Below, piece by piece: positions 1 through 64,000 of a DNA stretch of 64,000 nucleotides; positions within the stretch are counted from its first letter, which is position 1, and each line of letters starts with the position of its first letter. The translations under genes were made by a program, and so were the position numbers. The notes under the pieces were generated by a model. The model made no database searches. It was not told the DNA's origin and was given only the letters and a program-made list of their open reading frames with translations. This stretch comes from Chloroflexota bacterium (GTDB taxonomy: Bacteria; Chloroflexota; Anaerolineae; Anaerolineales; Villigracilaceae). The stretch covers positions 62,001 to 126,000 of the forward strand of contig JACRBL010000051.1 of assembly GCA_016234485.1 (NCBI GenBank). Reading direction: 5' to 3'.

Positions 1-693
1 GTCCAGATCTGCTGGATGCAACTTCACCTGCCGCGGCGTCCCCACCTGTTTCAACTTACCACCCACAATCACTGCCACGCGCTGTCCCACCTGTGCGGCC
101 TCGCTCAAATTGTGCGTCACAAAAACCGTCGTGCGATGATCCTCCGCCAGCAGGCCAGATAAATCCGACAACAACCCCGCGCGCGTGGGCGGATCGAGCG
201 CGGCGAACGGCTCATCGAGCAGGATCAACTCTGGATTGAGCGCGAACGCCCGCGCCAAACCGACTCTCTGCGCCTCCCCACCCGACAATTGGCCGGCTCG
301 CCGCTTCGACAGCGAATCCACGCCGAGGCGCTTCATCCACGCGTGGGCGCGTTCGCGCGCCTCCCCGCGCCCCACGCCGCGGAATTTCAACCCCAGCGAC
401 ACATTCTCTTCCACCGTCATATCCATCAACAGCGGAGACTGAAACACAAAGGCCAGCCTGCGCCGATATTCCAGGTCATTCCATTCGCCCAGTGGAATCC
501 CATTCACGCGAATCTCCCCGCGCGCAGGGCGGATGAGATTCGCGAGCGCCAGCAAAAGCGTGCTCTTCCCCGCGCCGTTCGGCCCGACCACCGTCAATGT
601 CTCCCCGCGCGGAATCGTCAGCGCGTCCACTTCCAACGCCACGCGCTCCTTCCGCTTGATTTGCAGTTCTTTTATCTCGATAAAAAAATTCAT
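1..693 (-). CDS. tupC: Tungstate/molybdate-type ABC transporter ATP-binding protein, C-terminus outside the window
   Basis: This is the ATPase of an oxyanion importer and would drive uptake through the TupB-like permease encoded just upstream. The minus-strand frame runs from ATG at 693 past the window edge without a stop, about 231 codons visible. It shows Walker A GPNGAGKST near residue 38, a Q-loop (VFQSP), the signature LSGGEAQR, Walker B LILLDEPFAALD and a switch His in VFVTHN. A repeat element (707-820) lies between tupB and this start, so co-transcription would have to cross it. Tungstate is favoured over molybdate by the compact TupABC order and the TupA-like receptor. Substrate is inferred, the ABC ATPase assignment is not. 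Confidence 0.85.
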   Translation of the reverse strand, partial: MNFFIEIKELQIKRKERVALEVDALTIPRGETLTVVGPNGAGKSTLLLALANLIRPARGEIRVNGIPLGEWNDLEYRRRLAFVFQSPLLMDMTVEENVSLGLKFRGVGRGEARERAHAWMKRLGVDSLSKRRAGQLSGGEAQRVGLARAFALNPELILLDEPFAALDPPTRAGLLSDLSGLLAEDHRTTVFVTHNLSEAAQVGQRVAVIVGGKLKQVGTPRQVKLHPADLD

Positions 694-706
694 CCTTCAC
701 TCCGTT

Positions 707-820
707 CGTCGTTGCGAGGAAGGTGGTTTTCCCGACGAAGCAATCCCCTGTCCGTGGGGAGAGATTGCTTCGCTTGGCCTCGATATAAAAAGAGTCCTGC
801 GCAACCCGCTCGCAAAGACG
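707..820. repeat. Dispersed palindromic element, copy A (between tupB and tupC)
   Basis: The element opens with CGTCGTTGCGAG and closes with the near-complement CTCGCAAAGACG. An inner inverted pair (GAAGCAATC and GATTGCTTC) surrounds a short variable spacer. Five other copies occur in the window at 10521, 13315, 36455, 50774 and 61450. This copy is longer than most because its right arm carries an extra segment. It lies inside the tup operon. Confidence 0.75.
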
Positions 821-850
821 GATAAAGTGTTGGGGCATTAAAGAATTTTT

Positions 851-1495
851 TCATCGTCGCGCCCCCTTCTGTTGTACCCACGTTAACGCTAGATTGATGA
901 GATACGTGATCGCCAGCAATAACGCGCTCAACGCCAGCGCGCGCTCAAATTCTCCCTTGCTTGTTTCCAAAACAATGGCGGTCGTCAGCACGCGCGTCTG
1001 TCCCCTGATATTTCCGCCCACCATCATGGATGCGCCGACTTCCGATATGACGGAACCGAATCCCGCCATGAGCGCGGCCAAAAGCGGAAGCCGCGCCTCG
1101 CGCCACAGCGTCCAGACCATTTGTCCGCGTGAGGCGCCGAGGCCCAACAATTGCAGAGAAAGGCGCGGGTCGAGCGAGGCCAGCGCGGCCGCGGTCAGTC
1201 CCGTCACCACGGGCGCGGCGATCACCGTCTGCGCGATGATGATCGCCCAGGGTGTGTAGATCAGACGAAAGTCCCCGAGCGGACCCGAGCGCCAAAGCGT
1301 CATCGCGACCACGAGACCGACCACCACAGGCGGCAACGCCATCCCCGTGTTAACGATGCTCAGGATGAAGGCGCGTCCGCGAAACTCGCCCAATGCCAGC
1401 CATGTGCCAAGAGGCAATCCAATCAACAGGCTGACAATCGTGGCAAGCGCCGAGACTTGAAGGGAGAGGAGGGTGATTTCAAAAATATCGGGCAT
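851..1495 (-). CDS. tupB: Tungstate-type ABC transporter permease
   Basis: This is the inner-membrane channel of an oxyanion importer, 214 aa. About five hydrophobic segments are visible. The sequence ELGASRGQ-like LGLGASRGQMVWTLWREA and following region matches the EAA-type coupling loop of BPD permeases. The family member TupB is of similar length. The gene lies downstream of tupA (68 bp gap with a perfect hairpin) and upstream of tupC. VGGNIRGQTRVLTTAIVLE near the C-terminus is typical of TupB/WtpB-like permeases. The tungstate specificity rests on neighbours and overall resemblance, so molybdate remains possible. Confidence 0.82.
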   Translation of the reverse strand: MPDIFEITLLSLQVSALATIVSLLIGLPLGTWLALGEFRGRAFILSIVNTGMALPPVVVGLVVAMTLWRSGPLGDFRLIYTPWAIIIAQTVIAAPVVTGLTAAALASLDPRLSLQLLGLGASRGQMVWTLWREARLPLLAALMAGFGSVISEVGASMMVGGNIRGQTRVLTTAIVLETSKGEFERALALSALLLAITYLINLALTWVQQKGARR

Positions 1496-1508
1496 GAGAT
1501 AAAAACAT

Positions 1509-1540
1509 AATGCGTAAAATGCAATTACGTTTTACGCATT
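1509..1540. repeat. Perfect hairpin in the tupA-tupB gap
   Basis: AATGCGTAAAA (1509-1519) and TTTTACGCATT (1530-1540) are exact inverted repeats, 11 bp with a 10-nt loop. No T-tract follows on the minus strand, so it is more likely a transcript-processing or stability hairpin separating the highly expressed receptor gene from tupB than a full terminator. Confidence 0.6.
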
Positions 1541-1563
1541 ACGGATGAATTACACAGTCGTGA

Positions 1564-2406
1564 TTACAGTCCCAAATCCGCGTCCGTCTTATCCGCGTCG
1601 GGATAGAAGAGCGGCTGGCCGAATTTTTCGAGTCCAAACTCGCCAATGATTTTCTGCGTGGCTTCGGCAATCATAAATTTGGCGAACGCCAGCGCGCCCT
1701 TGTAATTCGCCTTCGGCCATTTATCGGGGCTGACGGTGATGACGTGGTACACGTTGAGCAAAGAAGTATCGCCTTCCACAAGAATCTCCAATTGCAAGTT
1801 GTCTTTGTTAGCGAGATAAGTGGCGCGGTCGGCGAGGATGTAAGCGCTTTTTTCATTTGCAATCGTCAACGAAGCGCCCATGCCCTGCCCCGTTTCGAGA
1901 TACCAGGCCCGCCCAGCGGGATCCATCGCGGCGGATTTCCACAGCGCGAGTTCTTTCTTGTGCGTGCCAGAGTCATCGCCGCGGGTGATGAATTGCGCGC
2001 CCGCTTCGTACACTTTCTTAAACGCGTCCGTCGCGGAGTCTATGCCCTTAATGCCCGCCGGATCAGACGCAGAACCGACGATGATGAAGTCGTTGTGCAT
2101 AACGAGGAAGCGATCCTTGCCATTGCCCGCATCCATGAACGCGACTTCGGATGACGGCGCGTGGACAAGCAAAACATCGGCATTGCCTTCTTCGCCCATC
2201 TTCATCGCTTCGCCCGAACCCACCGCCACGGTCTGGACGGTGTAACCATATTCCTCTTCAAAGAGCGGAATCAACACGTCAAGCAAACCCGAATCCTGCG
2301 TGGAGGTTGTCGTCGCGAGAATCAGGTTGGGGTTCGATGGCTTCGGCGCACAGGCGAAGAGCAGAAGGCAGAAGGCGGAAATCAGAATTACTGCGAGGCA
2401 TTTCAT
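1564..2406 (-). CDS. tupA: Tungstate-type ABC transporter substrate-binding lipoprotein
   Basis: This is the extracytoplasmic receptor that captures tungstate or a related oxyanion, 280 aa. ATG at 2406 is chosen because AAGGA precedes it and a lipoprotein signal follows directly (hydrophobic stretch ending in LLFAC, lipobox Cys near residue 19). An upstream in-frame ATG would only add ten residues outside the signal. The mature part begins ILATTTSTQDSGLLDVLIP, typical of the TupA/PBP-like family, and contains FITRGDDSGTHKKELALW, the oxyanion-binding loop of this family. It follows the regulator gene by 33 bp and precedes tupB. Confidence 0.88.
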   Translation of the reverse strand: MKCLAVILISAFCLLLFACAPKPSNPNLILATTTSTQDSGLLDVLIPLFEEEYGYTVQTVAVGSGEAMKMGEEGNADVLLVHAPSSEVAFMDAGNGKDRFLVMHNDFIIVGSASDPAGIKGIDSATDAFKKVYEAGAQFITRGDDSGTHKKELALWKSAAMDPAGRAWYLETGQGMGASLTIANEKSAYILADRATYLANKDNLQLEILVEGDTSLLNVYHVITVSPDKWPKANYKGALAFAKFMIAEATQKIIGEFGLEKFGQPLFYPDADKTDADLGL

Positions 2407-2439
2407 TGAGATTCCTTGACTTGGAGTGCGTCGCACCCT

Positions 2440-3411
2440 CTACAAAATTTTCTCGCCGCTGTGCGAGGCGTTGTACCCTTTCAACGAGTTGAGTTCGGCG
2501 CGAAAGGCCGCGGTCTGCAAATAATCCAAAATGGGCGTCAGCGCCCGTTCATTCTCGCGCGGCAAAACGAGATCGTAGCGTTCTTCAAAGAGCGGGATGA
2601 AATCGAGTCCAAACTGACCCGCCGCGGCCTGCAACCCAAGCGAGACATCCGCCTTGTTCGACGCAACCAGCGCCGCGGCCTCGGTGTGCGTTTTCACCGA
2701 CTTCGCGTACCCGTTGACATTTTCCGCCGGGATATTTAGCCGACGAAACTCCGCGTCCAGCCAGAGACGCGTACCCGACCCCGCATTGCGGTTCACAAAC
2801 CGGACCTCCGGCCGCGCCACGTCCGAGACGCGTTTGACTCCCTTCGGGTTTCCCGCCGCGAGCATCAATCCCTGCGTGCGATGCGCCAGCGTAATCATCT
2901 CCATCTCGCGGTCGGGAAAAAGATGACGCACAAACGGCGTGTTGTACTCGCCACTCTCATCCAGCAGATGCGCGCCCGAAATCTGACACAAGCCCTGGCG
3001 GAGATTCACCAGTCCATCCAGCGAGCCGACGGGCAGGCTGAGCAAAGTGGCGTGCTTTGTCAAATGTTCCGCAATGCCTTCGAGCGCGAGATCGTGACTG
3101 CCCGAAAAGAGCAAAACTGTCTTTCTCGACTTCGGAAGTACCACTTCCTGTAAAAGCAACGCATCGGCCTGGGCGCGATAGAACTTCTCCATGATCTTCC
3201 CCGTGCGGCGGACTTCGGCGATCTCCACCAACCCCGCCGACTCGAGCGCCAGGATGTGATGTCGCACCCACGCAGGCGATTGATTCATCACCCTCGCCAA
3301 CTGCGTCAGCGTGGACGGGGAGGCCATCAACAGGCGCAAAATATCCATGCGCCGCGTGTCGGCGAGTAGTTTGATCTTTTCAAAGGAGGAGATGGATTGG
3401 ATGATTTTCAT
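2440..3411 (-). CDS. One-component regulator: ArsR-type HTH fused to a periplasmic-binding-like domain
   Basis: This is a likely oxyanion-responsive repressor or activator of the tup operon, 323 aa. Residues about 10-80 form a winged helix of ArsR type (LLADTRRMDILRLLM, then a recognition region with AWVRHHILALESAGLVE). Residues about 110-310 resemble the PBP-like ligand domain of ModE-like or molybdate-sensing regulators: FVNRNAGSGTRLWLDAEF is the phosphate/oxyanion-type loop, and KTHTEAAALVASNKADVSLG is the following strand-helix. It is the first gene of the operon, and the tupA start lies 33 bp downstream. Ligand identity is inferred from that context. Confidence 0.8.
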   Translation of the reverse strand: MKIIQSISSFEKIKLLADTRRMDILRLLMASPSTLTQLARVMNQSPAWVRHHILALESAGLVEIAEVRRTGKIMEKFYRAQADALLLQEVVLPKSRKTVLLFSGSHDLALEGIAEHLTKHATLLSLPVGSLDGLVNLRQGLCQISGAHLLDESGEYNTPFVRHLFPDREMEMITLAHRTQGLMLAAGNPKGVKRVSDVARPEVRFVNRNAGSGTRLWLDAEFRRLNIPAENVNGYAKSVKTHTEAAALVASNKADVSLGLQAAAGQFGLDFIPLFEERYDLVLPRENERALTPILDYLQTAAFRAELNSLKGYNASHSGEKIL

Positions 3412-3519
3412 TTCGATTAAGGAAAAATTTACCCGAAAGTCTAATCGGGAGGAAAGGGAATGTCAAGCAAAATAATCCCACTAACTTTATGGAAAAATGA
3501 TCAGAAAAGCCCGCAAGCC

Positions 3520-4371
3520 CTACCGTGTCTCTGCGACACAACGGATGCCAATTTCAAACGTCGCGTTCAGAGGGACATCGTAGCCGCGATAATGCACATG
3601 CATCATGTTGGTGTATTCGTCGAAAGAGGTGCCACGCAGGACGCGGGCGGTCCCTCCCCGCGGACCTGTGGGATTGATCGCAGGAGACTCGACATGATAG
3701 GGTTTGGAATACCAGTCAGACACCCACTCCCAAACATTTCCCATCATATCGTGCAAACCATACGGACTGACCCCGCCTGGGTAACTCCCCACCTCAACCG
3801 TATCGCCAATAAAACATTGGTCGTAATTGGTCTTCTCGCAGGTGAGGTCATCGCCCCATGGCAAGGGGCGAGTATCCGCGTCACCGCGCGCGGCTTTCTC
3901 CCATTCGGCTTCGGTGGGAAGGCGGCCTCCGCGCCATTTGCAATAGGTTTGAGCCTGACCCCAGTTCACATACACCACAGGATAGTTGGAAAATTCTGGA
4001 TTGTCGTAATATGAGTCACGGGTATAGGAACGCGCCGTCAAGGGAGGCTGGCATTTGCCGTCATCCACGCATTCCTTATATCTTCCGTTGGTAACCTCAT
4101 AGACATCTATGTAATAAGCGTCCAAAAAAACATCATAAAGCGCCTTGTTGCCTATATGGGAGTAGCCCTGCTGGACCAGGTTCATGGGAACATTATGGTC
4201 ATCCACGATACTGGGAGCGAGCGAAAGATCGGGGCCATTCTCCATTCGCTGGTAAAGATTCCAGCGCGGCAAGGCCAGAGAGACACAGATCAGAGTGATC
4301 ACCAAAACCGCAAGCGACGTAATCACCGCGATGACCCTCCACACCGAATTTTTATCATCCATTGTTTGCAT
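3520..4371 (-). CDS. Membrane-anchored SUMF1/FGE-like domain protein
   Basis: The start is ATG 4371, which has GGAG eight bases upstream and lies 32 bp after the preceding gene; a longer frame would overlap that gene. Residues 8-32 form one transmembrane segment. The remaining ~240 residues are a formylglycine-generating-enzyme-like sulfatase-modifying-factor domain: YYIDVYEVTNGRYKECV, GGRLPTEAEWEKAARG, MMGNVWEWVSDWY and a final RVLRGTSF...IGIRCV. The paired active-site cysteines of true FGE are absent from the last block (HVHYRGYD there), so it is unlikely to oxidise sulfatase cysteines. It probably acts as an extracytoplasmic binding or accessory domain working with the upstream GDV-motif protein. 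Confidence 0.78.
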   Translation of the reverse strand: MQTMDDKNSVWRVIAVITSLAVLVITLICVSLALPRWNLYQRMENGPDLSLAPSIVDDHNVPMNLVQQGYSHIGNKALYDVFLDAYYIDVYEVTNGRYKECVDDGKCQPPLTARSYTRDSYYDNPEFSNYPVVYVNWGQAQTYCKWRGGRLPTEAEWEKAARGDADTRPLPWGDDLTCEKTNYDQCFIGDTVEVGSYPGGVSPYGLHDMMGNVWEWVSDWYSKPYHVESPAINPTGPRGGTARVLRGTSFDEYTNMMHVHYRGYDVPLNATFEIGIRCVAETR

Positions 4372-4403
4372 GTTCGTCTCCGTCACAGTTGGTTTACTTC
4401 CGC

Positions 4404-5201
4404 CTACCTCACATTGACCATAACCCCAGACCCGCCGCAGGTCTTGCCGCGGCAAACGAAGACAGTGACAGTATATTGACCTCTTTTTCCGAACACATGC
4501 GAATAAAGCCCGTCTTTATTTTCATATTCTTCGACGACCTTGCCATCCACCAAAATCTTAAACGTGTAATGGCACAGGCGGGTGGTTCCGCACAGGATGG
4601 TACTATTGTCTGGTAAAGTGACAAACGATTCGCGCGCGTTGAAATTCACCCGCATGGGAGCCTTTCCATCCAACGGGTTCCCGAAGAACATCACCGTCAT
4701 TTTCTGCTCTGCCATCTTCTGGGTGGGAGAGGCTGCGATCGTTGGCGCGAGCATATCGGTGGGGATGATGACGGGCGTGTCGCCTACAAGGATGGGTTGC
4801 GACAAGTTCGGCGTCTCGCTGGCGGGGATGGCTTCCGGGGAGGTTGGCGTCTCGCTCACGTGGACAGTGGGCGTGGAAGAAGGCGCGGGGGGGGATAATA
4901 AGAGGCGGTCAATCAGCGAGGACGTCAACAGGGCTGTGATGATGACTCCCACCAGGCTGATGAGTGCGACGACAACTGCTATATTCAACTTTCTTTTTGG
5001 TTTATTTTTTTTGGGATGTTTACGACTTGTGCGTTTTGTATGTTCTGGCTTGGCGCTCTGAATTTTCGGCTCGCCCATATTAATTGTGTGACCATCGCCC
5101 GTTATGAAAACATTCTTGGATGCATCCCTGCCAACAGCCACACCCTTTTGGCCGGATTGCACGTTGCTATCTTTCGCTTCGCCTGCATTTTTATCTGTCA
5201 T
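4404..5201 (-). CDS. Single-pass membrane protein with N-terminal GDV-type motif and C-terminal PKD-like domain
   Basis: Function is unknown. ATG 5201 is chosen over 5222 because AAGGGAG precedes it at good spacing. Residues about 22-43 carry VAVGRDASKNVFITGDG, a motif recurring at the N-termini of cytoplasmic multidomain signalling or defence proteins in Chloroflexota and Cyanobacteria. A lysine-rich stretch, one transmembrane helix (about residues 72-95), a Ser/Thr/Pro-rich stalk and a final beta-sandwich-like region (about residues 165-265) with two cysteine pairs follow. The last part resembles a PKD-type domain (NFNARESF, YTFKILVDGK, YTVTVFV). It probably forms a two-gene unit with the SUMF1 gene. 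Confidence 0.6.
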   Translation of the reverse strand: MTDKNAGEAKDSNVQSGQKGVAVGRDASKNVFITGDGHTINMGEPKIQSAKPEHTKRTSRKHPKKNKPKRKLNIAVVVALISLVGVIITALLTSSLIDRLLLSPPAPSSTPTVHVSETPTSPEAIPASETPNLSQPILVGDTPVIIPTDMLAPTIAASPTQKMAEQKMTVMFFGNPLDGKAPMRVNFNARESFVTLPDNSTILCGTTRLCHYTFKILVDGKVVEEYENKDGLYSHVFGKRGQYTVTVFVCRGKTCGGSGVMVNVR

Positions 5202-5257
5202 CGCTTCTGCTCCCTTGATCAAAAGTATTTTTCTTGCTCCTACCCAATGGCAATCGG

Positions 5258-5263
5258 ATTATA
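5258..5263 (-). promoter_or_regulatory. Possible -10 box upstream of the GDV-motif gene
   Basis: The minus strand reads TATAAT about 57 bases before the start at 5201. At the expected -35 distance lies only the T-tract of the upstream terminator, so this is a weak, isolated -10 match. Confidence 0.25.
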
Positions 5264-5272
5264 CCCTCGCGC

Positions 5273-5307
5273 AAAAAAAAGACGCGGGCGGAATTCGCCC
5301 GTGTCTT
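5273..5307 (-). terminator. Rho-independent terminator of the glucose/sorbosone dehydrogenase gene
   Basis: On the minus strand a GACACGGGCG/CGCCCGCGTC hairpin is followed by eight T residues, 22 bp after the stop of the dehydrogenase gene. Confidence 0.88.
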
Positions 5308-5328
5308 TAAACTGGTCATCGTTGAAAT

Positions 5329-7092
5329 CTACGGCACAAAATACTCCACGATCAACACAGGCCGCACGGACGCGTTGAGATGATCTCCGCTGAAGAATTG
5401 GAGGGTGTCGCGCGCGAGGTCGTCGTTGTCGTCGAGGAAGAAGCGCAGGCGGAGTTGGGTGAGGCCCGTCCGGTTGAGTTTGGTGAGGCTGGGAAAAATG
5501 AACTTGAGGGAATACCACGAGTTGACCGGCGTCGGGTTAAACGTCCCGGCGACGCTTCCCCTGCTGGAGTGGAAGTCCACCGGCTCGAGGTCCGCGCTGG
5601 AACCGAAGAAGGGCGCGCCCAGGTCGGCTACGAGGCGGTTGAGCGTCAGGAAGGGATCGTCGCCGATGAATTTCTGTCGCTTGATTCGGAGCGTCACCGA
5701 AGTGACTTGGGCATCATCGGGCAGGGTGGACGTGTCGAACGAAAGGATGGAGCGATATTGGCGGTCGGTTTGATGATCGCCCACCGCGAGCACAAGTTGC
5801 GTCGCGTTGATCGAGCCGCCAATCCCCGCGTTTTCGCTGACTTCGAGAATGATTCCATCGTGTGCGCCAACAGAGGTATAGGTTGCCGTCAAGCGGGGCG
5901 CTTCGGCGAGGCGATAGAGGACGCCGTTGCCATAATCCAGAAGATAGAGTTCGCCCTGCTCGTCCTCGCCAAAGGATGAAATTAGAAAATGCGTGTCGGC
6001 CAACAAGCTCGTCACCCATTGATTGGATGCGTTCTGCTTCAATCCCCAAATCTTGCCGAGACAAAAATCGGCATAGAGATACACGCCAGCCAGGTCGGGG
6101 AAGTTGGAGCCGCGATACACGTAACCGCCCGTCACCGAGCAACCGTTCGAGTCGTTTTCGCCGTGATCGTAAACGGCCACGGGCGGGGCATAATTGGCCG
6201 GCGGCGTGCAGGTGATCGCGTAGTAACACAGGTTGCCTTCCATCACCCGCCAGCCATAATTCTGTCCGCCGCTCGCGCTCGCGAGTTGAAAGTCCACCTC
6301 TTCCTGTGCGTTCTGTCCAACGTCGCCGATGTACAGGTCGCCTGTGCCGCGGTCAAAGGAAAAGCGCCAGGGGTTGCGAAGCCCGTAAGCCCAGACCTCT
6401 TTTTTCACATTGGGATTGGGGTTGTTGAAATACGGGTTCGTGGACGGAATGGCATATCCGCTGGCGCCGCTCACATCCAGCCGCAAAATTTTTCCGAGCA
6501 GCGTGGTGCGATCCTGGCCGTTGTTAGCGGGGTCTCCGCCACTACCGCCATCGCCCACCCCCATGTAAAGATACCCATCGGGGCCGAAGGCGATCATCCC
6601 GCCGTTGTGATTGGTGAAAGTTTTGGGAACGCTCAACAAAACTTCGCCCGTGGCATTGGCAATATCGGGGTCAGCCGAAACGGTGTAACGCGCCAACGTC
6701 ACCGCGTAGGACGCGGCGGTGTAGGCGATGTAGAATCGGCCGTTCGTTTCATAGTTCGGGTCGAAGGCCAGGCCCAACAGTCCCTGCTCGCCGCCGTCCA
6801 GGGCCAGCGCCCCGCTCACGTCCAGGAAGGGAAGCGGGAGCAATATCCCATTTTTGTGGATGCGGATATGTCCCCCGCGTTGGACGATGAAAAGTCGGTT
6901 TGACGCGTCGCCGGCGTGAGTCAAAAATAAAGGATCGTCGAGCGCGCCCACCACCCATTCATATTTGATATTTCTCGGCATCGGCGCGGACGGGGTGGGG
7001 GCCGCGCGTCCATTGGGCGCCACCGCCGCGAGGATGGAAAGGACAACGAGGATGGTCATCCAGAAAGATGGTGATTTTAAACGACGTGACAT
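5329..7092 (-). CDS. Secreted PQQ-type glucose/sorbosone dehydrogenase-like protein with extra C-terminal beta domain
   Basis: This is a 587 aa exported protein. ATG 7092 follows AAAGGAG. A signal peptide covers residues 1-30 (WMTILVVLSILAAVAPNGRA). Residues about 45-385 form the six-bladed GSDH/Yli-type propeller: GGEQGLLGLAFDPNY, NHNGGMIAFGPDGYLYMGVG, EVWAYGLRNPWRFSFD and GDVGQNAQEEVD are the standard blocks, including the catalytic-type His in TNHNGG. Residues about 400-587 are a separate beta-sandwich resembling the DNRLRE surface-protein domain (SILSFDTSTLPDDAQVTSV). It likely oxidises a sugar or polyol outside the membrane; the substrate is not predictable. Confidence 0.82.
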   Translation of the reverse strand: MSRRLKSPSFWMTILVVLSILAAVAPNGRAAPTPSAPMPRNIKYEWVVGALDDPLFLTHAGDASNRLFIVQRGGHIRIHKNGILLPLPFLDVSGALALDGGEQGLLGLAFDPNYETNGRFYIAYTAASYAVTLARYTVSADPDIANATGEVLLSVPKTFTNHNGGMIAFGPDGYLYMGVGDGGSGGDPANNGQDRTTLLGKILRLDVSGASGYAIPSTNPYFNNPNPNVKKEVWAYGLRNPWRFSFDRGTGDLYIGDVGQNAQEEVDFQLASASGGQNYGWRVMEGNLCYYAITCTPPANYAPPVAVYDHGENDSNGCSVTGGYVYRGSNFPDLAGVYLYADFCLGKIWGLKQNASNQWVTSLLADTHFLISSFGEDEQGELYLLDYGNGVLYRLAEAPRLTATYTSVGAHDGIILEVSENAGIGGSINATQLVLAVGDHQTDRQYRSILSFDTSTLPDDAQVTSVTLRIKRQKFIGDDPFLTLNRLVADLGAPFFGSSADLEPVDFHSSRGSVAGTFNPTPVNSWYSLKFIFPSLTKLNRTGLTQLRLRFFLDDNDDLARDTLQFFSGDHLNASVRPVLIVEYFVP

Positions 7093-7168
7093 GATTTGCT
7101 CCTTTGCGCTTGTCTATAGTTATTGTACATTCCTTGCCTGGGTTTTATTACCCGCCAAAATTCCCCTC

Positions 7169-7197
7169 TTGACTCAATTAGCGCATTAGATTATTAT
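7169..7197 (+). promoter_or_regulatory. Sigma-70-type promoter of the small protein/ArsR operon
   Basis: TTGACT (7169-7174) and TATTAT (7192-7197) are separated by 17 bp. The predicted transcription start falls at the first of three direct repeats beginning at 7204. Confidence 0.7.
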
Positions 7198-7203
7198 CTA
7201 ATT

Positions 7204-7254
7204 AGACAAACGCCTAACGCAGACATCCGCCTAACATAGACATTTGCCTTTTAG
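7204..7254 (+). promoter_or_regulatory. Three 17-bp direct repeats, probable operator
   Basis: Three consecutive 17-base units read AGACAAACGCCTAACGC, AGACATCCGCCTAACAT and AGACATTTGCCTTTTAG. They share AGACA, and the second and first share CGCCTAAC. They begin directly downstream of the promoter -10 box, a position suited to repression, possibly by the ArsR-type regulator encoded downstream. Confidence 0.55.
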
Positions 7255-7268
7255 AGAAAGAGTCCAAA

Positions 7269-7517
7269 ATGTCCAGCCACCTGAAATGCAACCTGGCACA
7301 AGACCAAATAACCTATGCCTGCGCCGAAGAAGGTTACGGATCGGCTTCTGCTTCATCCGCGCCCAGCAACCGCGACCTCTTCACCCACCAGACCGGGCAA
7401 CTGCTTCTCGCCCTCGGCCACATGCTGATCAATGTGTCTGCCTTCAACGCGCACATCCAGCCATCCACCGGCAAGAGGCTGATCGCGCTCGGCAAAAAAT
7501 TATCGGCGCAGAAGTAG
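7269..7517 (+). CDS. Small helical protein of unknown function
   Basis: This 82 aa protein is not recognised. ATG 7269 lies about 65 bp after the promoter -10 box, with AGAAAGAG upstream as a weak ribosome site. The middle has the pattern TGQLLLALGHMLINV and the end RLIALGKKLSAQK. The second small protein encoded downstream ends in a related LGDWLIKLGYNLKS, so both seem to share an amphipathic LGxxLIxLG helix. It is the first gene of the unit with the ArsR-type regulator. Being non-enzymatic in appearance, it may be a membrane-associating or regulatory peptide; this is a guess. Confidence 0.5.
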   Translation: MSSHLKCNLAQDQITYACAEEGYGSASASSAPSNRDLFTHQTGQLLLALGHMLINVSAFNAHIQPSTGKRLIALGKKLSAQK

Positions 7518-7561
7518 CGCAAATACAACTTGTTTCTGCGAGTCGGGCGCACTTCCCGACG

Positions 7562-7596
7562 ACCCTGGCGCTGTGCGGCTTAAGCCGTACCAGGGC
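7562..7596. repeat. CCCTGG/CCAGGG hairpin between the two small genes
   Basis: The outer arms CCCTGG (7563-7568) and CCAGGG (7590-7595) enclose an inner GCGGCTTAAGCCGT stem. Similar CCCTGGC hairpins occur at 9127-9168 and 14841-14861. Confidence 0.5.
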
Positions 7597-7694
7597 AAGT
7601 GTCGGCGGAAGAACGTCGCCTCACAACAACAGGCCAAGTTATCTACACAGAAATAACCGCCTTGCTTTCAGGCAAATTTCGAAAGGAGAAACCC

Positions 7695-7907
7695 ATGTCT
7701 AAATTTTACGCACAGGCCTTCTATCGTTTGGCGATCGAAGACTACCGTGAGAAGTTGATGAACAGCCGCAGATTGCAGGCGTTCCGCGAGGCCGCGGCTC
7801 AAATTCCCCATCTTTGGGATAGGGTCGCCTTGCGTCTCGGCGATTGGCTGATCAAACTCGGATACAACTTAAAATCCCACTCCCTGCTTGCCAATAAACA
7901 CGCATGA
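7695..7907 (+). CDS. Small basic helical protein, translationally coupled to the ArsR-type regulator
   Basis: This 70 aa protein is unknown. ATG 7695 follows AAAGGAG at ideal spacing, so a longer upstream frame is rejected. Its stop overlaps the regulator start by four bases (ATGA), indicating coupled translation. The sequence is basic and helical (YRLAIEDYREKLMNSRRLQ) and ends in LGDWLIKLGYNLKS, related to the end of the small protein at 7269-7517. The coupling suggests a role with the regulator, for example as a modulator. Confidence 0.6.
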   Translation: MSKFYAQAFYRLAIEDYREKLMNSRRLQAFREAAAQIPHLWDRVALRLGDWLIKLGYNLKSHSLLANKHA

Positions 7908-9007
7908 GCCAAGCCAACGCCTCGCCCTCCATCGAATGGGATTTCGGCACGGCCTACGAGCTATTCGCCAGCCTGCACGTTTTGCATCACCCCGGCCATT
8001 TCGGGCTTCGTCCCTCCTGGGCGGCAGGCGTACGTTCACGCATCCCGCCTGCCGAACGAAAATTCATGGAGGAGATGTTTCCCATCCTCGGCGTGCCGCT
8101 CCAATGGCTCCACGATCTGCCCGCGCCCAAAGACGCCATCAGCGCGCTTTGGGCGCTAAAGCAGATTCCGCCCGCCCAGCGCATGATCCATCTTCAAAAA
8201 TTGGACAAGCCCGCCCACGAAGGCGCTACCGCGGAGGAGACGGCCAAATTCAAACAATTCCACGAGACGCTGTTGCGGATCACGTCCGAGCGCGCCTGGA
8301 AACCCGAAGACGTTGATTTTTTTGTGAAGATTTTCAGACACAAAAACGAGGGCGTCAAACGGGAGGCCATTGAACGCGCGCTCAGTTGGTGGAGTCGCCC
8401 CGAAGAGATGGGCGAGATCATGTTCTCCGCCCTGCAAGCCTACTACCAGGCTTTTTTTGAGGAGGAAGAAAAACGCGTCCTTCCCTACCTTCGGGCCGGA
8501 CTCGACCGCGCCCAGGCGCTGGCCACCCGCCTGCCGCTGAACGAGTTGTTCCTCGAACTTTCGCAGGGCGTGCAACTCGGCGATGAATTTATCGCCTCCA
8601 AATTTGTCTTCGCGCCCGCCTTCTGGACAACGCCGCTCATCTTCTTTGAAAAGCTGGACGCCGACACGCAGTTGATCGTCTTCGGGACGCGCCCCGCGGA
8701 TGTGTCCGCCGTCCCTGGCGAAACCATCCCCGACGGGCTGGTGCGTTCGCTGAAAGCGCTGGCGGACCCCACCCGTTTGAAGATCCTCTTCTATCTCTCG
8801 CGCGAGAGCCTCACCCCGTCTGAACTGGCGCGGAAACTGCAATTGCGCGCGCCGACCGTCATCCATCACTTGAACGATCTTCGTCTCGCGAGCCTGGTGG
8901 AACTTTCGATGGAACACGGCGAGAAGCGCTACGCCATCCGTCAGCAGGCGCTCGGTGCGACGTTCGATAATCTCTCGGCTTTTTTGCAAGGGAGTTCGGA
9001 AGAGTAA
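7904..9007 (+). CDS. ArsR-family transcriptional regulator with long N-terminal domain
   Basis: This 367 aa protein is predicted to be a DNA-binding regulator. Residues about 1-280 are a helical region of the DUF5937-like type often placed before an HTH in such regulators. Residues about 285-345 form the winged helix: LVRSLKALADPTRLKILFYL, then SELARKLQLRAPTVIHHLN as the recognition helix. It starts inside the preceding small gene (4-base overlap) and is followed by a hairpin-rich spacer and an MFS transporter. The 17-bp repeats at 7204-7254 are a plausible target for autoregulation. The ligand is unknown; no metal-binding cysteine motif is apparent. Confidence 0.8.
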   Translation: MSQANASPSIEWDFGTAYELFASLHVLHHPGHFGLRPSWAAGVRSRIPPAERKFMEEMFPILGVPLQWLHDLPAPKDAISALWALKQIPPAQRMIHLQKLDKPAHEGATAEETAKFKQFHETLLRITSERAWKPEDVDFFVKIFRHKNEGVKREAIERALSWWSRPEEMGEIMFSALQAYYQAFFEEEEKRVLPYLRAGLDRAQALATRLPLNELFLELSQGVQLGDEFIASKFVFAPAFWTTPLIFFEKLDADTQLIVFGTRPADVSAVPGETIPDGLVRSLKALADPTRLKILFYLSRESLTPSELARKLQLRAPTVIHHLNDLRLASLVELSMEHGEKRYAIRQQALGATFDNLSAFLQGSSEE

Positions 9008-9040
9008 CCAGGGCGACTATAAGTCGCACCAACATTTGCG

Positions 9041-9168
9041 AAGCCGACCTCACCTGCACTTGCGCCAGGCGCAAGTGTCGTCGGCTAGGCGTTTTAGTCA
9101 GCGAAGGCTGACTTTACAAGCGTTGTGGCGATTCCCTGGCACAGCCCGCCAGGGCAGTGTGAATCGCC
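9041..9168. repeat. Cluster of three hairpins in the ArsR-MFS spacer
   Basis: The 186-bp spacer holds consecutive hairpins: AGCCGAC/GTCGGCT enclosing CACTTGCGC/GCGCAAGTG (9041-9087), AGTCAGC/GCTGACT (about 9096-9113), and GGCGATTC/GAATCGCC enclosing CTGGC/GCCAG (9127-9168). None has a T-tract. The MFS start follows shortly after, with AAGGA. Confidence 0.55.
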
Positions 9169-9193
9169 GAGCCTGAGCAATTACAAGGAATAA

Positions 9194-10480
9194 ATGAATT
9201 TCTCAAACTTTCGCAAGTTCAATCCCTTCCGCATTTTCAGGGAATATGGATCACGCGTACGCGATTTCACTCCCAACGCGCGGCTCTATCTTTCAAACGT
9301 CATCATCACCGGCGCGGTGATGGGAGTCTTCCGCCTGCTGTTCAATTTCTTCGTCCTCAGCCTCGGCTTTGACGAGGCCATGCTGGGCAATCTCATCACC
9401 ACCAGCAGTGTCGTGGCCTTGATCGCGGCCCTGCCGATGGGTTACCTGGCCGACACGCTCGGGCGCAAAGGGTCGCTCCTTATTTCGGGCGCGCTGTTAA
9501 GCGCGTCCATTCTCGCGATGGCGATCTGGCCCAGCCAGGAAATGTTCTACGCGATGAACGTGGTTTCGGGCGTGGCGCAAAGCCTGGCGGGCGTCACCAT
9601 GTCGCCATTCCTGATGGAGAACAGTTCCGAAAAGGAACGCACCTACCTATTCAGTTTCGGGCAGGGACTGATGATGACCATGGCATCCGTCGGCAATTGG
9701 ATCGGCGGCTACCTCCCCACCTGGATGGGAAACGCGCAGAACGCGTCCGCCACGAGCAGTACGGCCTACGGGAGTTCGGTCTTCGTGGTCGGCATCGGCG
9801 CGGCGCTCGCGATTTTGCCGCTGGTCTTTCTCTCCTCGCCGCGTCTCGAACGCGGACAGCGCGCCGTCTTCGCTCCGTTCCAATACGCGGCGAAGCACCC
9901 GATGCTCCTTGGCAAGCTCATCCTGCCGATGTTGCTCACATCGCTCGGCGCGGGACTCATCATGCCATTCATGAACGTGTTCTTCCGCCAGGTGCATCAC
10001 CAGCCCGATCCCGTCATCGGGACGCTGTTCGCGTGGGGCTCGCTCGCGATGGGACTCGGACTGCTGGCCGCGCCGCCCCTCGCGGAGCGGACGGGGAAGA
10101 TTCAACTCGTGGTCATCACGCAGGGACTATCCATCCCCTTTCTGATATTGCTCGGCTTCTCGCCCATCTTCTGGGTGGGCGCGGCCGCGTATTACATCCG
10201 CCTCTCGCTGATGAACATGAGCAGTCCCGTTTATCAGACGTTCGTGATGGAGCATGTGGAACCGTCCTCGCGGGCAACGGTGGCGAGTCTCACCAGCATG
10301 TCGTGGAATTTCGGCTGGGCAGTCAGCCCCTCCATTAGCGGCTGGTTGCAGGTGCAATATGGCTTCGGACCAGCCTTCATCGGCACGATCATCCTTTACA
10401 CGATCTCGGTTGTGATGTATTGGGCGTTCTTCTGGCGAAAAAGCGAGGAGGCTGTGATCGTCCCCGTTTCGGCTGATTGA
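9194..10480 (+). CDS. MFS transporter
   Basis: This is a 428 aa integral membrane permease of the major facilitator superfamily. AAGGA precedes the ATG. Twelve hydrophobic segments can be counted, with the MFS loop 2-3 motif GYLADTLGRKGSLLISG around residues 82-98. An N-terminal ~35 residue cytoplasmic segment precedes the first helix. The substrate cannot be read from the sequence. The position after an ArsR-type regulator suggests an export function under its control, but the spacer with hairpins could separate them. The downstream terminator closes the unit. Confidence 0.85.
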   Translation: MNFSNFRKFNPFRIFREYGSRVRDFTPNARLYLSNVIITGAVMGVFRLLFNFFVLSLGFDEAMLGNLITTSSVVALIAALPMGYLADTLGRKGSLLISGALLSASILAMAIWPSQEMFYAMNVVSGVAQSLAGVTMSPFLMENSSEKERTYLFSFGQGLMMTMASVGNWIGGYLPTWMGNAQNASATSSTAYGSSVFVVGIGAALAILPLVFLSSPRLERGQRAVFAPFQYAAKHPMLLGKLILPMLLTSLGAGLIMPFMNVFFRQVHHQPDPVIGTLFAWGSLAMGLGLLAAPPLAERTGKIQLVVITQGLSIPFLILLGFSPIFWVGAAAYYIRLSLMNMSSPVYQTFVMEHVEPSSRATVASLTSMSWNFGWAVSPSISGWLQVQYGFGPAFIGTIILYTISVVMYWAFFWRKSEEAVIVPVSAD

Positions 10481-10520
10481 ATTTTTGCTATTGCTGGTTA
10501 AAAATAAAACCCCATCGCAC

Positions 10521-10601
10521 CGTCATTGCGAGGGTGATCTTCCCGAAGCAATCCCCGCGTCTATGGAGGAGATTGCTTCGCAACAAACGCTCGCAACGAC
10601 G
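10521..10601. repeat. Dispersed palindromic element, copy B
   Basis: The arms CGTCATTGCGAG and CTCGCAACGACG enclose GAAGCAATC and GATTGCTTC. The length is 81 bp. It lies between the MFS stop and that gene's terminator. Confidence 0.8.
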
Positions 10602-10611
10602 ACACGAACAC

Positions 10612-10646
10612 GAGCCGCCAACAGTCCAGATTGGCGGCTCTTTTTT
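10612..10646 (+). terminator. Rho-independent terminator after the MFS gene
   Basis: GAGCCGCCAA and TTGGCGGCTC form a 10-bp stem followed by six T residues. The convergent ABC-2 permease gene ends at 10648. Confidence 0.88.
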
Positions 10647-10647
10647 G

Positions 10648-11907
10648 TCAGGTGCGGAAGACCACTTCCTCGCGGTGGAACATCCACACCGCCAGGGCGA
10701 GCATTCCCGCGGCGTAAAGGATGGAGGAGACAAACATCACCGTCAGCGAGGCGGGGTCTATCTTGTCGCTGAGCAGGTCACGCATCGAGAGCATCGTTCC
10801 AAAAATGGGAATGGCGTAATGCCAGAGTTGAGGGACAAACTCATCCAGAAAGAACGCGATGAAAAAGACCCCACCCGAAAGAAAATTGAACGGCATCAAA
10901 TATGTGTTGGCTTCCTCGTCATTGCGCGCCCACGAGGAGATCATGATCTGCAACGCCGCGCTCAAAAAGACGATGATCAGCGGGGCTAACAGGAAGAGCC
11001 CGATCGCCAGAGGCTCGATGTGATAGCCCTGGATCCAGCCTTCCATGGCGGGTTTGGCGGAGGCCGCCGCGTCTTCCGCCGCAGATTGCGCATTCGTTAT
11101 TTCCCTGGGCATGACCCGCGACGACACCAGAATGAACAAGCCAAGCGAAAGGGCAATGGAAAGCATCGTAAGAAAAAACGTGGCTAAAATGTTGGCAACC
11201 ACCGCCAGGAATTTTGCGACCACCAAATCAAATCGGCTGATCGTGGTGAACAGGACGGGTTCCAACGTCAACTTTTTCTTTTCGCCCGCCACCGCCGCGA
11301 CCGCCACGGGCATCCCCGCGCCGAGGCCAAAGGACAGGATCACGCCTGGGATGAGCAGGCCAAGCAATGAGCCTGTCGTCTCCGTCTCGGACGCGACGTT
11401 TTCATCCAGCACGGTCAGCGGTTCGAGATATTCACCCGTCAATCCATTCTTTTGAAGGCGTTCGGTGAGCAACACGCTCTCATATTGGTTGAGCATGATG
11501 ATGAGCCGCTCGCGCGTCAGGTCAATCGAACGGCGTTCATCGGCAATTAAGATCACTTCCACCGTTTGGCCGTTCCGAATCTTTTCTTCATACCCAGGCG
11601 GGACGATCAACCCGACGGCATATTCCTTGTTCAAGACCAACTCGCGGACGTTCTGCGCTGAGATAGCCTTGATATCCGCTTCCTCTTCGAGATATTGGAT
11701 CAACGCGGGCGCGTACTCCATGCCTTGCACAGGAATGGAGATGGCGTCAGACGTCTGCCGAACCATGCGGCCAAAAATAAAGCCGTACGGGAGGACAAGC
11801 AATAATGGCACCCCGATGAAGATCGAAATCAGAGTCAGAATAATGCGACGTCGGTCGCGGACGATATCGAGAAATTCCTTGATGAAGACGACCCAGATTT
11901 TTTTCAC
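10648..11907 (-). CDS. natB: ABC-2 type transporter permease (NatB-like)
   Basis: This is the membrane subunit of an ABC exporter, 419 aa. A GTG start at 11907 is chosen because GGAGGTGG lies upstream and it overlaps the ATPase stop by four bases (GTGA). The frame extends further upstream only as a shadow of the ATPase gene. One N-terminal membrane segment is followed by a ~170 residue extracytoplasmic domain and five C-terminal segments, including VAGEKKKLTLEPVLFT, the cytoplasmic coupling motif of NatB/CcmB-type ABC-2 permeases, and a second AxNDEEANTYLMP block. The resemblance is to Na+ efflux NatAB, but the substrate is not proven. Confidence 0.8.
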   Translation of the reverse strand: MKKIWVVFIKEFLDIVRDRRRIILTLISIFIGVPLLLVLPYGFIFGRMVRQTSDAISIPVQGMEYAPALIQYLEEEADIKAISAQNVRELVLNKEYAVGLIVPPGYEEKIRNGQTVEVILIADERRSIDLTRERLIIMLNQYESVLLTERLQKNGLTGEYLEPLTVLDENVASETETTGSLLGLLIPGVILSFGLGAGMPVAVAAVAGEKKKLTLEPVLFTTISRFDLVVAKFLAVVANILATFFLTMLSIALSLGLFILVSSRVMPREITNAQSAAEDAAASAKPAMEGWIQGYHIEPLAIGLFLLAPLIIVFLSAALQIMISSWARNDEEANTYLMPFNFLSGGVFFIAFFLDEFVPQLWHYAIPIFGTMLSMRDLLSDKIDPASLTVMFVSSILYAAGMLALAVWMFHREEVVFRT

Positions 11908-12656
11908 GATACCACCTCCACATCTGTGCGTCCGAGCAGGGACAGGAACGCGTCTTCGAGATTGGGCTTGCCCGTTCGTGTGAGCAGGTCGGCGGGAGTC
12001 CCCTCCGCGACGACGCGCCCCGCGTCCAGTAGGATGAGGCGGTCGCAGAGTTTTTCGGCCTCGCTCAATATGTGCGTCGAGACGATCACGCACTTGCCCA
12101 ACTTTTTGCTGTCGGCGATCAGGCCGCGCACCTGGCGGGCGCTCATCACGTCCAGACCGCTGGTGGGTTCATCGAGCAAAATGTGTTGCGGGTTGTGGAT
12201 CAGCGTGCGCGCCAGCGCCACCTTTTGGCTCATGCCTTTGGAAAAACGCTTGCACTCGCGGTCGGCGTAGGATTGCATTTCAAAGAGCGCGATCAACTCG
12301 TCAATGCGCCGCTCCAGCGCCGGCCCGCCCAGGCCGTAGAAAATACCAAACATCCGCAAATGTTCGCGCGGCGTGAAACGTTCGTAGAGACCCCAATATT
12401 CGGGCAAAATTCCCAAACAGCCGCGCGCCTGCTTTGCCTGTTTGCGGGTGTCGTAGCCGCCCACGCGCGCCGCGCCGTCGGTGGGCGTGAGCACGGTGGA
12501 CAGGATGCGCATGATGGTGGTCTTGCCCGCGCCGTTCGGGCCGAGCAGGCCAATCACGTCGCCGTCGTTCACGCGAAACGAAATCCCGTCCACGGCGGTG
12601 AATTTCTTGAACCATTTTTGTCGAAAGCGTTTACTCAAATTCTCAACTTCGATCAT
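11904..12656 (-). CDS. natA: ABC-2 transporter ATP-binding protein (NatA-like)
   Basis: This is a 250 aa ATPase powering the exporter encoded by the overlapping downstream permease gene. Walker A GPNGAGKTT is near residue 39, followed by Q-loop-region GILPEYWGLYERFTP, signature RFSKGMSQKVALAR, Walker B ILLDEPTSGLD and switch VSTHILSEAEKL. The C-terminal GKPNLEDAFLSL is typical of ABC-2 ATPases. It is read divergently from the flavoenzyme gene, with about 100 bp between the two starts. The NatA name is by overall likeness; a drug or polymer exporter is possible. Confidence 0.84.
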   Translation of the reverse strand: MIEVENLSKRFRQKWFKKFTAVDGISFRVNDGDVIGLLGPNGAGKTTIMRILSTVLTPTDGAARVGGYDTRKQAKQARGCLGILPEYWGLYERFTPREHLRMFGIFYGLGGPALERRIDELIALFEMQSYADRECKRFSKGMSQKVALARTLIHNPQHILLDEPTSGLDVMSARQVRGLIADSKKLGKCVIVSTHILSEAEKLCDRLILLDAGRVVAEGTPADLLTRTGKPNLEDAFLSLLGRTDVEVVS

Positions 12657-12757
12657 GGGCCGCCCCTTTCTATTGTGCGGTTTGGAATGGCAAAATTATA
12701 AACCAACCTCACCCCCGTTTGGATTACAATGACTCATCACATTACAGGTTGCATTCA

Positions 12758-14041
12758 ATGACCGACACGCATGACTACGACGTTCTCATCCTCGGCGCGG
12801 GGCCCGCGGGACTTTCGACCGCCCTGCATCTCGCGCGGGACTTTCCGCATCTAGCGCTTCGCGTCCTCATTCTGGACAAGGCGCGGCATCCTCGCCCCAA
12901 GCTTTGCGCGGGCGGGCTGACTCTCGACGCAGAATTGATTCTCTCCCGCCTCGGCCTGAACACCAACGAGATTCCTCATGCCGACGCGTCCGCGGCGCAT
13001 TTCGATTTCGCGGGCAAGGGACTCTCCGTCCGCAACGCGAAACGGCACACCCTGCGCGTCATCCGCCGCGATGAATTTGACGCGTGGTTGGCGGGGAAGG
13101 CAAGAGAGCAGGGAATCGAGATCAGAGAGCAGGTGATGGTAAAAGATGTTCGCCCCGATTCGGATGGCGTAACCGTGATCACTGGCGCGGGGGAATTTCG
13201 CGCAAAGATCGTCGTCGGCGCGGATGGCTCGAATGGGGTGACGCGGCGGTGTGTGTTGCCGCGCGAGGGCGTGCAGACCGCGCGGGTGCTGGAAGTAATT
13301 ACCCCCGAATCTGGCGTCATTGCGAGCCGCCTTCCTGAGCGGAGGGCGACGCTCTTTCGCCCGCAGTCGAAGGAAGGCGGGGAAGCAATCTCCTCGTCGG
13401 CGCGGGGATTGCTTCGTCGGGAAGATCGCCCTCCTCGCAATGACGAACATCAAAAAGATCACGCCTTCTTCGATTTCTTCGTCGTTCCCGCGGGCATCGA
13501 AGGGTATACGTGGGATTTTCCCACGCAGGTCAAAGGCCAGCCGATGCGATGCTGGGGGGTCTACGACGCGAACATGACCAATGGAGCGAAGCCGTCACTG
13601 AAAGAGACGCTCGCCGAAGAAATGGCGCGGCACGGTTTAGACTTGAACAACTACGAGTTGAAGGGACATCCCATCCGCTGGTACGAGCCGTGGACGAAGA
13701 TCTCCGTCCCGCGCGTTTTGCTCGTGGGCGACGCGGCGGGCGCGGATCCGCTTTTTGGGGAGGGCATCAGCCTGGCGCTGGGGTATGGCGCGCTGGCGTC
13801 GGCGGAGATCGGCGAAGCGCTGAGGCGAGGAGAATTCTCGTTCCGCAGATACCGCGCAAACGTCGCGCGAAGCGGATTGGGTCAAACGCTGTTGGCGCGC
13901 TGGGTCATCGCGCAGGTCGTCTATCAACTCAAATGGCGCTGGTTCCAGATCCTGCTTTGGAGACTGTTGAAGCCGATCGTTTTGATGGTGGCATGGATTT
14001 TTGTGTTGAATTGGGCGCGCAGGTTGCCAGTGAAAAAATAA
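12758..14041 (+). CDS. Geranylgeranyl reductase-family FAD oxidoreductase with an in-frame repeat insertion
   Basis: This flavoprotein probably reduces isoprenoid double bonds (lipid side chains, quinones or bacteriochlorophyll-like precursors). ATG 12758 is chosen because DYDVLILGAGPAGLSTALHL, the FAD Rossmann motif, follows within a few residues; an upstream TTG is possible. KLCAGGLT is the family substrate-loop motif, and VLLVGDAAGADPLFGEGIS is the second FAD motif. The length is 427 aa. Residues about 187-229 are encoded by a palindromic repeat element (13315-13445), inserted between VLEVITPE and DHAFFDFFVVPAG, which are normally close together. Without it the protein would be about 383 aa, the usual family size. 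Confidence 0.83.
   Translation: MTDTHDYDVLILGAGPAGLSTALHLARDFPHLALRVLILDKARHPRPKLCAGGLTLDAELILSRLGLNTNEIPHADASAAHFDFAGKGLSVRNAKRHTLRVIRRDEFDAWLAGKAREQGIEIREQVMVKDVRPDSDGVTVITGAGEFRAKIVVGADGSNGVTRRCVLPREGVQTARVLEVITPESGVIASRLPERRATLFRPQSKEGGEAISSSARGLLRREDRPPRNDEHQKDHAFFDFFVVPAGIEGYTWDFPTQVKGQPMRCWGVYDANMTNGAKPSLKETLAEEMARHGLDLNNYELKGHPIRWYEPWTKISVPRVLLVGDAAGADPLFGEGISLALGYGALASAEIGEALRRGEFSFRRYRANVARSGLGQTLLARWVIAQVVYQLKWRWFQILLWRLLKPIVLMVAWIFVLNWARRLPVKK
13315..13445. repeat. Dispersed palindromic element, copy C, inside the flavoenzyme coding sequence
   Basis: The arms CGTCATTGCGAG (13315-13326) and CTCGCAATGACG (13434-13445) are exact inverted repeats. The inner pair GAAGCAATC and GATTGCTTC is also present. 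The element is 131 bp and is read through without a stop in the gene frame. It is the longest copy; its left arm holds an extra ~50 bp segment with its own inverted parts (CGCCTTCC and GGAAGGCG). Confidence 0.85.
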
Positions 14042-14062
14042 TCCGATATACTACGAGCAGTT

Positions 14063-14830
14063 ATGGGATACGCAGACTTACACATTCACAGCATGCACAG
14101 CCACGATGCCACCACCACCGTCCGCGCCGTTTTGAAACAGGCCGCGGATGTTGGGCTGGATGTTGTTGCCATCACCGATCATGATGTCATCACGGGTTCG
14201 CTCGAAGCGCGCGAACTCGCGTCGGCATACAATGTGGAGGTGGTGACGGGCGCGGAGGTGACCACCGCCGAGGGACATCTGATTGCCCTGTATATTGACA
14301 AACTCCCCCCGATGGGCATGTCTTTGAACGATACGTTGTTGTGGATCGGGCATCACGGCGGCATCGCCATCGCGCCGCATCCGTTCAATCAATTGCCGAA
14401 TAGTCTTTCTCTGGATTCCGTCGTCGGCGTTTTCAATAACCCGCGCGCCAAGGGCGTGTTGAAGGGCATCGAGGTCTACAACATGGCGACGCGCAATTTC
14501 AGCGACACAGTGGAAAAACTTTCGGTGTACCTGCCGCTCGCCAAGACGGCCTCGAGCGACGCGCACGTGTATTGGGCGATCGGCGTAGGGCGAACACAGT
14601 TCAACGGCTCGAGCGCGGACGAATTGCGCGTGGCGCTGGACAAGGCCGCGACCGTGGCAATCCCCTTTGATGGACAAATGCCCGCCGCGCCGCTTTTGAG
14701 TTGGGTGCGCCGCATCTTCCTGCGCGGCATGGGCTACGCGTCGGATGCGTCTTCGGCCTCGTCGCCTGTCAATACGCAACGGTTCGATCGCAATGCGCTG
14801 TTGAAGGCGCGGAAGAAGTTGAAGAAATAG
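14063..14830 (+). CDS. PHP-domain phosphoesterase
   Basis: This 255 aa protein belongs to the PHP (polymerase and histidinol phosphatase) metal-dependent phosphoesterase family, related to 3',5'-nucleotide bisphosphate phosphatases such as YciV/RnaAM. Metal ligands are visible: DLHIHSMHS (residues 5-13), ITDHD (near 38), GAEVTT (near 60), PHPF (near 112) and the SSDAHV block (near 167). It starts 21 bp after the flavoenzyme stop and so may be co-transcribed with it. The last 50 residues are a basic tail (KARKKLKK) not needed for catalysis. The substrate is not determined by the sequence. Confidence 0.82.
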   Translation: MGYADLHIHSMHSHDATTTVRAVLKQAADVGLDVVAITDHDVITGSLEARELASAYNVEVVTGAEVTTAEGHLIALYIDKLPPMGMSLNDTLLWIGHHGGIAIAPHPFNQLPNSLSLDSVVGVFNNPRAKGVLKGIEVYNMATRNFSDTVEKLSVYLPLAKTASSDAHVYWAIGVGRTQFNGSSADELRVALDKAATVAIPFDGQMPAAPLLSWVRRIFLRGMGYASDASSASSPVNTQRFDRNALLKARKKLKK

Positions 14831-14840
14831 CGCACATCTG

Positions 14841-14861
14841 CCCTGGCGGGCGATGCCAGGG
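14841..14861. repeat. CCCTGGC/GCCAGGG hairpin between convergent genes
   Basis: A 7-bp stem with a 7-base loop lies between the stops of the PHP and recO genes. There is no T-tract. The arms match hairpins at 7562-7596 and 9127-9168. Confidence 0.45.
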
Positions 14862-14864
14862 ACA

Positions 14865-15629
14865 TTAATGTTGCGCTACTCGTTTGATAAAACCTGGGGT
14901 GTTTAATTCTCTTTCCAGCAAATACTGAAAATATCCCTGCATCACGGTCTCGATCTCTTTTTGCGTCTCGGCTTCGGGACGGGCGCGCATGGCGGCGCGG
15001 TAGTCACTGCGTTGGAAGTGGCGCAGATATTTGAGCGCTTCCACCGAGATCGGCCACAGGCCTGGCAGTCCATGTCCGCAACGGGGGCAGACGGCTCCTC
15101 CCAACGCGGCGGAGAAGAACTGGTCTTCGGGCTGGATCTCGGCGCCACAGTTGGCGCACTCCTGCAGTTGCGGACGGAATCCCAGCAGGTCGAGCAGGCG
15201 CATTTCGTAGGAGCGGATCGTCAGCCAGGGAGCGGGCTCGGTCGCGAGACGAGACAACGTCTCGGTGAGGAGGCGATAGAGAGGCGGCGACGCGCTTTCC
15301 TCGTCGGGGACGAAGCGGTCGAGCAGTTCCAGGACGTAGGCCGCGTAGCCCGTCAACGTCAGGTCGGCGCGCAGGGACGGGTACGCGTCCACCGTCTCGG
15401 CCTGGGTGACGATGAACATGTCACGTCCACGCGCGAGTTGCAATTTGACGCGCGTGAATGGTTCGAGATGTCCCGCCTTGCGCGAGGCGATCTTGCGGAC
15501 GCCCTTGGCTACCGCGCGCAACTTTCCCTGCTCGCGGGTGTAAAGCGTGAGCAGACGGTCGGCTTCGCCAAAGTCGCTGTGACGGAGGACGACGGCCTCG
15601 GCGCGGAGGGAGCGGAAATCGGTGGGCAT
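14865..15629 (-). CDS. recO: DNA repair protein RecO
   Basis: RecO promotes single-strand annealing and loads RecA with RecR in the RecFOR pathway. The protein is 254 aa, the usual length. The N-terminal OB fold (residues 8-85) has AVVLRHSDFGEADRLLTLYT and a GKLRAVAKGVRK strand. A helical domain follows, with the zinc finger CANCGAEI...CPRCGHG (about residues 158-188). It is transcribed away from the low-complexity spacer at 15639-15735. No operon partner is obvious: the PHP gene is convergent. Confidence 0.93.
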   Translation of the reverse strand: MPTDFRSLRAEAVVLRHSDFGEADRLLTLYTREQGKLRAVAKGVRKIASRKAGHLEPFTRVKLQLARGRDMFIVTQAETVDAYPSLRADLTLTGYAAYVLELLDRFVPDEESASPPLYRLLTETLSRLATEPAPWLTIRSYEMRLLDLLGFRPQLQECANCGAEIQPEDQFFSAALGGAVCPRCGHGLPGLWPISVEALKYLRHFQRSDYRAAMRARPEAETQKEIETVMQGYFQYLLERELNTPGFIKRVAQH

Positions 15630-15638
15630 GGGGGGGGG

Positions 15639-15735
15639 ACAGTAATCAGTGATCAGTAATCAGTGAACAGTGGGGGATACGAGTTACGTGTTGCGTGTTG
15701 CGTACTGAGTATTGCGTATTGCGTGTTCCGTGTGT
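15639..15735. repeat. Short-period repeat tracts upstream of recO
   Basis: Two tracts of degenerate short repeats are seen: 15639-15672 built from CAGTRATCAGT-like units and 15682-15735 built from GCGTRTTGCGT-like units. They lie between the recO start and the end of the EF-Tu domain 2 gene. They code for nothing evident. Confidence 0.6.
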
Positions 15736-15741
15736 ATCTGT

Positions 15742-16020
15742 CTACGGCTTCCAAGAGAAATCCAACTCAGACCCCGTCAGGATGTCTCCTGATTGGACGT
15801 CTTCCTTGCCGATGTCTTTCAGCAGGATGCCAGCATCGTCGCCAGCCTGGGCTTGGGATGTCACCTTCCGAAGGACTTCGACGCCAGAGACGACAGCGGT
15901 TTTGCTGGAACTCTTGCCTTGAATGCGGATCTCGTTTCCGACGGCAATGGTTCCACTTTCAATTCGACCCGTGACGACGGTTCCCCGCCCTTTGATGGAG
16001 AAAACATCTTGCACGGTCAT
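15742..16020 (-). CDS. Stand-alone EF-Tu domain 2-like protein
   Basis: This 92 aa protein corresponds to beta-barrel domain 2 of EF-Tu without the GTPase domain or domain 3: VQDVFSIKGRGTVVTGRIES, then VGNEIRIQG, TAVVSGVEVLRKV, AQAGDDAGILLKDIGKEDVQ. EF-Tu domain 2 binds the aminoacyl end of tRNA in the full factor. It is complete, not a pseudogene remnant: no flanking GTPase sequence exists. The ATG at 16020 has no ribosome site nearby; a good one (AGGAAAGG) lies about 40 bases upstream, and the frame is open from there through IPTNPTFR but without a standard start codon, so the true start may be a non-standard codon. Confidence 0.7.
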   Translation of the reverse strand: MTVQDVFSIKGRGTVVTGRIESGTIAVGNEIRIQGKSSSKTAVVSGVEVLRKVTSQAQAGDDAGILLKDIGKEDVQSGDILTGSELDFSWKP

Positions 16021-16200
16021 GCGGAAGGTGGGGTTGGTGGGTATGGTGGTTAATGTTAATCCTTTCCTGGTTTATTAGTGGATGGCGGGGTGAACTCTTC
16101 TTGGGAGCAGGAAAAAACTCGAGGCGAGGAAAATACTTAGGTTGTGCACAGAATCCCCAGAGTCAGGTGCGCGTTTTGTCGGGCACCCTTTGGGTAATAC

Positions 16201-16737
16201 TTACGAGTTGATAGAGTCGTTATCTTGACTTTCAAAACTTATCCATCCAAGCCATTTCGTTGCGCGTTCTAAAGCAATTTTACTTTTCTCTGAATCTTTG
16301 GCAATATCTTCAATGTGGCGAAATGCTCCATCGCCAAAGGCGAGAATTAAATCCACAACACGCACGGCGACTACATCCGTTCTATTTCCAATTTGATCAA
16401 AGATATATTTTTTGGATTTTTCTTTGCCATAATACCAAATTTGACGAGCTGCTCCTTTGCTTGTGTCACTTGACTCAGAAGTGTGTGAATGAAGGATCCC
16501 ACACCTAGCACTGTATAGATCATCTGCTGTACATTGAAGTGGAGTGCCTGGCAACAAATAGTGATTCACCCAATCCTTAAACCCTTTCCTTGTAATATCA
16601 CCACTTGGCAAGCCAACCCAAGCCATAGTATCAATTGCACTATAAAGAATAATTAACAACTGCGTCATGTTGCCATGTCTCTGTAGCAGGTTTAATACAT
16701 CAAGCGTATCTGTCGCAAACTCGAACAATCGTTTCAT
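16201..16737 (-). CDS. Conserved hypothetical helical protein with an RX4H motif
   Basis: This 178 aa protein has unknown function. The composition is more AT-rich than the neighbours. It is largely alpha-helical with LLIILYSAIDTMAWVGLP near residue 30, KDWVNHYLLPG near 75 and LYSARCGILHSHTSES near 95. RCGILH fits the RX4H spacing of HEPN ribonuclease-type proteins, but the rest is not enough to name that family. It follows the cytidine deaminase gene by 40 bp in the same direction, without a visible ribosome site. It could be a transferred defence-type gene or a housekeeping protein of unknown role. Confidence 0.6.
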   Translation of the reverse strand: MKRLFEFATDTLDVLNLLQRHGNMTQLLIILYSAIDTMAWVGLPSGDITRKGFKDWVNHYLLPGTPLQCTADDLYSARCGILHSHTSESSDTSKGAARQIWYYGKEKSKKYIFDQIGNRTDVVAVRVVDLILAFGDGAFRHIEDIAKDSEKSKIALERATKWLGWISFESQDNDSINS

Positions 16738-16777
16738 GTTTTATGCAATGACTGATGGTTTAATTGCTGATGCCCAA

Positions 16778-17182
16778 CTACCCATTCACCAAATGCCCAG
16801 GCGTAAACGCTTCGGGCAGTAACTGCGCCACGGTCATTTCTTTCACAAGGTTCCCATCCCCATCCGCGATCAGGACGCGCGTCTCGAGGCCGAATTCGGC
16901 CATCACCTGGCGGCATCCACCGCAGGGCGAGCCGCCGTTATCTGTGACGACCGCGATCACGTCAAATTCGCGCTCGCCTTCCGAGACGGCTTTGTAAATG
17001 GCAACGCGCTCCGCGCACATGGTGGTGGGATACGCGGCGCTCTCCACGTTGACGCCCGTAAAAACTTTTCCGCTCTTCGTCCGCAAGGCCGCGCCTACGC
17101 GATAATTGGAATAAGGCACATAAGCCAGTTTGCGCGCTTCGTTGGCAAGATCAATCAGGGATTGGTATTCTGAGATAGTCAT
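16778..17182 (-). CDS. cdd: Cytidine deaminase
   Basis: This enzyme hydrolyses cytidine and deoxycytidine to uridines in pyrimidine salvage. At 134 aa it is the short homotetramer type. The zinc-binding motifs are complete: TMCAERVAIYKA (Cys and catalytic Glu) and SPCGGCRQVMAEF (two Cys). YVPYSNYRVGAAL and FTGVNVESAAYP are the usual substrate-binding blocks. It lies downstream of a tandem-repeat spacer (17200-17276), after the glmU gene in the same direction. Confidence 0.95.
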   Translation of the reverse strand: MTISEYQSLIDLANEARKLAYVPYSNYRVGAALRTKSGKVFTGVNVESAAYPTTMCAERVAIYKAVSEGEREFDVIAVVTDNGGSPCGGCRQVMAEFGLETRVLIADGDGNLVKEMTVAQLLPEAFTPGHLVNG

Positions 17183-17199
17183 GTTTGCATCCGTTTTGT

Positions 17200-17276
17200 G
17201 ATACTCGATACTAGATATTCGATACTAGATATTCGATACTCGATACTCGAATTTCGAATTATCGAATATCGAATTC
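17200..17276. repeat. Tandem short-period repeat between glmU and cdd
   Basis: About seven imperfect units of the type CGATACTAGATATT/CGATACT are followed by CGAATTTCGAATTATCGAAT. The tract is non-coding, AT-rich and self-complementary in part (ATTCGAAATTCGAG-like arms). Confidence 0.65.
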
Positions 17277-17280
17277 CAAA

Positions 17281-18636
17281 TCACTTTTTCTTTCCCAGCT
17301 TCTTGATCGCCCGCGCGGGCATCCCCACCACGAGCGTATCCTCTGGCACATCCTTCGTCACCACCGCGCCCGCGCCCGTCCGCGCTCCGTCGCCAATGTT
17401 GAGCGGCGCCACCAGCATCGTATCCGAGCCGATGAACACGCCCTCGCCGATCTTGGTGGGATGCTTCTTCTCGCCGTCGTAATTGCAGGTGATCGTTCCC
17501 GCGCCGATGTTCGTCTCCGAGCCGATGTCCGCGTTGCCGATGTACGAGAAATGTCCCATCTTCACGCCGTCGTGCAGGTACGAATCCTTCACCTCGCCAA
17601 AGTTGCCCATGTGCACATGGTTGCCCAAATGTGCGCCCTTTCGCAAACGCGCGAACGGCCCCATGTCCACGTCATCTTCGAGCCAGGCGCCTTCCATCAC
17701 AGACATCAACACCTTGCAACGATTTCCGATCTTGGAATCGCGGATCATCGTGTTCGGCCCGATCGCGTTGCCCTCGCCGATCTCGGTCTTGCCATGCAAA
17801 TACGTATTCGGCCACAGGACGGTATCGCGTCCGATCTTCACGCCCAATTCGACGTACGTGGAGGCGGGGTCAATAAACGTGACGCCGTTCAGCATGTGAC
17901 CCGCGTTGACGCGCCTCCGCATCTCCGTTTCGACCTCCGCCAGGTGGACGCGCGTGTTGACGCCGATCGCCTCTTTCGCGTCTTCCATCACCTCGGCCCG
18001 CACAGCCAACCCCGAGCCGACCGCCACCTCGACGGTGTCCGTCAAATAGTATTCGCCTTTGTGCGGATTCTTTTCGATGCGTGAAAGCGCGTCCCACAAC
18101 CAGTCGGCGTTGAAGCAATACGCGCCCACATTCAATTCCTTGATCTGCCTCTGCTCCTCGGTCGCGACGGCTTCCTCCACGATGGCCTTCACCGTCCCGT
18201 CCGCGCCGCGGACGATGCGTCCAAACCCGCGCGGATCGTCTGCGATCACCGTCAGCATGGACATGGGGCCAGTGTTGCGCTTCTGCAAGTCCACCAGGCG
18301 CGCCAGCGTCTCGCCGCGCAAGAGGGGCATGTCCGCGTACGAAACGAGGACCAGCCCTCCCGTCCCGCGCAGAAGCGGAGCGGCCTGCATCAGGGCGTGG
18401 GCCGTCCCCAGTTGTTCTTCCTGCACTGCCGTCCGCGCCGAAGCGCCGAGGTAGTCTGTCACCTTTTCCGCGCCGTGCCCAACGACGACGACGGGCGTCT
18501 CGCTCGCGGCCTGTTTCACGGCTTCGAGCGCGTGCCAGATCATCGGCTTTCCCAAAACTGGGTGCATCACTTTGGGCAGGTCAGACTTCATGCGAGTCCC
18601 CTGCCCCGCGGCAAGGAGGATGGCGGTTACTTTCAT
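17281..18636 (-). CDS. glmU: Bifunctional UDP-N-acetylglucosamine pyrophosphorylase/glucosamine-1-phosphate N-acetyltransferase
   Basis: GlmU acetylates glucosamine-1-phosphate and then uridylylates it to UDP-GlcNAc for peptidoglycan and surface glycans. ATG 18636 is chosen because GGAG precedes it and ILLAAGQGTRMKSDLPKVMH, the nucleotide-binding signature, follows immediately. The length is 451 aa, normal. Residues 1-225 are the pyrophosphorylase (YADMPLLR, NVGAYCFN). Residues 245-430 form the left-handed beta-helix acetyltransferase (FARLRKGAHLGNHVHMGNFGE, NYDGEKKHPTKIGEGVFIGS). It is preceded by tRNA-Gln on the same strand, separated by its terminator. Confidence 0.95.
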   Translation of the reverse strand: MKVTAILLAAGQGTRMKSDLPKVMHPVLGKPMIWHALEAVKQAASETPVVVVGHGAEKVTDYLGASARTAVQEEQLGTAHALMQAAPLLRGTGGLVLVSYADMPLLRGETLARLVDLQKRNTGPMSMLTVIADDPRGFGRIVRGADGTVKAIVEEAVATEEQRQIKELNVGAYCFNADWLWDALSRIEKNPHKGEYYLTDTVEVAVGSGLAVRAEVMEDAKEAIGVNTRVHLAEVETEMRRRVNAGHMLNGVTFIDPASTYVELGVKIGRDTVLWPNTYLHGKTEIGEGNAIGPNTMIRDSKIGNRCKVLMSVMEGAWLEDDVDMGPFARLRKGAHLGNHVHMGNFGEVKDSYLHDGVKMGHFSYIGNADIGSETNIGAGTITCNYDGEKKHPTKIGEGVFIGSDTMLVAPLNIGDGARTGAGAVVTKDVPEDTLVVGMPARAIKKLGKKK

Positions 18637-18649
18637 GGGTGGCTCCTGG

Positions 18650-18700
18650 CCCTCACCCCTACGCCCCTCTCCCAAAATGGGGAGAGGGGATGGGGTGAGG
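18650..18700. repeat. CCCTCACCC-type palindromic repeat
   Basis: CCCTCACCCC and GGGGTGAGG arms flank CCCCTCTCCC and GGGAGAGGGG-like inner arms, forming a long hairpin just upstream of glmU. A related element is at 53483-53552. Confidence 0.6.
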
Positions 18701-18705
18701 CAAAA

Positions 18706-18772
18706 CCAAACAGGCATTGTCCCGCCGTGACGGGGCAACGCCTGTTTGGTGAAAAAGTCCCGCTCACGCGGG
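18706..18772 (-). terminator. Terminator after tRNA-Gln plus a second hairpin
   Basis: Downstream of the tRNA on the minus strand, CCCGC (18772-18768) pairs with GCGGG (18763-18759) and is followed by ACTTTTTC. A second, longer hairpin with ACCAAACAGGC and GCCTGTTTGGT arms occupies 18706-18750. Confidence 0.75.
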
Positions 18773-18784
18773 GTTCTGAAAAGG

Positions 18785-18855
18785 CTGGGGCACCTGGATT
18801 CGAACCAAGATCCACAGCTCCAAAGGCTGGTGTGCTGCCATTGCACCATGCCCCA
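18785..18855 (-). tRNA. tRNA-Gln (anticodon TTG)
   Basis: A cloverleaf of 71 nt without encoded CCA. The acceptor arms TGGGGCA and TGCCCCA pair exactly, with a G discriminator, as in other bacterial tRNA-Gln. The T loop reads GGTTCGAATCC. The anticodon loop is CTTTGGA, giving anticodon TTG. The anticodon stem has one mismatch at its outer end. Confidence 0.95.
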
Positions 18856-18897
18856 GTGCGGCCGAAATTGTATCACACGGACAGCAGGCGGGCAATA

Positions 18898-19959
18898 TCA
18901 TTTTTTGTTGGTGAGGGGCTTGGTGTGTCCCTTTGGCGCAAGCCCGAGTTGTTTGGCCTGTTCGTAGGAAATCACGTCGGGATGAAGCGGCGGGTTGCCA
19001 TGTTGTTCCACGGCCGCGTCCCAGAAGGCGTCGGCGTCGCTGGCTTTGATCGGTTTTTTCTTTTGTTCAAACATACTTTCAATCGCCTGCGTGGGGACGT
19101 TGTTCGCGGCCGAAACAGGCGCGGAGCGTTCGGTCGTTTCTTCGTCGGCGGGAGCGGTGGGCATGCCCATCGAGCGCAGGGCCTTTTCAATGGATTCGCG
19201 CGCCGCCAGCATGGATTCCACTACTTTGAGGATGTGCGCAGGGTCGGCCACTTTTTTCCCGGCGGCCAAAAGCCCATACAGGGCGTTCACGGGGATGAGG
19301 ATGAGGTCGTGGTCGCCGCCATGAAAGACGTGATAATGGTTGGGGCTTTCCTGGTGAATGAAGCGCGAGACTTTTTGCCCCGAAGAGAAGATCGCCATGA
19401 TGGCGGAGATCAGCGAGACTTCCATGCTACTCTCGTACAGGTCGCCCGCGCGTTCGAGCACGCGTCCGCGATCGCTGAGAAGGTAAACCGCCTCGGCCTT
19501 GACATGGGTGCGCAGTTTGGCGATCAGGCCGGCGATGGTGTCGCGGCTGGGTTCGGTCTTTTTATCTTCAGGCGGCAGGATGGTGCGTTTGAGGTCGAGG
19601 GCGCGTTCCACCACATCGAGAAAATCGGCCAGGGGAATGGGCTTGTCGAAGAGGGCCATCGCGCCCGCCTCGCGCATTTCTTCGCGCGTCTTCTTGTCGT
19701 TCATGGCGGTGATGAGGATGGCTTTGACGTCGGGATTCTTGGCGCGCACCTTCCTCATCAATTCCACGCCCGTGATGCCTGGCAGTTTGTAATCAGACAC
19801 CAGCATATCAAAGCGGTGACGCGCGGCTTCGAGCAGGGCCTCCTCGCCGGAGGGCGCTTCGTAGATCTCGAGTTTGTGTCCAAGGGTGTCGAGCGTGGCA
19901 TGGAGCAGGCGCAGGATATCGCGCTGGTCGTCCACGAGAAGGATGCGGGGGTGAGGCAT
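18898..19959 (-). CDS. Response regulator receiver protein with C-terminal Roadblock/GAF-like region
   Basis: This 353 aa signalling protein has a receiver domain at residues 1-125: ILLVDDQRDI (acidic pocket), LVSDYKLPGITGVELMRKV with the phosphoacceptor Asp near 54, ILITAMND and FDKPIPLADF with the conserved Lys. Residues about 145-265 resemble a Roadblock/LC7 or GAF-like alpha-beta sensor module (VYLLSDRGRVLERAG, VFHGGDHDLILIPVN). No DNA-binding or enzymatic output domain is present, so it probably acts through protein contact. No kinase gene is adjacent. It is followed by tRNA-Gln on the same strand. Confidence 0.82.
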   Translation of the reverse strand: MPHPRILLVDDQRDILRLLHATLDTLGHKLEIYEAPSGEEALLEAARHRFDMLVSDYKLPGITGVELMRKVRAKNPDVKAILITAMNDKKTREEMREAGAMALFDKPIPLADFLDVVERALDLKRTILPPEDKKTEPSRDTIAGLIAKLRTHVKAEAVYLLSDRGRVLERAGDLYESSMEVSLISAIMAIFSSGQKVSRFIHQESPNHYHVFHGGDHDLILIPVNALYGLLAAGKKVADPAHILKVVESMLAARESIEKALRSMGMPTAPADEETTERSAPVSAANNVPTQAIESMFEQKKKPIKASDADAFWDAAVEQHGNPPLHPDVISYEQAKQLGLAPKGHTKPLTNKK

Positions 19960-19985
19960 GTTTCGATTATAGCAAACAAATAAAG

Positions 19986-20024
19986 AGAAACCTGGTTTCG
20001 CCTCGAAACCAGGTTTCTAATTTT
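19986..20024. terminator. Perfect 15-bp hairpin between the receptor gene and the response regulator
   Basis: AGAAACCTGGTTTCG and CGAAACCAGGTTTCT form a perfect 15-bp stem with a 3-base loop, followed by AATTTT on plus and by CTTTATTT on minus. It probably ends transcription of the minus-strand receptor gene at 20155, although it is over 100 bp past the stop. Confidence 0.6.
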
Positions 20025-20058
20025 GTTAGGACTTGTGTAAAAATAAGTTTCGTGTTTT

Positions 20059-20096
20059 CGTCAGCAGTTCGATTTGCTTGGCAAATCGTGCTGACG
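20059..20096. repeat. Two-stem hairpin, shared with 38381-38418
   Basis: CGTCAGCA and TGCTGACG form the outer stem; CGATTTGC and GCAAATCG form the inner stem around TTG. The core is identical to the hairpin at 38381-38418, while three outer base pairs differ with compensation on both sides. Confidence 0.65.
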
Positions 20097-20154
20097 GCTC
20101 ACAGTTCAACTGCTCGCGAACTCTGAAATCGGGAATTTATTTTTACACGGCGAC

Positions 20155-22125
20155 TTAGGGCAGGCAACTGTCGCCGTAGTCGAAAAGTTCGATGGCGTAG
20201 AGGTCGGTGGCCGCGGTGGGGTCGAGCGCGAAGTTACAAAAGTCCGAGCGGGTCGCGGCGGTTTCGATGCGGTTGAAGAGCGGGATGGCAGGCAGGTCTT
20301 GCGCGAAGAGAGTCTGCGTCAGGCGGTAGTTATCCACGTAGGCCGATTCGTCGGGCGTGGATTGCCGCGCAAAGGCGCAGGCCGCGTCGAAGGTGGGATT
20401 CTGATATCCCGAAAGGTTTGTGCCAACCCAGTGATTCGCCTCCGTTGGAACTTCGCTGGCGGCAAAGCGCATACAGGCTGGCTGGAAATCGAGCGCGGCC
20501 ATGGCGTATTCGGCCAGGTCAAAATTGCGGCCAAAGAGCGGCCCCAGCGGCCCTTCGGCATAGAGTTCGAGTTGGGAGACGTGGACGAGTTCCACGCCGA
20601 TTCCGCATCCGCGCAGAGATTGGGCAAAGATTTCGGCGATCTGTCGGCGCTGGTTGGCGGATGAGGTCACGTAGGTGAGTTTCAGCTCGGTCGCCTGCGC
20701 CACGCGCGCAACGCCCTGGGCATGGCGCGGCGTGGATGGGTCGTTATCATGGTCGCGCCAGCCGATGTTATCGAGCATCTGCATGCCCTTACCGGGGTCA
20801 AACGGATACGCGGCCAAAGCGCTGGCATGGAGCGGATGACTCGACGCGACAAACGAATCGGGAACGGTCGCCAGGCCGAATAGCACGTTATCCACAATGG
20901 ACTGGCGATTGATGCAGTAGGCGATGGCCTGCCGTGTGCGCGGATCGCGGAAAAAGTCGGGGCGATCAATGACATTTGCGCCATCGTCGTAGCTGGAGTG
21001 GACAATGCCAAAGGTCAGCCATTCCATGGTGGGCGTCTGCCCGCTAAAGAAGCGCGCCTGCCCACGCGTGTCCATTTCGCGTAAGAGGCTCACCTGCGAA
21101 TCGAGCGAGACGGTGGAGTCGATCAAGTCGCAACGGCCCTCGATCAGGGCGGTCATGGCCGCTTCGGTGTCGGGCGTGATGCGGAAGATCAGCTCGCTGA
21201 ATTTCGGTAGTCCCTCCGCGGCGCGATAATAATAGGGATTCTTCACCAGGCGGAGCGTGTCGTCGTTCCACTCTTTGATCACGTACGGCCCATATCCCAT
21301 CGGCATGCGCGCCGAAAGGTCGGAGGTCAACAACTCGGCGGGCGTCAACTGCTCCCAAATGCGTTTGGGCAGGGGCATCCAAAAATTCGTGTTGTAGGTG
21401 GGGTCCACAAAGCCAGGCTTGCCCCACCATTGAACGGTCGCGTCGTCCGCGGCTTCGTAAGATTGGGTGCGGTCGAAAATATATTTCGAGCCGGGCGTAT
21501 CCTCATCTTTGGCGAGTTCATACGCGAAGACCGAATCATCCGCGGTGACGGGCGTGCCATCGGACCACAAAAGCCCGGGCTTCATCTTGAACTCGACGAA
21601 CATCTGATCCATCGAAAGCGGACTCTGTCCGTCGTAGGTGATGACGCAACTCCCGTCGCGGCATCCCGCGGGACGGACGCGGGATCCCAGTTCGAGGGAG
21701 ATGAGGTCGCCCGACGCGTCCACCACCTCGTCGCCGAGGGAGACCGCCAGCGGGCTGATCGTCGCTCCGCCCGCGCTCACGCTGGGGATTTGCTCGAGGA
21801 TGCCGGGCATGTATTCATAGTTGACGACATCGTAGGGAGCGTCATAGATCGCCGCCAGCACACTGCGCGCCGCGGGGTTCGGGACGCCGAGCGGATAAAG
21901 CGTGTTCGGCAGGTTCCCCAAGCACACGCTGAGGACGCGTCCCGGCGTGGGCGTCGGCGTGTAAGCGGGACCCGGCGTCGGCGTGTCGAGAGGCGATGGC
22001 GTTTCGGCGGGGGCGGCTGTCTCGCCTCCGTCCAGCAAGTCCACCAACTGGCAGGACGATAATAGGACGGCGGAACATATCATCAAAATAATTAATCGTT
22101 GCAAGAAGCGCTTCCTCGCGTGCAT
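20155..22125 (-). CDS. Peptide ABC transporter substrate-binding lipoprotein (normal domain order)
   Basis: This is a 656 aa SBP_bac_5 (OppA/DppA-type) receptor. The start ATG 22125 has AGGAG upstream. The lipoprotein signal ends at LLSSC near residue 25, followed by a Thr/Pro-rich linker. Domains appear in the usual order: GLLWSDGTPVTADDSVFAYE, YGPYVIKEWND, then DPRTRQAIAYCINRQSIVDN in the second half, ending in DLPAIPLFNRIE. It is the last gene of the opp unit, after oppF, but a strong hairpin with a T-tract (22139-22173) sits directly before its ribosome site. It likely supplies an alternative substrate to the same permease. Confidence 0.85.
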   Translation of the reverse strand: MHARKRFLQRLIILMICSAVLLSSCQLVDLLDGGETAAPAETPSPLDTPTPGPAYTPTPTPGRVLSVCLGNLPNTLYPLGVPNPAARSVLAAIYDAPYDVVNYEYMPGILEQIPSVSAGGATISPLAVSLGDEVVDASGDLISLELGSRVRPAGCRDGSCVITYDGQSPLSMDQMFVEFKMKPGLLWSDGTPVTADDSVFAYELAKDEDTPGSKYIFDRTQSYEAADDATVQWWGKPGFVDPTYNTNFWMPLPKRIWEQLTPAELLTSDLSARMPMGYGPYVIKEWNDDTLRLVKNPYYYRAAEGLPKFSELIFRITPDTEAAMTALIEGRCDLIDSTVSLDSQVSLLREMDTRGQARFFSGQTPTMEWLTFGIVHSSYDDGANVIDRPDFFRDPRTRQAIAYCINRQSIVDNVLFGLATVPDSFVASSHPLHASALAAYPFDPGKGMQMLDNIGWRDHDNDPSTPRHAQGVARVAQATELKLTYVTSSANQRRQIAEIFAQSLRGCGIGVELVHVSQLELYAEGPLGPLFGRNFDLAEYAMAALDFQPACMRFAASEVPTEANHWVGTNLSGYQNPTFDAACAFARQSTPDESAYVDNYRLTQTLFAQDLPAIPLFNRIETAATRSDFCNFALDPTAATDLYAIELFDYGDSCLP

Positions 22126-22138
22126 GGCGGTCTCCTAA

Positions 22139-22173
22139 TAAAAAAAGGATTCGGGCTGATTCGCCCGAATCCT
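22139..22173 (-). terminator. Terminator-like hairpin directly before the second receptor gene
   Basis: On the minus strand AGGATTCGGGC and GCCCGAATCCT form an 11-bp stem followed by seven T residues. The ribosome site of the receptor gene begins 5 bases further on, so transcript reaching that gene must read through, or the hairpin works as an attenuator. Confidence 0.75.
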
Positions 22174-22201
22174 ATCTTAATATTAACTTTCCAACAAGCG
22201 G

Positions 22202-23194
22202 TTATTCCACCAGCCAGCAGGCCGTCCAGTGACCGGGGCGGGCTTCCTTGAATTCAGGTTCCTGTTGCGAACAAATGTCTTTCGCAATTGGGCAACGGGT
22301 GTGGAAGCGGCATCCCTTGGGCGGATTGAGCGGGCTCGGCACATCGCCTTTGAGGATGGTGCGGTCGCGCTTCACGTTGGGATGCGGGATCGGAATGGCC
22401 GACATGAGGGCTTTGGTGTAGGGATGCAACGGCTCGCGGAAGAGGTCTTCGCGGCTGGCGAGTTCCACCATCTTGCCGAGGTACATCACGCCTACGCGGT
22501 CGGAGATGTGTTCCACCACGCTCAGGTTGTGAGCGATGAAGAGGTAGGTGAGGCCGAACTCGCGCTGGAGGTCTTTCAGGATGTTAAGCACCTGCGATTG
22601 GATGGACACATCCAACGCGGAGACGGGTTCGTCGCAGACGATGAACTTGGGTTGCAGGGCCAGGGCGCGGGCGATGCCGATGCGCTGGCGCTGTCCGCCC
22701 GAAAATTCGTGCGGGTAGCGGCGGGCGTGGTATTCTTCGAGGCCCACTTTCTTGAGCATCGTGATGGCCACCTGCCAGCGTTCTTTGGGGTGACCGATTT
22801 TGTGAATTTGAAGGCCTTCCATGACCGATTCGCCAATGGGCATGCGGGGGTTCAACGAGGCATACGGATCCTGGAAGATGATCTGCATGTCGCGGCGCAG
22901 GCTCTTGAGAGAGTTGGGGCGCATGTGCGTGATATCTTCGCCGTTAAAGTTCACCTGGCCCGAGGTGGGTTCGATCAGGCGCAAAATGGAGCGCCCGACG
23001 GTGGTCTTGCCGCAACCCGATTCGCCCACGAGTCCGAGCGTCTCGCCGTTCTTGACGGTGAAGCTGACCTTGTCCACGGCTTGCACTTGCGCGACCACGC
23101 GCTGTAAAAGTCCGCCGCGCACGGGGAAGTATTTCACCAGGTCTTTGACCTCAAGCAGGTCTGATTTTTCGTTGGTTTGCATTTTTGGATTCAT
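22202..23194 (-). CDS. oppF: Oligopeptide ABC transporter ATP-binding protein OppF
   Basis: This is one of two ATPases powering peptide import, 330 aa. Walker A is GESGCGKTT near residue 60, followed by Q-loop [11 protein letters not shown], signature [18 protein letters not shown], Walker [13 protein letters not shown] and switch [11 protein letters not shown]. The C-terminal block [20 protein letters not shown] carries the cysteines typical of Opp/Dpp ATPases, which in homologues can bind an iron-sulfur cluster. It lies 11 bp after oppD. Confidence 0.92.
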
Positions 23195-23205
23195 GGCATC
23201 ACACC

Positions 23206-24252
23206 TTATTTCTTCGTGAATGAGCGGCCGTTCTTGAACGGCGCAGTGTGCTGCTCAGAATCGCTATAGAGCCAGCATCGAACCTTGTGGTTTTCAGAAA
23301 CAGTTTCAAGGGGAGGCCGATTGTCAGTGCAGGCGGTCAGGTTATGGTCAATGCGCGCCAAGCAACGCGGGGCAAATCGGCAACCTGGAGGCAGGTTCAC
23401 CAGATTGGGAACGGAGCCGGGGATCACGTCCAATTTTTCGCGCACTTCGCCAAGCACCGGCACCGAGCCGATCAGACCGACAGTGTAGGGGTGCATCGGT
23501 TTATCGAACAGGCTGGCGACGGGGGATTCTTCCACGATCTCGCCCGCGTACATGACGGCGACGCGGTCGGCCATTTCGGCGATCACGCCCAGGTCGTGGG
23601 TGATGAGGATGACGGCCGAGCCCATCTTGGTGCGCAGGTCGCGCATCAGGTCGAGGATCTGGGCTTGGATGGTCACGTCCAGCGCGGTGGTGGGTTCGTC
23701 GGCGATGAGTAGGTCAGGGACGCAGGCCAGCGCCATGGCGATCATCACGCGCTGGGCCATGCCGCCCGAAAGTTCATGCGGGAAGGATTCGGCGCGGCGT
23801 TCGGGTTCGGGGATGCCCACCAGTTTGAGCATCTCGATGGCGCGCTGTTTGCCGGCTTCCTTGCCGAAGTCCTGGTGGATGTTTAGAACTTCGGAGATCT
23901 GGCTACCGGCGCGGAAGACCGGGTTGAGCGCGGACTGGGGTTGCTGGAAGATCATGGAGACGCGATTGCCGCGCACCTTCATCATTTCCTGTTCGGTGGC
24001 TTTTACCAGGTCCTTGCCTTCAAAAAGGATCTCGCCCTCAAGAATTTTTCCGGGGACGCCGATCAGCCGCATGATCGAAAGGGAAGTGACGCTCTTGCCG
24101 CACCCCGATTCGCCCACGATGCCCAGCACTTCGCCGGGGTTGACGTAAAAGTCCACGCCGTCCACGGCTTTCACGACGCCATCTTCGGTGTAAAAGTAGG
24201 TCTTAAGGTTTTTGACTTCGAGCAAAGGTTGTTGTGTGGTTTCGTTGGACAC
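23206..24252 (-). CDS. oppD: Oligopeptide ABC transporter ATP-binding protein OppD
   Basis: This is the second ATPase of the peptide importer, 348 aa. GTG at 24252 is the start, with GGAG before it. Walker [19 protein letters not shown]-loop [12 protein letters not shown], signature [18 protein letters not shown], Walker [15 protein letters not shown] and switch [12 protein letters not shown] are all present. The C-terminal [21 protein letters not shown] block has the Opp-type cysteine set. It lies 13 bp after oppC in the same operon. Confidence 0.93.
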
Positions 24253-24265
24253 GGGCTTTCTCCAA

Positions 24266-25264
24266 TTAGAGTTTCAAGCGCGGGTCAAGCGCGTCGCGCA
24301 GGCCATCGCCAATATAGTTGAATGCCAGCGAGCAGATGAAGATCGGCAACCCAGGCACAAGCGGGAGGTACGGCCGGCTCAACATGAATTGTTGCGTGGC
24401 CGAGAGCATGTTGCCCCAGGTTGGGATCGGGTCTTGAATGCCGAAGCCCAGGAATGCCAGGGCCGCCTCCGCCACCACGTAACCAGCCAAGCCCAGCGAA
24501 GCATCCACGATGATGGGGGCCATGGCGTTGGGGATCATGTGACGCATGATAATCCACACGTTGGAAGCGCCGAGCGAACGGGCGGCTTCCACGAAGGTCT
24601 GCTCGCGCAGGGAAAGCACGGTGCCGCGCATGAGTTGGGCCGAGGAGAGCCAGCCAAAGCCCGCCAGCACAATCACGATGAGAACCGCGTTGCGGGCGGC
24701 GCGTGGTCCTAGCAGGAGGAAATCGCCGAGGAAATTTAATAGCGGTTCTGGTATTGGGATCAATTCCTCATTCTGCAATAACATCGCGGAGATGATGAGC
24801 AGAAGCGGCAGGGTGGGGATGGTGAGCATGAACTCGAGGAAGCGCATCAGCACCGCGTCCAACCAGCCGCCGTAAAACCCGGAGACCGCGCCGACGATGA
24901 TACCGAGCGTTTCAGAGATCAACACCGAAAGCAGGGCAACCGTGAGGGAGATGCGCCCGGCATAGATCAAGCGAGAGAAGTAGTCGCGGCCGATATTGTC
25001 GGTTCCCATATAGTGAACACGACCCGTCTCCGCATCCACCGTTCCCCAATCAACAAAGTACTTGCCGACGTTCACCTCGTCAAATTCAAATCTTGCAATG
25101 TAGGGAGCCAGCGCGGTGACCAGGAAGATGAAAATGATCAACCCCAGTGAAACCATCGCCAGTTTGTGACGGCGGAACCGCATCATCACCACCTGGAACG
25201 GGCTACGTTCCTCGATGGTGATGGCTTCCGCTTCCAGTTTAGCAACTTGAGTAGACGCTGTCAT
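24266..25264 (-). CDS. oppC: Oligopeptide ABC transporter permease OppC
   Basis: This is an inner-membrane subunit of the peptide importer, 332 aa. The N-terminal cytoplasmic tail precedes a first helix at about residues 36-55, then an extracytoplasmic loop (MGTDNIGRDYFSRLIYAGR, the conserved OppC block) and five more helices. The EAA coupling loop reads EAARSLGASNVWIIMRHMIPN. Its C-terminal part PLVPGLPIFICSLAFNYIGD is standard. It follows oppB by 17 bp. Confidence 0.92.
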   Translation of the reverse strand: MTASTQVAKLEAEAITIEERSPFQVVMMRFRRHKLAMVSLGLIIFIFLVTALAPYIARFEFDEVNVGKYFVDWGTVDAETGRVHYMGTDNIGRDYFSRLIYAGRISLTVALLSVLISETLGIIVGAVSGFYGGWLDAVLMRFLEFMLTIPTLPLLLIISAMLLQNEELIPIPEPLLNFLGDFLLLGPRAARNAVLIVIVLAGFGWLSSAQLMRGTVLSLREQTFVEAARSLGASNVWIIMRHMIPNAMAPIIVDASLGLAGYVVAEAALAFLGFGIQDPIPTWGNMLSATQQFMLSRPYLPLVPGLPIFICSLAFNYIGDGLRDALDPRLKL

Positions 25265-25281
25265 GAAATAATCCTTATGGA

Positions 25282-26481
25282 TTAGGATAGGCGGATGCGG
25301 GGATCCACAACCGTGTAGAGAATATCACGCAAGAGCGTGGCAATCACGGTAAGCACGGCGATGATGAAGAAGATCGCCATCGCCACCGGGTAGTCGTAAT
25401 CGCCGAGCGCGAGCAGGTACAGGCGTCCCATGCCCGGCCAGGCAAAGATACTTTCAGTGATGATGGCGCCGCTGAACAAGCCTGGCAAAGTAAACACCAC
25501 AATGGTCACAAATGGAATGAGCGCGTTGCGAAGGGCGTGTTTCAGGATGACGACCTTATCGCCCAATCCTTTTGCGCGCGCCGTGCGGATGTAATCCTGG
25601 CGCATCACTTCCAACATGCTGGCGCGGATGAAGCGGCTCCAGCCAGCCACGTTGACGATGGTCAACACGGCCACCGGCAGGATCAAGTGCAAGGCGCGGT
25701 CTGTGAATGAACCTGCGATTACTTCGCCCAACCCAGGCACGGTGTAATTGCGGACCGACTCGGATAGCCCTGCGGGAACGTAGAACCAACCCGCATCCTT
25801 TGGCAGGATGGAAAACAGCAGGATCATCACAATGCCGAAGAAGAAGGTCGGCATGGCGGATCCCATAAAAGCCAGAGTGGTAAAAATATAATCAAATGTA
25901 GAATACTGACGAACAGCGGAATAGATCCCCAACGGAATACCGATGAGCAATGAAAGCAGAGTTTGTATGCCGATCAATTGCAAGGTCTTGGGAAGGCGGC
26001 TGGCAATGAGATCCGAAACGGGACGATCACGAAGGATTCTCCACGACATGCCGAAATCGCCGCGGACCAAACCGTTGCTTGTACGTCGCCCCACCAAATC
26101 TTTCATATAAACGACTTCTTTGCAACCGACGACCACATTTTGATACTTGCCATTTTCATCTATAATTTCAGATTCGATCGGTTTGCGGCATCCCACCACA
26201 AGATCGGCAAAATACTCCTTACCGCCAATGACCACCGGACCGCGCGGCGTTCCCAACAGCCAGCGGGAGAATCTCACCCAAAGGTTGAGGTCGAGTTCGA
26301 AATACGCGCGAATACGGGCGATGTCATCTTCGGTGATTGTGGTGCGGCCGGTCTGTTGAATTTGACGCAAGCCCTGCAACGGACCACCCGGCGCAAAGTT
26401 CAAAAGGGCATAGGTTGCCACCGCTGATATGAACAGCACCAGGATCATCTGAAGAAATCTGCGGACTAAGTATGTGCTCAT
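25282..26481 (-). CDS. oppB: Oligopeptide ABC transporter permease OppB with an enlarged extracytoplasmic loop
   Basis: This is the partner permease of OppC, 399 aa, about 70-80 residues longer than usual. The N-terminal helix (YLVRRFLQMILVLFISAVAT) is followed by an enlarged loop, residues about 65-145, holding two cysteines (VVGCRKPIESE and VVGCKEVVYM) before the normal RGDFGMSWRILRDRPV block. Five helices follow with the EAA loop DYIRTARAKGLGDKVVILKHALRN. The loop faces the receptor and could contact one of the two lipoproteins. A strong hairpin (26598-26631) separates this gene from the first receptor gene. Confidence 0.9.
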   Translation of the reverse strand: MSTYLVRRFLQMILVLFISAVATYALLNFAPGGPLQGLRQIQQTGRTTITEDDIARIRAYFELDLNLWVRFSRWLLGTPRGPVVIGGKEYFADLVVGCRKPIESEIIDENGKYQNVVVGCKEVVYMKDLVGRRTSNGLVRGDFGMSWRILRDRPVSDLIASRLPKTLQLIGIQTLLSLLIGIPLGIYSAVRQYSTFDYIFTTLAFMGSAMPTFFFGIVMILLFSILPKDAGWFYVPAGLSESVRNYTVPGLGEVIAGSFTDRALHLILPVAVLTIVNVAGWSRFIRASMLEVMRQDYIRTARAKGLGDKVVILKHALRNALIPFVTIVVFTLPGLFSGAIITESIFAWPGMGRLYLLALGDYDYPVAMAIFFIIAVLTVIATLLRDILYTVVDPRIRLS

Positions 26482-26597
26482 GGAGAACTCCTGCCATTTT
26501 TGGAGTCTGGCAAAATTTTGCCATCTTGTCTGATGGCTTACTGCCGATTGTAGCCTAAAAACAAAAAAAGAGCGTTAAAAAAAATCCTTCCAGTGTA

Positions 26598-26631
26598 AAA
26601 GGTAGGTGTGGCTTTCGCCACACCTACCTTT
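26598..26631 (-). terminator. Perfect 15-bp hairpin between the first receptor gene and oppB
   Basis: AAAGGTAGGTGTGGC and GCCACACCTACCTTT pair perfectly around a GAAA tetraloop (minus strand), followed by TTTTACACTGG. It lies 21 bp after the receptor stop. It probably terminates part of the transcripts so that receptor outnumbers permease. Confidence 0.7.
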
Positions 26632-26651
26632 ATTGCTAGAGGAACTGGAAA

Positions 26652-28535
26652 CTAGCGGATGAACAGGGAGATGTCGATGTGCTCCCAGGTGGCGCTCGGG
26701 TTGATGAGGGTCTTGATCTTGCCCTCAGTCTCGGCGGCCACAAGGGCCTCGCTCAGACCGACCAGGGTGGTCGAATCGAGGATGTCAATATCGCCGTTGA
26801 TGAGCAGGGCTTCCGCGCTCTCGGCGGTAATGAATTGGATGATGATGTTCGGGGTCTTGGGAGCGCCGCCAACCCAGTGTTCGTTCGCAGCGAAGACCAT
26901 CTTCTCGCCCTTAACCCATTCGACCAACTTGTAGGGGCCATAGGAGAGCGGGGTCTCGGCAACCAGGGGGTTGGTCGCCCAGTCAGCCGCGGGAACGGTA
27001 CCCAACACGTGAGCGGGGTAGATCGGCCACACGGGGATGAAGTATAGCGGGTCCTGAACGCCAGGAATCCAGGTCTGGACATAACCAACGCCATCAGCAA
27101 GGAATTCAGCGCTGGCGGTCTTTTCGCAGGTGATGAAGGAGGTCGCGCCGGAGGCGGGATCGCAGGCAATGTTCTTGCCCAGCTCGAGGTCCGCGCTGGA
27201 GACGGGCGTGCCATCTTCCCAGGTCAGGCCATCAATGAGCTCGAACTTGGAGACCAACTGCTTCATCATGACAGTGCCACCGGTGAATTCAACTTCTTCG
27301 CCGGCCGCGTTCTTAACCTTGACGCCCGCAGCGAGTGCGACAACTTCGCCAGCGGCATCCACAACCATGTCGCCTTCTTTGACTTCAACGTCATTGTTGG
27401 TGGTGCCACCGTTTTCGAGGGTGGGCAATTGCTTGACCAACACGGCCTGGAAATCGTAGTTGAGGCTCGTGGTCTGCAGAGGGCGAATGAAGGTGTAGGC
27501 AAGGTTCGCCACGAAGGCATCTTCAACGAGGGTGAAGAGCGAAGCGGGTTCCTGGGTGAAGCCAACAACGATGGTGTCGCTGCCTTCAACAGCCCAATCG
27601 GCTACATTGTAGTTGTAATAGGATTCGCCGGGCAGGGGGGCGAAGCCGGTCAAAGCCGCATTGTACGCGAAGGTATCGGTGCGGTTGAACAGCGGAATGG
27701 ACGGGACGTCCTTGGTGAATTCAGCCTGGGTAACCGTGTAAGCGGCAATGCGCTCGTCTTTGACGAGGGTGTTGTTCGCAAGCTTGATGTTCGAGCTGGC
27801 GGCTTCGTTACACCAACCCATGGCGTTCTGACCTTCCCAGCCGTTGTTGGGGTGGGGGATCTGATCGCAGGCATAGAGGGTCTGGCCACCGGGATCGGCC
27901 TGACCAACCCAGGCAAACGCGCCCAGTTCATAGTCGCGGCGGGCGATACCAGTGGTGTCGCCGAACCACCAGGAGGCGGGGGCGTGCAAGCGGACGACGC
28001 GGACACCGCAGTCGGCCATCTGGGCTTCCCAGATCGCGGCCCAGGTCTGGCGGAAGGCGGCGGTGGTGGTCGTGAACTTCAGGGAGAGTTCGTCGCCGTT
28101 GGCGTTGGTGCGGAAATTCGCGCCTTCAGCCAGGGTCCAGCCGGCCTCATCGAGGAGGGCCGCGCCCTTGGCGGGGTCAAAGGGGTAGATGGTGATGTTC
28201 GCATCGCCAGCATAGGCCCAGTGGCTAGTGGGGATGAAGGTGTTCATCACCAGGCCGGCGCGGGCTTCTTCGCTGATCAGCGGGTAGACCGAGGCGAGCA
28301 GGTCCGATTTGTTGGTGCAGTAGGAAAGGGCCTGGCGGACGCGCAGATCGCCGAGGATGGGGTGAGGCGTGCTGAAGGCTTCGCGATCTTTCTCAACGAT
28401 CACGGTTTCAGTCACTTTGACTTCCACGGTCTCAACGATGGTAGCGGGGGTCGCCGCGGGGCCGCCGCAGGCGGCGAGTACCATGCTGGCGAGCACGACG
28501 AGGCTCAAGACCAGCATCAAACGATTCTTAGACAT
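26652..28535 (-). CDS. Peptide-binding lipoprotein, circularly permuted SBP_bac_5 fold
   Basis: This is the receptor of the adjacent opp system, 627 aa. ATG 28535 follows GGAGGAG and opens a lipoprotein signal with lipobox LAAC (Cys 23). The halves are swapped relative to all usual OppA-type receptors. Residues 50-314 are what normally forms the second half (STPHPILGDLRVRQALSYCT near 55-74; SIPLFNRTDTFAYN near 279-292; the normal C-terminal end YNYNVADW at 307-314). After the linker AVEG, residues 319-627 are what normally begins the mature protein (TIVVGFTQEPASLF, GLTWEDGTPVSSADLELG at 436-453, LSYGPYKLVEWVKGEKMVF), ending at WEHIDISLFIR, where the usual protein continues into the VRQA block. 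The frame is uninterrupted. Confidence 0.85.
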   Translation of the reverse strand: MSKNRLMLVLSLVVLASMVLAACGGPAATPATIVETVEVKVTETVIVEKDREAFSTPHPILGDLRVRQALSYCTNKSDLLASVYPLISEEARAGLVMNTFIPTSHWAYAGDANITIYPFDPAKGAALLDEAGWTLAEGANFRTNANGDELSLKFTTTTAAFRQTWAAIWEAQMADCGVRVVRLHAPASWWFGDTTGIARRDYELGAFAWVGQADPGGQTLYACDQIPHPNNGWEGQNAMGWCNEAASSNIKLANNTLVKDERIAAYTVTQAEFTKDVPSIPLFNRTDTFAYNAALTGFAPLPGESYYNYNVADWAVEGSDTIVVGFTQEPASLFTLVEDAFVANLAYTFIRPLQTTSLNYDFQAVLVKQLPTLENGGTTNNDVEVKEGDMVVDAAGEVVALAAGVKVKNAAGEEVEFTGGTVMMKQLVSKFELIDGLTWEDGTPVSSADLELGKNIACDPASGATSFITCEKTASAEFLADGVGYVQTWIPGVQDPLYFIPVWPIYPAHVLGTVPAADWATNPLVAETPLSYGPYKLVEWVKGEKMVFAANEHWVGGAPKTPNIIIQFITAESAEALLINGDIDILDSTTLVGLSEALVAAETEGKIKTLINPSATWEHIDISLFIR

Positions 28536-28673
28536 GTGATTTCTCCTCCAGAATAGGAAAGTGTGGATTGGTTTGACATTGTATGAAGGTACCGTTGTGT
28601 TATTGCTATTGAGGGACCACCTCCTTTCGTTTCTCATTCGCACATAGAAGTCCGGTTTATACAAGCGTGCGAT

Positions 28674-28702
28674 ATGGTAGCATAAGGAAGAAGTAAAGTC
28701 AA
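28674..28702 (-). promoter_or_regulatory. Sigma-70-type promoter of the opp operon
   Basis: On the minus strand TTGACT (28702-28697) and TACCAT (28679-28674) are separated by 17 bp. The start codon of the permuted receptor lies about 130 bp downstream. Confidence 0.7.
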
Positions 28703-28910
28703 GAAATATAACTTTCCAACAGGAGCGGCGTGAACGAGAAAATTTGCATGCGTTTTAACAATTAATTTCCTGAAAGACGCGTTCTGGTTTGCCGATGAAT
28801 TAATCCTGCCTCATTTTACTCGCGAGTCTACGAAAACGCAACCGTAGGGAAAGCGTAGGGTAAACGTATATTATCCGTAACCCCTTAAAACGCCGCGTTT
28901 CCCCATTTTG

Positions 28911-28939
28911 TTGACAGCCCATCATGCTAAATGTAGAAT
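28911..28939 (+). promoter_or_regulatory. Sigma-70-type promoter of mscL
   Basis: TTGACA (28911-28916) and TAGAAT (28934-28939) are separated by 17 bp, 31 bp before the mscL ATG. This is a near-consensus pair. Confidence 0.8.
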
Positions 28940-28969
28940 ACCTTTCATCCACCTTTCAAGGAGATTGCA

Positions 28970-29365
28970 ATGATAAAAGAATTCAAAGAATTTGTCATGC
29001 GCGGCAACGTGCTGGACTTGGCCGTGGCGGTCATCATCGGCGGCGCGTTCGGCAAGATCGTCGGCTCGCTGATCAACGACATGTTGATGCCGCTGATCGG
29101 CCTCGCGATGGGACAGGTCAACTTCTCGGAACTCGCCTGGACTGTTGGGGAGGCTTCCGTTAAATGGGGCATGTTCGTCCAGACGATCATAGACTTCCTT
29201 GTCGTCGCCTTCGTCATCTTCCTCATCGTCAAGGCCGCCAACAAGATGAAGAAACCAGCGCCCGTCCCCGCGCCCGGCGAACCGAACACCAAGGAATGCC
29301 CGCGCTGTTTCTCCACCATCCACATCCACGCCAGCCGCTGTCCCAACTGCACGGCGGATCTTTAG
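28970..29365 (+). CDS. mscL: Large-conductance mechanosensitive channel with C-terminal zinc ribbon
   Basis: This is a pressure-release channel that opens on membrane tension in hypo-osmotic shock, 131 aa. AAGGAG precedes the ATG. Residues 1-95 are standard MscL: FKEFVMRGNVLDLAVAVIIG (N-terminal helix and TM1 pore lining), GKIVGSLINDMLMPLIGL and TM2 FLVVAFVIFLIVKAANKMKK. After a Pro-rich linker, residues 110-127 form a treble-clef-like CPRC...CPNC zinc ribbon (Cys 110, 113, 124, 127) in place of the usual short charged helix. That would put a metal site on the cytoplasmic side of each subunit. Terminator at 29379-29422. Confidence 0.93.
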   Translation: MIKEFKEFVMRGNVLDLAVAVIIGGAFGKIVGSLINDMLMPLIGLAMGQVNFSELAWTVGEASVKWGMFVQTIIDFLVVAFVIFLIVKAANKMKKPAPVPAPGEPNTKECPRCFSTIHIHASRCPNCTADL

Positions 29366-29378
29366 GTATCAGATGATT

Positions 29379-29422
29379 AGAGAGTAGAGAGCAGTTGCAC
29401 AAACTGCTCTCTACTCTCTTTT
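29379..29422 (+). terminator. Rho-independent terminator of mscL
   Basis: A perfect 18-bp stem (29379-29396 with 29402-29419), rich in AGAGAG/CTCTCT, has a 5-base loop and is followed by a short T run. Confidence 0.82.
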
Positions 29423-29438
29423 CACCACCCTCTTCATT

Positions 29439-31628
29439 ATGGACTTCCTCGATAAACTCAACTCCCCTCAACGAAAAGCCGTCACAGCCGGGACGGGGCC
29501 GGTTTTGGTCCTCGCCGGCCCCGGGTCCGGAAAGACGCGGGTGCTGACCCAGCGCGTCGCCTATTTGATCGCGTCCGAGGGAGTCCGTCCGTATCAAATC
29601 CTCGCGGTGACGTTCACCAACAAGGCCGCGCGCGAAATGGAACATCGCGTCCAGGAACTACTCGGCGAGGAAGCCACGCAAGGGATGATGCTAGGCACTT
29701 TTCACGCCATCTGCGCGCGGCTGTTGCGGCGCGAGGCCGAACACCTGCCGCTCGAAAGCAACTTCGTCATCTTCGACGCGGACGACCAGGAGCGGATCGT
29801 CAAGAGCGTCATCCGTGAATTCAATCTCGACGAAAAACGCTTCCGCCCCGCGGCGATTCATGGATCCATCTCGAAAGCCAAAAATGATTTACTCGGCGCG
29901 GACGATTACCCCATCACCAACTACCGCGATGAAGTTGTAAAACGCATCTTCACCGAATATCAAAAACGCCTCATCGCCAGCAACGCCGTGGACTTCGACG
30001 ACCTGCTCGTCTACACCGCGCGCCTGCTGGAAGATAACCCGTCCGTGCGCGAGAAATACGCGCGCCGATTTGTCCACGTGCTGGTGGATGAATTTCAAGA
30101 TACGAACATCGCACAATATACATTAGTGCAGCATCTATCTTCGGCACACAAAAATATTTTTTGCGTGGGCGATCCAGATCAATCCATCTACCGCTGGCGC
30201 GGCGCGGACTGGCGCAACGTCCACCGTTTTGAACAGGACTATCCCGACGCGCAAGTGATTCTGCTCGAACAAAATTATCGTTCGCGGCAAAACATTCTCG
30301 ACGCGGCCATGTCGGTGATTGACCGAGCCCAGAATCGCCGCAAGAAAAAATTATTCACTGACCGCGGCGCCGGCGAAAAAATTTTTTTCTACGAAGCGCC
30401 CGATGATTACGCCGAAGCATCCTTTGTCGTTGACTCCATCGCGCAACTGGTCGCGAGCAAACAACACGAGCCAGGCGATTGCGCGGTGATGTATCGCACC
30501 AACGCCATGTCCCGCCTGTTGGAAGAAGCCTTTCTGGCCGCGCGCCTGCCCTATCGTCTCGTCGGCGCGCAACGGTTCTATGGACGCCGCGAAGTGAAAG
30601 ACATCATCTGCTTCCTGCGCCTCGTCCACAACCCCGCGGACGAAGCCAGCCTCGACCGCGTCATCAACGTCCCGCCGCGCGGCATCGGCGAGAAAACGCT
30701 CGCCACGTTGCATCTCGTCGCGCGTCAAAACAACCTCTCCGCTGGCACAGTTCTCCTCGATCTCGCGCGCGGTTCGGACTCTCCGTTTTGGAGTCAATTC
30801 ACAGGACGCGCCGCGCTTCCCCTCGCGGACTTCGGCGCGACGTTCGCGAACTGGAAAGCGGCCGCGCCCGCCCTCACCGTCCCCGAACTTTTCGAGCGCA
30901 TCGTGAGCGATCTCAACTTCAAAGATTACATTGACGATCAAAGCGAAGAAGGCGAAGATCGCTGGGACAACGTGCAGGAACTCAAACGCCTCGCGCAAGA
31001 TTACACCACGCGCACGCTCGAAGAATTTCTCGAAAACATCGCGCTCGTTTCCGATCAGGACACCATCGCGGAGGGCAACGTCCCCACGCTTCTGACCCTG
31101 CACGCCGCGAAGGGATTGGAATTCGGCGCGGTCTTCATCGTCGGCCTCGACGATGGCATCATGCCGCACAGCCGCTCGTTCGACGATCCCGAAGCGATGG
31201 AGGAGGAGCGCCGTCTCTTTTATGTCGGCATCACGCGCGCGAAGGATCGTCTCTACCTGCTCCGCGCCGTCCAACGCGGCGGACGCGGCTACGGCGAGGA
31301 ACAACTTCCCTCGCGCTACCTCGAAGACCTGCCCGCCGAACTGATTCAGGGACGCTCGCGCACGGGACGTTCCCTGCGCCCGCGCGAATCGCAGACGACC
31401 TGGTCGTCCGTCAGCCGCGCCACAGGGACGCCTCCATCCGAACCTCGCGCGGCCCGCGTCATCGAGACGCGTTTCCGCGCGGGGACGCGCGTCAAGCACG
31501 CCTCCTGGGGCGAAGGCATCGTCCTCGACTCGCGCATCGACGGTGACGACGAACTGGTGGACGTGGTCTTCGAGTCGGTCGGCATCAAACGTCTCGCCGC
31601 AAGTTTGGCGAAACTATCAGTTATTTGA
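29439..31628 (+). CDS. pcrA: UvrD/PcrA-type ATP-dependent 3'-5' DNA helicase
   Basis: This is a superfamily 1A helicase for repair and replication restart, 729 aa. Motifs in order are: LNSPQRKAV (Q motif), AGPGSGKTRVL (Walker A), AVTFTNKAAREM (Ia), LVDEFQDTN (II), VGDPDQSIYRWRGAD (III), LEQNYRSRQNILDAA (IV), LLTLHAAKGLEFGAVFIVGL (V) and RRLFYVGITRAKDRLYL (VI). The C-terminus RFRAGTRVKHASWGEGIVLD...VVFESVGIKRLAASLAKL is the Tudor-like RNA-polymerase-contacting domain of UvrD/PcrA. The ATG has no visible ribosome site and lies 17 bp after the mscL terminator. Confidence 0.93.
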   Translation: MDFLDKLNSPQRKAVTAGTGPVLVLAGPGSGKTRVLTQRVAYLIASEGVRPYQILAVTFTNKAAREMEHRVQELLGEEATQGMMLGTFHAICARLLRREAEHLPLESNFVIFDADDQERIVKSVIREFNLDEKRFRPAAIHGSISKAKNDLLGADDYPITNYRDEVVKRIFTEYQKRLIASNAVDFDDLLVYTARLLEDNPSVREKYARRFVHVLVDEFQDTNIAQYTLVQHLSSAHKNIFCVGDPDQSIYRWRGADWRNVHRFEQDYPDAQVILLEQNYRSRQNILDAAMSVIDRAQNRRKKKLFTDRGAGEKIFFYEAPDDYAEASFVVDSIAQLVASKQHEPGDCAVMYRTNAMSRLLEEAFLAARLPYRLVGAQRFYGRREVKDIICFLRLVHNPADEASLDRVINVPPRGIGEKTLATLHLVARQNNLSAGTVLLDLARGSDSPFWSQFTGRAALPLADFGATFANWKAAAPALTVPELFERIVSDLNFKDYIDDQSEEGEDRWDNVQELKRLAQDYTTRTLEEFLENIALVSDQDTIAEGNVPTLLTLHAAKGLEFGAVFIVGLDDGIMPHSRSFDDPEAMEEERRLFYVGITRAKDRLYLLRAVQRGGRGYGEEQLPSRYLEDLPAELIQGRSRTGRSLRPRESQTTWSSVSRATGTPPSEPRAARVIETRFRAGTRVKHASWGEGIVLDSRIDGDDELVDVVFESVGIKRLAASLAKLSVI

Positions 31629-31642
31629 AGCAAGGAGGAGAG

Positions 31643-32227
31643 ATGAAATATCTACGCTTGTATCTAAAAATTTTCTTCTGGACAGCCATGCCAATTGTTG
31701 TACTTGGGATATTAGCATCCATAGGGCTTTACATCCTGTTCGTGTCAATTCCCTCAGAAATGAGTGGAATTCCTCTGGATTTAATTCGACTTGCGAAATG
31801 GGTTGCTTTTGGATTTATTCCTGGAATAATGTTCGGTGGAATTATGGCAGTCAGTTTGGGCACATCGCATATTCTCCGTATTCGAAGCTTGCCGACACAA
31901 GAGCCCGATAACATTTCCCTAAACCAATCAAGAATGTTCATCCTTGAAACAGATCAACATCGTGCTTTTAGCCTTTGCAGTTCTTCTTTAATGCTGATAA
32001 GCGCAAAGCTCCAGCAAGCGAACGAAGCAACTGGTTATATCATGGCAAAAACGCCCGCGGGTTGGGGAGAAGTCATAGAAATTAAAGTTTCCCCTATCAG
32101 TGACAACAAATCTCAAATCGTGGTGACAAGTAGGCCGAACCTAAAAACGGTACTGGTCGATTACGGGAAGAACACTGAAAACGTCGAGAAAATTTGTTGG
32201 TATTTGAAAGATAAACTAAACACATAA
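31643..32227 (+). CDS. Hypothetical membrane protein
   Basis: This 194 aa protein is not recognised. ATG 31643 follows AAGGAGGAG at ideal spacing, 14 bp after the helicase stop. Two hydrophobic segments (about residues 9-35 and 55-80) lie near the N-terminus; the rest is a soluble alpha-beta region that reads like a small sensor or lipid-binding module (ETDQHRAFSLCSSSLMLISA). The codon use is clearly more AT-rich than in its neighbours, which suggests a recent arrival between the helicase and the aldo/keto reductase genes. Confidence 0.6.
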   Translation: MKYLRLYLKIFFWTAMPIVVLGILASIGLYILFVSIPSEMSGIPLDLIRLAKWVAFGFIPGIMFGGIMAVSLGTSHILRIRSLPTQEPDNISLNQSRMFILETDQHRAFSLCSSSLMLISAKLQQANEATGYIMAKTPAGWGEVIEIKVSPISDNKSQIVVTSRPNLKTVLVDYGKNTENVEKICWYLKDKLNT

Positions 32228-32238
32228 GAGAGGCAAAA

Positions 32239-33222
32239 ATGCAATACGTCAACCTCGGTAAAACTGGATTAAAGGTCTCGCGTCTCTGCCTCGGCATGAT
32301 GACGTATGGATCGAAGACATGGCGTCAGTGGATTTTGGAGGAAGAGGAAGCCAAGCCATTCGTCGGGCGGGCGCTGGAGGCGGGGATCAACTTCTTCGAC
32401 ACCGCGGACGTTTACTCGTTGGGCGAGAGCGAGCGCATCACGGGGAATCTGCTCCGGCAGTTCGGCGTCAAACGCGAGAACGTGGTCGTCGCGACCAAGG
32501 TCAACGGGCAGATGAGCGACGACATCAACGACAAGGGACTCTCGCGCAAGCACATTCTCGATTCGATTGACAAGTCGCTGAAACGCCTGCAAATGGATTA
32601 CGTGGACTTGTACCAGATCCACCGCTGGGATTACAACGTCCCCATCGAAGAGACGATGGAAGCGCTCAACGATGTGGTGCGGGCGGGCAAGGCGCGTTAC
32701 ATCGGCGCGTCTTCGATGTTCGCATGGCAATTTGCCAAGGCGTTGCACGTTTCAGAAAAACATGGCTGGACGCGGTTCGTGTCCATGCAAAACCATTACA
32801 ACCTGGTCTATCGCGAGGAAGAGCGCGAGATGATTCCGCTGTGCAAGGACGAGGGCATCGGCCTCATCCCCTGGAGCCCGATGGCGCGCGGCTTCTTCGC
32901 GGGCGACCGTCAACGCGCGGGCGGCGGGACGACGACGCGCTCAAAGAGCGATCCCTTCGCGAGCGAGTTGTACTTCCGCGAGGAAGACTTCATCGTGGCC
33001 GAGCGCGTGCAGGAGATCGCCACGGCGCGCGGCGTGACGGGTTCCCAGATCGCGCTGGCGTGGATATTGAACAAACCGCACATCAGCGCGCCCATCATCG
33101 GCGCGAGCAAACTCGACCATCTCGATCAGGCCATCGCGGCGCTCGAGATCCAACTCACGGATGAGGAAGTGAAGCGGCTCGAAGAAGCCTATCAGCCGCA
33201 CCCGATCCGTGGGCACACATAG
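32239..33222 (+). CDS. Aldo/keto reductase
   Basis: This is an NADPH-dependent (beta/alpha)8 oxidoreductase, 327 aa, of the YhdN/Tas-like group. GAGAGG precedes the ATG. Catalytic tetrad parts are visible: FFDTADVYSLGESE (Asp and Tyr), VVVATKVNG (Lys) and LYQIHRWDYNVPIEETMEAL (His). SPMARGFFAGDRQR and the C-terminal GASKLDHLDQAIAALE block bind NADP. The substrate is unknown. It stands 3 bp before the Nudix gene in the same direction, so the two are probably co-transcribed. Confidence 0.9.
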   Translation: MQYVNLGKTGLKVSRLCLGMMTYGSKTWRQWILEEEEAKPFVGRALEAGINFFDTADVYSLGESERITGNLLRQFGVKRENVVVATKVNGQMSDDINDKGLSRKHILDSIDKSLKRLQMDYVDLYQIHRWDYNVPIEETMEALNDVVRAGKARYIGASSMFAWQFAKALHVSEKHGWTRFVSMQNHYNLVYREEEREMIPLCKDEGIGLIPWSPMARGFFAGDRQRAGGGTTTRSKSDPFASELYFREEDFIVAERVQEIATARGVTGSQIALAWILNKPHISAPIIGASKLDHLDQAIAALEIQLTDEEVKRLEEAYQPHPIRGHT

Positions 33223-33225
33223 AAC

Positions 33226-33678
33226 ATGTTCCTACGCTTCCTCTACCTCGCCCGTCGTATTCAACTCGCCATCATGCGGCCTGTGCTGTTTGGCGTACGC
33301 GTCATGCTCGTTAAGGATGGACGCGTCATCATCATCCGTCACACCTATCGCAAGGGCTGGTTTTTGCCGGGCGGAGGCCTCAAGGGCGGAGAGACCGTCG
33401 AAGAGGCCGCGCGGCGCGAGGTCCGCGAAGAGACGGGCGCCGAAATGGGCGAAGTCCGCCTGGTCGGCATCTACACCAGTTACGAGGAAGGCTTCAGCGG
33501 TCACAACATCCTGTTCGTGTGCGATGACTTTAAGATCCTCGGCCAGCCCGATCACGAGATCGCCGAAACGCGCGCGGTCGGGTTGGGCGAATATCCCGAT
33601 GGGTTGTTCCGCGGTCATCGCGAGAAGATCGAAGCATATTTGAAGAAAGAAAAAATTCCCAGCGCTGGACTTTGGTAA
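33226..33678 (+). CDS. Nudix hydrolase
   Basis: This is a 150 aa pyrophosphohydrolase of nucleoside-diphosphate-linked compounds. The Nudix box is complete: GGGLKGGETVEEAARREV followed by REETGAE (GX5EX7REUXEEXGU), about residues 50-73. The first 20 residues are basic and hydrophobic (LRFLYLARRIQLAIMRPV), possibly a membrane-associating segment. Its stop is directly followed by the ATG of the M3 peptidase gene, which points to a shared transcript. The substrate cannot be predicted. Confidence 0.9.
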   Translation: MFLRFLYLARRIQLAIMRPVLFGVRVMLVKDGRVIIIRHTYRKGWFLPGGGLKGGETVEEAARREVREETGAEMGEVRLVGIYTSYEEGFSGHNILFVCDDFKILGQPDHEIAETRAVGLGEYPDGLFRGHREKIEAYLKKEKIPSAGLW

Positions 33679-35385
33679 ATGGATTTCAAGTTGCCACCCA
33701 CGATCGCCGAAATGACGCAGATGGGTTGGGCGGAGATCGAACCGCTCTACCAGCAATTGGAACGCGTCAAACTCACGGCAGCGAACGTAGACGCGTGGCT
33801 GGCGAACTGGTCGCGCTTGAGCGAGATCGTGTACGAACAAAGCAACCGACTCGCGGTGGCTGCGTCGGTGAATACCAACGACCAGGAAGCGGAGAAAAAA
33901 TACAACGAACACACCGACGCGATTCTCATGCCCTCGCGTCCGTATGACCAGCGCCTGAAAGAAAAGTTGCTCGCCAGCGGAATCACCCCCGCGGGCATGG
34001 AAATTCCACTGCGCGCCATGCGCGCCGAGACCGCACTCTATCGCGAATCTAATTTGCCTTTGCTGGCCGAGGAACAAAAACTCACCACCGATTACGACCA
34101 AGTCATCGGCGCGCAGACCGCAGGGTGGAACGGCAAGGAACGCACCTTCACCGAAATGCAAAAAATGCTGGTGGACGAAAACGACCGCGAAGTGCGCGAG
34201 GTCTCGTGGCGGCTGATGCGCGAACGCCTGTTGGCAGATAAGCCCACCATCCACAAGTTGTGGAAAAAAATGTTCGCACTGCGCCAGCAGATCGCGGCCA
34301 ACGCCGAAAAGCCCGATTATCGCGCCTACGTTTGGGATCAAAAAGCGCGCTTCGATTACACGCCGCGCGACTGCCGAGTCTTTCACACGTCCATCGAAAA
34401 AGTAGTTGTCCCTGCCGCGAGCCGCGTTTACGAACGCCGCAAAAAGAAGATGGGCATCAAGACGATCCGTCCCTGGGACGAGTACGTTGACCCGCTGGCG
34501 CGCCCCGCCCTCCGTCCGTTTCGACGCGTCACGCAACTCGCTTCGGGCGCGGCCAACATCTTCGACCGTCTCGACCCGACGCTCGGTCAATATTTCCGCA
34601 TGATGATCGCCGAGAATCTGCTCGACCTTAAAAGCCGCAAACACAAAACCGAGGGCGCGTATTGCACCTGGTTCGAACTCACGCGCAAGCCCTTCATCTT
34701 AATGAACGCGGTCGGCATTCACTACGACGTGCAGACCCTGCTCCACGAAAGCGGACACGCCTTCCACTCGATGGAGATGGCGAACCTGCCCTACATCATG
34801 CAACGCAACCCGCCGATGGAATTTCAAGAGATCGCCTCGCTGGCGATGGAACTCCTCGCCGCGCCCTACCTGACGGATAGCGGACTCTACGAGCCCGCCG
34901 AGGCCGCCCGCGCCCGCATCGAAACCCTCGAGGACATTTTGCTCGGCCTGCCCTACATGGCGCTGGTGGACGCCTTTCAGCATTGGATCTACGAAAACCC
35001 ATCGCGCGGCGCCGACCCGAAAAAGTGCGACGCCAAATGGAACAAACTTCACGCCCGCTTTATCCCCGACGTGGATTACACCGACATCGAAATCTACCGT
35101 CCCACCCAATGGCATCGCCAGGGACATATCCTGCAAAGTCCCTTCTATTACATTGAATACGCCATCGCCCAACTCGGCGCGGTGCAGATCTGGGCGAACG
35201 CGCTCAAGGATCAATCCGCCGCGTTGCAGACCTACCGCCACGCCCTCGCCCTCGGCGCGACCGCGTCCATCCCCGACCTATTCGCGGCCGCGGGCGCCAA
35301 ACTCGCCTTCGACCGCCGCACCCTCCAATCCGCTGTGGATTTGATCGAATCGCAGATCGCGGAATTGGAGAAGGTGGCAGGCTAA
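33679..35385 (+). CDS. M3-family oligoendopeptidase (PepF-like)
   Basis: This is a cytoplasmic zinc metallopeptidase that cleaves short peptides, 568 aa, close to the usual PepF size. The zinc motif HESGH is at residues 356-360 (LLHESGHAFHSMEMANLPY), with the third ligand Glu in the following EFQEIASLAMELLAAPYL helix. The C-terminal DYTDIEIYRPTQWHRQGHIL and FYYIEYAIAQLGAVQIW blocks are typical of oligoendopeptidase F. It starts one codon after the Nudix gene. With the opp importer and M20 peptidase in the window it fits peptide utilisation. Confidence 0.9.
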   Translation: MDFKLPPTIAEMTQMGWAEIEPLYQQLERVKLTAANVDAWLANWSRLSEIVYEQSNRLAVAASVNTNDQEAEKKYNEHTDAILMPSRPYDQRLKEKLLASGITPAGMEIPLRAMRAETALYRESNLPLLAEEQKLTTDYDQVIGAQTAGWNGKERTFTEMQKMLVDENDREVREVSWRLMRERLLADKPTIHKLWKKMFALRQQIAANAEKPDYRAYVWDQKARFDYTPRDCRVFHTSIEKVVVPAASRVYERRKKKMGIKTIRPWDEYVDPLARPALRPFRRVTQLASGAANIFDRLDPTLGQYFRMMIAENLLDLKSRKHKTEGAYCTWFELTRKPFILMNAVGIHYDVQTLLHESGHAFHSMEMANLPYIMQRNPPMEFQEIASLAMELLAAPYLTDSGLYEPAEAARARIETLEDILLGLPYMALVDAFQHWIYENPSRGADPKKCDAKWNKLHARFIPDVDYTDIEIYRPTQWHRQGHILQSPFYYIEYAIAQLGAVQIWANALKDQSAALQTYRHALALGATASIPDLFAAAGAKLAFDRRTLQSAVDLIESQIAELEKVAG

Positions 35386-35421
35386 GGTAAAATAGAGCCA
35401 AATTCCTTATCGGAGATTCTC

Positions 35422-36447
35422 TTGGCCGAAACCCTGAAGATCGTTATACCCATGGCCGGGTGGGGGACTCGCATGAGGCCGCACACATACAGCAAGCCCA
35501 AGCCCCTCGTCAGCGTGGCAGGAAAAACCACGCTCGAACACTTATTAGACATGTTCGCCAGCGCGCCCAACGCGCAACAGGCCGAATATGTTTTCATCGT
35601 GGGGCCGTACCTCGGCGAAACGCAAATCCCCGCCTTCCTCCACAAAAAATTTCCGCACATGAAAACCCATTTCGTGACCCAACACGAGATGAAAGGCCAG
35701 TCGCACGCCCTCGCCCTCGCGCGGGACTTATTCCGCGGCCCGACCATCGTCTGCTTCTCCGACACGTTGATGGACGCCGACTTCTCGCATCTCGCGGACG
35801 GGGAGGCGGACGCGGTCGCCTGGGTGATGCCCCACCCCGATCCGCGTCGCTTCGGCGTGGCGGAACTGGGCGCGGACGGATTGGTGACGCGCTTCATCGA
35901 GAAGCCGCAATCTGTCGAAAACAACCTCGTCGTGGTGGGATGCTACTACTTCAAAGAAGGCGCGCAACTGATCGCCGCCATAGATGAGCAGATCCAACGC
36001 GGCGTGATGCTCAAAAATGAATACTTCCTCACCGACGCCATCACCATCATGATCGAACAAGGCGCCAAAGTGCGGACTCAATCCATCCACACCTGGCTCG
36101 ATACAGGGACAATCGAAGCGACGCTGGAGACCAATCGCTCGTTGTTGGAGAAGGCAAGTACACAGGTACACACGTACACAGGTACACAGGTGATCGAACC
36201 TGTTTTCATCCACCCGAGCGCGGAGATCAGGAACTCGGTCATCGGGCCGCATGTCTCCATCGGCGCGAACTGCAAGATCGAAGATAGCAAGATCGAAGAC
36301 AGCATCATCGAAAACGGGACGCAAATCACGCGCGCCGCGCTCACCCACTCGCTCATCGGCGCCAACTGCCGCGTGGAAGGCAAGGCGCTCCCCAAAGAAT
36401 CCTCGTCGCTGAACATCGGCGATAACAGCGCTGTATTTCATCCATAA
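35422..36447 (+). CDS. Sugar-nucleotide nucleotidyltransferase with C-terminal beta-helix
   Basis: This enzyme would couple a sugar-1-phosphate to an NTP, 341 aa. TTG 35422 is taken as the start because GGAG precedes it and IPMAGWGTRMRPHTYSKPKP (the GxGTRxRP nucleotidyltransferase signature) follows within 10 residues. Residues 1-235 form the nucleotidyltransferase domain. Residues about 255-335 form a left-handed beta-helix (IGPHVSIGANCKIEDSKIED). The two are joined by a linker encoded by a CAGGTACACA-type repeat (36160-36195; STQVHTYTGTQV). The substrate might be glucose-1-phosphate or a similar sugar. Confidence 0.85.
   Translation: MAETLKIVIPMAGWGTRMRPHTYSKPKPLVSVAGKTTLEHLLDMFASAPNAQQAEYVFIVGPYLGETQIPAFLHKKFPHMKTHFVTQHEMKGQSHALALARDLFRGPTIVCFSDTLMDADFSHLADGEADAVAWVMPHPDPRRFGVAELGADGLVTRFIEKPQSVENNLVVVGCYYFKEGAQLIAAIDEQIQRGVMLKNEYFLTDAITIMIEQGAKVRTQSIHTWLDTGTIEATLETNRSLLEKASTQVHTYTGTQVIEPVFIHPSAEIRNSVIGPHVSIGANCKIEDSKIEDSIIENGTQITRAALTHSLIGANCRVEGKALPKESSSLNIGDNSAVFHP
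36160..36195 (+). repeat. In-frame ACACAGGT repeat inside the nucleotidyltransferase gene
   Basis: About four units of the 8-10 base form (ACACAGGT / ACACACGT) are read in frame as the interdomain linker STQVHTYTGTQV. The same style of short tandem repeat occurs between genes at 15639-15735 and 17200-17276. Confidence 0.65.
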
Positions 36448-36454
36448 CTTATTT

Positions 36455-36536
36455 CGTCATTGCGAGGGCGTACTCGCCCGAAGCAATCTCCTCGTATGAA
36501 GGCAGATTGCTTCGTCGCTTCGCTCCTCGCAATGAC
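36455..36536. repeat. Dispersed palindromic element, copy D
   Basis: CGTCATTGCGAG and CTCGCAATGACA arms enclose GAAGCAATCTC and AGATTGCTTC. It is 82 bp, between the nucleotidyltransferase stop and the aminotransferase ribosome site. Confidence 0.8.
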
Positions 36537-36557
36537 AGATAACAACAAGGAGACTCA

Positions 36558-37736
36558 ATGACCGAAATCGGAAGCACAAAATATCTCTCCCAGCGCGTCG
36601 CGGGACTCAAACCCAGCGGCATCCGTAAATTCTTCGATATCGCCGCCACGATGAAAGACGTCATCTCGCTCGGAATCGGCGAACCCGACTTCACCACGCC
36701 GAAACCGATCCTCGAGGCGGGCATCCGCTCGCTTTCGCAAGGCGAGACGCATTACACGTCCAACTCTGGCAAGCTCGAATTACGCCAGGCCATCGCCGAT
36801 AACATTTTCAAACTCTACGGCGTGAAGTACGATCCGATCACCGAGGTCATCGCCACCGTGGGCGTCTCAGAAGCGCTGTACCTGACAATGACCGCCATCC
36901 TCGATCAGGGCGACGAAGTCATCATCCCCACGCCATGTTTCGTTTCGTATCAAGCAGAGGTGATCCTGGCGGGCGGCGTCCCTGTGGAAATCCCCGCCCG
37001 CATGGAAAACAATTTTCAGGTGGACCCCGCCGAGATCCGCGCCGCCATCACGCCGCGCACCAAGGCCATCTTCGTCGGCTATCCCAGCAACCCCACCGGC
37101 GCCGTCGCCACGCGCGAGACGTTGATGGAGATCGCCCAACTCGCCGAGCAAAACGACCTCGTGCTGATCTCCGATGAAATTTACGACCGCCTCGTTTATG
37201 GTTTTCAACACGTCTGTGTGCCGGCCCTCGGCGAAAGCATCAAACGCCGCACCATCCTGCTGGGCGGCTTCTCGAAAGATTACGCCATGACGGGCTGGCG
37301 CATCGGCTACGCGGCCGGCCCCGCCGACCTCATTAAGGGACTCGTCCGCATCCATCAATACACCATCATGTCCGCGCCTACCACCGCGCAGGATGCCGCC
37401 CTCGAAGCCCTGAAGACGGGCGAACCCTTCGTGCAGGAAATGGTGACCGAATACGACCGCCGCCGCCGTCTGCTCGTGGACGGACTCAACCGCCTCGGCC
37501 TCGCGACCTTTGAGCCGCGCGGCGCGTTCTACGCGTTTCCCAACATCCGCGCCTCCGGCATGGACGACGAGACCTTCGCCGAAAAACTCCTCAAAGAGGA
37601 ACACGTGGCCGTCGTGCCAGGCAACGCCTTCGGCCCCGGCGGAGAGGGCTTTGTCCGCGCCTGCTACGCCACCGAGTACGGCAAGATCGAAGAGGCCCTG
37701 GAGCGGATGGAACGGTTTATGCAGAGGTATGGCTAA
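36558..37736 (+). CDS. PLP-dependent class I/II aminotransferase
   Basis: This is a fold-type I aminotransferase, 392 aa, resembling aspartate/aromatic aminotransferases. AAGGAG precedes the ATG. ISLGIGEPDFTTPKPI is the N-terminal substrate block, VGYPSNPTGAVATRETLMEI the central motif and LGGFSKDYAMTGWRIGYAAG carries the PLP-binding Lys. The Arg for the alpha-carboxylate is in GFVRACYATEYG near the C-terminus. The amino acid substrate cannot be fixed from the sequence. The bidirectional terminator at 37814-37846 follows. Confidence 0.9.
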   Translation: MTEIGSTKYLSQRVAGLKPSGIRKFFDIAATMKDVISLGIGEPDFTTPKPILEAGIRSLSQGETHYTSNSGKLELRQAIADNIFKLYGVKYDPITEVIATVGVSEALYLTMTAILDQGDEVIIPTPCFVSYQAEVILAGGVPVEIPARMENNFQVDPAEIRAAITPRTKAIFVGYPSNPTGAVATRETLMEIAQLAEQNDLVLISDEIYDRLVYGFQHVCVPALGESIKRRTILLGGFSKDYAMTGWRIGYAAGPADLIKGLVRIHQYTIMSAPTTAQDAALEALKTGEPFVQEMVTEYDRRRRLLVDGLNRLGLATFEPRGAFYAFPNIRASGMDDETFAEKLLKEEHVAVVPGNAFGPGGEGFVRACYATEYGKIEEALERMERFMQRYG

Positions 37737-37813
37737 CGAGGATGCGTCGCACTCTCACGTGTAAGGTCCTCTCAAGGTAAGGCGCGACGCATTGTTACGT
37801 GACAAGAATCAAA

Positions 37814-37846
37814 AATCCCCGCGAGATTGCTCGCGGGGATTTCTTT
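37814..37846. terminator. Bidirectional terminator between the aminotransferase and cold-shock genes
   Basis: AATCCCCGCGA and TCGCGGGGATT form an 11-bp stem with T-rich flanks on plus (TTCTTTG) and on minus (TTTTTG), serving two convergent genes. Confidence 0.88.
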
Positions 37847-37860
37847 GTCTTATGGTTAGA

Positions 37861-38073
37861 CTAGCTGACGAGGGTGACGTTGCTGGCCTGCGGGCCTTTG
37901 GGACCCTGCTCGACCGTGAACTCGACCTTCTGGCCTTCGTTCAGGTTCTTGAAGCCTTCAGACTGGATGGCAGAGAAGTGGACGAACACGTCCTTGCCGC
38001 CTTCGCGCTCGATGAAGCCGTAGCCTTTGCTACCGTTGAACCACTTGACTGTTCCAATGATACGTTCGGACAT
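37861..38073 (-). CDS. cspA: Cold-shock protein
   Basis: This is a single-domain nucleic acid chaperone, 70 aa. ATG 38073 follows AAGGAG; the frame further upstream is untranslated leader. RNP1 is KGYGFIERE and RNP2 is VFVHFSAI, with [10 protein letters not shown] before them. The 5' leader of about 150 nt, starting from the promoter at 38228-38256, is long, as is normal for temperature-responsive csp mRNAs. The gene ends at the bidirectional terminator. Confidence 0.95.
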
Positions 38074-38227
38074 TTTATTTGCTCCTTTTGCAAATAGGAA
38101 AAGATGGATCGGGTACTCAATTTGTCCGAACGGAGCAGGTAAAACAAAACGACTCACGGAGCGTTCCCATGAGCCGACCTTGCCTTCTTACTACCAAAGC
38201 GAACTTACTGGTAACCGTTAGGCCGCA

Positions 38228-38256
38228 ACTTTATCATGGGACGTTATTTGAGTCAA
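38228..38256 (-). promoter_or_regulatory. Sigma-70-type promoter of the cold-shock gene
   Basis: On the minus strand TTGACT (38256-38251) and TAAAGT (38233-38228) are 17 bp apart. The -10 is weak, with TGATAAAGT around it. Confidence 0.6.
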
Positions 38257-38380
38257 TACAAAATGGAATATCGTCGGCACGGACTCGAAAGTCTCCGACT
38301 TTCGAGCGCCCTCTGGAAAAGAACGCGAGTAGAATAGCCATTGCAAAGAATTGACCTCGTGCAAAATCGAATCTGGCGTT

Positions 38381-38418
38381 GTTCGGCAGTTCGATTTGCT
38401 TGGCAAATCGTGCCGAAC
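38381..38418. repeat. Two-stem hairpin, shared with 20059-20096
   Basis: GTTCGGCA and TGCCGAAC form the outer stem; CGATTTGC and GCAAATCG the inner stem. The inner core is identical to the copy at 20059-20096. Confidence 0.65.
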
Positions 38419-38562
38419 GCCCAGCAGTGCAACTGCTGGAGGAACCCAGACCGAACCGGTTTCTCGGCAGTTGAACTGCCGAGCCCCCAGCAGTGCAATT
38501 GCTAGAGGAACTCAGACCTTTCGCAAGCGCTCCTAAAAACCCTCCGCACACAGGAAATAACC

Positions 38563-39879
38563 ATGGCCGAAACGCCCATCTACGCCCGCCCCGTTGAGAT
38601 TCTCCAACGCCTGATCCAATTCAACACCACCAACCCGCCGGGCAATGAGGCCGCCTGCATCGCCTACGCCCGCGGCCTGCTCACCGACGCGGGCATCGAG
38701 TCGCTCATCGTCGAAAAGGTTCAAAACCGTCCCAACCTCATCGCCCGCATTGAAGGCTCTGGCAAGGCTCCGCCCCTTCTGCTCTACGGCCACGTGGACG
38801 TAGTGACCACCGACAAACAAAAATGGGACCAGCCCCCCTTTGAAGGCAAACTGCTCGACGGCTACGTGTGGGGACGCGGCGCGCTCGACATGAAGGGCGG
38901 CGTGGCCATGATGCTTTCCGCATTCCTGCGCGCCAAAGCCGAGGGACTGCAACCGCCCGGCGACATTCTGCTCGCCATCGTCAGCGACGAGGAAGCGGGC
39001 GGCGACGTGGGCGCGAAATTCCTCGTCGAGGAACACCCCGACCTGTTCAAAGATGTCCGCTACGCGCTGGGCGAATTTGGCGGCTTCACCCTGCACCTCG
39101 GCGGCAAACGTCTCTACCCGATTATGATCGCCGAAAAGCAAATCTGTTGGATCAAGGCCACCTTCCGCGGCCAGGGCGGACACGGCTCCATGCCTGTACG
39201 GGGCGGCGCGATGGCGCGTCTCGGCCGCGCGCTTCGGCAGTTGGACGAAAACGGCCTGCCCATCCACGTCACCCCGCCCGCCCGTATGATGATCGAAGCG
39301 ATGTCGTCCGCGTTGGGCGGCTTCACGGGCGCGATCATCGGCCAGTTGGCAAATCCGGCGCTCGCAAATTCGATCCTTAAACTGCTTGGCGAACGCGGCA
39401 AAATCTTCGGCCCGCTGCTACGCAACACCGTCAGCCCCACGATGCTCACCGCCAGCGAAAAGGTCAACGTGATCCCCAGCGAAGTCTCCGTGGAGATGGA
39501 CGGGCGACTCCTGCCTGGCTACAAACCCGAAGACATGCTGACCGAACTGCGCGCCATCCTCGACCCTGGCGTGGACCTTGAGATGGCGCGCCACGACCCG
39601 GGTCCCGCGGAACCGAATATGGGCCTCTTCGACACCCTGAGCGGAATCCTGCGCGAGGCCGACCCACAGGGCATCCCCATCCCGCTCATCCTCAGCGGCG
39701 TAACGGACGCGCGCTTCTTCTCGCGGCTCGGCATCCAGACCTATGGCTTTTTGCCGATGACCCTGCCCGAAGATTTCAACTTCACCAGCATCATCCACTC
39801 GGCCAACGAACGCGTCCCCGCCGCGGCCATTGAGTTTGGCGCGCAGGCCATGTACGAGGCCTTGAAACGGTTTTCATAA
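38563..39879 (+). CDS. M20-family metallopeptidase
   Basis: This is a di-zinc amidohydrolase/peptidase, 438 aa, of the ArgE/DapE/CPG2-type family. AGGAAATAACC precedes the ATG. Metal and catalytic residues: LLLYGHVDVVTTDKQKWDQP (His, Asp), VWGRGALDMKGGVAMML (bridging Asp), SDEEAGGDVGAKF (Glu base and Glu ligand). The dimerisation lid domain spans about residues 205-330 and the last His is in SIIHSANERVPA. It may cleave dipeptides or deacylate amino acids. It is separated from the cold-shock gene by the hairpin cluster. Confidence 0.9.
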   Translation: MAETPIYARPVEILQRLIQFNTTNPPGNEAACIAYARGLLTDAGIESLIVEKVQNRPNLIARIEGSGKAPPLLLYGHVDVVTTDKQKWDQPPFEGKLLDGYVWGRGALDMKGGVAMMLSAFLRAKAEGLQPPGDILLAIVSDEEAGGDVGAKFLVEEHPDLFKDVRYALGEFGGFTLHLGGKRLYPIMIAEKQICWIKATFRGQGGHGSMPVRGGAMARLGRALRQLDENGLPIHVTPPARMMIEAMSSALGGFTGAIIGQLANPALANSILKLLGERGKIFGPLLRNTVSPTMLTASEKVNVIPSEVSVEMDGRLLPGYKPEDMLTELRAILDPGVDLEMARHDPGPAEPNMGLFDTLSGILREADPQGIPIPLILSGVTDARFFSRLGIQTYGFLPMTLPEDFNFTSIIHSANERVPAAAIEFGAQAMYEALKRFS

Positions 39880-39955
39880 AAAGCCGCTCGGATTGAAATT
39901 TCAAACACTATAGACATCATTGCCAACCATGTATCGCATACGAAAGGGATAATTC

Positions 39956-40690
39956 ATGAAAACTCTTGGGATTGACGTGGGCGGTTCGGCCTTGAAAGGC
40001 GCGCCCGTGGACCTGGAAACGGGGAAACTGCTGGCGGAGCGCGTCCGCATTAAGACGCCGAAAGGCGCGGAACCCAAACCGATAGCCCAGGTGGCCGCGG
40101 AGATCGCCCAGGCATTTAACTGGACGGGGCCGATCGGCATCGGCTTCCCCGCGCCGATCAAAAACGGGGTGGCGATGATGGCCGCCAACATCTCGGACAA
40201 GTGGGTGGGCGTGAACGCCGACAAGCTGTTCACCAAAGTGACGGGTTGCGCGTGCGCCGTCATCAACGATGCCGACGCGGCCGGGCTGGCCGAGATGAAG
40301 TTCGGCGCGGGCAAAGGTCAGCAAGGCACGGTCATTATGATCACGCTCGGCACGGGCATCGGGTCGGCGATCTTCCATCAGGGCCACCTTGTGCCAAACA
40401 CTGAATTTGGTCACATGGAAATGGATGGCATGGACGCGGAACATCGCGCCGCGGCCGCCATCCGCGAGATCAAGAAACTCTCCTGGAAAAAATACGCCAA
40501 ACGCCTGAACGATTATCTCGCGCAGATGGAAAAATTATTCTGGCCTGACCTGTTCATCATCGGCGGCGGCATCAGCAAGGATTCGGAGAAATTCATCCCC
40601 CTGCTCAAAGTGCAGACGCGCGTCGTCCCCGCGCAACTCTTCAATGAAGCGGGTATCGTCGGCGCGGCGCTGGCGGCCCCGGATTCTTGA
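39956..40690 (+). CDS. ppgK: Polyphosphate glucokinase (ROK family)
   Basis: This enzyme phosphorylates glucose using inorganic polyphosphate (and usually ATP), 244 aa. [20 protein letters not shown] is the N-terminal phosphate-binding motif. [37 protein letters not shown] and the PPGK-specific [18 protein letters not shown] block with [14 protein letters not shown] follow. The ROK zinc finger is absent, as in other PPGK. It is 77 bp after the M20 peptidase. Confidence 0.92.
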
Positions 40691-40717
40691 TTTTAAGGAA
40701 TGTGAAATCAGGCCAAA

Positions 40718-41374
40718 ATGACAATCCACAGCATCCCTCAAATCGGCGGCGTTTTACGCAATGCCGTTGTTTTCAATTTCAGAAATAGTCGCGAGAAGAT
40801 GCTGCGCGCCGAACTCATCCCCGCACAAACCGAGCGCTTCTTTGACCTGCTTGAAAAACGAAAAGTTGAATATGCGCTTGTAAACGGAATTGCCCTTTTG
40901 ACCTACGTGGAGGGACGCAACACGCAGGATATTGACCTCATCATGGCATTGCCTTCGCTATCAAAACTGCCAGAGATCAAAATCGAGAGCGAGGATATGT
41001 ACTTTGCGCGGGGCAAATTTGGTGAACTACAAATTGACATCCTGCTCACGAAGAATCCGCTGTTTGCGAAAGTGGAAAAGAAATACACTGCGACTAAAAA
41101 ATTCATGGATCGAAAAATTCGCTGTGCGACTGTTGAAGGGCTGATTCTGTTGAAATTATTCGCTCTGCCATCGCTGTATCGTCAGGGAAGTTTCGAGCGC
41201 GTGGGAATTTACGAAAACGACACTGCCACGCTGATGAATGCCTTCAATCCTAAAATGGAACCGCTACTCAAAGAGTTGGGCAAGCATCTGAACGAAACCG
41301 ACTTGAAGTCCGCGCGCAGTATTGTTGCCGAAATCGAATCCCGTATTCAGCGATTTCGGAAAGCAGGCAAGTAA
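40718..41374 (+). CDS. Nucleotidyltransferase-fold (MNT-like) protein
   Basis: This 218 aa protein resembles orphan nucleotidyltransferases of the AbiEii/MNT superfamily. The signature is YALVNGIALLTYVEGRNTQD followed by IDLIMAL (GG-like NG, then DxD), near residues 47-75; a third acidic position is in LQIDILLTKN. The C-terminal half is helical. Such domains occur as toxins, as antitoxins paired with HEPN proteins, or as enzymes. No partner gene is beside it. The base composition is slightly more AT-rich than the neighbours. The ribosome site is weak, so the start could be a later Met (MLRAELIPAQ). Confidence 0.65.
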   Translation: MTIHSIPQIGGVLRNAVVFNFRNSREKMLRAELIPAQTERFFDLLEKRKVEYALVNGIALLTYVEGRNTQDIDLIMALPSLSKLPEIKIESEDMYFARGKFGELQIDILLTKNPLFAKVEKKYTATKKFMDRKIRCATVEGLILLKLFALPSLYRQGSFERVGIYENDTATLMNAFNPKMEPLLKELGKHLNETDLKSARSIVAEIESRIQRFRKAGK

Positions 41375-41385
41375 CCAAAACCAGG

Positions 41386-41412
41386 CTTCGGAAGTTTTTG
41401 AAACTTCCGAAG
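41386..41412 (+). terminator. Hairpin between the nucleotidyltransferase and dehydrogenase genes
   Basis: CTTCGGAAGTTT and AAACTTCCGAAG form a perfect 12-bp stem with a 3-base loop, followed by TCTTT. It sits just before the ribosome site of the next gene. Confidence 0.6.
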
Positions 41413-41432
41413 TCTTTAAACGGAGACTCACC

Positions 41433-43052
41433 ATGACAAACTACGATGTGATCGTGATCGGTTCGGGCGCGGGCGGACTCACTGCCGCGGTGGCATTGGC
41501 GCAGGCGGGGAAGAAAGTGCTGGTCTTGGAGCAACACGACAGACCCGGCGGCTGGACACATTCGTTCACGCTGAACGGCTATCGCTTCAGCCCAGGCGTG
41601 CATTACATCGGCTCGCTGGACGAGGGCGGCGGGTTGCGTCGCATCTATGACGGGCTGGGCGTCTCACAAGACCTGGCGTTCGTGGAACTGAATCCCGATG
41701 GCTACGATCACATCGTCGTCGGCGACAAACGGATCGATTTTCCCAAGGGCAAAGAGAAACTCGTCGAGCGGCTGAAGAGTCACTTCCCGCACGAGGCCAA
41801 GGGCATTGACGGCTACTTCAACGAGATCGTCAACATGACGCAGGGATTGCGGCGCATCGGGAATTTGTCCAAGCCGCTACAAGCCGCTTCGGGCGTAGCG
41901 AACGTGTTGAAGTGGGCGCGCGCCACGGGCGCGGACCTGATCAACGCGCACGTCACCGACCCCGTTTTGCGCGGCGTGTTGGGCGGACAATCGGGCGATC
42001 ATGGGATGCCGCCTTCGCAGGTGAGCGCGTTCATGCACGCGGGTATCACCGAGCATTATCTCGATGGCGGATACTATCCGATGGGCGGCGCGTTCACGAT
42101 TCCGCGGGCGTTCGTTCGAGCGCTGAAACGCGCGGGCGGGGAAGTCCGCCTCGGGTCACGCGTGAAGCGGATGTTGCTCGAGGGGAAGAAGGTCATCGGC
42201 GTGGAATTGGAATCGGGGGAGCAGATCCGCGCGGGCGTGGTCGTCTCCAATGCCGATCCCGAAGTGACATTTGGCAAGTTGATCGGGCGCGAGCAGTTGT
42301 CGCCCAAGTTGCGGAGGAAGATTGATGGGGTGAAATATTCGACCTCGTGCCTGAGCCTGTTTTTCGCGACGGATATGGACCTGCGCGGCGCGGGTCTCGA
42401 CTCGGGCAACATGTGGTACTACGATCACGCGGACGTGGACAAGATTTACGCCGACGGCTTGACCGACGCGCTGATGCGCGAGGAGACGCCGCCTGGGATG
42501 TTCCTGACCGTGACAACGCTGAAAGACCCGTCGAAGATGCACAAGACGGGAGCGACCGCGGGACACCACACCTGCGAGTCGTTCGCGTTCGTGAGCTACG
42601 ACGCGTTCGAGCAGTGGGCGCACACGAAGTACGGCGCGCGTCCCACCGACTACGACGCGATGAAGGAAGACCTGGCCTGGCGCATGGTGCGCGGACTGGA
42701 GAAGCGCATCCCCGGCTTGAGCAAGCACATCACGTATTACAGCCTCGGCACGCCGCTGTCGAACGAACATTATCTCAACGCCACGCGCGGCAACCTGTAC
42801 GGCATTGACAAGCGCCCGTCGCAGGTGGGTCCGCTGGGATTCACGGCGCGCACCGAGTTTGAGGGACTGTTCCTGTGCGGTCAAAGCACCACCAGCCACG
42901 GCGTGGCGGGAGTCACGGCTTCGGGCATCGAGGCGGCCAAGGCGATCTTGAATTGCGGGGCGAGGGATTTGTTGAGGGAGGGTGGAGGAGGGATGAGGTT
43001 TGTGGGGGCGGAGGGGGGTCAGTGGGAGAGGAGGAGGGAGGAGGAGGTATGA
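41433..43052 (+). CDS. FAD-dependent phytoene dehydrogenase/retinol saturase-like oxidoreductase
   Basis: This 539 aa flavoprotein belongs to the CrtI/CrtISO/RetSat family, which desaturates, isomerises or saturates polyenes. ATG 41433 follows GGAG. YDVIVIGSGAGGLTAAVALA and VLVLEQHDRPGGWTHSFTLN bind FAD. VHYIGSLDEGGGLRRIYDGL, FIRHAG-like FMHAGITEHYLDGGYYPMGG and the C-terminal GLFLCGQSTTSHGVAGVTAS block are characteristic. The final ~25 residues are Gly/Glu/Arg-rich, read from an almost pure purine tract (42955-43046), and unlikely to be part of the fold. The substrate may be a carotenoid-type lipid. A 283-bp spacer with the next operon's promoter follows. Confidence 0.85.
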   Translation: MTNYDVIVIGSGAGGLTAAVALAQAGKKVLVLEQHDRPGGWTHSFTLNGYRFSPGVHYIGSLDEGGGLRRIYDGLGVSQDLAFVELNPDGYDHIVVGDKRIDFPKGKEKLVERLKSHFPHEAKGIDGYFNEIVNMTQGLRRIGNLSKPLQAASGVANVLKWARATGADLINAHVTDPVLRGVLGGQSGDHGMPPSQVSAFMHAGITEHYLDGGYYPMGGAFTIPRAFVRALKRAGGEVRLGSRVKRMLLEGKKVIGVELESGEQIRAGVVVSNADPEVTFGKLIGREQLSPKLRRKIDGVKYSTSCLSLFFATDMDLRGAGLDSGNMWYYDHADVDKIYADGLTDALMREETPPGMFLTVTTLKDPSKMHKTGATAGHHTCESFAFVSYDAFEQWAHTKYGARPTDYDAMKEDLAWRMVRGLEKRIPGLSKHITYYSLGTPLSNEHYLNATRGNLYGIDKRPSQVGPLGFTARTEFEGLFLCGQSTTSHGVAGVTASGIEAAKAILNCGARDLLREGGGGMRFVGAEGGQWERRREEEV

Positions 43053-43102
43053 TTGCAGAAGACACTTTTTCTTTCGCTATATTGATTTCGAGCGATATGT
43101 TG

Positions 43103-43131
43103 TTGACTTCGGGGATAATTGAGGCTATACT
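43103..43131 (+). promoter_or_regulatory. Sigma-70-type promoter of the ACT-UPF0210-ThrRS-like island
   Basis: TTGACT (43103-43108) and TATACT (43126-43131) are exactly 17 bp apart. The leader to the ACT gene would be about 200 nt. Confidence 0.72.
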
Positions 43132-43335
43132 TTGTTTACGCTTCTCAAGCAAGGTGTGATTACTGGCGGTATTGTTAGTTACTTGATACGCTAGCCAAAC
43201 ATTCGATCTTAATAGTTGTCTCGTTGTAAGTGGTCTTTACTCCCTCTTTCGCAGATATGTTGTCTGTATCTCTCCAGAGAAAATGAGGATCCGGGCTGGA
43301 GATAAATAAGGCAAACAGGAGGCATTGTTAATGCA
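43132..43335 (+). other. About 200-nt leader of the island operon
   Basis: It holds a TCTCCAG/CTGGAGA hairpin (43271-43302) and an AGGAGG at 43317-43322. The ATG best spaced from that AGGAGG is at 43331 and opens an 8-codon frame that ends inside the ACT gene (start 43336). No T-box sequence (AGGGTGG-type) was found. Confidence 0.4.
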
Positions 43336-43956
43336 ATGGATGACACAGACACAGTAAGATATCGACAGATAGTAGGAACGCTATCGTTTGGCATTAACCA
43401 TCCAAGAATCTTTCTCAGTTTATGTAAAGCATATCAAGAATTAAATCTCGATATTATTGATGTAGTGTCCCATGTTAGAAAAGGGTGGTTTGTCAAATTA
43501 ATTTTGGGAAGAAACAAAAATGAGGATGGATTGTCTTTTGAGAGATTCCGAAAGCATATCAACAAGGTGGCTCGAACTCTTAATTTTAGCACCGAATGTT
43601 TTATTGTTCCCGAATCTGCACAAGCGTCCGAAATTGAAGCAAATGTCGTAATCGTTTTGCAATGCGATAACAGAGTTGGTTTCCTTGCAGCCCTCCTAGA
43701 AGTTATTGATAAGTACCAAATTGACATTGTAGATATTGATGTTTGGATGGACGAAACCGAGGAAACTGCAGCATTGAAAATCCATACTTACATACCTACC
43801 GAAACTGCGGAATTCTTTGAAATTCTAGAGGGAATTCGATCTGATATGAAAAAACTGAAAGAAGGCCTCGGCCTCAAAAACTTCGATTATATGGTTCATT
43901 CATCAGAAACATTCGAGTTTATTCAAAGGATTGACTACGAACGACAGGAGGAATGA
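43336..43956 (+). CDS. ACT-domain protein, probable amino-acid sensor
   Basis: This 206 aa protein has two tandem ACT-like regulatory domains: residues about 10-95 (VGTLSFGINHPRIFLSLCKA, then LDIIDVVSHVRKGWF) and about 100-190 (ANVVIVLQCDNRVGFLAALL, then YQIDIVDIDVWMDETEETAA). ACT domains bind amino acids at subunit interfaces. Short ACT proteins commonly precede UPF0210 genes, as here, and the stop overlaps the next ribosome site. It is AT-rich compared with the flanks. The function is inferred as a sensor or regulator for the UPF0210 and ThrRS-like partners. Confidence 0.75.
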   Translation: MDDTDTVRYRQIVGTLSFGINHPRIFLSLCKAYQELNLDIIDVVSHVRKGWFVKLILGRNKNEDGLSFERFRKHINKVARTLNFSTECFIVPESAQASEIEANVVIVLQCDNRVGFLAALLEVIDKYQIDIVDIDVWMDETEETAALKIHTYIPTETAEFFEILEGIRSDMKKLKEGLGLKNFDYMVHSSETFEFIQRIDYERQEE

Positions 43957-43958
43957 TT

Positions 43959-45353
43959 ATGAGAAGACAAGAATTAACAGAGATATCACAAATGGTTGTA
44001 CTAGACCATTTGGATATAAGGGCTGTCACAATGGGCATTAACCTTCTTTCTTGTGCGTCGGGCTCAACGAAAGTCGTCGCGGAGAAGGTGAAATCTCAGA
44101 TAATTCGGAAAGCAAAGAATCTAATCGAAGAAGCAGATAAAGTTGAGAATTTCTTCGGACTTCCCATAAAGAATAAGCGTATATCTGTTACTCCTATAGG
44201 ACTTCTTGCAGGCAGTTGTGTTGACTCTCAATATCAGAATATTGCAGTCGCCATGGACAATGCAGTCAAAGAGTTAAATGGTTCGGCGAAGAATCCTAAT
44301 AAAGGAATTACTTTTATTGGCGGTTTCTCTGCATTAGTGGATAAAGGGTACACACAGACCGACCGCAATTTCATCAATTCAATCGTGGAGTCAATATCAC
44401 AAACAAGCCATGTTTGTTCATCAATGAATGTTGCAAGCACAAAGGCTGGTATCAATATGGAGGCTGTACTTCAAGTTGCCACAGTGGTAAAAAACCTGGG
44501 TGCTAATACTGAAAAAGGACATGGTTGTGCCAAGTTTGTAGTTTTTGCGAATGCCCCTAACGATAATCCCTTTATGGCAGGTGCTTTTCATGGAGTGGGC
44601 GAACCAGAATGTGTGATCAATGTGGGTATTAGTGGTCCGAGTGTCATAAAGCGAGTAGTTGAAAACTCACGAGATGTTGATTTTGCAACACTTTCAGATA
44701 GAATCAAAAGGGCGATATTCAAAGTTGTCCGAGCAGGTACACTAGTTGGGAAAAAACTAGCCACACAGCTAGGCGTTGATTTTGGTATAGTGGATTTATC
44801 TTTAGCACCTACTCCAGATCCCGTTGATAACAGTATCGCGAGAATTATTGAAGCTATGGGTATTGAAAGTTGTGGTAGTCATGGAACAACCGCTGCCCTC
44901 GCATTGCTAATTGATGCAGTTAAAAAGGGTGGCATTGCTGCTACATCTAGTGCGGGAGGATTAAGTGGAGCATTTATTCCAGTTAGTGAGGATAGCGGTA
45001 TGGTCGAGGCTGTTCAACGAGGATCACTGACACTTGACAAGCTGGAATCGCTAACCAGCATTTGTTCTGTGGGCATGGACATGTTTGGAGTTCCTGGGGA
45101 GACACCTGTGACAACTATAGCCGCGATCATTGCTGACGAAATGGCAATTGGTGTGATAAACAATAAGACCACAGCTGTAAGAATTCTACCGATATTAGGA
45201 ACAAAACCAGGAGATGTTGTTGACCTCAGACCATACAACGATCTCTTGGGAAACGTGATAATTATGAATGTAAAACCGTTTAGTTCCGAAGCGTTTTTCA
45301 ATCGATTATCACTCGGACGAATCCCTGCCCCAATGCGTAGTTTAACCAACTAA
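43959..45353 (+). CDS. UPF0210/DUF711-family protein (PFL-like fold)
   Basis: This 464 aa protein has unknown biochemical function. ATG 43959 is preferred over 43953 because AGGAGG lies 7 bases before it. The family has a structure related to pyruvate formate-lyase and its relatives but lacks the glycyl radical chemistry as far as known. It has the family blocks IRAVTMGINLLSCA, GLLAGSCVDSQYQNIAVAMD, GCAKFVVFANAPNDNPFMAG, FGIVDLSLAPTPDPVDNSIA and GMDMFGVPGETPVTTIAAII. The length is close to the family norm of about 450. It is the middle gene of the AT-rich island. Confidence 0.88.
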   Translation: MRRQELTEISQMVVLDHLDIRAVTMGINLLSCASGSTKVVAEKVKSQIIRKAKNLIEEADKVENFFGLPIKNKRISVTPIGLLAGSCVDSQYQNIAVAMDNAVKELNGSAKNPNKGITFIGGFSALVDKGYTQTDRNFINSIVESISQTSHVCSSMNVASTKAGINMEAVLQVATVVKNLGANTEKGHGCAKFVVFANAPNDNPFMAGAFHGVGEPECVINVGISGPSVIKRVVENSRDVDFATLSDRIKRAIFKVVRAGTLVGKKLATQLGVDFGIVDLSLAPTPDPVDNSIARIIEAMGIESCGSHGTTAALALLIDAVKKGGIAATSSAGGLSGAFIPVSEDSGMVEAVQRGSLTLDKLESLTSICSVGMDMFGVPGETPVTTIAAIIADEMAIGVINNKTTAVRILPILGTKPGDVVDLRPYNDLLGNVIIMNVKPFSSEAFFNRLSLGRIPAPMRSLTN

Positions 45354-45368
45354 TCGAGGAGACTTGCA

Positions 45369-46610
45369 ATGGATGACATGCATGAAATCAACTCGGAACT
45401 CGGCTTTTGGGGCTTCTACCCTGAAGCCGGCAAGCATTTGCCGTTTTGGCGTCCTAATGGCGCGCTAATTCGTAGCACCATTGAAGATTTCTGGAAACGA
45501 GAACATCAAAAACAGGGATACCAATTAGTATACACTCCGCACATTGCTTCTGCTGACGTCTGGGAAACGAGTGGCCATACAACCCGTTTTGCAGAAAAAA
45601 TGTATCCGAGGATGAGACTCGAGAATGATGAGGAATACATTCTTCGACCAATGAATTGTCCTTTTCATATATTTATATTCAAGGCGGATCAGCACAGTTA
45701 CAAGGAACTGCCTCTACGGTATGCAGAATTAGGAACTGTCTATCGAAAAATCCCCTCTGGAAGTTTTCGAGAAATGTTGGAAGTTCGCGGCTTCACACAA
45801 GATGATGCGCATATTTTTTGTGAACGACAAAAAGCGGAAGAAGAAATCGCCAACCTTTTGGAGTTTACTGTTTTCTTTTTAAAGGATGTGTTCGGTATTG
45901 CGGACTATCGGGTCATTCTTCGACTCAAGCCTAAGGAAGCCATTGGTGAAGATGCTCTATGGAATAGCGCTCAAAAACTTCTGAGGGATGTATTGGCGAG
46001 TAAAGATATACCGTATGAAGACGCCCCAGGTGAAGGCGTGTTCTATGGTCCCAAAATTGATTTTGAAATAACGGATCCATACTACCAAAAGGAGTGGATA
46101 TGTTCTACGATTCAGTTGGATATAATTCTTGCGGAAAAATTCGATGTAAAATATATCGCGAGAGATGGACATGCCGAGACTCCACTGATAATTCACCGTA
46201 CCATACTTGGCTCGCTAGAGAGATTTATTGGTATTTTGTTGCTAAGAACTAAAGGGCATTTACCTTTGTGGCTGTCTCCGTGTCAAGTCATGTTGCTCCC
46301 TCTTGGTGGTATTGAATTCTCAAGCAATTTAGCCCACGCAAAAAGTGTAAAATCCCTTCTTGAGAATCAAGCTGCAGGTCTAAATTTGCGGGTTGCTGTA
46401 GACTTAGAAGATCGCGATGTTAGAGAAGCTAAAGAACAAGCAATTCGTAAAAAGATTCCATATATTCTTGTAATTGGACCTCGAGAGCGTATCAATCAAA
46501 AATTATCTGTAACGCATTGGGACGGAAAGGAATATTCATCGACTGCCCGCAATCTGTCTTACGAAGAATTTACAGATGAGTTGCGCAACAAGATCATGAA
46601 ACGTATCTGA
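45369..46610 (+). CDS. Threonyl-tRNA synthetase-like protein without TGS or editing domains
   Basis: This 413 aa protein has the class II catalytic core and anticodon-binding-like domain of ThrRS but begins directly at the core. The N-terminal TGS and editing domains, about 240 residues in standard ThrRS, are missing. Catalytic parts are kept: Zn ligands Cys97 (PMNCPFH), His148 (GFTQDDAHIFC) and His276 (IIHRTILGS), motif 2 Arg117 (LRYAELGTVYRKIPSG) and motif 3 Arg285 (SLERFIGIL). The usual MNCPGH Gly is Phe99. The C-terminal domain is divergent where tRNA-Thr bases are read (DLEDRDVREAKEQAIRKK). GAGGAG lies before ATG 45369. It could charge a special tRNA or activate threonine for another pathway. 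Confidence 0.85.
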   Translation: MDDMHEINSELGFWGFYPEAGKHLPFWRPNGALIRSTIEDFWKREHQKQGYQLVYTPHIASADVWETSGHTTRFAEKMYPRMRLENDEEYILRPMNCPFHIFIFKADQHSYKELPLRYAELGTVYRKIPSGSFREMLEVRGFTQDDAHIFCERQKAEEEIANLLEFTVFFLKDVFGIADYRVILRLKPKEAIGEDALWNSAQKLLRDVLASKDIPYEDAPGEGVFYGPKIDFEITDPYYQKEWICSTIQLDIILAEKFDVKYIARDGHAETPLIIHRTILGSLERFIGILLLRTKGHLPLWLSPCQVMLLPLGGIEFSSNLAHAKSVKSLLENQAAGLNLRVAVDLEDRDVREAKEQAIRKKIPYILVIGPRERINQKLSVTHWDGKEYSSTARNLSYEEFTDELRNKIMKRI

Positions 46611-46986
46611 TTTTCAACTTTCTTCAACGAAAAAATATTGCTATCCAACATTTTTCCAAGACTCGCTTCTCAGATTCCACAATTATTTCATCTTCCAGTG
46701 TGTACGGGAGAGGGGAATGCGCGCGAAATGAACGTCACCGCGTAGGCGTCCCTTCGGGATGGGATTGGAGATTGACCTATCCCCCCTCCCTTCCCCAAGG
46801 GAAGGGAGCTGAGCACTTGATGATTGTGATGGTTGTCCATGCAAGGCTACTATTATTCGAGAGGCATTAGCTTCTCTCCCCGTGGGGTAGACGGGAGATG
46901 GGTCTTCGCAGGCTTGCAAAGGCATGAAAACTGGCGGCATCACAGCCGCCTTTTTATTTCCCCAAAAATCCATTATCATCCTCCCC
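46611..46986. other. 376-bp spacer with remnants and a terminator
   Basis: The first ~70 bp after the ThrRS-like gene are AT-rich and hold no clear terminator. The composition then changes abruptly to G/C-rich at about 46690. CCCTTCCCC/GGGAAGGG self-complementary stretches occur near 46780-46810. A terminator lies at 46933-46955. No convincing gene is seen. Confidence 0.5.
46933..46955 (+). terminator. GGCGGC hairpin terminator
   Basis: GGCGGC and GCCGCC arms with a 6-base loop are followed by five T residues. It could end a transcript coming from the island operon. Confidence 0.7.
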
Positions 46987-47394
46987 ATGCCCTCATGGAC
47001 CTCCCGCCTCCTCATCCTCCTCGTCGCCGCATGGAACATTCAGGCGGGGATCGTTTTCCTCGTCTCCCCGCAGTCATTTGTCGGTGCGTATGAACTTTCG
47101 GGCGCGGCGGGAGAGGCGGCGGTGCGCGGCGTGGGCGTGTTGTTCCTGATGTGGAACGTGCCGTATCTGTTCGCGGTCTTCGATCCCATCCGCTTTCGGC
47201 TGGCGCTGACCCTGTCTCTGCTGATGCAATTGACGGGACTGGTCGGGGAGAGTTATATTCTGTCCACGCTGACGATGGATCACGTCGTCTTGCGAGAGTC
47301 CATCCTGCGCTTCATCGCCTTCGACGCGGCGGGACTCGTCCTGCTGGTCATCGCCTGGCTGTTGGTTCGGAAGTTGCCTGCGTCCACATCTTAA
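46987..47394 (+). CDS. Small four-helix membrane protein
   Basis: This 135 aa hydrophobic protein has unknown function. ATG 46987 is chosen because a membrane segment begins right after it; no ribosome site is visible and the longer frame overlaps the terminator. Four hydrophobic stretches are spaced at about residues 6-28, 45-63, 68-88 and 108-128. It resembles DUF-type small integral membrane proteins with no known partner. The downstream SUI1 gene follows after 27 bp. Confidence 0.6.
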   Translation: MPSWTSRLLILLVAAWNIQAGIVFLVSPQSFVGAYELSGAAGEAAVRGVGVLFLMWNVPYLFAVFDPIRFRLALTLSLLMQLTGLVGESYILSTLTMDHVVLRESILRFIAFDAAGLVLLVIAWLLVRKLPASTS

Positions 47395-47421
47395 ATTCTG
47401 TTTTCAATAGGTTCACTCATC

Positions 47422-47754
47422 ATGTCCAATTCACGCACCGTCTGGTCATCTGAAGATGGCGACCTGCGCAAGCAGGAGCAGGTCAAGTCATCGGGCAAGT
47501 CTCTGCCGCCGAAGCAACAAACCGCCTACCTGCACCGCGACTCAAAAGGGCGCGGCGGCAAGGGCGTGACGCTCATCAAAAATCTCGTCCTGTCTGAAGA
47601 CGACCTGTCCGCGCTGGCGAAAAGGATCAAGCAGGCCTGCGGCGTCGGTGGGACGGTGAAGGACGGCGTGATCGAGATACAAGGCAACGACCGCGAGCGC
47701 ATCGCGGAGGTGTTGGTCAAGTTGGGTTATAAGATAAAAATGGCGGGCGGCTGA
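47422..47754 (+). CDS. yciH: SUI1/eIF1-family translation factor (YciH-like)
   Basis: This 110 aa protein has the eIF1/SUI1 fold, found in bacteria as YciH, which affects start-codon choice in vitro. The SUI1 domain covers residues about 30-108: GRGGKGVTLIKNLVLSEDDL, then KQACGVGGTVKDGVIEIQG and ERIAEVLVKLGYKIKMAGG. The basic N-terminal 30 residues are variable. It is convergent with the acylphosphatase gene, with 3 bp between stops. Confidence 0.9.
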   Translation: MSNSRTVWSSEDGDLRKQEQVKSSGKSLPPKQQTAYLHRDSKGRGGKGVTLIKNLVLSEDDLSALAKRIKQACGVGGTVKDGVIEIQGNDRERIAEVLVKLGYKIKMAGG

Positions 47755-47757
47755 GTC

Positions 47758-48054
47758 TCACAGACTGCGTTTCACCCCAAACTCACGAAACTCCCCCGTT
47801 GGCATTTCCCATTCCACGTTCGATTCGTCCACGCGTGAGGCACGCGGACCCTGTTTCATCGTCTCGATGAAGCGCTCCACTTTTGCGCGCTCACCCTCCG
47901 CCACGGCCTCCACGGTGTCGTAGCCCACGTTGCGCACCCAGCCCGTCACGCCGACCTGCCGACCGTGATATTCCACGTGCGCGCGAAAGCCAACGCCTTG
48001 CACGCGTCCTTTCACGCGCACATGCGCGCGCACGAGTTCAGTTGCGTTTGGCAA
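47758..48054 (-). CDS. acyP: Acylphosphatase
   Basis: This small enzyme hydrolyses acyl phosphates such as 1,3-bisphosphoglycerate, 98 aa. TTG 48054 is the start because GGAGGA lies just before it; it overlaps the preceding peptidase gene by 17 bases. The active site GRVQGVGFRAHVEYHGRQVG contains the catalytic Arg and GWVRNVGYDTVEAVAEG the catalytic Asn. The ferredoxin-like fold is complete. Confidence 0.92.
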   Translation of the reverse strand: MPNATELVRAHVRVKGRVQGVGFRAHVEYHGRQVGVTGWVRNVGYDTVEAVAEGERAKVERFIETMKQGPRASRVDESNVEWEMPTGEFREFGVKRSL

Positions 48055-49261
48055 GTTTCCTCCGCGCCACGATCCGCGCCGCCCAGCCCCAGAGCGGGAT
48101 GACCATCGCCAGACCGATCACGATGAAATATGGAAGCAGGTTCGCCGCCGCCACGCCGCTTCGATTCTCCCCCAAAGCGGAGTCGCGCCAACTGATCTCC
48201 AACTGGCTGAGAGGTTGTTCGAGCGCGCGGTTCGCGCCTTGCTCGCAATTCATCCCATCGGCATAGGCCGAGATCAGCGCGGAGAGTCCCGTCGTCCCAA
48301 AGCGATCAATCAAAAAGCGCACAAACGATTTCGCCTGTGCGTAAGCCTGCAAGGCGCTGACCGATTCGCGCGGGAACGACGTGCACAAATCCGCCAGCGG
48401 AAACAGCGCGTTCGCGTTCACAGCATCGGTCAGGGTCGCTTCCAAATCGGAATTGGGATAAATTTCCGCGTTTGTCGCCAGTCCCTCGCGCAGCCATACG
48501 GGCAGGTTGTAATAGCGCGGCCCAAGGCTTTGATACAAAAGCAGATGCGCCAGTTCGTGTGGCACGTGTCGGTCGAGTTCATAGGCTCGATCGGGCGAAA
48601 CCAAAATCATCGCCACGCCATGCTCGGGGCTGGCATGTCCCGCCATCCAACTTTTTCCGCCCAGGTCAATGGCGCTTTGCAGGTCGGCGCCCCTGGCGTA
48701 AATATAAATATCCATCGGCGCGACAGGCTCGATCGGCACGAGCGACTGCACGGATTCGATTCCACTTTGTGCGGCGTCCAACGCGGCCGCGCCGAAGGCC
48801 GCGTCGCCTTCGTGCCAGTGGACGCGCACATTTTGCGAATTGAGTCCGAGCCAGTCAAAGCGGTTATCGCTGTAAATAAATTCCTGTTGGGCGCTGGCAA
48901 AACGCGTCCCGTCGGCGAGCGTCACGTCGAACCAGTAGACGACGCGGGCGAAGGCGGGCAGGGGGTTGGTTAACGCGTCGAAACGATAACCCGCTGTCCC
49001 GTCCGCGTTGACCGACATGGCCTGGGTTTGCGCGAGTCCGCCCGCGGGTCGAATCGTCACGCTCACAGATTGGATCGCGCCCGCGGACTGAATCCGCGCA
49101 AAGAATTGGACTTCCTCGCCGAAGCGATGCTCCGCGCGCGCCTCTGTCACCTCGCCCCCTCCCTGACCTTTTGCGGGCCGCGCCGACCCGAGCATGATCG
49201 CCAGCCCAAGCAGAAGAAGCGCGAGTCTTTTCATGGATGGAACGTGCATGGGATTTTTCAT
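48038..49261 (-). CDS. Secreted gluzincin-type peptidase (peptidase MA-like family)
   Basis: This is a 407 aa exported zinc peptidase candidate. ATG 49261 overlaps the stop of the AEC gene (ATGA); later Met codons at 49249 and 49234 also fit the signal peptide LALLLLGLAIMLGSA. A beta-sandwich precedes the catalytic part. HVPHELAHLLLYQSLG contains HELAH zinc ligands and VWLREGLATNAEIYPNSD supplies the third Glu, as in the peptidase MA/M61-like gluzincins. A C-terminal transmembrane helix (VAAANLLPYFIVIGLAMVIP) anchors it. The substrate is unknown. Confidence 0.78.
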   Translation of the reverse strand: MKNPMHVPSMKRLALLLLGLAIMLGSARPAKGQGGGEVTEARAEHRFGEEVQFFARIQSAGAIQSVSVTIRPAGGLAQTQAMSVNADGTAGYRFDALTNPLPAFARVVYWFDVTLADGTRFASAQQEFIYSDNRFDWLGLNSQNVRVHWHEGDAAFGAAALDAAQSGIESVQSLVPIEPVAPMDIYIYARGADLQSAIDLGGKSWMAGHASPEHGVAMILVSPDRAYELDRHVPHELAHLLLYQSLGPRYYNLPVWLREGLATNAEIYPNSDLEATLTDAVNANALFPLADLCTSFPRESVSALQAYAQAKSFVRFLIDRFGTTGLSALISAYADGMNCEQGANRALEQPLSQLEISWRDSALGENRSGVAAANLLPYFIVIGLAMVIPLWGWAARIVARRKLAKRN

Positions 49262-50175
49262 CGCCCCAAATATACCAGCAAGGGCGTGAGCGTGAGAGGG
49301 CTGAGAATCGTGCCGATAAAAACGATGGCGGTGACGAGCGACGAATCGAGGTTGAATTCCGCGGCCAGCACCGTGTTTGTCACCGCCGCGGGCGTGGCCG
49401 TCTCGACGATGTTGCCTTGCAACGCCGCGCCCTGCAACCCAAACGGGATGGCGAGCGCCAGCCCCACCAGCGGGCCGAGGATCAAACGCATCCCCGCGCC
49501 GATGCCCACCGCGCGCAAACTCCGCGACCATTCCACGCGCGCCAACTCCACGCCGAGCAAAATGATCATCATCGGGATCGCGCCGCCCGCCGCCAGGCTG
49601 ATGGTGCGTTCGAGCGGAAGCGGCAGGACGACGTGAAATTGATTCAGCAGGGCCGCCAGGATCACGGCGTAGACCGTCGGCACTTTGAGCATGCCCGAAA
49701 GCGCCTGTTTGAAATTGAGCCGTCCCAGCGAGGCGATGATGACGCCGACCGTGTTGAACAAAATCGAAGTGGTGACGAAGTACAGCGTGGCGTGCGCGAG
49801 CGCGTCTTCGCCGAACGCGAAGGAGACGAGCGGCAGGCCATAGTTGCCCGTGTTGGCAAAGGCCACCGTGAGCACGAGCGCGGTCAGCGTGGCGCGGTCG
49901 AGGCGGAGGGCGCGGCCGACGAGCAAGGTCAGAGCGGCCATCACGGACATCGTCGCGAGGCAGAACGCGACGGTGCGTCCCATTTCGGCGAGGGGCAGGT
50001 CGTTCTTCAACAGCAAGTCAAAGGCCAGGATGGGGCTGAAGAGGTAGAAGATGACGCGTCCCAGACTGCGCGAGTCGATGGAGAAGGCGCGCTGAAGCAA
50101 AAAACCTGCCGCGCATAAGAGTATGACGGGCAGGAGATTATTGGCAAAAGTGGCGGCGAGTTCGGAGAGGGACAT
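49258..50175 (-). CDS. Auxin efflux carrier-family (AEC) transporter
   Basis: This 305 aa membrane protein has ten predicted helices in two inverted five-helix halves, as in AEC/BART carriers such as malonate and malate transporters. Conserved spots include NTGNYGLPL near residue 110 and GPLVGLALAIPFGL near 225. Bacterial members export or import carboxylates; the substrate is not clear. It starts on the last base of the DinB stop codon (TAATG) and overlaps the next peptidase gene by four bases, so it belongs to a coupled minus-strand operon. Confidence 0.85.
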   Translation of the reverse strand: MSLSELAATFANNLLPVILLCAAGFLLQRAFSIDSRSLGRVIFYLFSPILAFDLLLKNDLPLAEMGRTVAFCLATMSVMAALTLLVGRALRLDRATLTALVLTVAFANTGNYGLPLVSFAFGEDALAHATLYFVTTSILFNTVGVIIASLGRLNFKQALSGMLKVPTVYAVILAALLNQFHVVLPLPLERTISLAAGGAIPMMIILLGVELARVEWSRSLRAVGIGAGMRLILGPLVGLALAIPFGLQGAALQGNIVETATPAAVTNTVLAAEFNLDSSLVTAIVFIGTILSPLTLTPLLVYLGR

Positions 50176-50663
50176 TACAGGTTATCGTAAACGTAGAAGA
50201 TGTAGTCTTGAGAGGATGTCTTCACGCCCAAATCGTTTAACACGCGAAGAAGTTGGGCGCGGTGGTCTGTGCCATGGTTAACGACATGCAGAAGAACCTG
50301 CCAGACGATGAGGTCTTTGTCTTCGCCGTCGGGGAACGGTTTTTGAGTCAGCGCTTCGTCTTGCAGATTTTCGAGATAGGCGCGCATGGTCTGCTCGACC
50401 GCATCCCAATGAGCGCGGAGTTTGGAGCGATCGTTAAACTCCGCGGGATCGAGCGGTTCGGGAATTTCCACGCCGCGCAAGCCGCTGAACCAGGTATCGT
50501 CCACGCTGACGAGGTGCACGATCTGGTCTCGGACGGAGCCGTGGGAGTATTTCTCTCCCTGAGTGAACTGCTCCTGGGAAAGCGGAAGGATGGACTCATC
50601 CCAGAGCTTTCGATTTTCCGAGAAGTGATACCCGAAAAAGTGGCGGAATGCTTGAGCGTTCAA
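50175..50663 (-). CDS. DinB/YfiT-family protein
   Basis: This 162 aa four-helix bundle belongs to the DinB-like metal-dependent superfamily (bacillithiol/mycothiol transferases and hydrolases). The three His of the metal site are IVHLVSVDDTWF (near residue 49) and VVNHGTDHRAQLLRVL (near 129 and 133). PLDPAEFNDRSKLRAHWDAV is a typical second-helix segment. Thiol partner and substrate are unknown. It is the first gene of the minus-strand unit with the AEC carrier. Confidence 0.87.
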   Translation of the reverse strand: MNAQAFRHFFGYHFSENRKLWDESILPLSQEQFTQGEKYSHGSVRDQIVHLVSVDDTWFSGLRGVEIPEPLDPAEFNDRSKLRAHWDAVEQTMRAYLENLQDEALTQKPFPDGEDKDLIVWQVLLHVVNHGTDHRAQLLRVLNDLGVKTSSQDYIFYVYDNL

Positions 50664-50773
50664 TTTATGGACTCCTTATCAGGTGAACGGGCATATCATA
50701 AATCATCCGCAGTTTCCGCAGAAATGGATTCTGCGTCATCTGCGGATGAAATGCGATAAATCATAGATTCATC

Positions 50774-50860
50774 CGTCACTGCGAGGAGGGTGATCTTCCT
50801 GACGAAGCAGTCCCCTCGCCACGGGAGGGGATTGCTTCGCAAAGAGCGCTCGCAATGACG
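50774..50860. repeat. Dispersed palindromic element, copy E
   Basis: CGTCACTGCGAG and CTCGCAATGACG arms enclose GAAGCAGTCC and GATTGCTTC. It is 87 bp, in the 257-bp spacer between the HEAT and DinB genes. Confidence 0.78.
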
Positions 50861-50920
50861 GTTACCAGAAGTGTTTCTGTAAAGCCATGATTCACTGAAA
50901 TTCGTTGCCAGGCGGAATAA

Positions 50921-51964
50921 CTATTTTTTCTTCTTCCCGCCTTTCGCGGGTTTCTTTGGAGCGGGGCTTTCCTTTTCTTCGTCGTCTTCATCGAGAGCGC
51001 CGCCCAATTCCAACAAGTCTTCATCGGGGTCGAGGGCGAAGATGTCGAAGCGCTCGAGGTCTTCGGTGAAGGCCAGGTTGGCGAGCGCGTCTTCGATGAA
51101 TTCAACCGCCTCTTCGTCTTCGGTCTGGTCAATGAGGTTGGTGAGATACACGCGGACGTCTTCGCCGCCGATCTGCGAAAGCGACCAGATGATGGCGGAG
51201 AAGACTTCAGGGTCGTCTTCCTCCTCCAACTGGCGCATGAGCGGAAGGCGCGCGTCGGGCAACATCAACTCGCCGGCGGCCCGCGTCGCTTGGAGGCGCA
51301 GGTTGCGGTCGTCTGAGAGCATCATGCGGACAACATGCTCCGACCAGCGCTCGTCGCTGGAACGTCCTATCGCGATCAGGGCACTGACCTGCCAGTCGGG
51401 GTCCTGGCGCTGGATGGCGGCTTCGATCAGCGCGGGGACTTCCTCACGCGAGGAGTATCCCAGCGATTCCACGGCGCGGCGGCGGACATCTGCGTTGTCA
51501 TCGCGGGCGGCGGCAAGCAGGGCATTTTCGGCTTCGTGGAGCGCGGCTTCGGGAAGTTCATCCAGCTCGCCCAGGTCAATGAACAGGTTGAGGGTTTTGG
51601 CGGCTTCGGCGCGGGCTTCGGGGTCGGGGTCGCTGGCGAGGATCTTTTCGTAGACGGGGATCAACTTCACGTCTTCGCATTCGGCCAGCAGGCGCATCGC
51701 CCCCACACGGACGGAGCCGTCGGGGTCGGTGAGCAGGGCGCGCGCGAAATCGTCGAAGGAGACAGTGGTGTCCTCGTCGAGGACCTGATTCAGCTCGCTA
51801 AGGAGAGTCCGCTTGCGGGTGAGGGAGATGCGAGGCCAGTCCGCGAGTAAAAGTTTCAGCGAGAGGAAGTCAATGTCCGAAAAAAGATTCAGATATTTCT
51901 TCGGGAAGGGTTTGCTCGAATCGAGCAGGGCTTCGATGACGGATTGAAAAGGATTCTCGGACAT
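50921..51964 (-). CDS. HEAT-repeat protein
   Basis: This 347 aa protein is built of HEAT-like helical repeats (VRVGAMRLLAECEDVKLIPV, VRRRAVESLGYSSREEVPAL, NLRLQATRAAGELMLPDARL, VEFIEDALANLAF). Such proteins are scaffolds for protein contacts. ATG 51964 is taken because the RseP stop is 1 base before it. The C-terminus is first acidic (LDEDDEEKE) and then Lys-rich (AKGGKKKK), a charged tail. The tight link to RseP suggests a common process at the membrane, though none is known. Confidence 0.82.
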   Translation of the reverse strand: MSENPFQSVIEALLDSSKPFPKKYLNLFSDIDFLSLKLLLADWPRISLTRKRTLLSELNQVLDEDTTVSFDDFARALLTDPDGSVRVGAMRLLAECEDVKLIPVYEKILASDPDPEARAEAAKTLNLFIDLGELDELPEAALHEAENALLAAARDDNADVRRRAVESLGYSSREEVPALIEAAIQRQDPDWQVSALIAIGRSSDERWSEHVVRMMLSDDRNLRLQATRAAGELMLPDARLPLMRQLEEEDDPEVFSAIIWSLSQIGGEDVRVYLTNLIDQTEDEEAVEFIEDALANLAFTEDLERFDIFALDPDEDLLELGGALDEDDEEKESPAPKKPAKGGKKKK

Positions 51965-51965
51965 G

Positions 51966-53390
51966 TTAGGGCGCGGTGAGGTTGAGCGGGTTGACAAAGT
52001 CCATCACGTTGATGTAAAGCATGAAGAGCAGAAGGAGCGACATGCCGACAAAGTGAACCCAGTTTTCAAACTGGTGCGGCACGCGGCGGCGCATGAGAAT
52101 TTCGGGCAGGACGAAGATGATGCGTCCGCCATCGAGCGCGGGGAAGGGGAAGAGGTTGAAGAGGCCGATGGAGACGGACAGCATCGCGATGAGGTAGAGC
52201 GTGCTATACGTGGGCGCGGACGCGCTGGCGGCGGCCGGCTCGCGGCTTTGCACGTCCACGCTGACCGAGACGTTGAAGATATCGTAGATGCCTTTCAAGC
52301 CGATGAAGCGTCCCTCGCCGGGCGCGAGTGTGCCGCGCAACATTTTGGCGGGGAGCAAAAGCAAGGCGCTGGCCTGGTCGCGCACACTGCGCGCGCCGTA
52401 GTAGAGCGCGTCGCCCCAGGTTTCCATCGGCACCACGACTTCGCGCATCACAATGCCAAGCGGACCTTCGCCTTCGGGCGGCGTTTTGCGCGGCACGACG
52501 GTGATGGTGATCTTTTCATCGCCGCGCTGGAGCAGGAAATCCATGGGCTGGTCGAGATGTTGGGCGACCGCGCTGCTGATCGAATCAAAACTGACCACAG
52601 GCTGGCCTGCCGCTTCGAGCACGATATCGCCTGCCTGCAGACCCGCGGCTTCCGCGGGAGAGTTGGGCGCGATCTGCGCCAGGCTGACGTGGGTGTAATC
52701 GTGATATCCGTCCACGCGCACGAGGAAGGTGAAGATGGCGAGGCCCATCAACAGGTTCATAATCGGACCCGCAAACAGGACGGCGAGACGCTTCCACGGG
52801 CTGGCCGCGGCGAGTCCACCGCGGACGGTTGGGTCGTTCTCGCCTTTCGGGCGGACGAAGCCGCCGAGGGGAAGCCAGTTGAGCGTAAAGTCGGTGCCGG
52901 CGTGCGTCTCGGTGATGAATTCGGTCAGTTCCTGCTGGCCGCGCTGTCCGCCCATGCGGATGACTTCGCGCTTCACTTTCACTTCTTCCTGCGACTTCAC
53001 GGGTTGACCCGAGTCGTCCACAAGAATTTGTCCTCTTGCAATAGAGGAGACGGGCTTTTCAACGGGCGTCTCGATGACCACGTCAATCGTGCGGAGGATG
53101 AGTTTGTCGTCCACGCGATCCACGGTCATCGCGAGTTCCTTATCCAGCGCTTCGGCCCAGGGGACAGTCATTCGGTAATTGCGAGGGATTTCGATGCGTT
53201 TGCCGCTACGGGTGAGGAAATAGCCCGCCACCCGCCAGAACGTCCAGGCGCGCGGCGGGATGCCAAAGCCAAACTCCTCCACCTCCACGCCCGACCAGAC
53301 GGACGCGAAGTAATGTCCCAGCTCGTGGACGAGGATCAACCCCATGAAAGCGACAAAGAAAATTAAACCAGCGAGAGCAGAAGTATCCAT
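51966..53390 (-). CDS. rseP: Site-2 protease RseP/RasP-like (M50)
   Basis: This is an intramembrane zinc metalloprotease, 474 aa, that cleaves membrane-bound anti-sigma factors and signal-peptide remnants. ATG 53390 follows GGAG. The first helix has HELGH at residues 22-26 (LVHELGHYFAS). A PDZ domain follows (GLQAGDIVLEAAGQPVVSFD), then FPFPALDGGRIIFVL with the third ligand Asp in the C-terminal half. An enlarged region between helix 1 and the PDZ domain (about residues 60-175) is longer than in E. coli RseP. It forms a pair with the HEAT gene. Confidence 0.9.
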   Translation of the reverse strand: MDTSALAGLIFFVAFMGLILVHELGHYFASVWSGVEVEEFGFGIPPRAWTFWRVAGYFLTRSGKRIEIPRNYRMTVPWAEALDKELAMTVDRVDDKLILRTIDVVIETPVEKPVSSIARGQILVDDSGQPVKSQEEVKVKREVIRMGGQRGQQELTEFITETHAGTDFTLNWLPLGGFVRPKGENDPTVRGGLAAASPWKRLAVLFAGPIMNLLMGLAIFTFLVRVDGYHDYTHVSLAQIAPNSPAEAAGLQAGDIVLEAAGQPVVSFDSISSAVAQHLDQPMDFLLQRGDEKITITVVPRKTPPEGEGPLGIVMREVVVPMETWGDALYYGARSVRDQASALLLLPAKMLRGTLAPGEGRFIGLKGIYDIFNVSVSVDVQSREPAAASASAPTYSTLYLIAMLSVSIGLFNLFPFPALDGGRIIFVLPEILMRRRVPHQFENWVHFVGMSLLLLFMLYINVMDFVNPLNLTAP

Positions 53391-53482
53391 GATTCTCCAA
53401 AATTTTATTGCAAAAGCCCTGAGGCGCGCTCATTATATCCTGATTTATTTTAAGGAAATGAGCCGCAAATGAGAGGCCCTCG

Positions 53483-53552
53483 GCCCTCACCCCCGGCCAC
53501 TCTCCCGATCACTTCGCGGGGAGAGGGAAGGGGCCGGGGGATGGGTGAGGGC
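53483..53552. repeat. CCCTCACCC-type palindromic repeat
   Basis: CCCTCACCCCCGGCC and GGCCGGGGGATGGGTGAGG arms enclose CTCTCCC and GGGAGAGG. It is related to the element at 18650-18700. It lies upstream of the kinase operon. Confidence 0.6.
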
Positions 53553-53648
53553 GCGCCTTTGCAAATATGAAGAGAAGCGCGTTTGGCAGATGGTTGCCAA
53601 TCCCGTCTTTGGGCAATATAATCTGACCGTTAACAAGGAGAATGTCCT

Positions 53649-55523
53649 CTGGATACCCACCGCATCACCGAACCATTCGATGACGGAAAATCAACACCAC
53701 GCCGACAATTGCAGGCTGGCACGACACTCTCCCAACGCTACCTGATCCAGGAAGTGATTGGCGTGGGCGGCATGGGTTCGGTTTATCGCGCCCGTGACCT
53801 GCACTTCCCCAACGTGGTCAAACTGGTGGCGGTGAAAGAGATGATCAATCTCGCGCCCGATCCGCTCGTGCGCCAGACCATTGTCCAAAACTTCGAGCGC
53901 GAAGCCAATTTGCTGGCAACGCTCAACCATCCCTCCATTCCCCGCATCTACGACTATTTCTCGCAGGACGACCGCTCGTACCTCGTGCTGGAATTTATCC
54001 ACGGTAAGGACCTCGAATCCATCATCTCGGATAACGACGGATTCCTGCCCGAAGCGCAAGTGCTCACCTGGGGCATCGAACTGTGCGACGTGCTGGCCTA
54101 TCTCCACGCGCACAAGCCCGACCCGATCATCTTCCGCGACATGAAGCCCTCCAACGTGATGATCAATCACAACGGCGACGTGATCCTGGTGGATTTCGGC
54201 ATCGCGCGCACCTTTCAGAGCGGCGTTAAAGGGACGATGATCGGCACCGAGGGATATTCGCCGCCCGAGCAGTATCGCGGCGAAGCCACCCCGCTGGCCG
54301 ATATCTACGCCCTCGGCGCCACCATCCACCACGCGTTGACGCGCCGCGACCCGCGTCTCGAGCCACCCTTCTCGTTCGCGGAGCGTCCCATCCGCAAGAT
54401 AAATCCCGCCGTCTCAGCCGAGCTGGAAGCGGTGGTCGGCACGTCCCTGCAATACAACATTCAAGATCGTTTTCCAACCGCAGGCGACATGAAAGACGCC
54501 CTGCTCGCGGCGGGACGAAAGACGGGCGCGCTCTCGCAAATGCCCACCGTCAGCCTGCCGGGAAGCGCCATCAAACCGCTTTGGACCTTTACCTGCGAAG
54601 ACGAGATCCGCGGCGCGCCGGCCATCCATCAGGGCACGCTCTTCATCGGCTCGTATGATAACAACCTCTACGCCATCAACTCCGCCGACGGAAAATTTTT
54701 GTGGAAATATCCCACCGACCGCGGCGTGGTTTCACGTCCGGCCGTTTATGAAGGCAACGTCTACTTCGGCTCGGAGGATAACCGCCTGCACGTGGTAGGC
54801 GCGCGTTCGGGCAAGGTGGTGTGGACGTATTTCACCGAAGGCCCCGTCCGCTCCTCGCCGCGTATCGCCGAGGGACACCTGTTCTTCGGCTCGGACGATC
54901 ATTACATCCACGCCGTCAACATGAACACGGGCCGCGCCGCCTGGAAATTCGAGACCACCTCGCCCGTGCGTTCCTCGCCGTTCGTCGCCAACGAACTGGT
55001 ATATGCGGGCAACGAAAGCGGAGATTTCTACGCCGTTGATTTCCGCGGCGTGATGAAATGGCGCTTCCAGGCCAAACGCGCCATCACGTCCTCGCCCGTC
55101 GTCGCGGGACAGGCCGTCTACTTCGGCTCGATGGACGGCGCTTTCTACGCGCTCGACGCGCGCAACGGTTGGACGGTGTGGCGCTTCCGCCTCGGCAAAG
55201 GCTCCATCGTCTCCCCCGCCGTGACGGAGAACATCGTCATCACCGGCGCGGCGGACGGTTTCATCTACGCGCTCGATACGCAGAGCGCGCGCGAACTCTG
55301 GCGCTTCCGCACCGAGCATCAGGTCAGCGGCTCGCCCGTCATCTACCGCGACTCGGTCTACTGCGGCTCGGCGGATGGGGTTATCTACTGCCTCGAATAT
55401 CGCACCGGCCGCCTGCGCTGGAAGTTTGCCACCCAGGGCGCCATCACCTGCGCGCCGCTGGTGTATGATGATATTGTTTACGTCGGTTCCACAGATCATA
55501 ATATTTACGCCTTGCTCGCCTAA
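53649..55523 (+). CDS. Ser/Thr protein kinase with C-terminal PQQ-type beta-propeller
   Basis: This is the kinase of a phosphosignalling operon, about 624 aa. The start is taken as CTG 53649: AAGGAG (53635-53640) lies 8 bases before it, and the frame DTHRITEPFDDGKSTPRRQL then leads into the kinase; TTG 53709 is the alternative. GVGGMGS (near 38-44), Lys in VAVKEMIN, catalytic RDMKPSN (near 163) and DFG (near 182) mark an active Hanks kinase. The HRD His is Phe. No transmembrane segment follows. Residues about 300-624 are a beta-propeller of PQQ/WD-like repeats (LYAINSADGKFLWKYPTD, FYALDARNGWTVWRFRLG), probably a ligand sensor or protein docking site. Confidence 0.85.
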   Translation: MDTHRITEPFDDGKSTPRRQLQAGTTLSQRYLIQEVIGVGGMGSVYRARDLHFPNVVKLVAVKEMINLAPDPLVRQTIVQNFEREANLLATLNHPSIPRIYDYFSQDDRSYLVLEFIHGKDLESIISDNDGFLPEAQVLTWGIELCDVLAYLHAHKPDPIIFRDMKPSNVMINHNGDVILVDFGIARTFQSGVKGTMIGTEGYSPPEQYRGEATPLADIYALGATIHHALTRRDPRLEPPFSFAERPIRKINPAVSAELEAVVGTSLQYNIQDRFPTAGDMKDALLAAGRKTGALSQMPTVSLPGSAIKPLWTFTCEDEIRGAPAIHQGTLFIGSYDNNLYAINSADGKFLWKYPTDRGVVSRPAVYEGNVYFGSEDNRLHVVGARSGKVVWTYFTEGPVRSSPRIAEGHLFFGSDDHYIHAVNMNTGRAAWKFETTSPVRSSPFVANELVYAGNESGDFYAVDFRGVMKWRFQAKRAITSSPVVAGQAVYFGSMDGAFYALDARNGWTVWRFRLGKGSIVSPAVTENIVITGAADGFIYALDTQSARELWRFRTEHQVSGSPVIYRDSVYCGSADGVIYCLEYRTGRLRWKFATQGAITCAPLVYDDIVYVGSTDHNIYALLA

Positions 55524-55535
55524 AAGGAGTCAGCC

Positions 55536-56432
55536 GTGTTGGAATTTTTCAAGAAAATTTTCGGTAACAAATCGCAACCGCGCGAATCCATCACCACCGC
55601 GCCGTTGAGCGAGGCGCAATTGCAATCCATTATCAGTAACACCGCGCCGCGTTACGACATCCAGCAGTTGCTGGCGGCCTGCGGACAATCGGTGGGCAAG
55701 CAACGCGACCTGAACGAAGACAGCCTGTTGGCGATCACCGCCACCCTGGCTGGCAATGGCGGCAACACGCCCTTTGGCCTTTACATCGTGGCAGACGGCA
55801 TGGGCGGGCATCAATACGGAGAGGTGGCAAGCAACGCGGCCATCCGCATCGTGGCGGGGACCGTCATGCGAAAGTTTCAGCCTTACCTTTTTAACCTTAA
55901 GCCCGAACCGCCCAACGAATCATTGCAAGAGATCATGCAAGGAGCGGCCAACGAGGCGCAAAAAGTGATTCAACGCGAGGCCCCAGGGAGTGGAACGACC
56001 CTCACCGCCGCGCTGATTCTCGGCCAGCAGGTGACCATTGCCCACGTGGGAGATAGCCGCGCCTACATGCTCTATTCCGATGGACGCGTCGAAACGATCA
56101 CGCGCGACCATTCGCTGGTGAAACGGCTCGAGGAACTCGGCCACATCAGCCCGTCAGAAGCGGAGAACTATCCGCATCGCAACGTGCTTTACCGCGCCCT
56201 CGGCCAGGGCGAACTGCTCGAACCCGATATTTTCACCATCCCCTTCCCCACTGGGGGGACGCTCATGCTGTGCAGTGATGGGCTTTGGGGCGTGATCTCT
56301 GAACACGAACTTGCGCGCGCGGTACGCGACGCGCCCACTTTGCAACGCGCCTGTCTCAACCTGGTGGCGGCGGCCAACCTTGCCGGCGGCCCCGATAACA
56401 TCAGCGTGACGCTCATTCAATTAGTGGGATAG
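55536..56432 (+). CDS. PP2C-type protein phosphatase
   Basis: This 298 aa metal-dependent Ser/Thr phosphatase would reverse the kinase. GTG 55536 has AAAAGGAG before it, 12 bp after the kinase stop. PP2C motifs: VGKQRDLNEDSLLA, YIVADGMGGHQYGEVASNAA, GSGTTLTAALILGQQVTIAH, HVGDSRAYML, TRDHSLVKRLEELG and CSDGLWGVI, GGPDNISVTLI at the end, giving all Mn/Mg-binding Asp residues. The first 60 residues are a variable linker. No membrane segment is present. Confidence 0.93.
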   Translation: MLEFFKKIFGNKSQPRESITTAPLSEAQLQSIISNTAPRYDIQQLLAACGQSVGKQRDLNEDSLLAITATLAGNGGNTPFGLYIVADGMGGHQYGEVASNAAIRIVAGTVMRKFQPYLFNLKPEPPNESLQEIMQGAANEAQKVIQREAPGSGTTLTAALILGQQVTIAHVGDSRAYMLYSDGRVETITRDHSLVKRLEELGHISPSEAENYPHRNVLYRALGQGELLEPDIFTIPFPTGGTLMLCSDGLWGVISEHELARAVRDAPTLQRACLNLVAAANLAGGPDNISVTLIQLVG

Positions 56433-56439
56433 GGTTATC

Positions 56440-57915
56440 ATGGCGCTTATGCCAGATTATTACGCCGCGCTTGGCGTATTCCGTGACGCGACCCAGGAGG
56501 AAATAAAAAAAGCCTACCTGGAAGCCGCGCAACGATTGCATCCAGACAAAAACAAAGCGCCCGGCGAAACCGAATTCTTTCTCGTCATTCAACAGGCCTA
56601 CGAAACGCTTTCGAACCCACGACGTCGCAAGGCCTACGACGCGACCCTGCCCCCGCAGGAGGACGACCCATCCAACCCCATCGCGCTCGAAATCGTTTAC
56701 AGCCGCCCGCAACTCGTCCGCATGAACGAGCCGCAGTTGATCTACGTTCTGCTGAATATGCGCGGACGCCGACGGGGCGATTCGCTCCCCGTCCCGCCGC
56801 TAAATGTTTGCCTGGCGCTGGACCGCTCCACGTCCATGAAAGGCGCGAAGATGGACCTGCTCAAGGCCGCGGCCATCCATTTCCTGCGCGATATGCGCGC
56901 CGAGGATATTTTCAGCGTCATCACCTTCAGCGATCGAGCCGAGGTCATCATCCCGGCGGGCTTCCAATCGGAACGGATGAAGCTCGAGTCGCGCATCCGC
57001 GATATTCAGGCTTCGGGCGCGACGGAACTCTTTCAGGGATTGGATTGCGCCCTCAACGAAGTGCGCCGCGGGCGTGACGCGCGCCGCGTGAACCACCTCA
57101 TCATGCTCACCGATGGTCACACTTACGGCGACGAAGAAGCCTGCCTGCAAGGCGCGGCAAAGGCATCCAAAGAAGGTATTGGAATCAGCGTGATGGGCAT
57201 CGGCGCCGATTGGAACGATATTTTTCTCGACCAGGTGGCAAGCCGCACAGGCAACGCCAGCCGCTACATTGCCCACCCGCAGGAGATCCAAAAATTGCTG
57301 GCGCAAAAATTCAGCGAGTTGACGCGCGTGTTGGCCGAGGAAACCAGCCTGCAATTTCAACTCCCCGAGGGCGTGCGCCTGAACTACGCCTTCCGCATGC
57401 AACCCGAGAGCGGGCCGCTCATCATCGAAGAGACCGCGAAACTCGGCCCCATCCTGCGCGATACCGATACCGCCATCCTGTTCGAGTTCTACGTGGAGCC
57501 GCACGCGCTGGGCGCGGAGGGCGCGCTGTTGTTGGACGGCTCGCTCAAAATCTCGATGGCGACGCGCCCCACCCCGCTCACACCCGTGCGCGTCCGCTTT
57601 CAATGCAACGTGGCCGATGAACCCGCGCTCACGCCGCCGCCTTCCGTCATCCTTAAAGCGCTTTCGCGCCTCACGCTCTATCGAATGCAGGATCGGGCGC
57701 GAAACGAATCGCTGGACGGCAATTACGATAAGGCTACGCGGTCGTTAAAAAACCTGGCTGTCCACCTGCTCGAGCAGGGACACCGCGACCTGGCAAACAC
57801 CGTTTTGCTCGAAGCCGAAAACATGCAACGCAAACATACCTTCTCGCTCAGCGGCGAAAAGGATATAAAATACGCGACCCGCGCGTTGATGAATCTGGGA
57901 GAGATTTCATTATGA
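56440..57915 (+). CDS. DnaJ-domain and von Willebrand A-domain fusion protein
   Basis: This 491 aa protein has an N-terminal J domain (residues 4-68; HPD at 34-36 in LHPDKNKAPGE), so it can probably stimulate a DnaK chaperone. It lacks the Gly/Phe and zinc modules of DnaJ. A von Willebrand A domain follows (residues about 118-300) with an intact MIDAS, DRSTS at 128-132 (LALDRSTSMKGAKMDLL), and TDGHTYGDEE. The last ~190 residues are a beta-rich plus helical region. It stands 7 bp after the phosphatase and overlaps the FHA gene by four bases, suggesting that it acts with the phosphosignalling proteins. Confidence 0.88.
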   Translation: MALMPDYYAALGVFRDATQEEIKKAYLEAAQRLHPDKNKAPGETEFFLVIQQAYETLSNPRRRKAYDATLPPQEDDPSNPIALEIVYSRPQLVRMNEPQLIYVLLNMRGRRRGDSLPVPPLNVCLALDRSTSMKGAKMDLLKAAAIHFLRDMRAEDIFSVITFSDRAEVIIPAGFQSERMKLESRIRDIQASGATELFQGLDCALNEVRRGRDARRVNHLIMLTDGHTYGDEEACLQGAAKASKEGIGISVMGIGADWNDIFLDQVASRTGNASRYIAHPQEIQKLLAQKFSELTRVLAEETSLQFQLPEGVRLNYAFRMQPESGPLIIEETAKLGPILRDTDTAILFEFYVEPHALGAEGALLLDGSLKISMATRPTPLTPVRVRFQCNVADEPALTPPPSVILKALSRLTLYRMQDRARNESLDGNYDKATRSLKNLAVHLLEQGHRDLANTVLLEAENMQRKHTFSLSGEKDIKYATRALMNLGEISL

Positions 57916-58409
57916 CCGTCTGCCCAAATTGCCATTTTCAAAACCCAATCGGCTCCATTTTTTGCGCCGATTGCGGAGCCCAGCTTGCCACGGGAGATTC
58001 GCCCACCCACTCCATCAATACCAGCAAGGTGACCGCGCCTGTGGGCGAGCCGCCTCCGCCCGTTCCTTCCGTGCTGGTGGATAATGCCTGGGCCTCCCTG
58101 CACCTGATGGAGAGCGGACAGATCCTGCCGCTTTCGACTCGCAACGAATACACCCTGGGACGCCTCAGCGAAAGCCAGCCCGTCGTCCCCGACCTGGACC
58201 TCTCGCCGCATCAAGCCTACGCCGCGGGGGTCTCGCGCCTGCACGCTTCGATCAAACGGGACGGCAAGCGCGTCGCCATCATGGACTTGGGATCGGCCAA
58301 CGGGACCTACATCAACGGCAAGCGCCTGACGCCCCAAACCGAACGCCTCTTGAATCACGGCGACGTGGTGGCGCTCGGCAAATTCAAATTCCAGGTTTTG
58401 ATCCGCTAA
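57912..58409 (+). CDS. FHA-domain protein with N-terminal zinc ribbon
   Basis: This 165 aa phosphothreonine-binding adaptor overlaps the previous gene by four bases (ATGA). The N-terminal CPNCHFQNPIGSIFCADCGA is a zinc ribbon (two CxxC pairs, residues 4-22). After a Pro-rich linker, the FHA domain (residues about 75-160) has YTLGRLSESQPVVPDLDLS, GVSRLHASIKRD (the SxxH phosphate-reading motif) and DLGSANGTYINGKRL. It probably docks onto the phosphorylated kinase or partner proteins of the same operon. Confidence 0.9.
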   Translation: MTVCPNCHFQNPIGSIFCADCGAQLATGDSPTHSINTSKVTAPVGEPPPPVPSVLVDNAWASLHLMESGQILPLSTRNEYTLGRLSESQPVVPDLDLSPHQAYAAGVSRLHASIKRDGKRVAIMDLGSANGTYINGKRLTPQTERLLNHGDVVALGKFKFQVLIR

Positions 58410-58427
58410 CCAGCCGAAAGGAACGCC

Positions 58428-58670
58428 ATGGCATACACCATTCTCATTCATATTTCGGGCGAAGAAGTGATCACGGGCGAAGTGGAAGAACTCCCCAAGC
58501 CCACCGATAACATGATCACCGTCACAAGCCCGCGCCGTCGCGACGGCAAAGACGTTCATTACATTGATGCGCGCGCCGTCAAGGTCATCTGGCCGATTCA
58601 CAAAGTCACTTTCCTGGAAGTCCTGGGCGGAGAGGAATCCGAGCAGATCATCAGTTTCGTGAGGGAATAA
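58428..58670 (+). CDS. Small conserved hypothetical protein in the phosphosignalling operon
   Basis: This 80 aa protein has no known function. GAAAGGAA precedes the ATG. It looks like a compact beta-fold ([20 protein letters not shown], then [20 protein letters not shown]) with a hydrophobic C-terminal strand region. The reading frame lies between the FHA gene (18 bp gap) and the response regulator gene (4 bp gap), so it is part of the operon. It is reminiscent of small PilZ- or ubiquitin-like adaptors, but no motif supports a name. Confidence 0.7.
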
Positions 58671-58674
58671 AGAT

Positions 58675-59394
58675 ATGCCCGAAGAATTCGACCGAAGAAA
58701 GATCCTCGTCGTGGACGATGAGGAGCGCATGGTGCGGTTCATCCGCATGAATTTGGAACACGATGGCTTTATCGTTGCCGAGGCCTTCAACGGCAAGCAG
58801 GCCATCAGCAGACTGCGCGACGTGAACCCCGACATCGTTTTGCTCGATGTGATGATGCCCGACGTGGACGGCTTCGATGTGCTGGAAACCTTCCGCGAGT
58901 TCACCAACGTCCCCGTCATCATGCTCACGGCCAAAGGCGAAGAGGAAGACCGCGTGCGCGGCCTGGAACTGGGCGCGGACGATTACGTCACCAAGCCGTT
59001 TAGTCCGCGCGAACTCGTCAGCCGCATCAAGGCGGTGTTGCGCCGCACGGAGGGCGCGACCGGTTCGATGCACGGCCTGATCGAAGTGGACGACCGACTG
59101 AAAATTGACTTCGACCGCCGCGAGATTTGGCTGGAGGGCAAACTCGTCAAACTCCGCCCCACCGAATATCGACTGCTGTATCACCTCGTCCAAAACACGG
59201 GCTGGGTGGTCTCGCACGATCAGTTGTTGCAGAAGGTGTGGGGCTACGAGTATCGCGACGAACCACACTACGTCCGACTCTACATCAATTACCTGCGCCA
59301 GAAACTGGAGAAAGACCCCGCCAACCCAAAGTACATCCTCACCGAACGAGGCGTCGGCTATCGGTTCGTGGATTTCCGAAGGAAGGAAAAATAA
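58675..59394 (+). CDS. OmpR/PhoB-family response regulator
   Basis: This 239 aa transcription factor has a receiver domain (residues 8-122): [20 protein letters not shown], phosphoacceptor in [17 protein letters not shown] (near 55), LTAKGEE and [12 protein letters not shown]. Residues 140-238 form the winged-helix effector ([67 protein letters not shown]). It ends the kinase-phosphatase operon and lacks an adjacent histidine kinase, so it might be phosphorylated by a distant kinase or by the Ser/Thr kinase. Terminator at 59401-59431. Confidence 0.93.
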
Positions 59395-59400
59395 ATGGCA

Positions 59401-59431
59401 AGGCTTCCGAAAACACTCGGAGGCCTTTTTT
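59401..59431 (+). terminator. Rho-independent terminator of the phosphosignalling operon
   Basis: AGGCTTCCG and CGGAGGCCT form a 9-bp stem with one G-T pair and an 8-base loop, followed by six T residues just after the response regulator stop. Confidence 0.88.
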
Positions 59432-59525
59432 GTTGTCGAATCTCCCCTGCTTTTTTCACGTTTCGGATACAATCGGTAATCATTGTTAATGGGCAACCAA
59501 TTCTAAAAATATCGAAGGAGTAGAG

Positions 59526-60023
59526 ATGGATTTTGAGGTCACTTTCAATTACTCTCCAGAGTTATCGGCCAAAATTTCAAAAGAATTCCTTGCATTGCGT
59601 AACGGGAGTTCGTCTGTATTCTCTTTAGTTATATTTGGAGTTGTTGGTATTGCCGCATCATTTATACCCTCACTCCGCTGGGTGGGCGGTTTTTTGGTTG
59701 CAACGGTTATTATTTATATCGCGCAACTGATAAGATATTTACGAAATGCAAAAAGACTCGCAAATGACCTGCCAAACAAATCTATTGTTGTAAAGTTCAA
59801 CGATGAGTGCGTCGCGTTTCAGAGCGATGGTCACACATCCACTGTTGAGTGGAAAAGATTTGAGCGGGTCTGGATAACAAAGCATGCCTGGCTTTTCTTC
59901 ATCTATGCAACAGACGTTTACACAGCCATACCTATCAATTGCGTTGACGAAAAATTAAGTTCGTTCATTTTGAACAAAGTTGCTAAAGACAAAGTAAAAG
60001 ATTATCAAAGCAAAAAGCGGTAG
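59526..60023 (+). CDS. YcxB-like membrane protein
   Basis: This 165 aa protein resembles the YcxB-like C-terminal domain family. AAGGAG precedes the ATG. Two hydrophobic segments (about residues 33-50 and 55-75) lie at the N-terminal half. The remaining soluble part has SIVVKFNDECVAFQSDGHTS followed by EWKRFERVWITKHAWLFFIY, the typical pattern of that family. The codon use is clearly AT-rich relative to neighbours. The function is unknown. It begins about 95 bp after the terminator. Confidence 0.7.
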   Translation: MDFEVTFNYSPELSAKISKEFLALRNGSSSVFSLVIFGVVGIAASFIPSLRWVGGFLVATVIIYIAQLIRYLRNAKRLANDLPNKSIVVKFNDECVAFQSDGHTSTVEWKRFERVWITKHAWLFFIYATDVYTAIPINCVDEKLSSFILNKVAKDKVKDYQSKKR

Positions 60024-60129
60024 ACAAACCGCACTACCCAGCCATTACCACAAGGCTTTCTGTAATAGATGTTCTATCAGCAAAATCTTTAAAGGTCTTT
60101 TCTAAGCGAAACTATTTTAGGAGTCAACC

Positions 60130-61410
60130 ATGCGGAAATCAAATCTCGGCAACCTTGCCATCATCGTCTCTCTCATCCTTACCATTATCGTCTGGATCGT
60201 CTTTCCTCCCGTCAATGACGGGCGCGAAAATTTCATCCGCCAATATGTGGGAGAGATCATCGGCTCGATCAATATCGTGTTGATGTCGTTTTCTTTGTTG
60301 ATCTCTGCGCGGCCAAAATGGGCGGAACCTTATTTTGGCGGCCTCGACAAAATGTACGTGGCGCATCGCCGCACGTCCACCGCGGCCTTCCTGCTGATCC
60401 TCGTCCACGTCCTCACCGTCCCCATTTCGCTGGATTGGAAACTCGGTAACTATCTGGCGGTCATCGCCTTCCTCGGCATCGTCCCGCTCGCGCTGATCTC
60501 GCTCGCGCCGCGCATCCCCTGGCTCGGCAAACTGGCGGGCAATTCCTACGAACGCTGGAAAAAGCTCAAACGCTTCATCGGCGTCTATTTCATCATCGCC
60601 TTCGTCCACTCGCTCACTGTCCCGCATCCGCTCGAAGCGCTGATCGCCATTTCGTGGGTACAGGTCTTCTTCATCATCGGTCTGGTCTCGTATCTTTACA
60701 CCGAACTCTTCGGACGCTTCTTCAAAAAATATCTGCCCTACACGGTGGAAGCGGTCAACCGTCCCAACAACTCCACCACCGAAATTTTGATGCGCGCCAA
60801 AAAGGACTCGCTCCAAAACCAGCGCGCCGGACAGTTCCTCTTCGTCCGCTTTCCGACTCACCCCGAGCTGGATGAATCGCACCCGTTCACCATCTCCTCC
60901 GCCCCTCGCGCGGACCTCGTGCGCGTTACCGTCAAAGCGAGCGGAGACTTCACCCGCGCGTTGTTCGCTCACCTGCAACCCGGCACGGACGCAGTGATCG
61001 AAGGCCCTTATGGTATGTTCGATTACAAGACAGGCGGCGCGAAACAGATCTGGATCGCGGGCGGCATCGGCCTGACCCCTTTCCTTTCATTCCTCCGCGG
61101 CATGGACGGTTCCCTCGACCGCGACATCCACTTTTATTATTGTGTCCGCCACCCCGAAGAAGTCCTCTTCCAGGAGGAACTCGAAGCCGCCGCGCAGAAG
61201 AATCCGCGCCTGAAACTCCATATCCGCTGTTCGAGCAAGGACGGTTCGCTGACCATCGAGCAAATCCTGGCCGATGCGGGTTCGGACGCGAAAGGGCATC
61301 ACGTCTACCTTTGCGGCCCCTTGCCAATGACGCAGGCCTTTGAATCAAAATTCCTCGCGCTGGGCGTCCCGCAGGAACAGATCCATTACGAGGAATTTAA
61401 TTTCAGGTAA
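60130..61410 (+). CDS. Ferric reductase-like transmembrane flavocytochrome
   Basis: This 426 aa membrane oxidoreductase joins a ferric-reductase/NOX-type heme-binding transmembrane domain (residues about 8-205) to a cytosolic ferredoxin-NADP reductase module (about 210-426). The membrane part has His pairs that would hold hemes: MYVAHRRTSTAAFLLILVH and YFIIAFVHSLTVPHPLEAL. FAD binding is by HPFTISSAPRADLVRVTVK, and NAD(P) by QIWIAGGIGLTPFLSFLRG and HVYLCGPLPMTQAFESKF. It would move electrons from NAD(P)H across the membrane to metal, oxygen or a quinone-like acceptor. Confidence 0.88.
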   Translation: MRKSNLGNLAIIVSLILTIIVWIVFPPVNDGRENFIRQYVGEIIGSINIVLMSFSLLISARPKWAEPYFGGLDKMYVAHRRTSTAAFLLILVHVLTVPISLDWKLGNYLAVIAFLGIVPLALISLAPRIPWLGKLAGNSYERWKKLKRFIGVYFIIAFVHSLTVPHPLEALIAISWVQVFFIIGLVSYLYTELFGRFFKKYLPYTVEAVNRPNNSTTEILMRAKKDSLQNQRAGQFLFVRFPTHPELDESHPFTISSAPRADLVRVTVKASGDFTRALFAHLQPGTDAVIEGPYGMFDYKTGGAKQIWIAGGIGLTPFLSFLRGMDGSLDRDIHFYYCVRHPEEVLFQEELEAAAQKNPRLKLHIRCSSKDGSLTIEQILADAGSDAKGHHVYLCGPLPMTQAFESKFLALGVPQEQIHYEEFNFR

Positions 61411-61449
61411 TACAACTCTAAGCAATTGCCGAAAAGTTCCGTAAATTCA

Positions 61450-61523
61450 TGTCGTTGCGAGGAGCGAGTGCGACGCATGTGAGGAAATTGCTTTGGGCGG
61501 AAGTGCGCCGCCTCACAAAGACG
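61450..61523. repeat. Dispersed palindromic element, copy F (degenerate)
   Basis: TGTCGTTGCGAG and CTCACAAAGACG arms are imperfect, with GAAATTGCTTTG inside. It is 74 bp, between the convergent reductase and receptor genes. Confidence 0.6.
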
Positions 61524-61540
61524 AAATTCTGTTTCAGCGA

Positions 61541-63268
61541 TTACTTCGCCAGCGTCCAATCCGCGGCGTTCCACGTTACGAGATCGTTGGTGGATGATTG
61601 TACGCCCAGCAGACGGGCGGAATGCGCATCGGCATTGATGGCGGTGAACAGGAGGGCTTCGGGCAATTCCTCTTCGAGCAGTTCGGCCATCTGGCAAAAG
61701 GTGTCCTGGCGATCCCGTTTATTGAGGGTGTAAGACTGGCCAAGGAGCGAGTCGAAGTCTGCGCTCAGCCAGCGGCCGTAGTTGTAGCCCAGGTCGGGCA
61801 TGGCTGCGTCGGCGGAGTAATAATTCCGCAGAAAGTGAGTCGGATCCACGCCGCTGTAGCCGTCATCCCAAATGTCCATGTCGAAGTTGCCGCTCTGCTC
61901 GATGCCGCCATTTTCGGTGGAGGCCCACAGCACGCTTCCTTCCACCACAGAGATGTTCAACTTGATGCCGATCTTGCCGAGCATCTCCGCGATCAACTGT
62001 TGGGTCAGTTCAAGAGACTCGCCATATTCGGCATACGTGATGAATTCCATCTCCATCTTGTAGCCTTCCTCGGCGTTCTTGCATCCATGACATTCGCGCA
62101 CGCCGTCGCCGTCGGTGTCCTTCCAGCCAGCCTCTTCGAGCAGGGCGGCCGCGGCCTTGGCGTCAAATTTGGGACGCGGAATATTCTTGCAGACGTACGG
62201 CGGGCGGAAGAATTCCGTCCACACAGGCTCGGCGTAACCGAGGAAAAATTCCTTCGAGATGGTGTCCACGTCAATCGCCATGCGGATGGCGCGGCGAACG
62301 CGCACGTCCGAAAGGATGGGATGCGGCGTCACGTCGGGGTCGGTCGTGCCTTTGGCCGCCAGATTGAAGAAGATGCGCATTACCCAACGGTTGTCGGGAC
62401 TTATGCTCACCTTCACGTTTGGCTCATCCTGCAAATCGGCCAACATCGCTTCGGGCGTCCGCATGTCGAGATCGGCATCGCCATTGATGAGCATCGTCTT
62501 GCGGACTTCGCGATCGGGAACCACACGCATGATGATGCGATCAATTTCAGGCTTGCCTTTCACGTGGTAATTTTCATTCTTCACGAAGGTCAGGTGATCG
62601 CCCGCCTCCCACTCGTCCAAAATGTAGGGGCCGTTGCTCAAGGGCGTGCGGGCGCAATCCCAGGCGGCAAAGCCCTGCGTCGCGTCGCAATAATGTGCGG
62701 GCCAGAGCGCCACCTGTTCGCCGCCGAGTTGCGTGAGATAACCCGGGTAAATGCTGTTGTAATAAATCGTGAACGTGTAATCGTCCACTTTTTCCACGCT
62801 GTCCACATATTCAAGGCCGGGAATCCACGCTCCCAGCTCGGGGTCACGAATCGCCGCGAAGGTGAAGATGGCATCGTCCGCGGTCACGGGAGTCCCGTCG
62901 GCCCACTTCACGTCCTGGCGCATCTTCCACGTCACGGTCATCGTCGCCGCGTCCTCGTCAATCGTCACGCCGCCGTTTTTCTCGTTGGGCAATTCCGCCG
63001 CGAGTTCAGGGAAGATGTCGCCATCGGGGTCCACGTCCGTCAGGCCGAGCATGACCAATTCCATGGCAAGCGAATCGAAACCTGCGTCGGTGATGATGGG
63101 GTTGAACGAAGGCGGCTCGTCTGCCACGACGATCACAATCGTAGACTCTTCCCCCGCGCCTTGCGTTTCCGTTCCAGACTGCGTGGGGGCCGCGCCGCCC
63201 TGGCATCCTACCATGCTAAAAAATAAAACGAGGGCCAGAAGCCCTCCGAGCAAATTGTTTTTGAACAC
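61541..63268 (-). CDS. Peptide-type ABC transporter substrate-binding lipoprotein (normal domain order)
   Basis: This 575 aa SBP_bac_5 receptor begins with GTG 63268, which has AAGGAGGAG upstream. The lipoprotein signal ends at SMVGC near residue 22. Domain order is normal: TIVIVVADEPPSFNPIITDA, DVKWADGTPVTADDAIFTFA, LSNGPYILDEWEAGDHLTFV, then TPHPILSDVRVRRAIRMAID in the second half, ending in VTWNAADWTLAK. It is a useful reference for the permuted receptor at 26652-28535. No permease genes are adjacent in the window; they may lie beyond, or be the opp genes at 22-26 kb. Confidence 0.87.
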   Translation of the reverse strand: MFKNNLLGGLLALVLFFSMVGCQGGAAPTQSGTETQGAGEESTIVIVVADEPPSFNPIITDAGFDSLAMELVMLGLTDVDPDGDIFPELAAELPNEKNGGVTIDEDAATMTVTWKMRQDVKWADGTPVTADDAIFTFAAIRDPELGAWIPGLEYVDSVEKVDDYTFTIYYNSIYPGYLTQLGGEQVALWPAHYCDATQGFAAWDCARTPLSNGPYILDEWEAGDHLTFVKNENYHVKGKPEIDRIIMRVVPDREVRKTMLINGDADLDMRTPEAMLADLQDEPNVKVSISPDNRWVMRIFFNLAAKGTTDPDVTPHPILSDVRVRRAIRMAIDVDTISKEFFLGYAEPVWTEFFRPPYVCKNIPRPKFDAKAAAALLEEAGWKDTDGDGVRECHGCKNAEEGYKMEMEFITYAEYGESLELTQQLIAEMLGKIGIKLNISVVEGSVLWASTENGGIEQSGNFDMDIWDDGYSGVDPTHFLRNYYSADAAMPDLGYNYGRWLSADFDSLLGQSYTLNKRDRQDTFCQMAELLEEELPEALLFTAINADAHSARLLGVQSSTNDLVTWNAADWTLAK

Positions 63269-63322
63269 CGTCTCCTCCTTTCGAGAGAAACGAGCAGGGA
63301 TGAACAAATTATAGCCCGAATA

Positions 63323-64000
63323 TCACTGCAACAAAATCGGCTCGATGCGCCAACTTTCCTCGCCCACCACTTTCCGCAGGCGCGCCAACAGTTCGGGGCA
63401 GATGCGCGTGGTATCGTTGGGGAAGTCAATCAGGTGTCCCTTGCCATTCTCGAAAATCTGGAAGGTAAATTTATCTCGTCCGTGATACGAAATGAGCGTG
63501 CCGTAAATGGTCTTGATGCGGCGCTTGTCAATTTCCTTGTCATGGCTAGGGCGCAGAATGACCGTGATCTGTTGCGGCGGGCGCTCGCGGTCGTCCGTCT
63601 CTGCGAGCGGGATGTAGATGGACGGCAGGACGGGCGGCGGGACGCTTCGCAAGTCGGCGATTTGCGCTACCGACGCGTCCAATCCGGACCGTGGGGCGGG
63701 CGCGGCCTCCTCGAGCGGAATCTCATCTTCGGGCGGGGGAGGCGTGAATGACGCGATATTCTGCGGCGGCGTGACGGGCTCATTCGCCTTGGCGCGCTTC
63801 GGTTCGGGACGCGCTGCGATGGTCGCCTCGTCGAAGGAGGGTTGCCATTCCTCGTCCCAGCCTGCGGGGAAGTTTTCGGGAGGAGGCGGTTCGTCTGCCG
63901 CGTAGGCAGGCGTGGGTTCGGCAACAGAACGCGCGAGGGCGGGCATCCCTTTCGGGGACGGTGTGGGAGGAGTCGGCTTGGGAGGCTGAGTCGCTTTCTG
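63323..64000 (-). CDS. dnaE: C-terminal part of probable DNA polymerase III alpha subunit, N-terminus outside the window
   Basis: This is the last ~225 residues of a larger protein, open to the window edge on the minus strand. The final ~95 residues (QITVILRPSHDKEIDKRRIK, then GRDKFTFQIFENGKGHLIDF, PNDTTRICPELLARLRKVVG) resemble the C-terminal tau-binding/OB-like tail domain of DnaE. The preceding ~120 residues are a Pro/Ala/Glu-rich linker of low complexity, unlike most DnaE. It is placed 55 bp upstream of the receptor gene start. The identification is moderate because the catalytic part is not visible. Confidence 0.6.
   Translation of the reverse strand, partial: QKATQPPKPTPPTPSPKGMPALARSVAEPTPAYAADEPPPPENFPAGWDEEWQPSFDEATIAARPEPKRAKANEPVTPPQNIASFTPPPPEDEIPLEEAAPAPRSGLDASVAQIADLRSVPPPVLPSIYIPLAETDDRERPPQQITVILRPSHDKEIDKRRIKTIYGTLISYHGRDKFTFQIFENGKGHLIDFPNDTTRICPELLARLRKVVGEESWRIEPILLQ

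Follow-up and report, generated by a model that had tools for sequence, protein, structure and literature searches.

Can the two halves of an ABC transporter receptor trade places along the chain and leave a working protein? The question is raised by an open reading frame in a window of 64,000 nucleotides (the whole stretch of DNA that was analysed) from the genome of a Chloroflexota bacterium. The frame occupies 28535 to 26652 of the minus strand, stop codon included, the plus-strand frame being interrupted by a stop. It encodes a permuted SBP_bac_5-type lipoprotein of 627 amino acids, identified from the reading frame and from Pfam. The first-pass annotation had proposed that its sequence blocks stand in the reverse of the OppA/DppA-type order, and that the gene is functional.

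Order of the blocks and the operon

The Pfam profile PF00496 (SBP_bac_5) matches the protein with 129.2 bits, for a cut-off of 32.4, in two stretches: profile positions 206-358 come first along the chain, and positions 18-179 second. The two other SBP_bac_5 receptors within the window yield a single Pfam stretch apiece, in line with the ordinary order ascribed to them. Of seven NCBIfam models, six align by their C-terminal parts near the beginning of the chain, with the best stretch within residues 52-299, and the seventh places an N-terminal part at residues 525-585. Compared with P0002, a receptor of the same window, the two halves match with E-values of 1e-29 and 9e-26, in swapped order.

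A rotation test compares the global alignment score of the protein as is, under its best rotation, and as the best of 20 shuffles. P0005, the nearest unpermuted relative, gives 597 without rotation, 887 after rotation at residue 314, and 24 for the shuffles; the corresponding scores are 275, 504 and 20 against P0002, and 177, 265 and 17 against P0003. The reversed order thus rests both on the two reversed Pfam stretches and on the gain from rotation. Judged by homology, the protein is a member of cluster C, or SBP_bac_5, without the normal linear order from N- to C-terminus; the swapped halves account for the two broken family-search matches reported in such genes.

All parts of the gene, and the transporter and receptor genes downstream, lie on the minus strand. 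The signal peptide (28467..28535) ends in a lipobox L-A-A-C at residues 20-23, with Cys 23; an export signal is present as far as inspection can tell. It is followed by a low-complexity tether, residues 24-53 (28377..28466), most of which has low pLDDT. Block A, residues 54-314 (27594..28376), corresponds to the normal second half, that is, lobe 2 and the normal C-terminal strands, and carries the motifs VRQA at 66 and IPLFNRTDTF at 280. After the junction AVEG, residues 315-318 (27582..27593), block B, residues 319-627 (26655..27581), corresponds to the normal first half: it carries TIVVGFTQEP at 321, WEDG at 439 and SYGPYK at 531, and ends at TWEHIDISLFIR, with WEHIDISLFIR at 617-627. The motif positions given earlier all agree with the protein.

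Upstream of the gene lies a divergent MscL gene. Downstream come, in order, an OppB-type permease (25282..26481, BPD_transp_1), an OppC-type permease (24266..25264, BPD_transp_1 and OppC_N), an OppD-type ATPase (23206..24252) and an OppF-type ATPase (22202..23194), both with ABC_tran and oligo_HPY, and finally another SBP_bac_5 receptor (20155..22125), in normal block order and with one Pfam stretch. The linkage of the permuted gene to oppBCDF-type transporter genes is supported both by the Pfam domains of its neighbours and by locus comparison: among 79 permuted frames, 43 have at least 1500 nucleotides downstream, and in these the next gene is OppB in 37 loci and another gene in 6.

Spread and ancestry of the permuted order

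The window belongs to a draft genome of 68 contigs, and a faulty assembly or binning could in principle swap two halves of a gene. However, a further copy in this genome (contig C52, 49% identical) is permuted in the same way, and the order recurs in many other assemblies, including genomes with matches that consist of one contig (G014, G382, G069, G261, G529, G543 and G571). Since independent genomes show the same order, we regard an artefact as virtually excluded.

A scan of named genomes returned 31 loci, 29 of them in Chloroflexota, and the order is permuted in all 29; Bellilinea caldifistulae GOMI-1 is among these, with its 5' end lost at a contig edge. The remaining two loci belong to an actinobacterium and a member of the Rhizobiaceae, and their matches cover no more than part of block B. 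In a sample of the window's class, 58 of 396 genomes have a match at E 1e-60 or better, and by our own count of rows 49 of the 396 match end to end across both blocks, two of them (G192 and G080) with one internal stop each. The other nine (G060, G066, G070, G112, G172, G209, G241, G273 and G384) comprise fragments, an unpermuted relative (G172) and a protein limited to lobe 2 (G209). We considered G066 as a split intermediate, but the contigs that carry its matches measure about 3 kb, and the matches, which extend to the contig ends, are uninformative. A sample of the phylum gives 43 matches in 400 genomes; 29 are outside the class, all with family codes f82 and f118, and 28 of these span both blocks end to end. 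The class and phylum samples overlap, and the named scan may share genomes with both. Absence elsewhere is only weakly tested, the named scan finding close relatives only; a plasmid collection held no match to the permuted receptor at E 1e-20.

Whether permuted homologues form a clade was one of the checks proposed earlier. In a tree with the blocks reordered, 41 permuted rows do form one clade with SH-aLRT support of 100, and its neighbour is an unpermuted pair, L137 and L171, with support 99; this is a quick tree, without bootstrap and rooted at midpoint. That the permuted receptors are one clade and not a single gene, with members inside and outside the window's class, is well supported by these sequence comparisons.

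Did this clade arise from one gene, or from two? The likely route would be a tandem duplication of one receptor gene, followed by an in-frame fusion of the copies and the loss of the outer parts, the signal and tether being retained from the first copy. There is also the possibility of a chimera, in which block A of a receptor similar to L137 was fused with block B of a neighbour similar to P0002. The best normal BLAST match of the A blocks is L137 in 41 out of 41 cases, and that of the 41 B blocks is mixed: L025 for 22, L185 for 7, L173 for 6, L137 for 3, L171 for 2 and L177 for 1, so that the pair accounts for only 5. Moreover, a hairpin in block B, at residues 382-422, is common to the P0002-like receptors and missing in L137 and L171; under an AU test, a tree that places B with the 27 normal rows bearing the hairpin is not rejected (p 0.17); and many loci have a normal receptor gene in the vicinity of the permuted one. 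However, trees of each block tell the same story: L137 and L171 are joined to the permuted rows at 100/97 with block A, and remain their sister with block B alone, at 99/90 with the hairpin kept and at 100/100 with the hairpin removed, a label read from a re-rooted tree. Because other normal rows carry shorter versions of the hairpin, our preferred reading is that the hairpin was putatively lost in the L137/L171 pair. A chimera, or an exchange with a neighbouring receptor gene, remains possible, though we hold the fusion of two different receptors to be unlikely; under the single-gene and chimera histories alike, the product is a permuted receptor.

Fold, junction and function

Where was the chain joined, and where was it cut? 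The four residues AVEG are indeed found where they had been reported, but their reading as a linker calls for correction: because the nearest unpermuted relative ends with W-E-K-G-stop, we read them as the old C-terminal tail. This relative, P0005 (in L137), is moreover continuous across the cut, with TWEHMDFN..APHPLLGDKTVRQA, and ends with WEKG-stop; therefore W-AVEG-SDTIVVGF appears to lead from the old C-terminus to the old N-terminus with almost nothing between, and the junction would be close to seamless. In general terms, the ends that were joined would be the former C-terminus (W-x-x-x-G) and the start of the former mature protein (DTIVxGF). The cut would lie at the crossover where the chain passes from lobe 1 to lobe 2, with TWEHID on one side and TPHPILGD..VRQA on the other. 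Among 39 distinct homologues with coverage of at least 85%, whose mean column identity is 63%, W314 and G318 are invariant, and the final stretch, counted from the Trp of WEHI, measures 11 residues in 38 homologues and 12 in the last.

The position of the cut is inferred by homology to known lobes. The best match among PDB sequences is 2d5w, from Thermus; residues 264-495 of DppA and 322-588 of 2d5w align to block A, and in the best 60 of 81 PDB matches the best stretch always falls within the normal half of the chain. In YejA, a cluster C protein of ordinary order, lobe 1 comprises residues 1-286 and 540-579 and lobe 2 comprises 287-539, the hinge segments being 282-287 and 540-542; in related structures the N- and C-termini lie near each other (PMC10924461). 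The cut would then lie at the first lobe crossover, leaving each lobe continuous: lobe 2 would come first, beside the lipid tether, and lobe 1 after it in one piece. By the same mapping we infer that one of the two crossovers is gone and that the anchor now sits near the hinge, on the side of lobe 2; ligand binding would still take place between the lobes, as in an ordinary receptor.

Structure prediction had been proposed as a way to distinguish one closed fold from two incomplete lobes. The AlphaFold2 model from the alignment of 39 rows is a confident single chain (mean pLDDT 85.4, pTM 0.81), with reservations for its weak parts, the tether and mature residues 161-220, inside block A. A sequential Foldseek search returns cluster C structures, with E from 2e-11 and TMq of 0.26-0.35 over 228-333 columns among the 50 matches listed. 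The swapped order is well supported by the sequence comparisons; that the two-lobed fold is retained is inferred from the model and from these partial sequential matches, without a permutation-aware superposition.

The gene might still be what is left of a duplication, decayed or without function, a reading to which the presence of lobe-2-only derivatives in some genomes lends some weight. However, the frame is intact, the lipobox is present, the operon and the sequence are conserved, and in nine homologue comparisons dN/dS is 0.10-0.28 for block A and 0.13-0.26 for block B, well below 1 in both halves, which shows purifying selection. A window of 21 codons at the junction is less constrained, with 0.11-0.50 and two undefined values. 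The dN/dS values rule out a pseudogene, and we consider a remnant very improbable; together with the frequency of OppB as the next gene, they are indirect signs of function, in keeping with the earlier argument from the lead position in the operon and the intact frame.

A folded protein need not be a receptor: it could serve the transporter as a scaffold or a sensor, leaving uptake to the normal receptor P0002. The operon does encode two receptors, and the ligand-binding Asp of DppA is not retained. In DppA, this residue, D408, anchors the amino end of the peptide; among 39 homologues the aligned position is Gln in 33, and Asp and Glu in 3 each. Against a sensor or scaffold, the A, W, D, P and last G of the motif A-W-V-G-Q-A-D-P-G-G are invariant in all 39, and it is the permuted gene that leads, ahead of oppB. 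We judge this alternative improbable, if less so than the remnant, and consider it highly probable that the gene encodes a functional, circularly permuted cluster C lipoprotein serving the downstream oppBCDF, the ligand and the transport role being inferred. As for the label of peptide-binding lipoprotein, the family and the lipobox are as described; the peptide-binding part is weakened because the D408 position is mostly Gln. In the absence of binding data, the ligand may be no plain peptide.

Other rearrangements, and known permuted receptors

A second SBP_bac_5 receptor of the same genome, P0004 (contig C18, L014:6188-7975), is permuted at a different point, which we call type II, the permutation described above being type I. 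Its profile order is 63-365 first and 3-54 last, about 120 residues having moved. Type II order is found in 30 out of 30 loci examined, and 91 of 199 class-sample genomes match at E 1e-60. The type II model (pLDDT 87.1, pTM 0.85) reaches TMq 0.62 and E 3e-28 in Foldseek, in contrast to the type I model. Though alike in Pfam family and in being permuted, the two types are not taken as one event: their cut points differ, and a tree, albeit with only two type II rows left after thinning, places them far apart.

The open frame of type II exceeds 770 amino acids in 10 of the 30 loci. Three long frames were scanned, and in all three the permuted domain stands behind another receptor domain: SBP_bac_3 at L113:1495-3960 and L127:274-3066, and Peripla_BP_6 at L118:1477-3810; one of the three also has a haem-binding-like stretch. 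Separately, the plus strand of L144 carries at 5604-8477 a frame of 958 amino acids whose N-terminal part resembles, by eye, a phosphonate receptor, with an apparent normal-order SBP_bac_5 receptor behind it; a diverged permuted receptor adjoins this frame.

Three proteins have block A without block B, in one copy (L141:4431-5675 and L136:4652-6247) or in two tandem copies (L135:4249-6555), and in each of them the WEHIDFNL strand still follows block A. Their C-terminal region, which has no Pfam name, shares homology with an extension at the C-terminus of L138, a permuted protein, with 30-32% identity and E 6e-15 or better. In the block A tree, the four copies have L138 as their neighbour (99/96) and lie within the permuted clade. 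Signal peptides are seen by inspection in L136 and L135; the open frame of L141 has no clear one. Because these proteins are nested in the clade and have one or two copies, it seems that lobe 2, having become continuous, moves as one module. It is tempting to conjecture, and we do so only tentatively, that a cut at the lobe crossover turned a receptor with one split lobe into two continuous modules and so opened the way to lobe loss and tandem copying; that the lobe-2-only descendants, with one or two copies and an extra C-terminal domain, are new single-lobe binding or surface proteins; and that the phylum has rewired this fold at least twice.

How do these receptors compare with known ones? 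With the cluster C proteins OppA, DppA, NikA and AppA they share homologous halves, a lipobox and an oppBCDF-type operon, but their halves are reversed and, by inference, they are anchored from the lobe 2 side. Descriptions of large two-lobed receptors that are permuted by nature are, to our knowledge, rare. The segment order is also swapped between the related receptors OpuAC and ProX, which resemble the present case in this respect but belong to another cluster and bind small substrates. Among titles and abstract starts of open-licence papers we found no permuted cluster C receptor, which agrees with the earlier statement that none was known in this family; the precedent is in cluster B. Tp0684, or TpMglB-2, of Treponema is a naturally permuted receptor for which the name Type Ic / Cluster Bc was proposed (PMC4990184). 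It is an ABC importer receptor with a lipid tether and permuted relatives in other species, all of which it has in common with the receptor studied here, but it is a Type I, cluster B glucose receptor of another fold class, and its permutation adds a crossover where that of SBP_bac_5 is inferred to remove one. At a Pfam E-value of 0.001, the permuted protein has no Type I or cluster B domain, only SBP_bac_5.

The swap is thus no error: a permuted family spread across many Chloroflexota amounts to a natural experiment in protein rewiring. Living genomes hold an ordered series: an unpermuted sister, a permuted clade, a form with an added domain, and single-lobe and double-lobe forms. This series offers a direct test of the effects of chain order and anchor point on an ABC receptor. 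Permutation for biosensors is usually engineered, and the permuted receptors are natural scaffolds for them. If the conjecture on the lobe crossover is true, the permutation would have opened a path, to lobe loss and tandem copying, that is closed to receptors in normal order.
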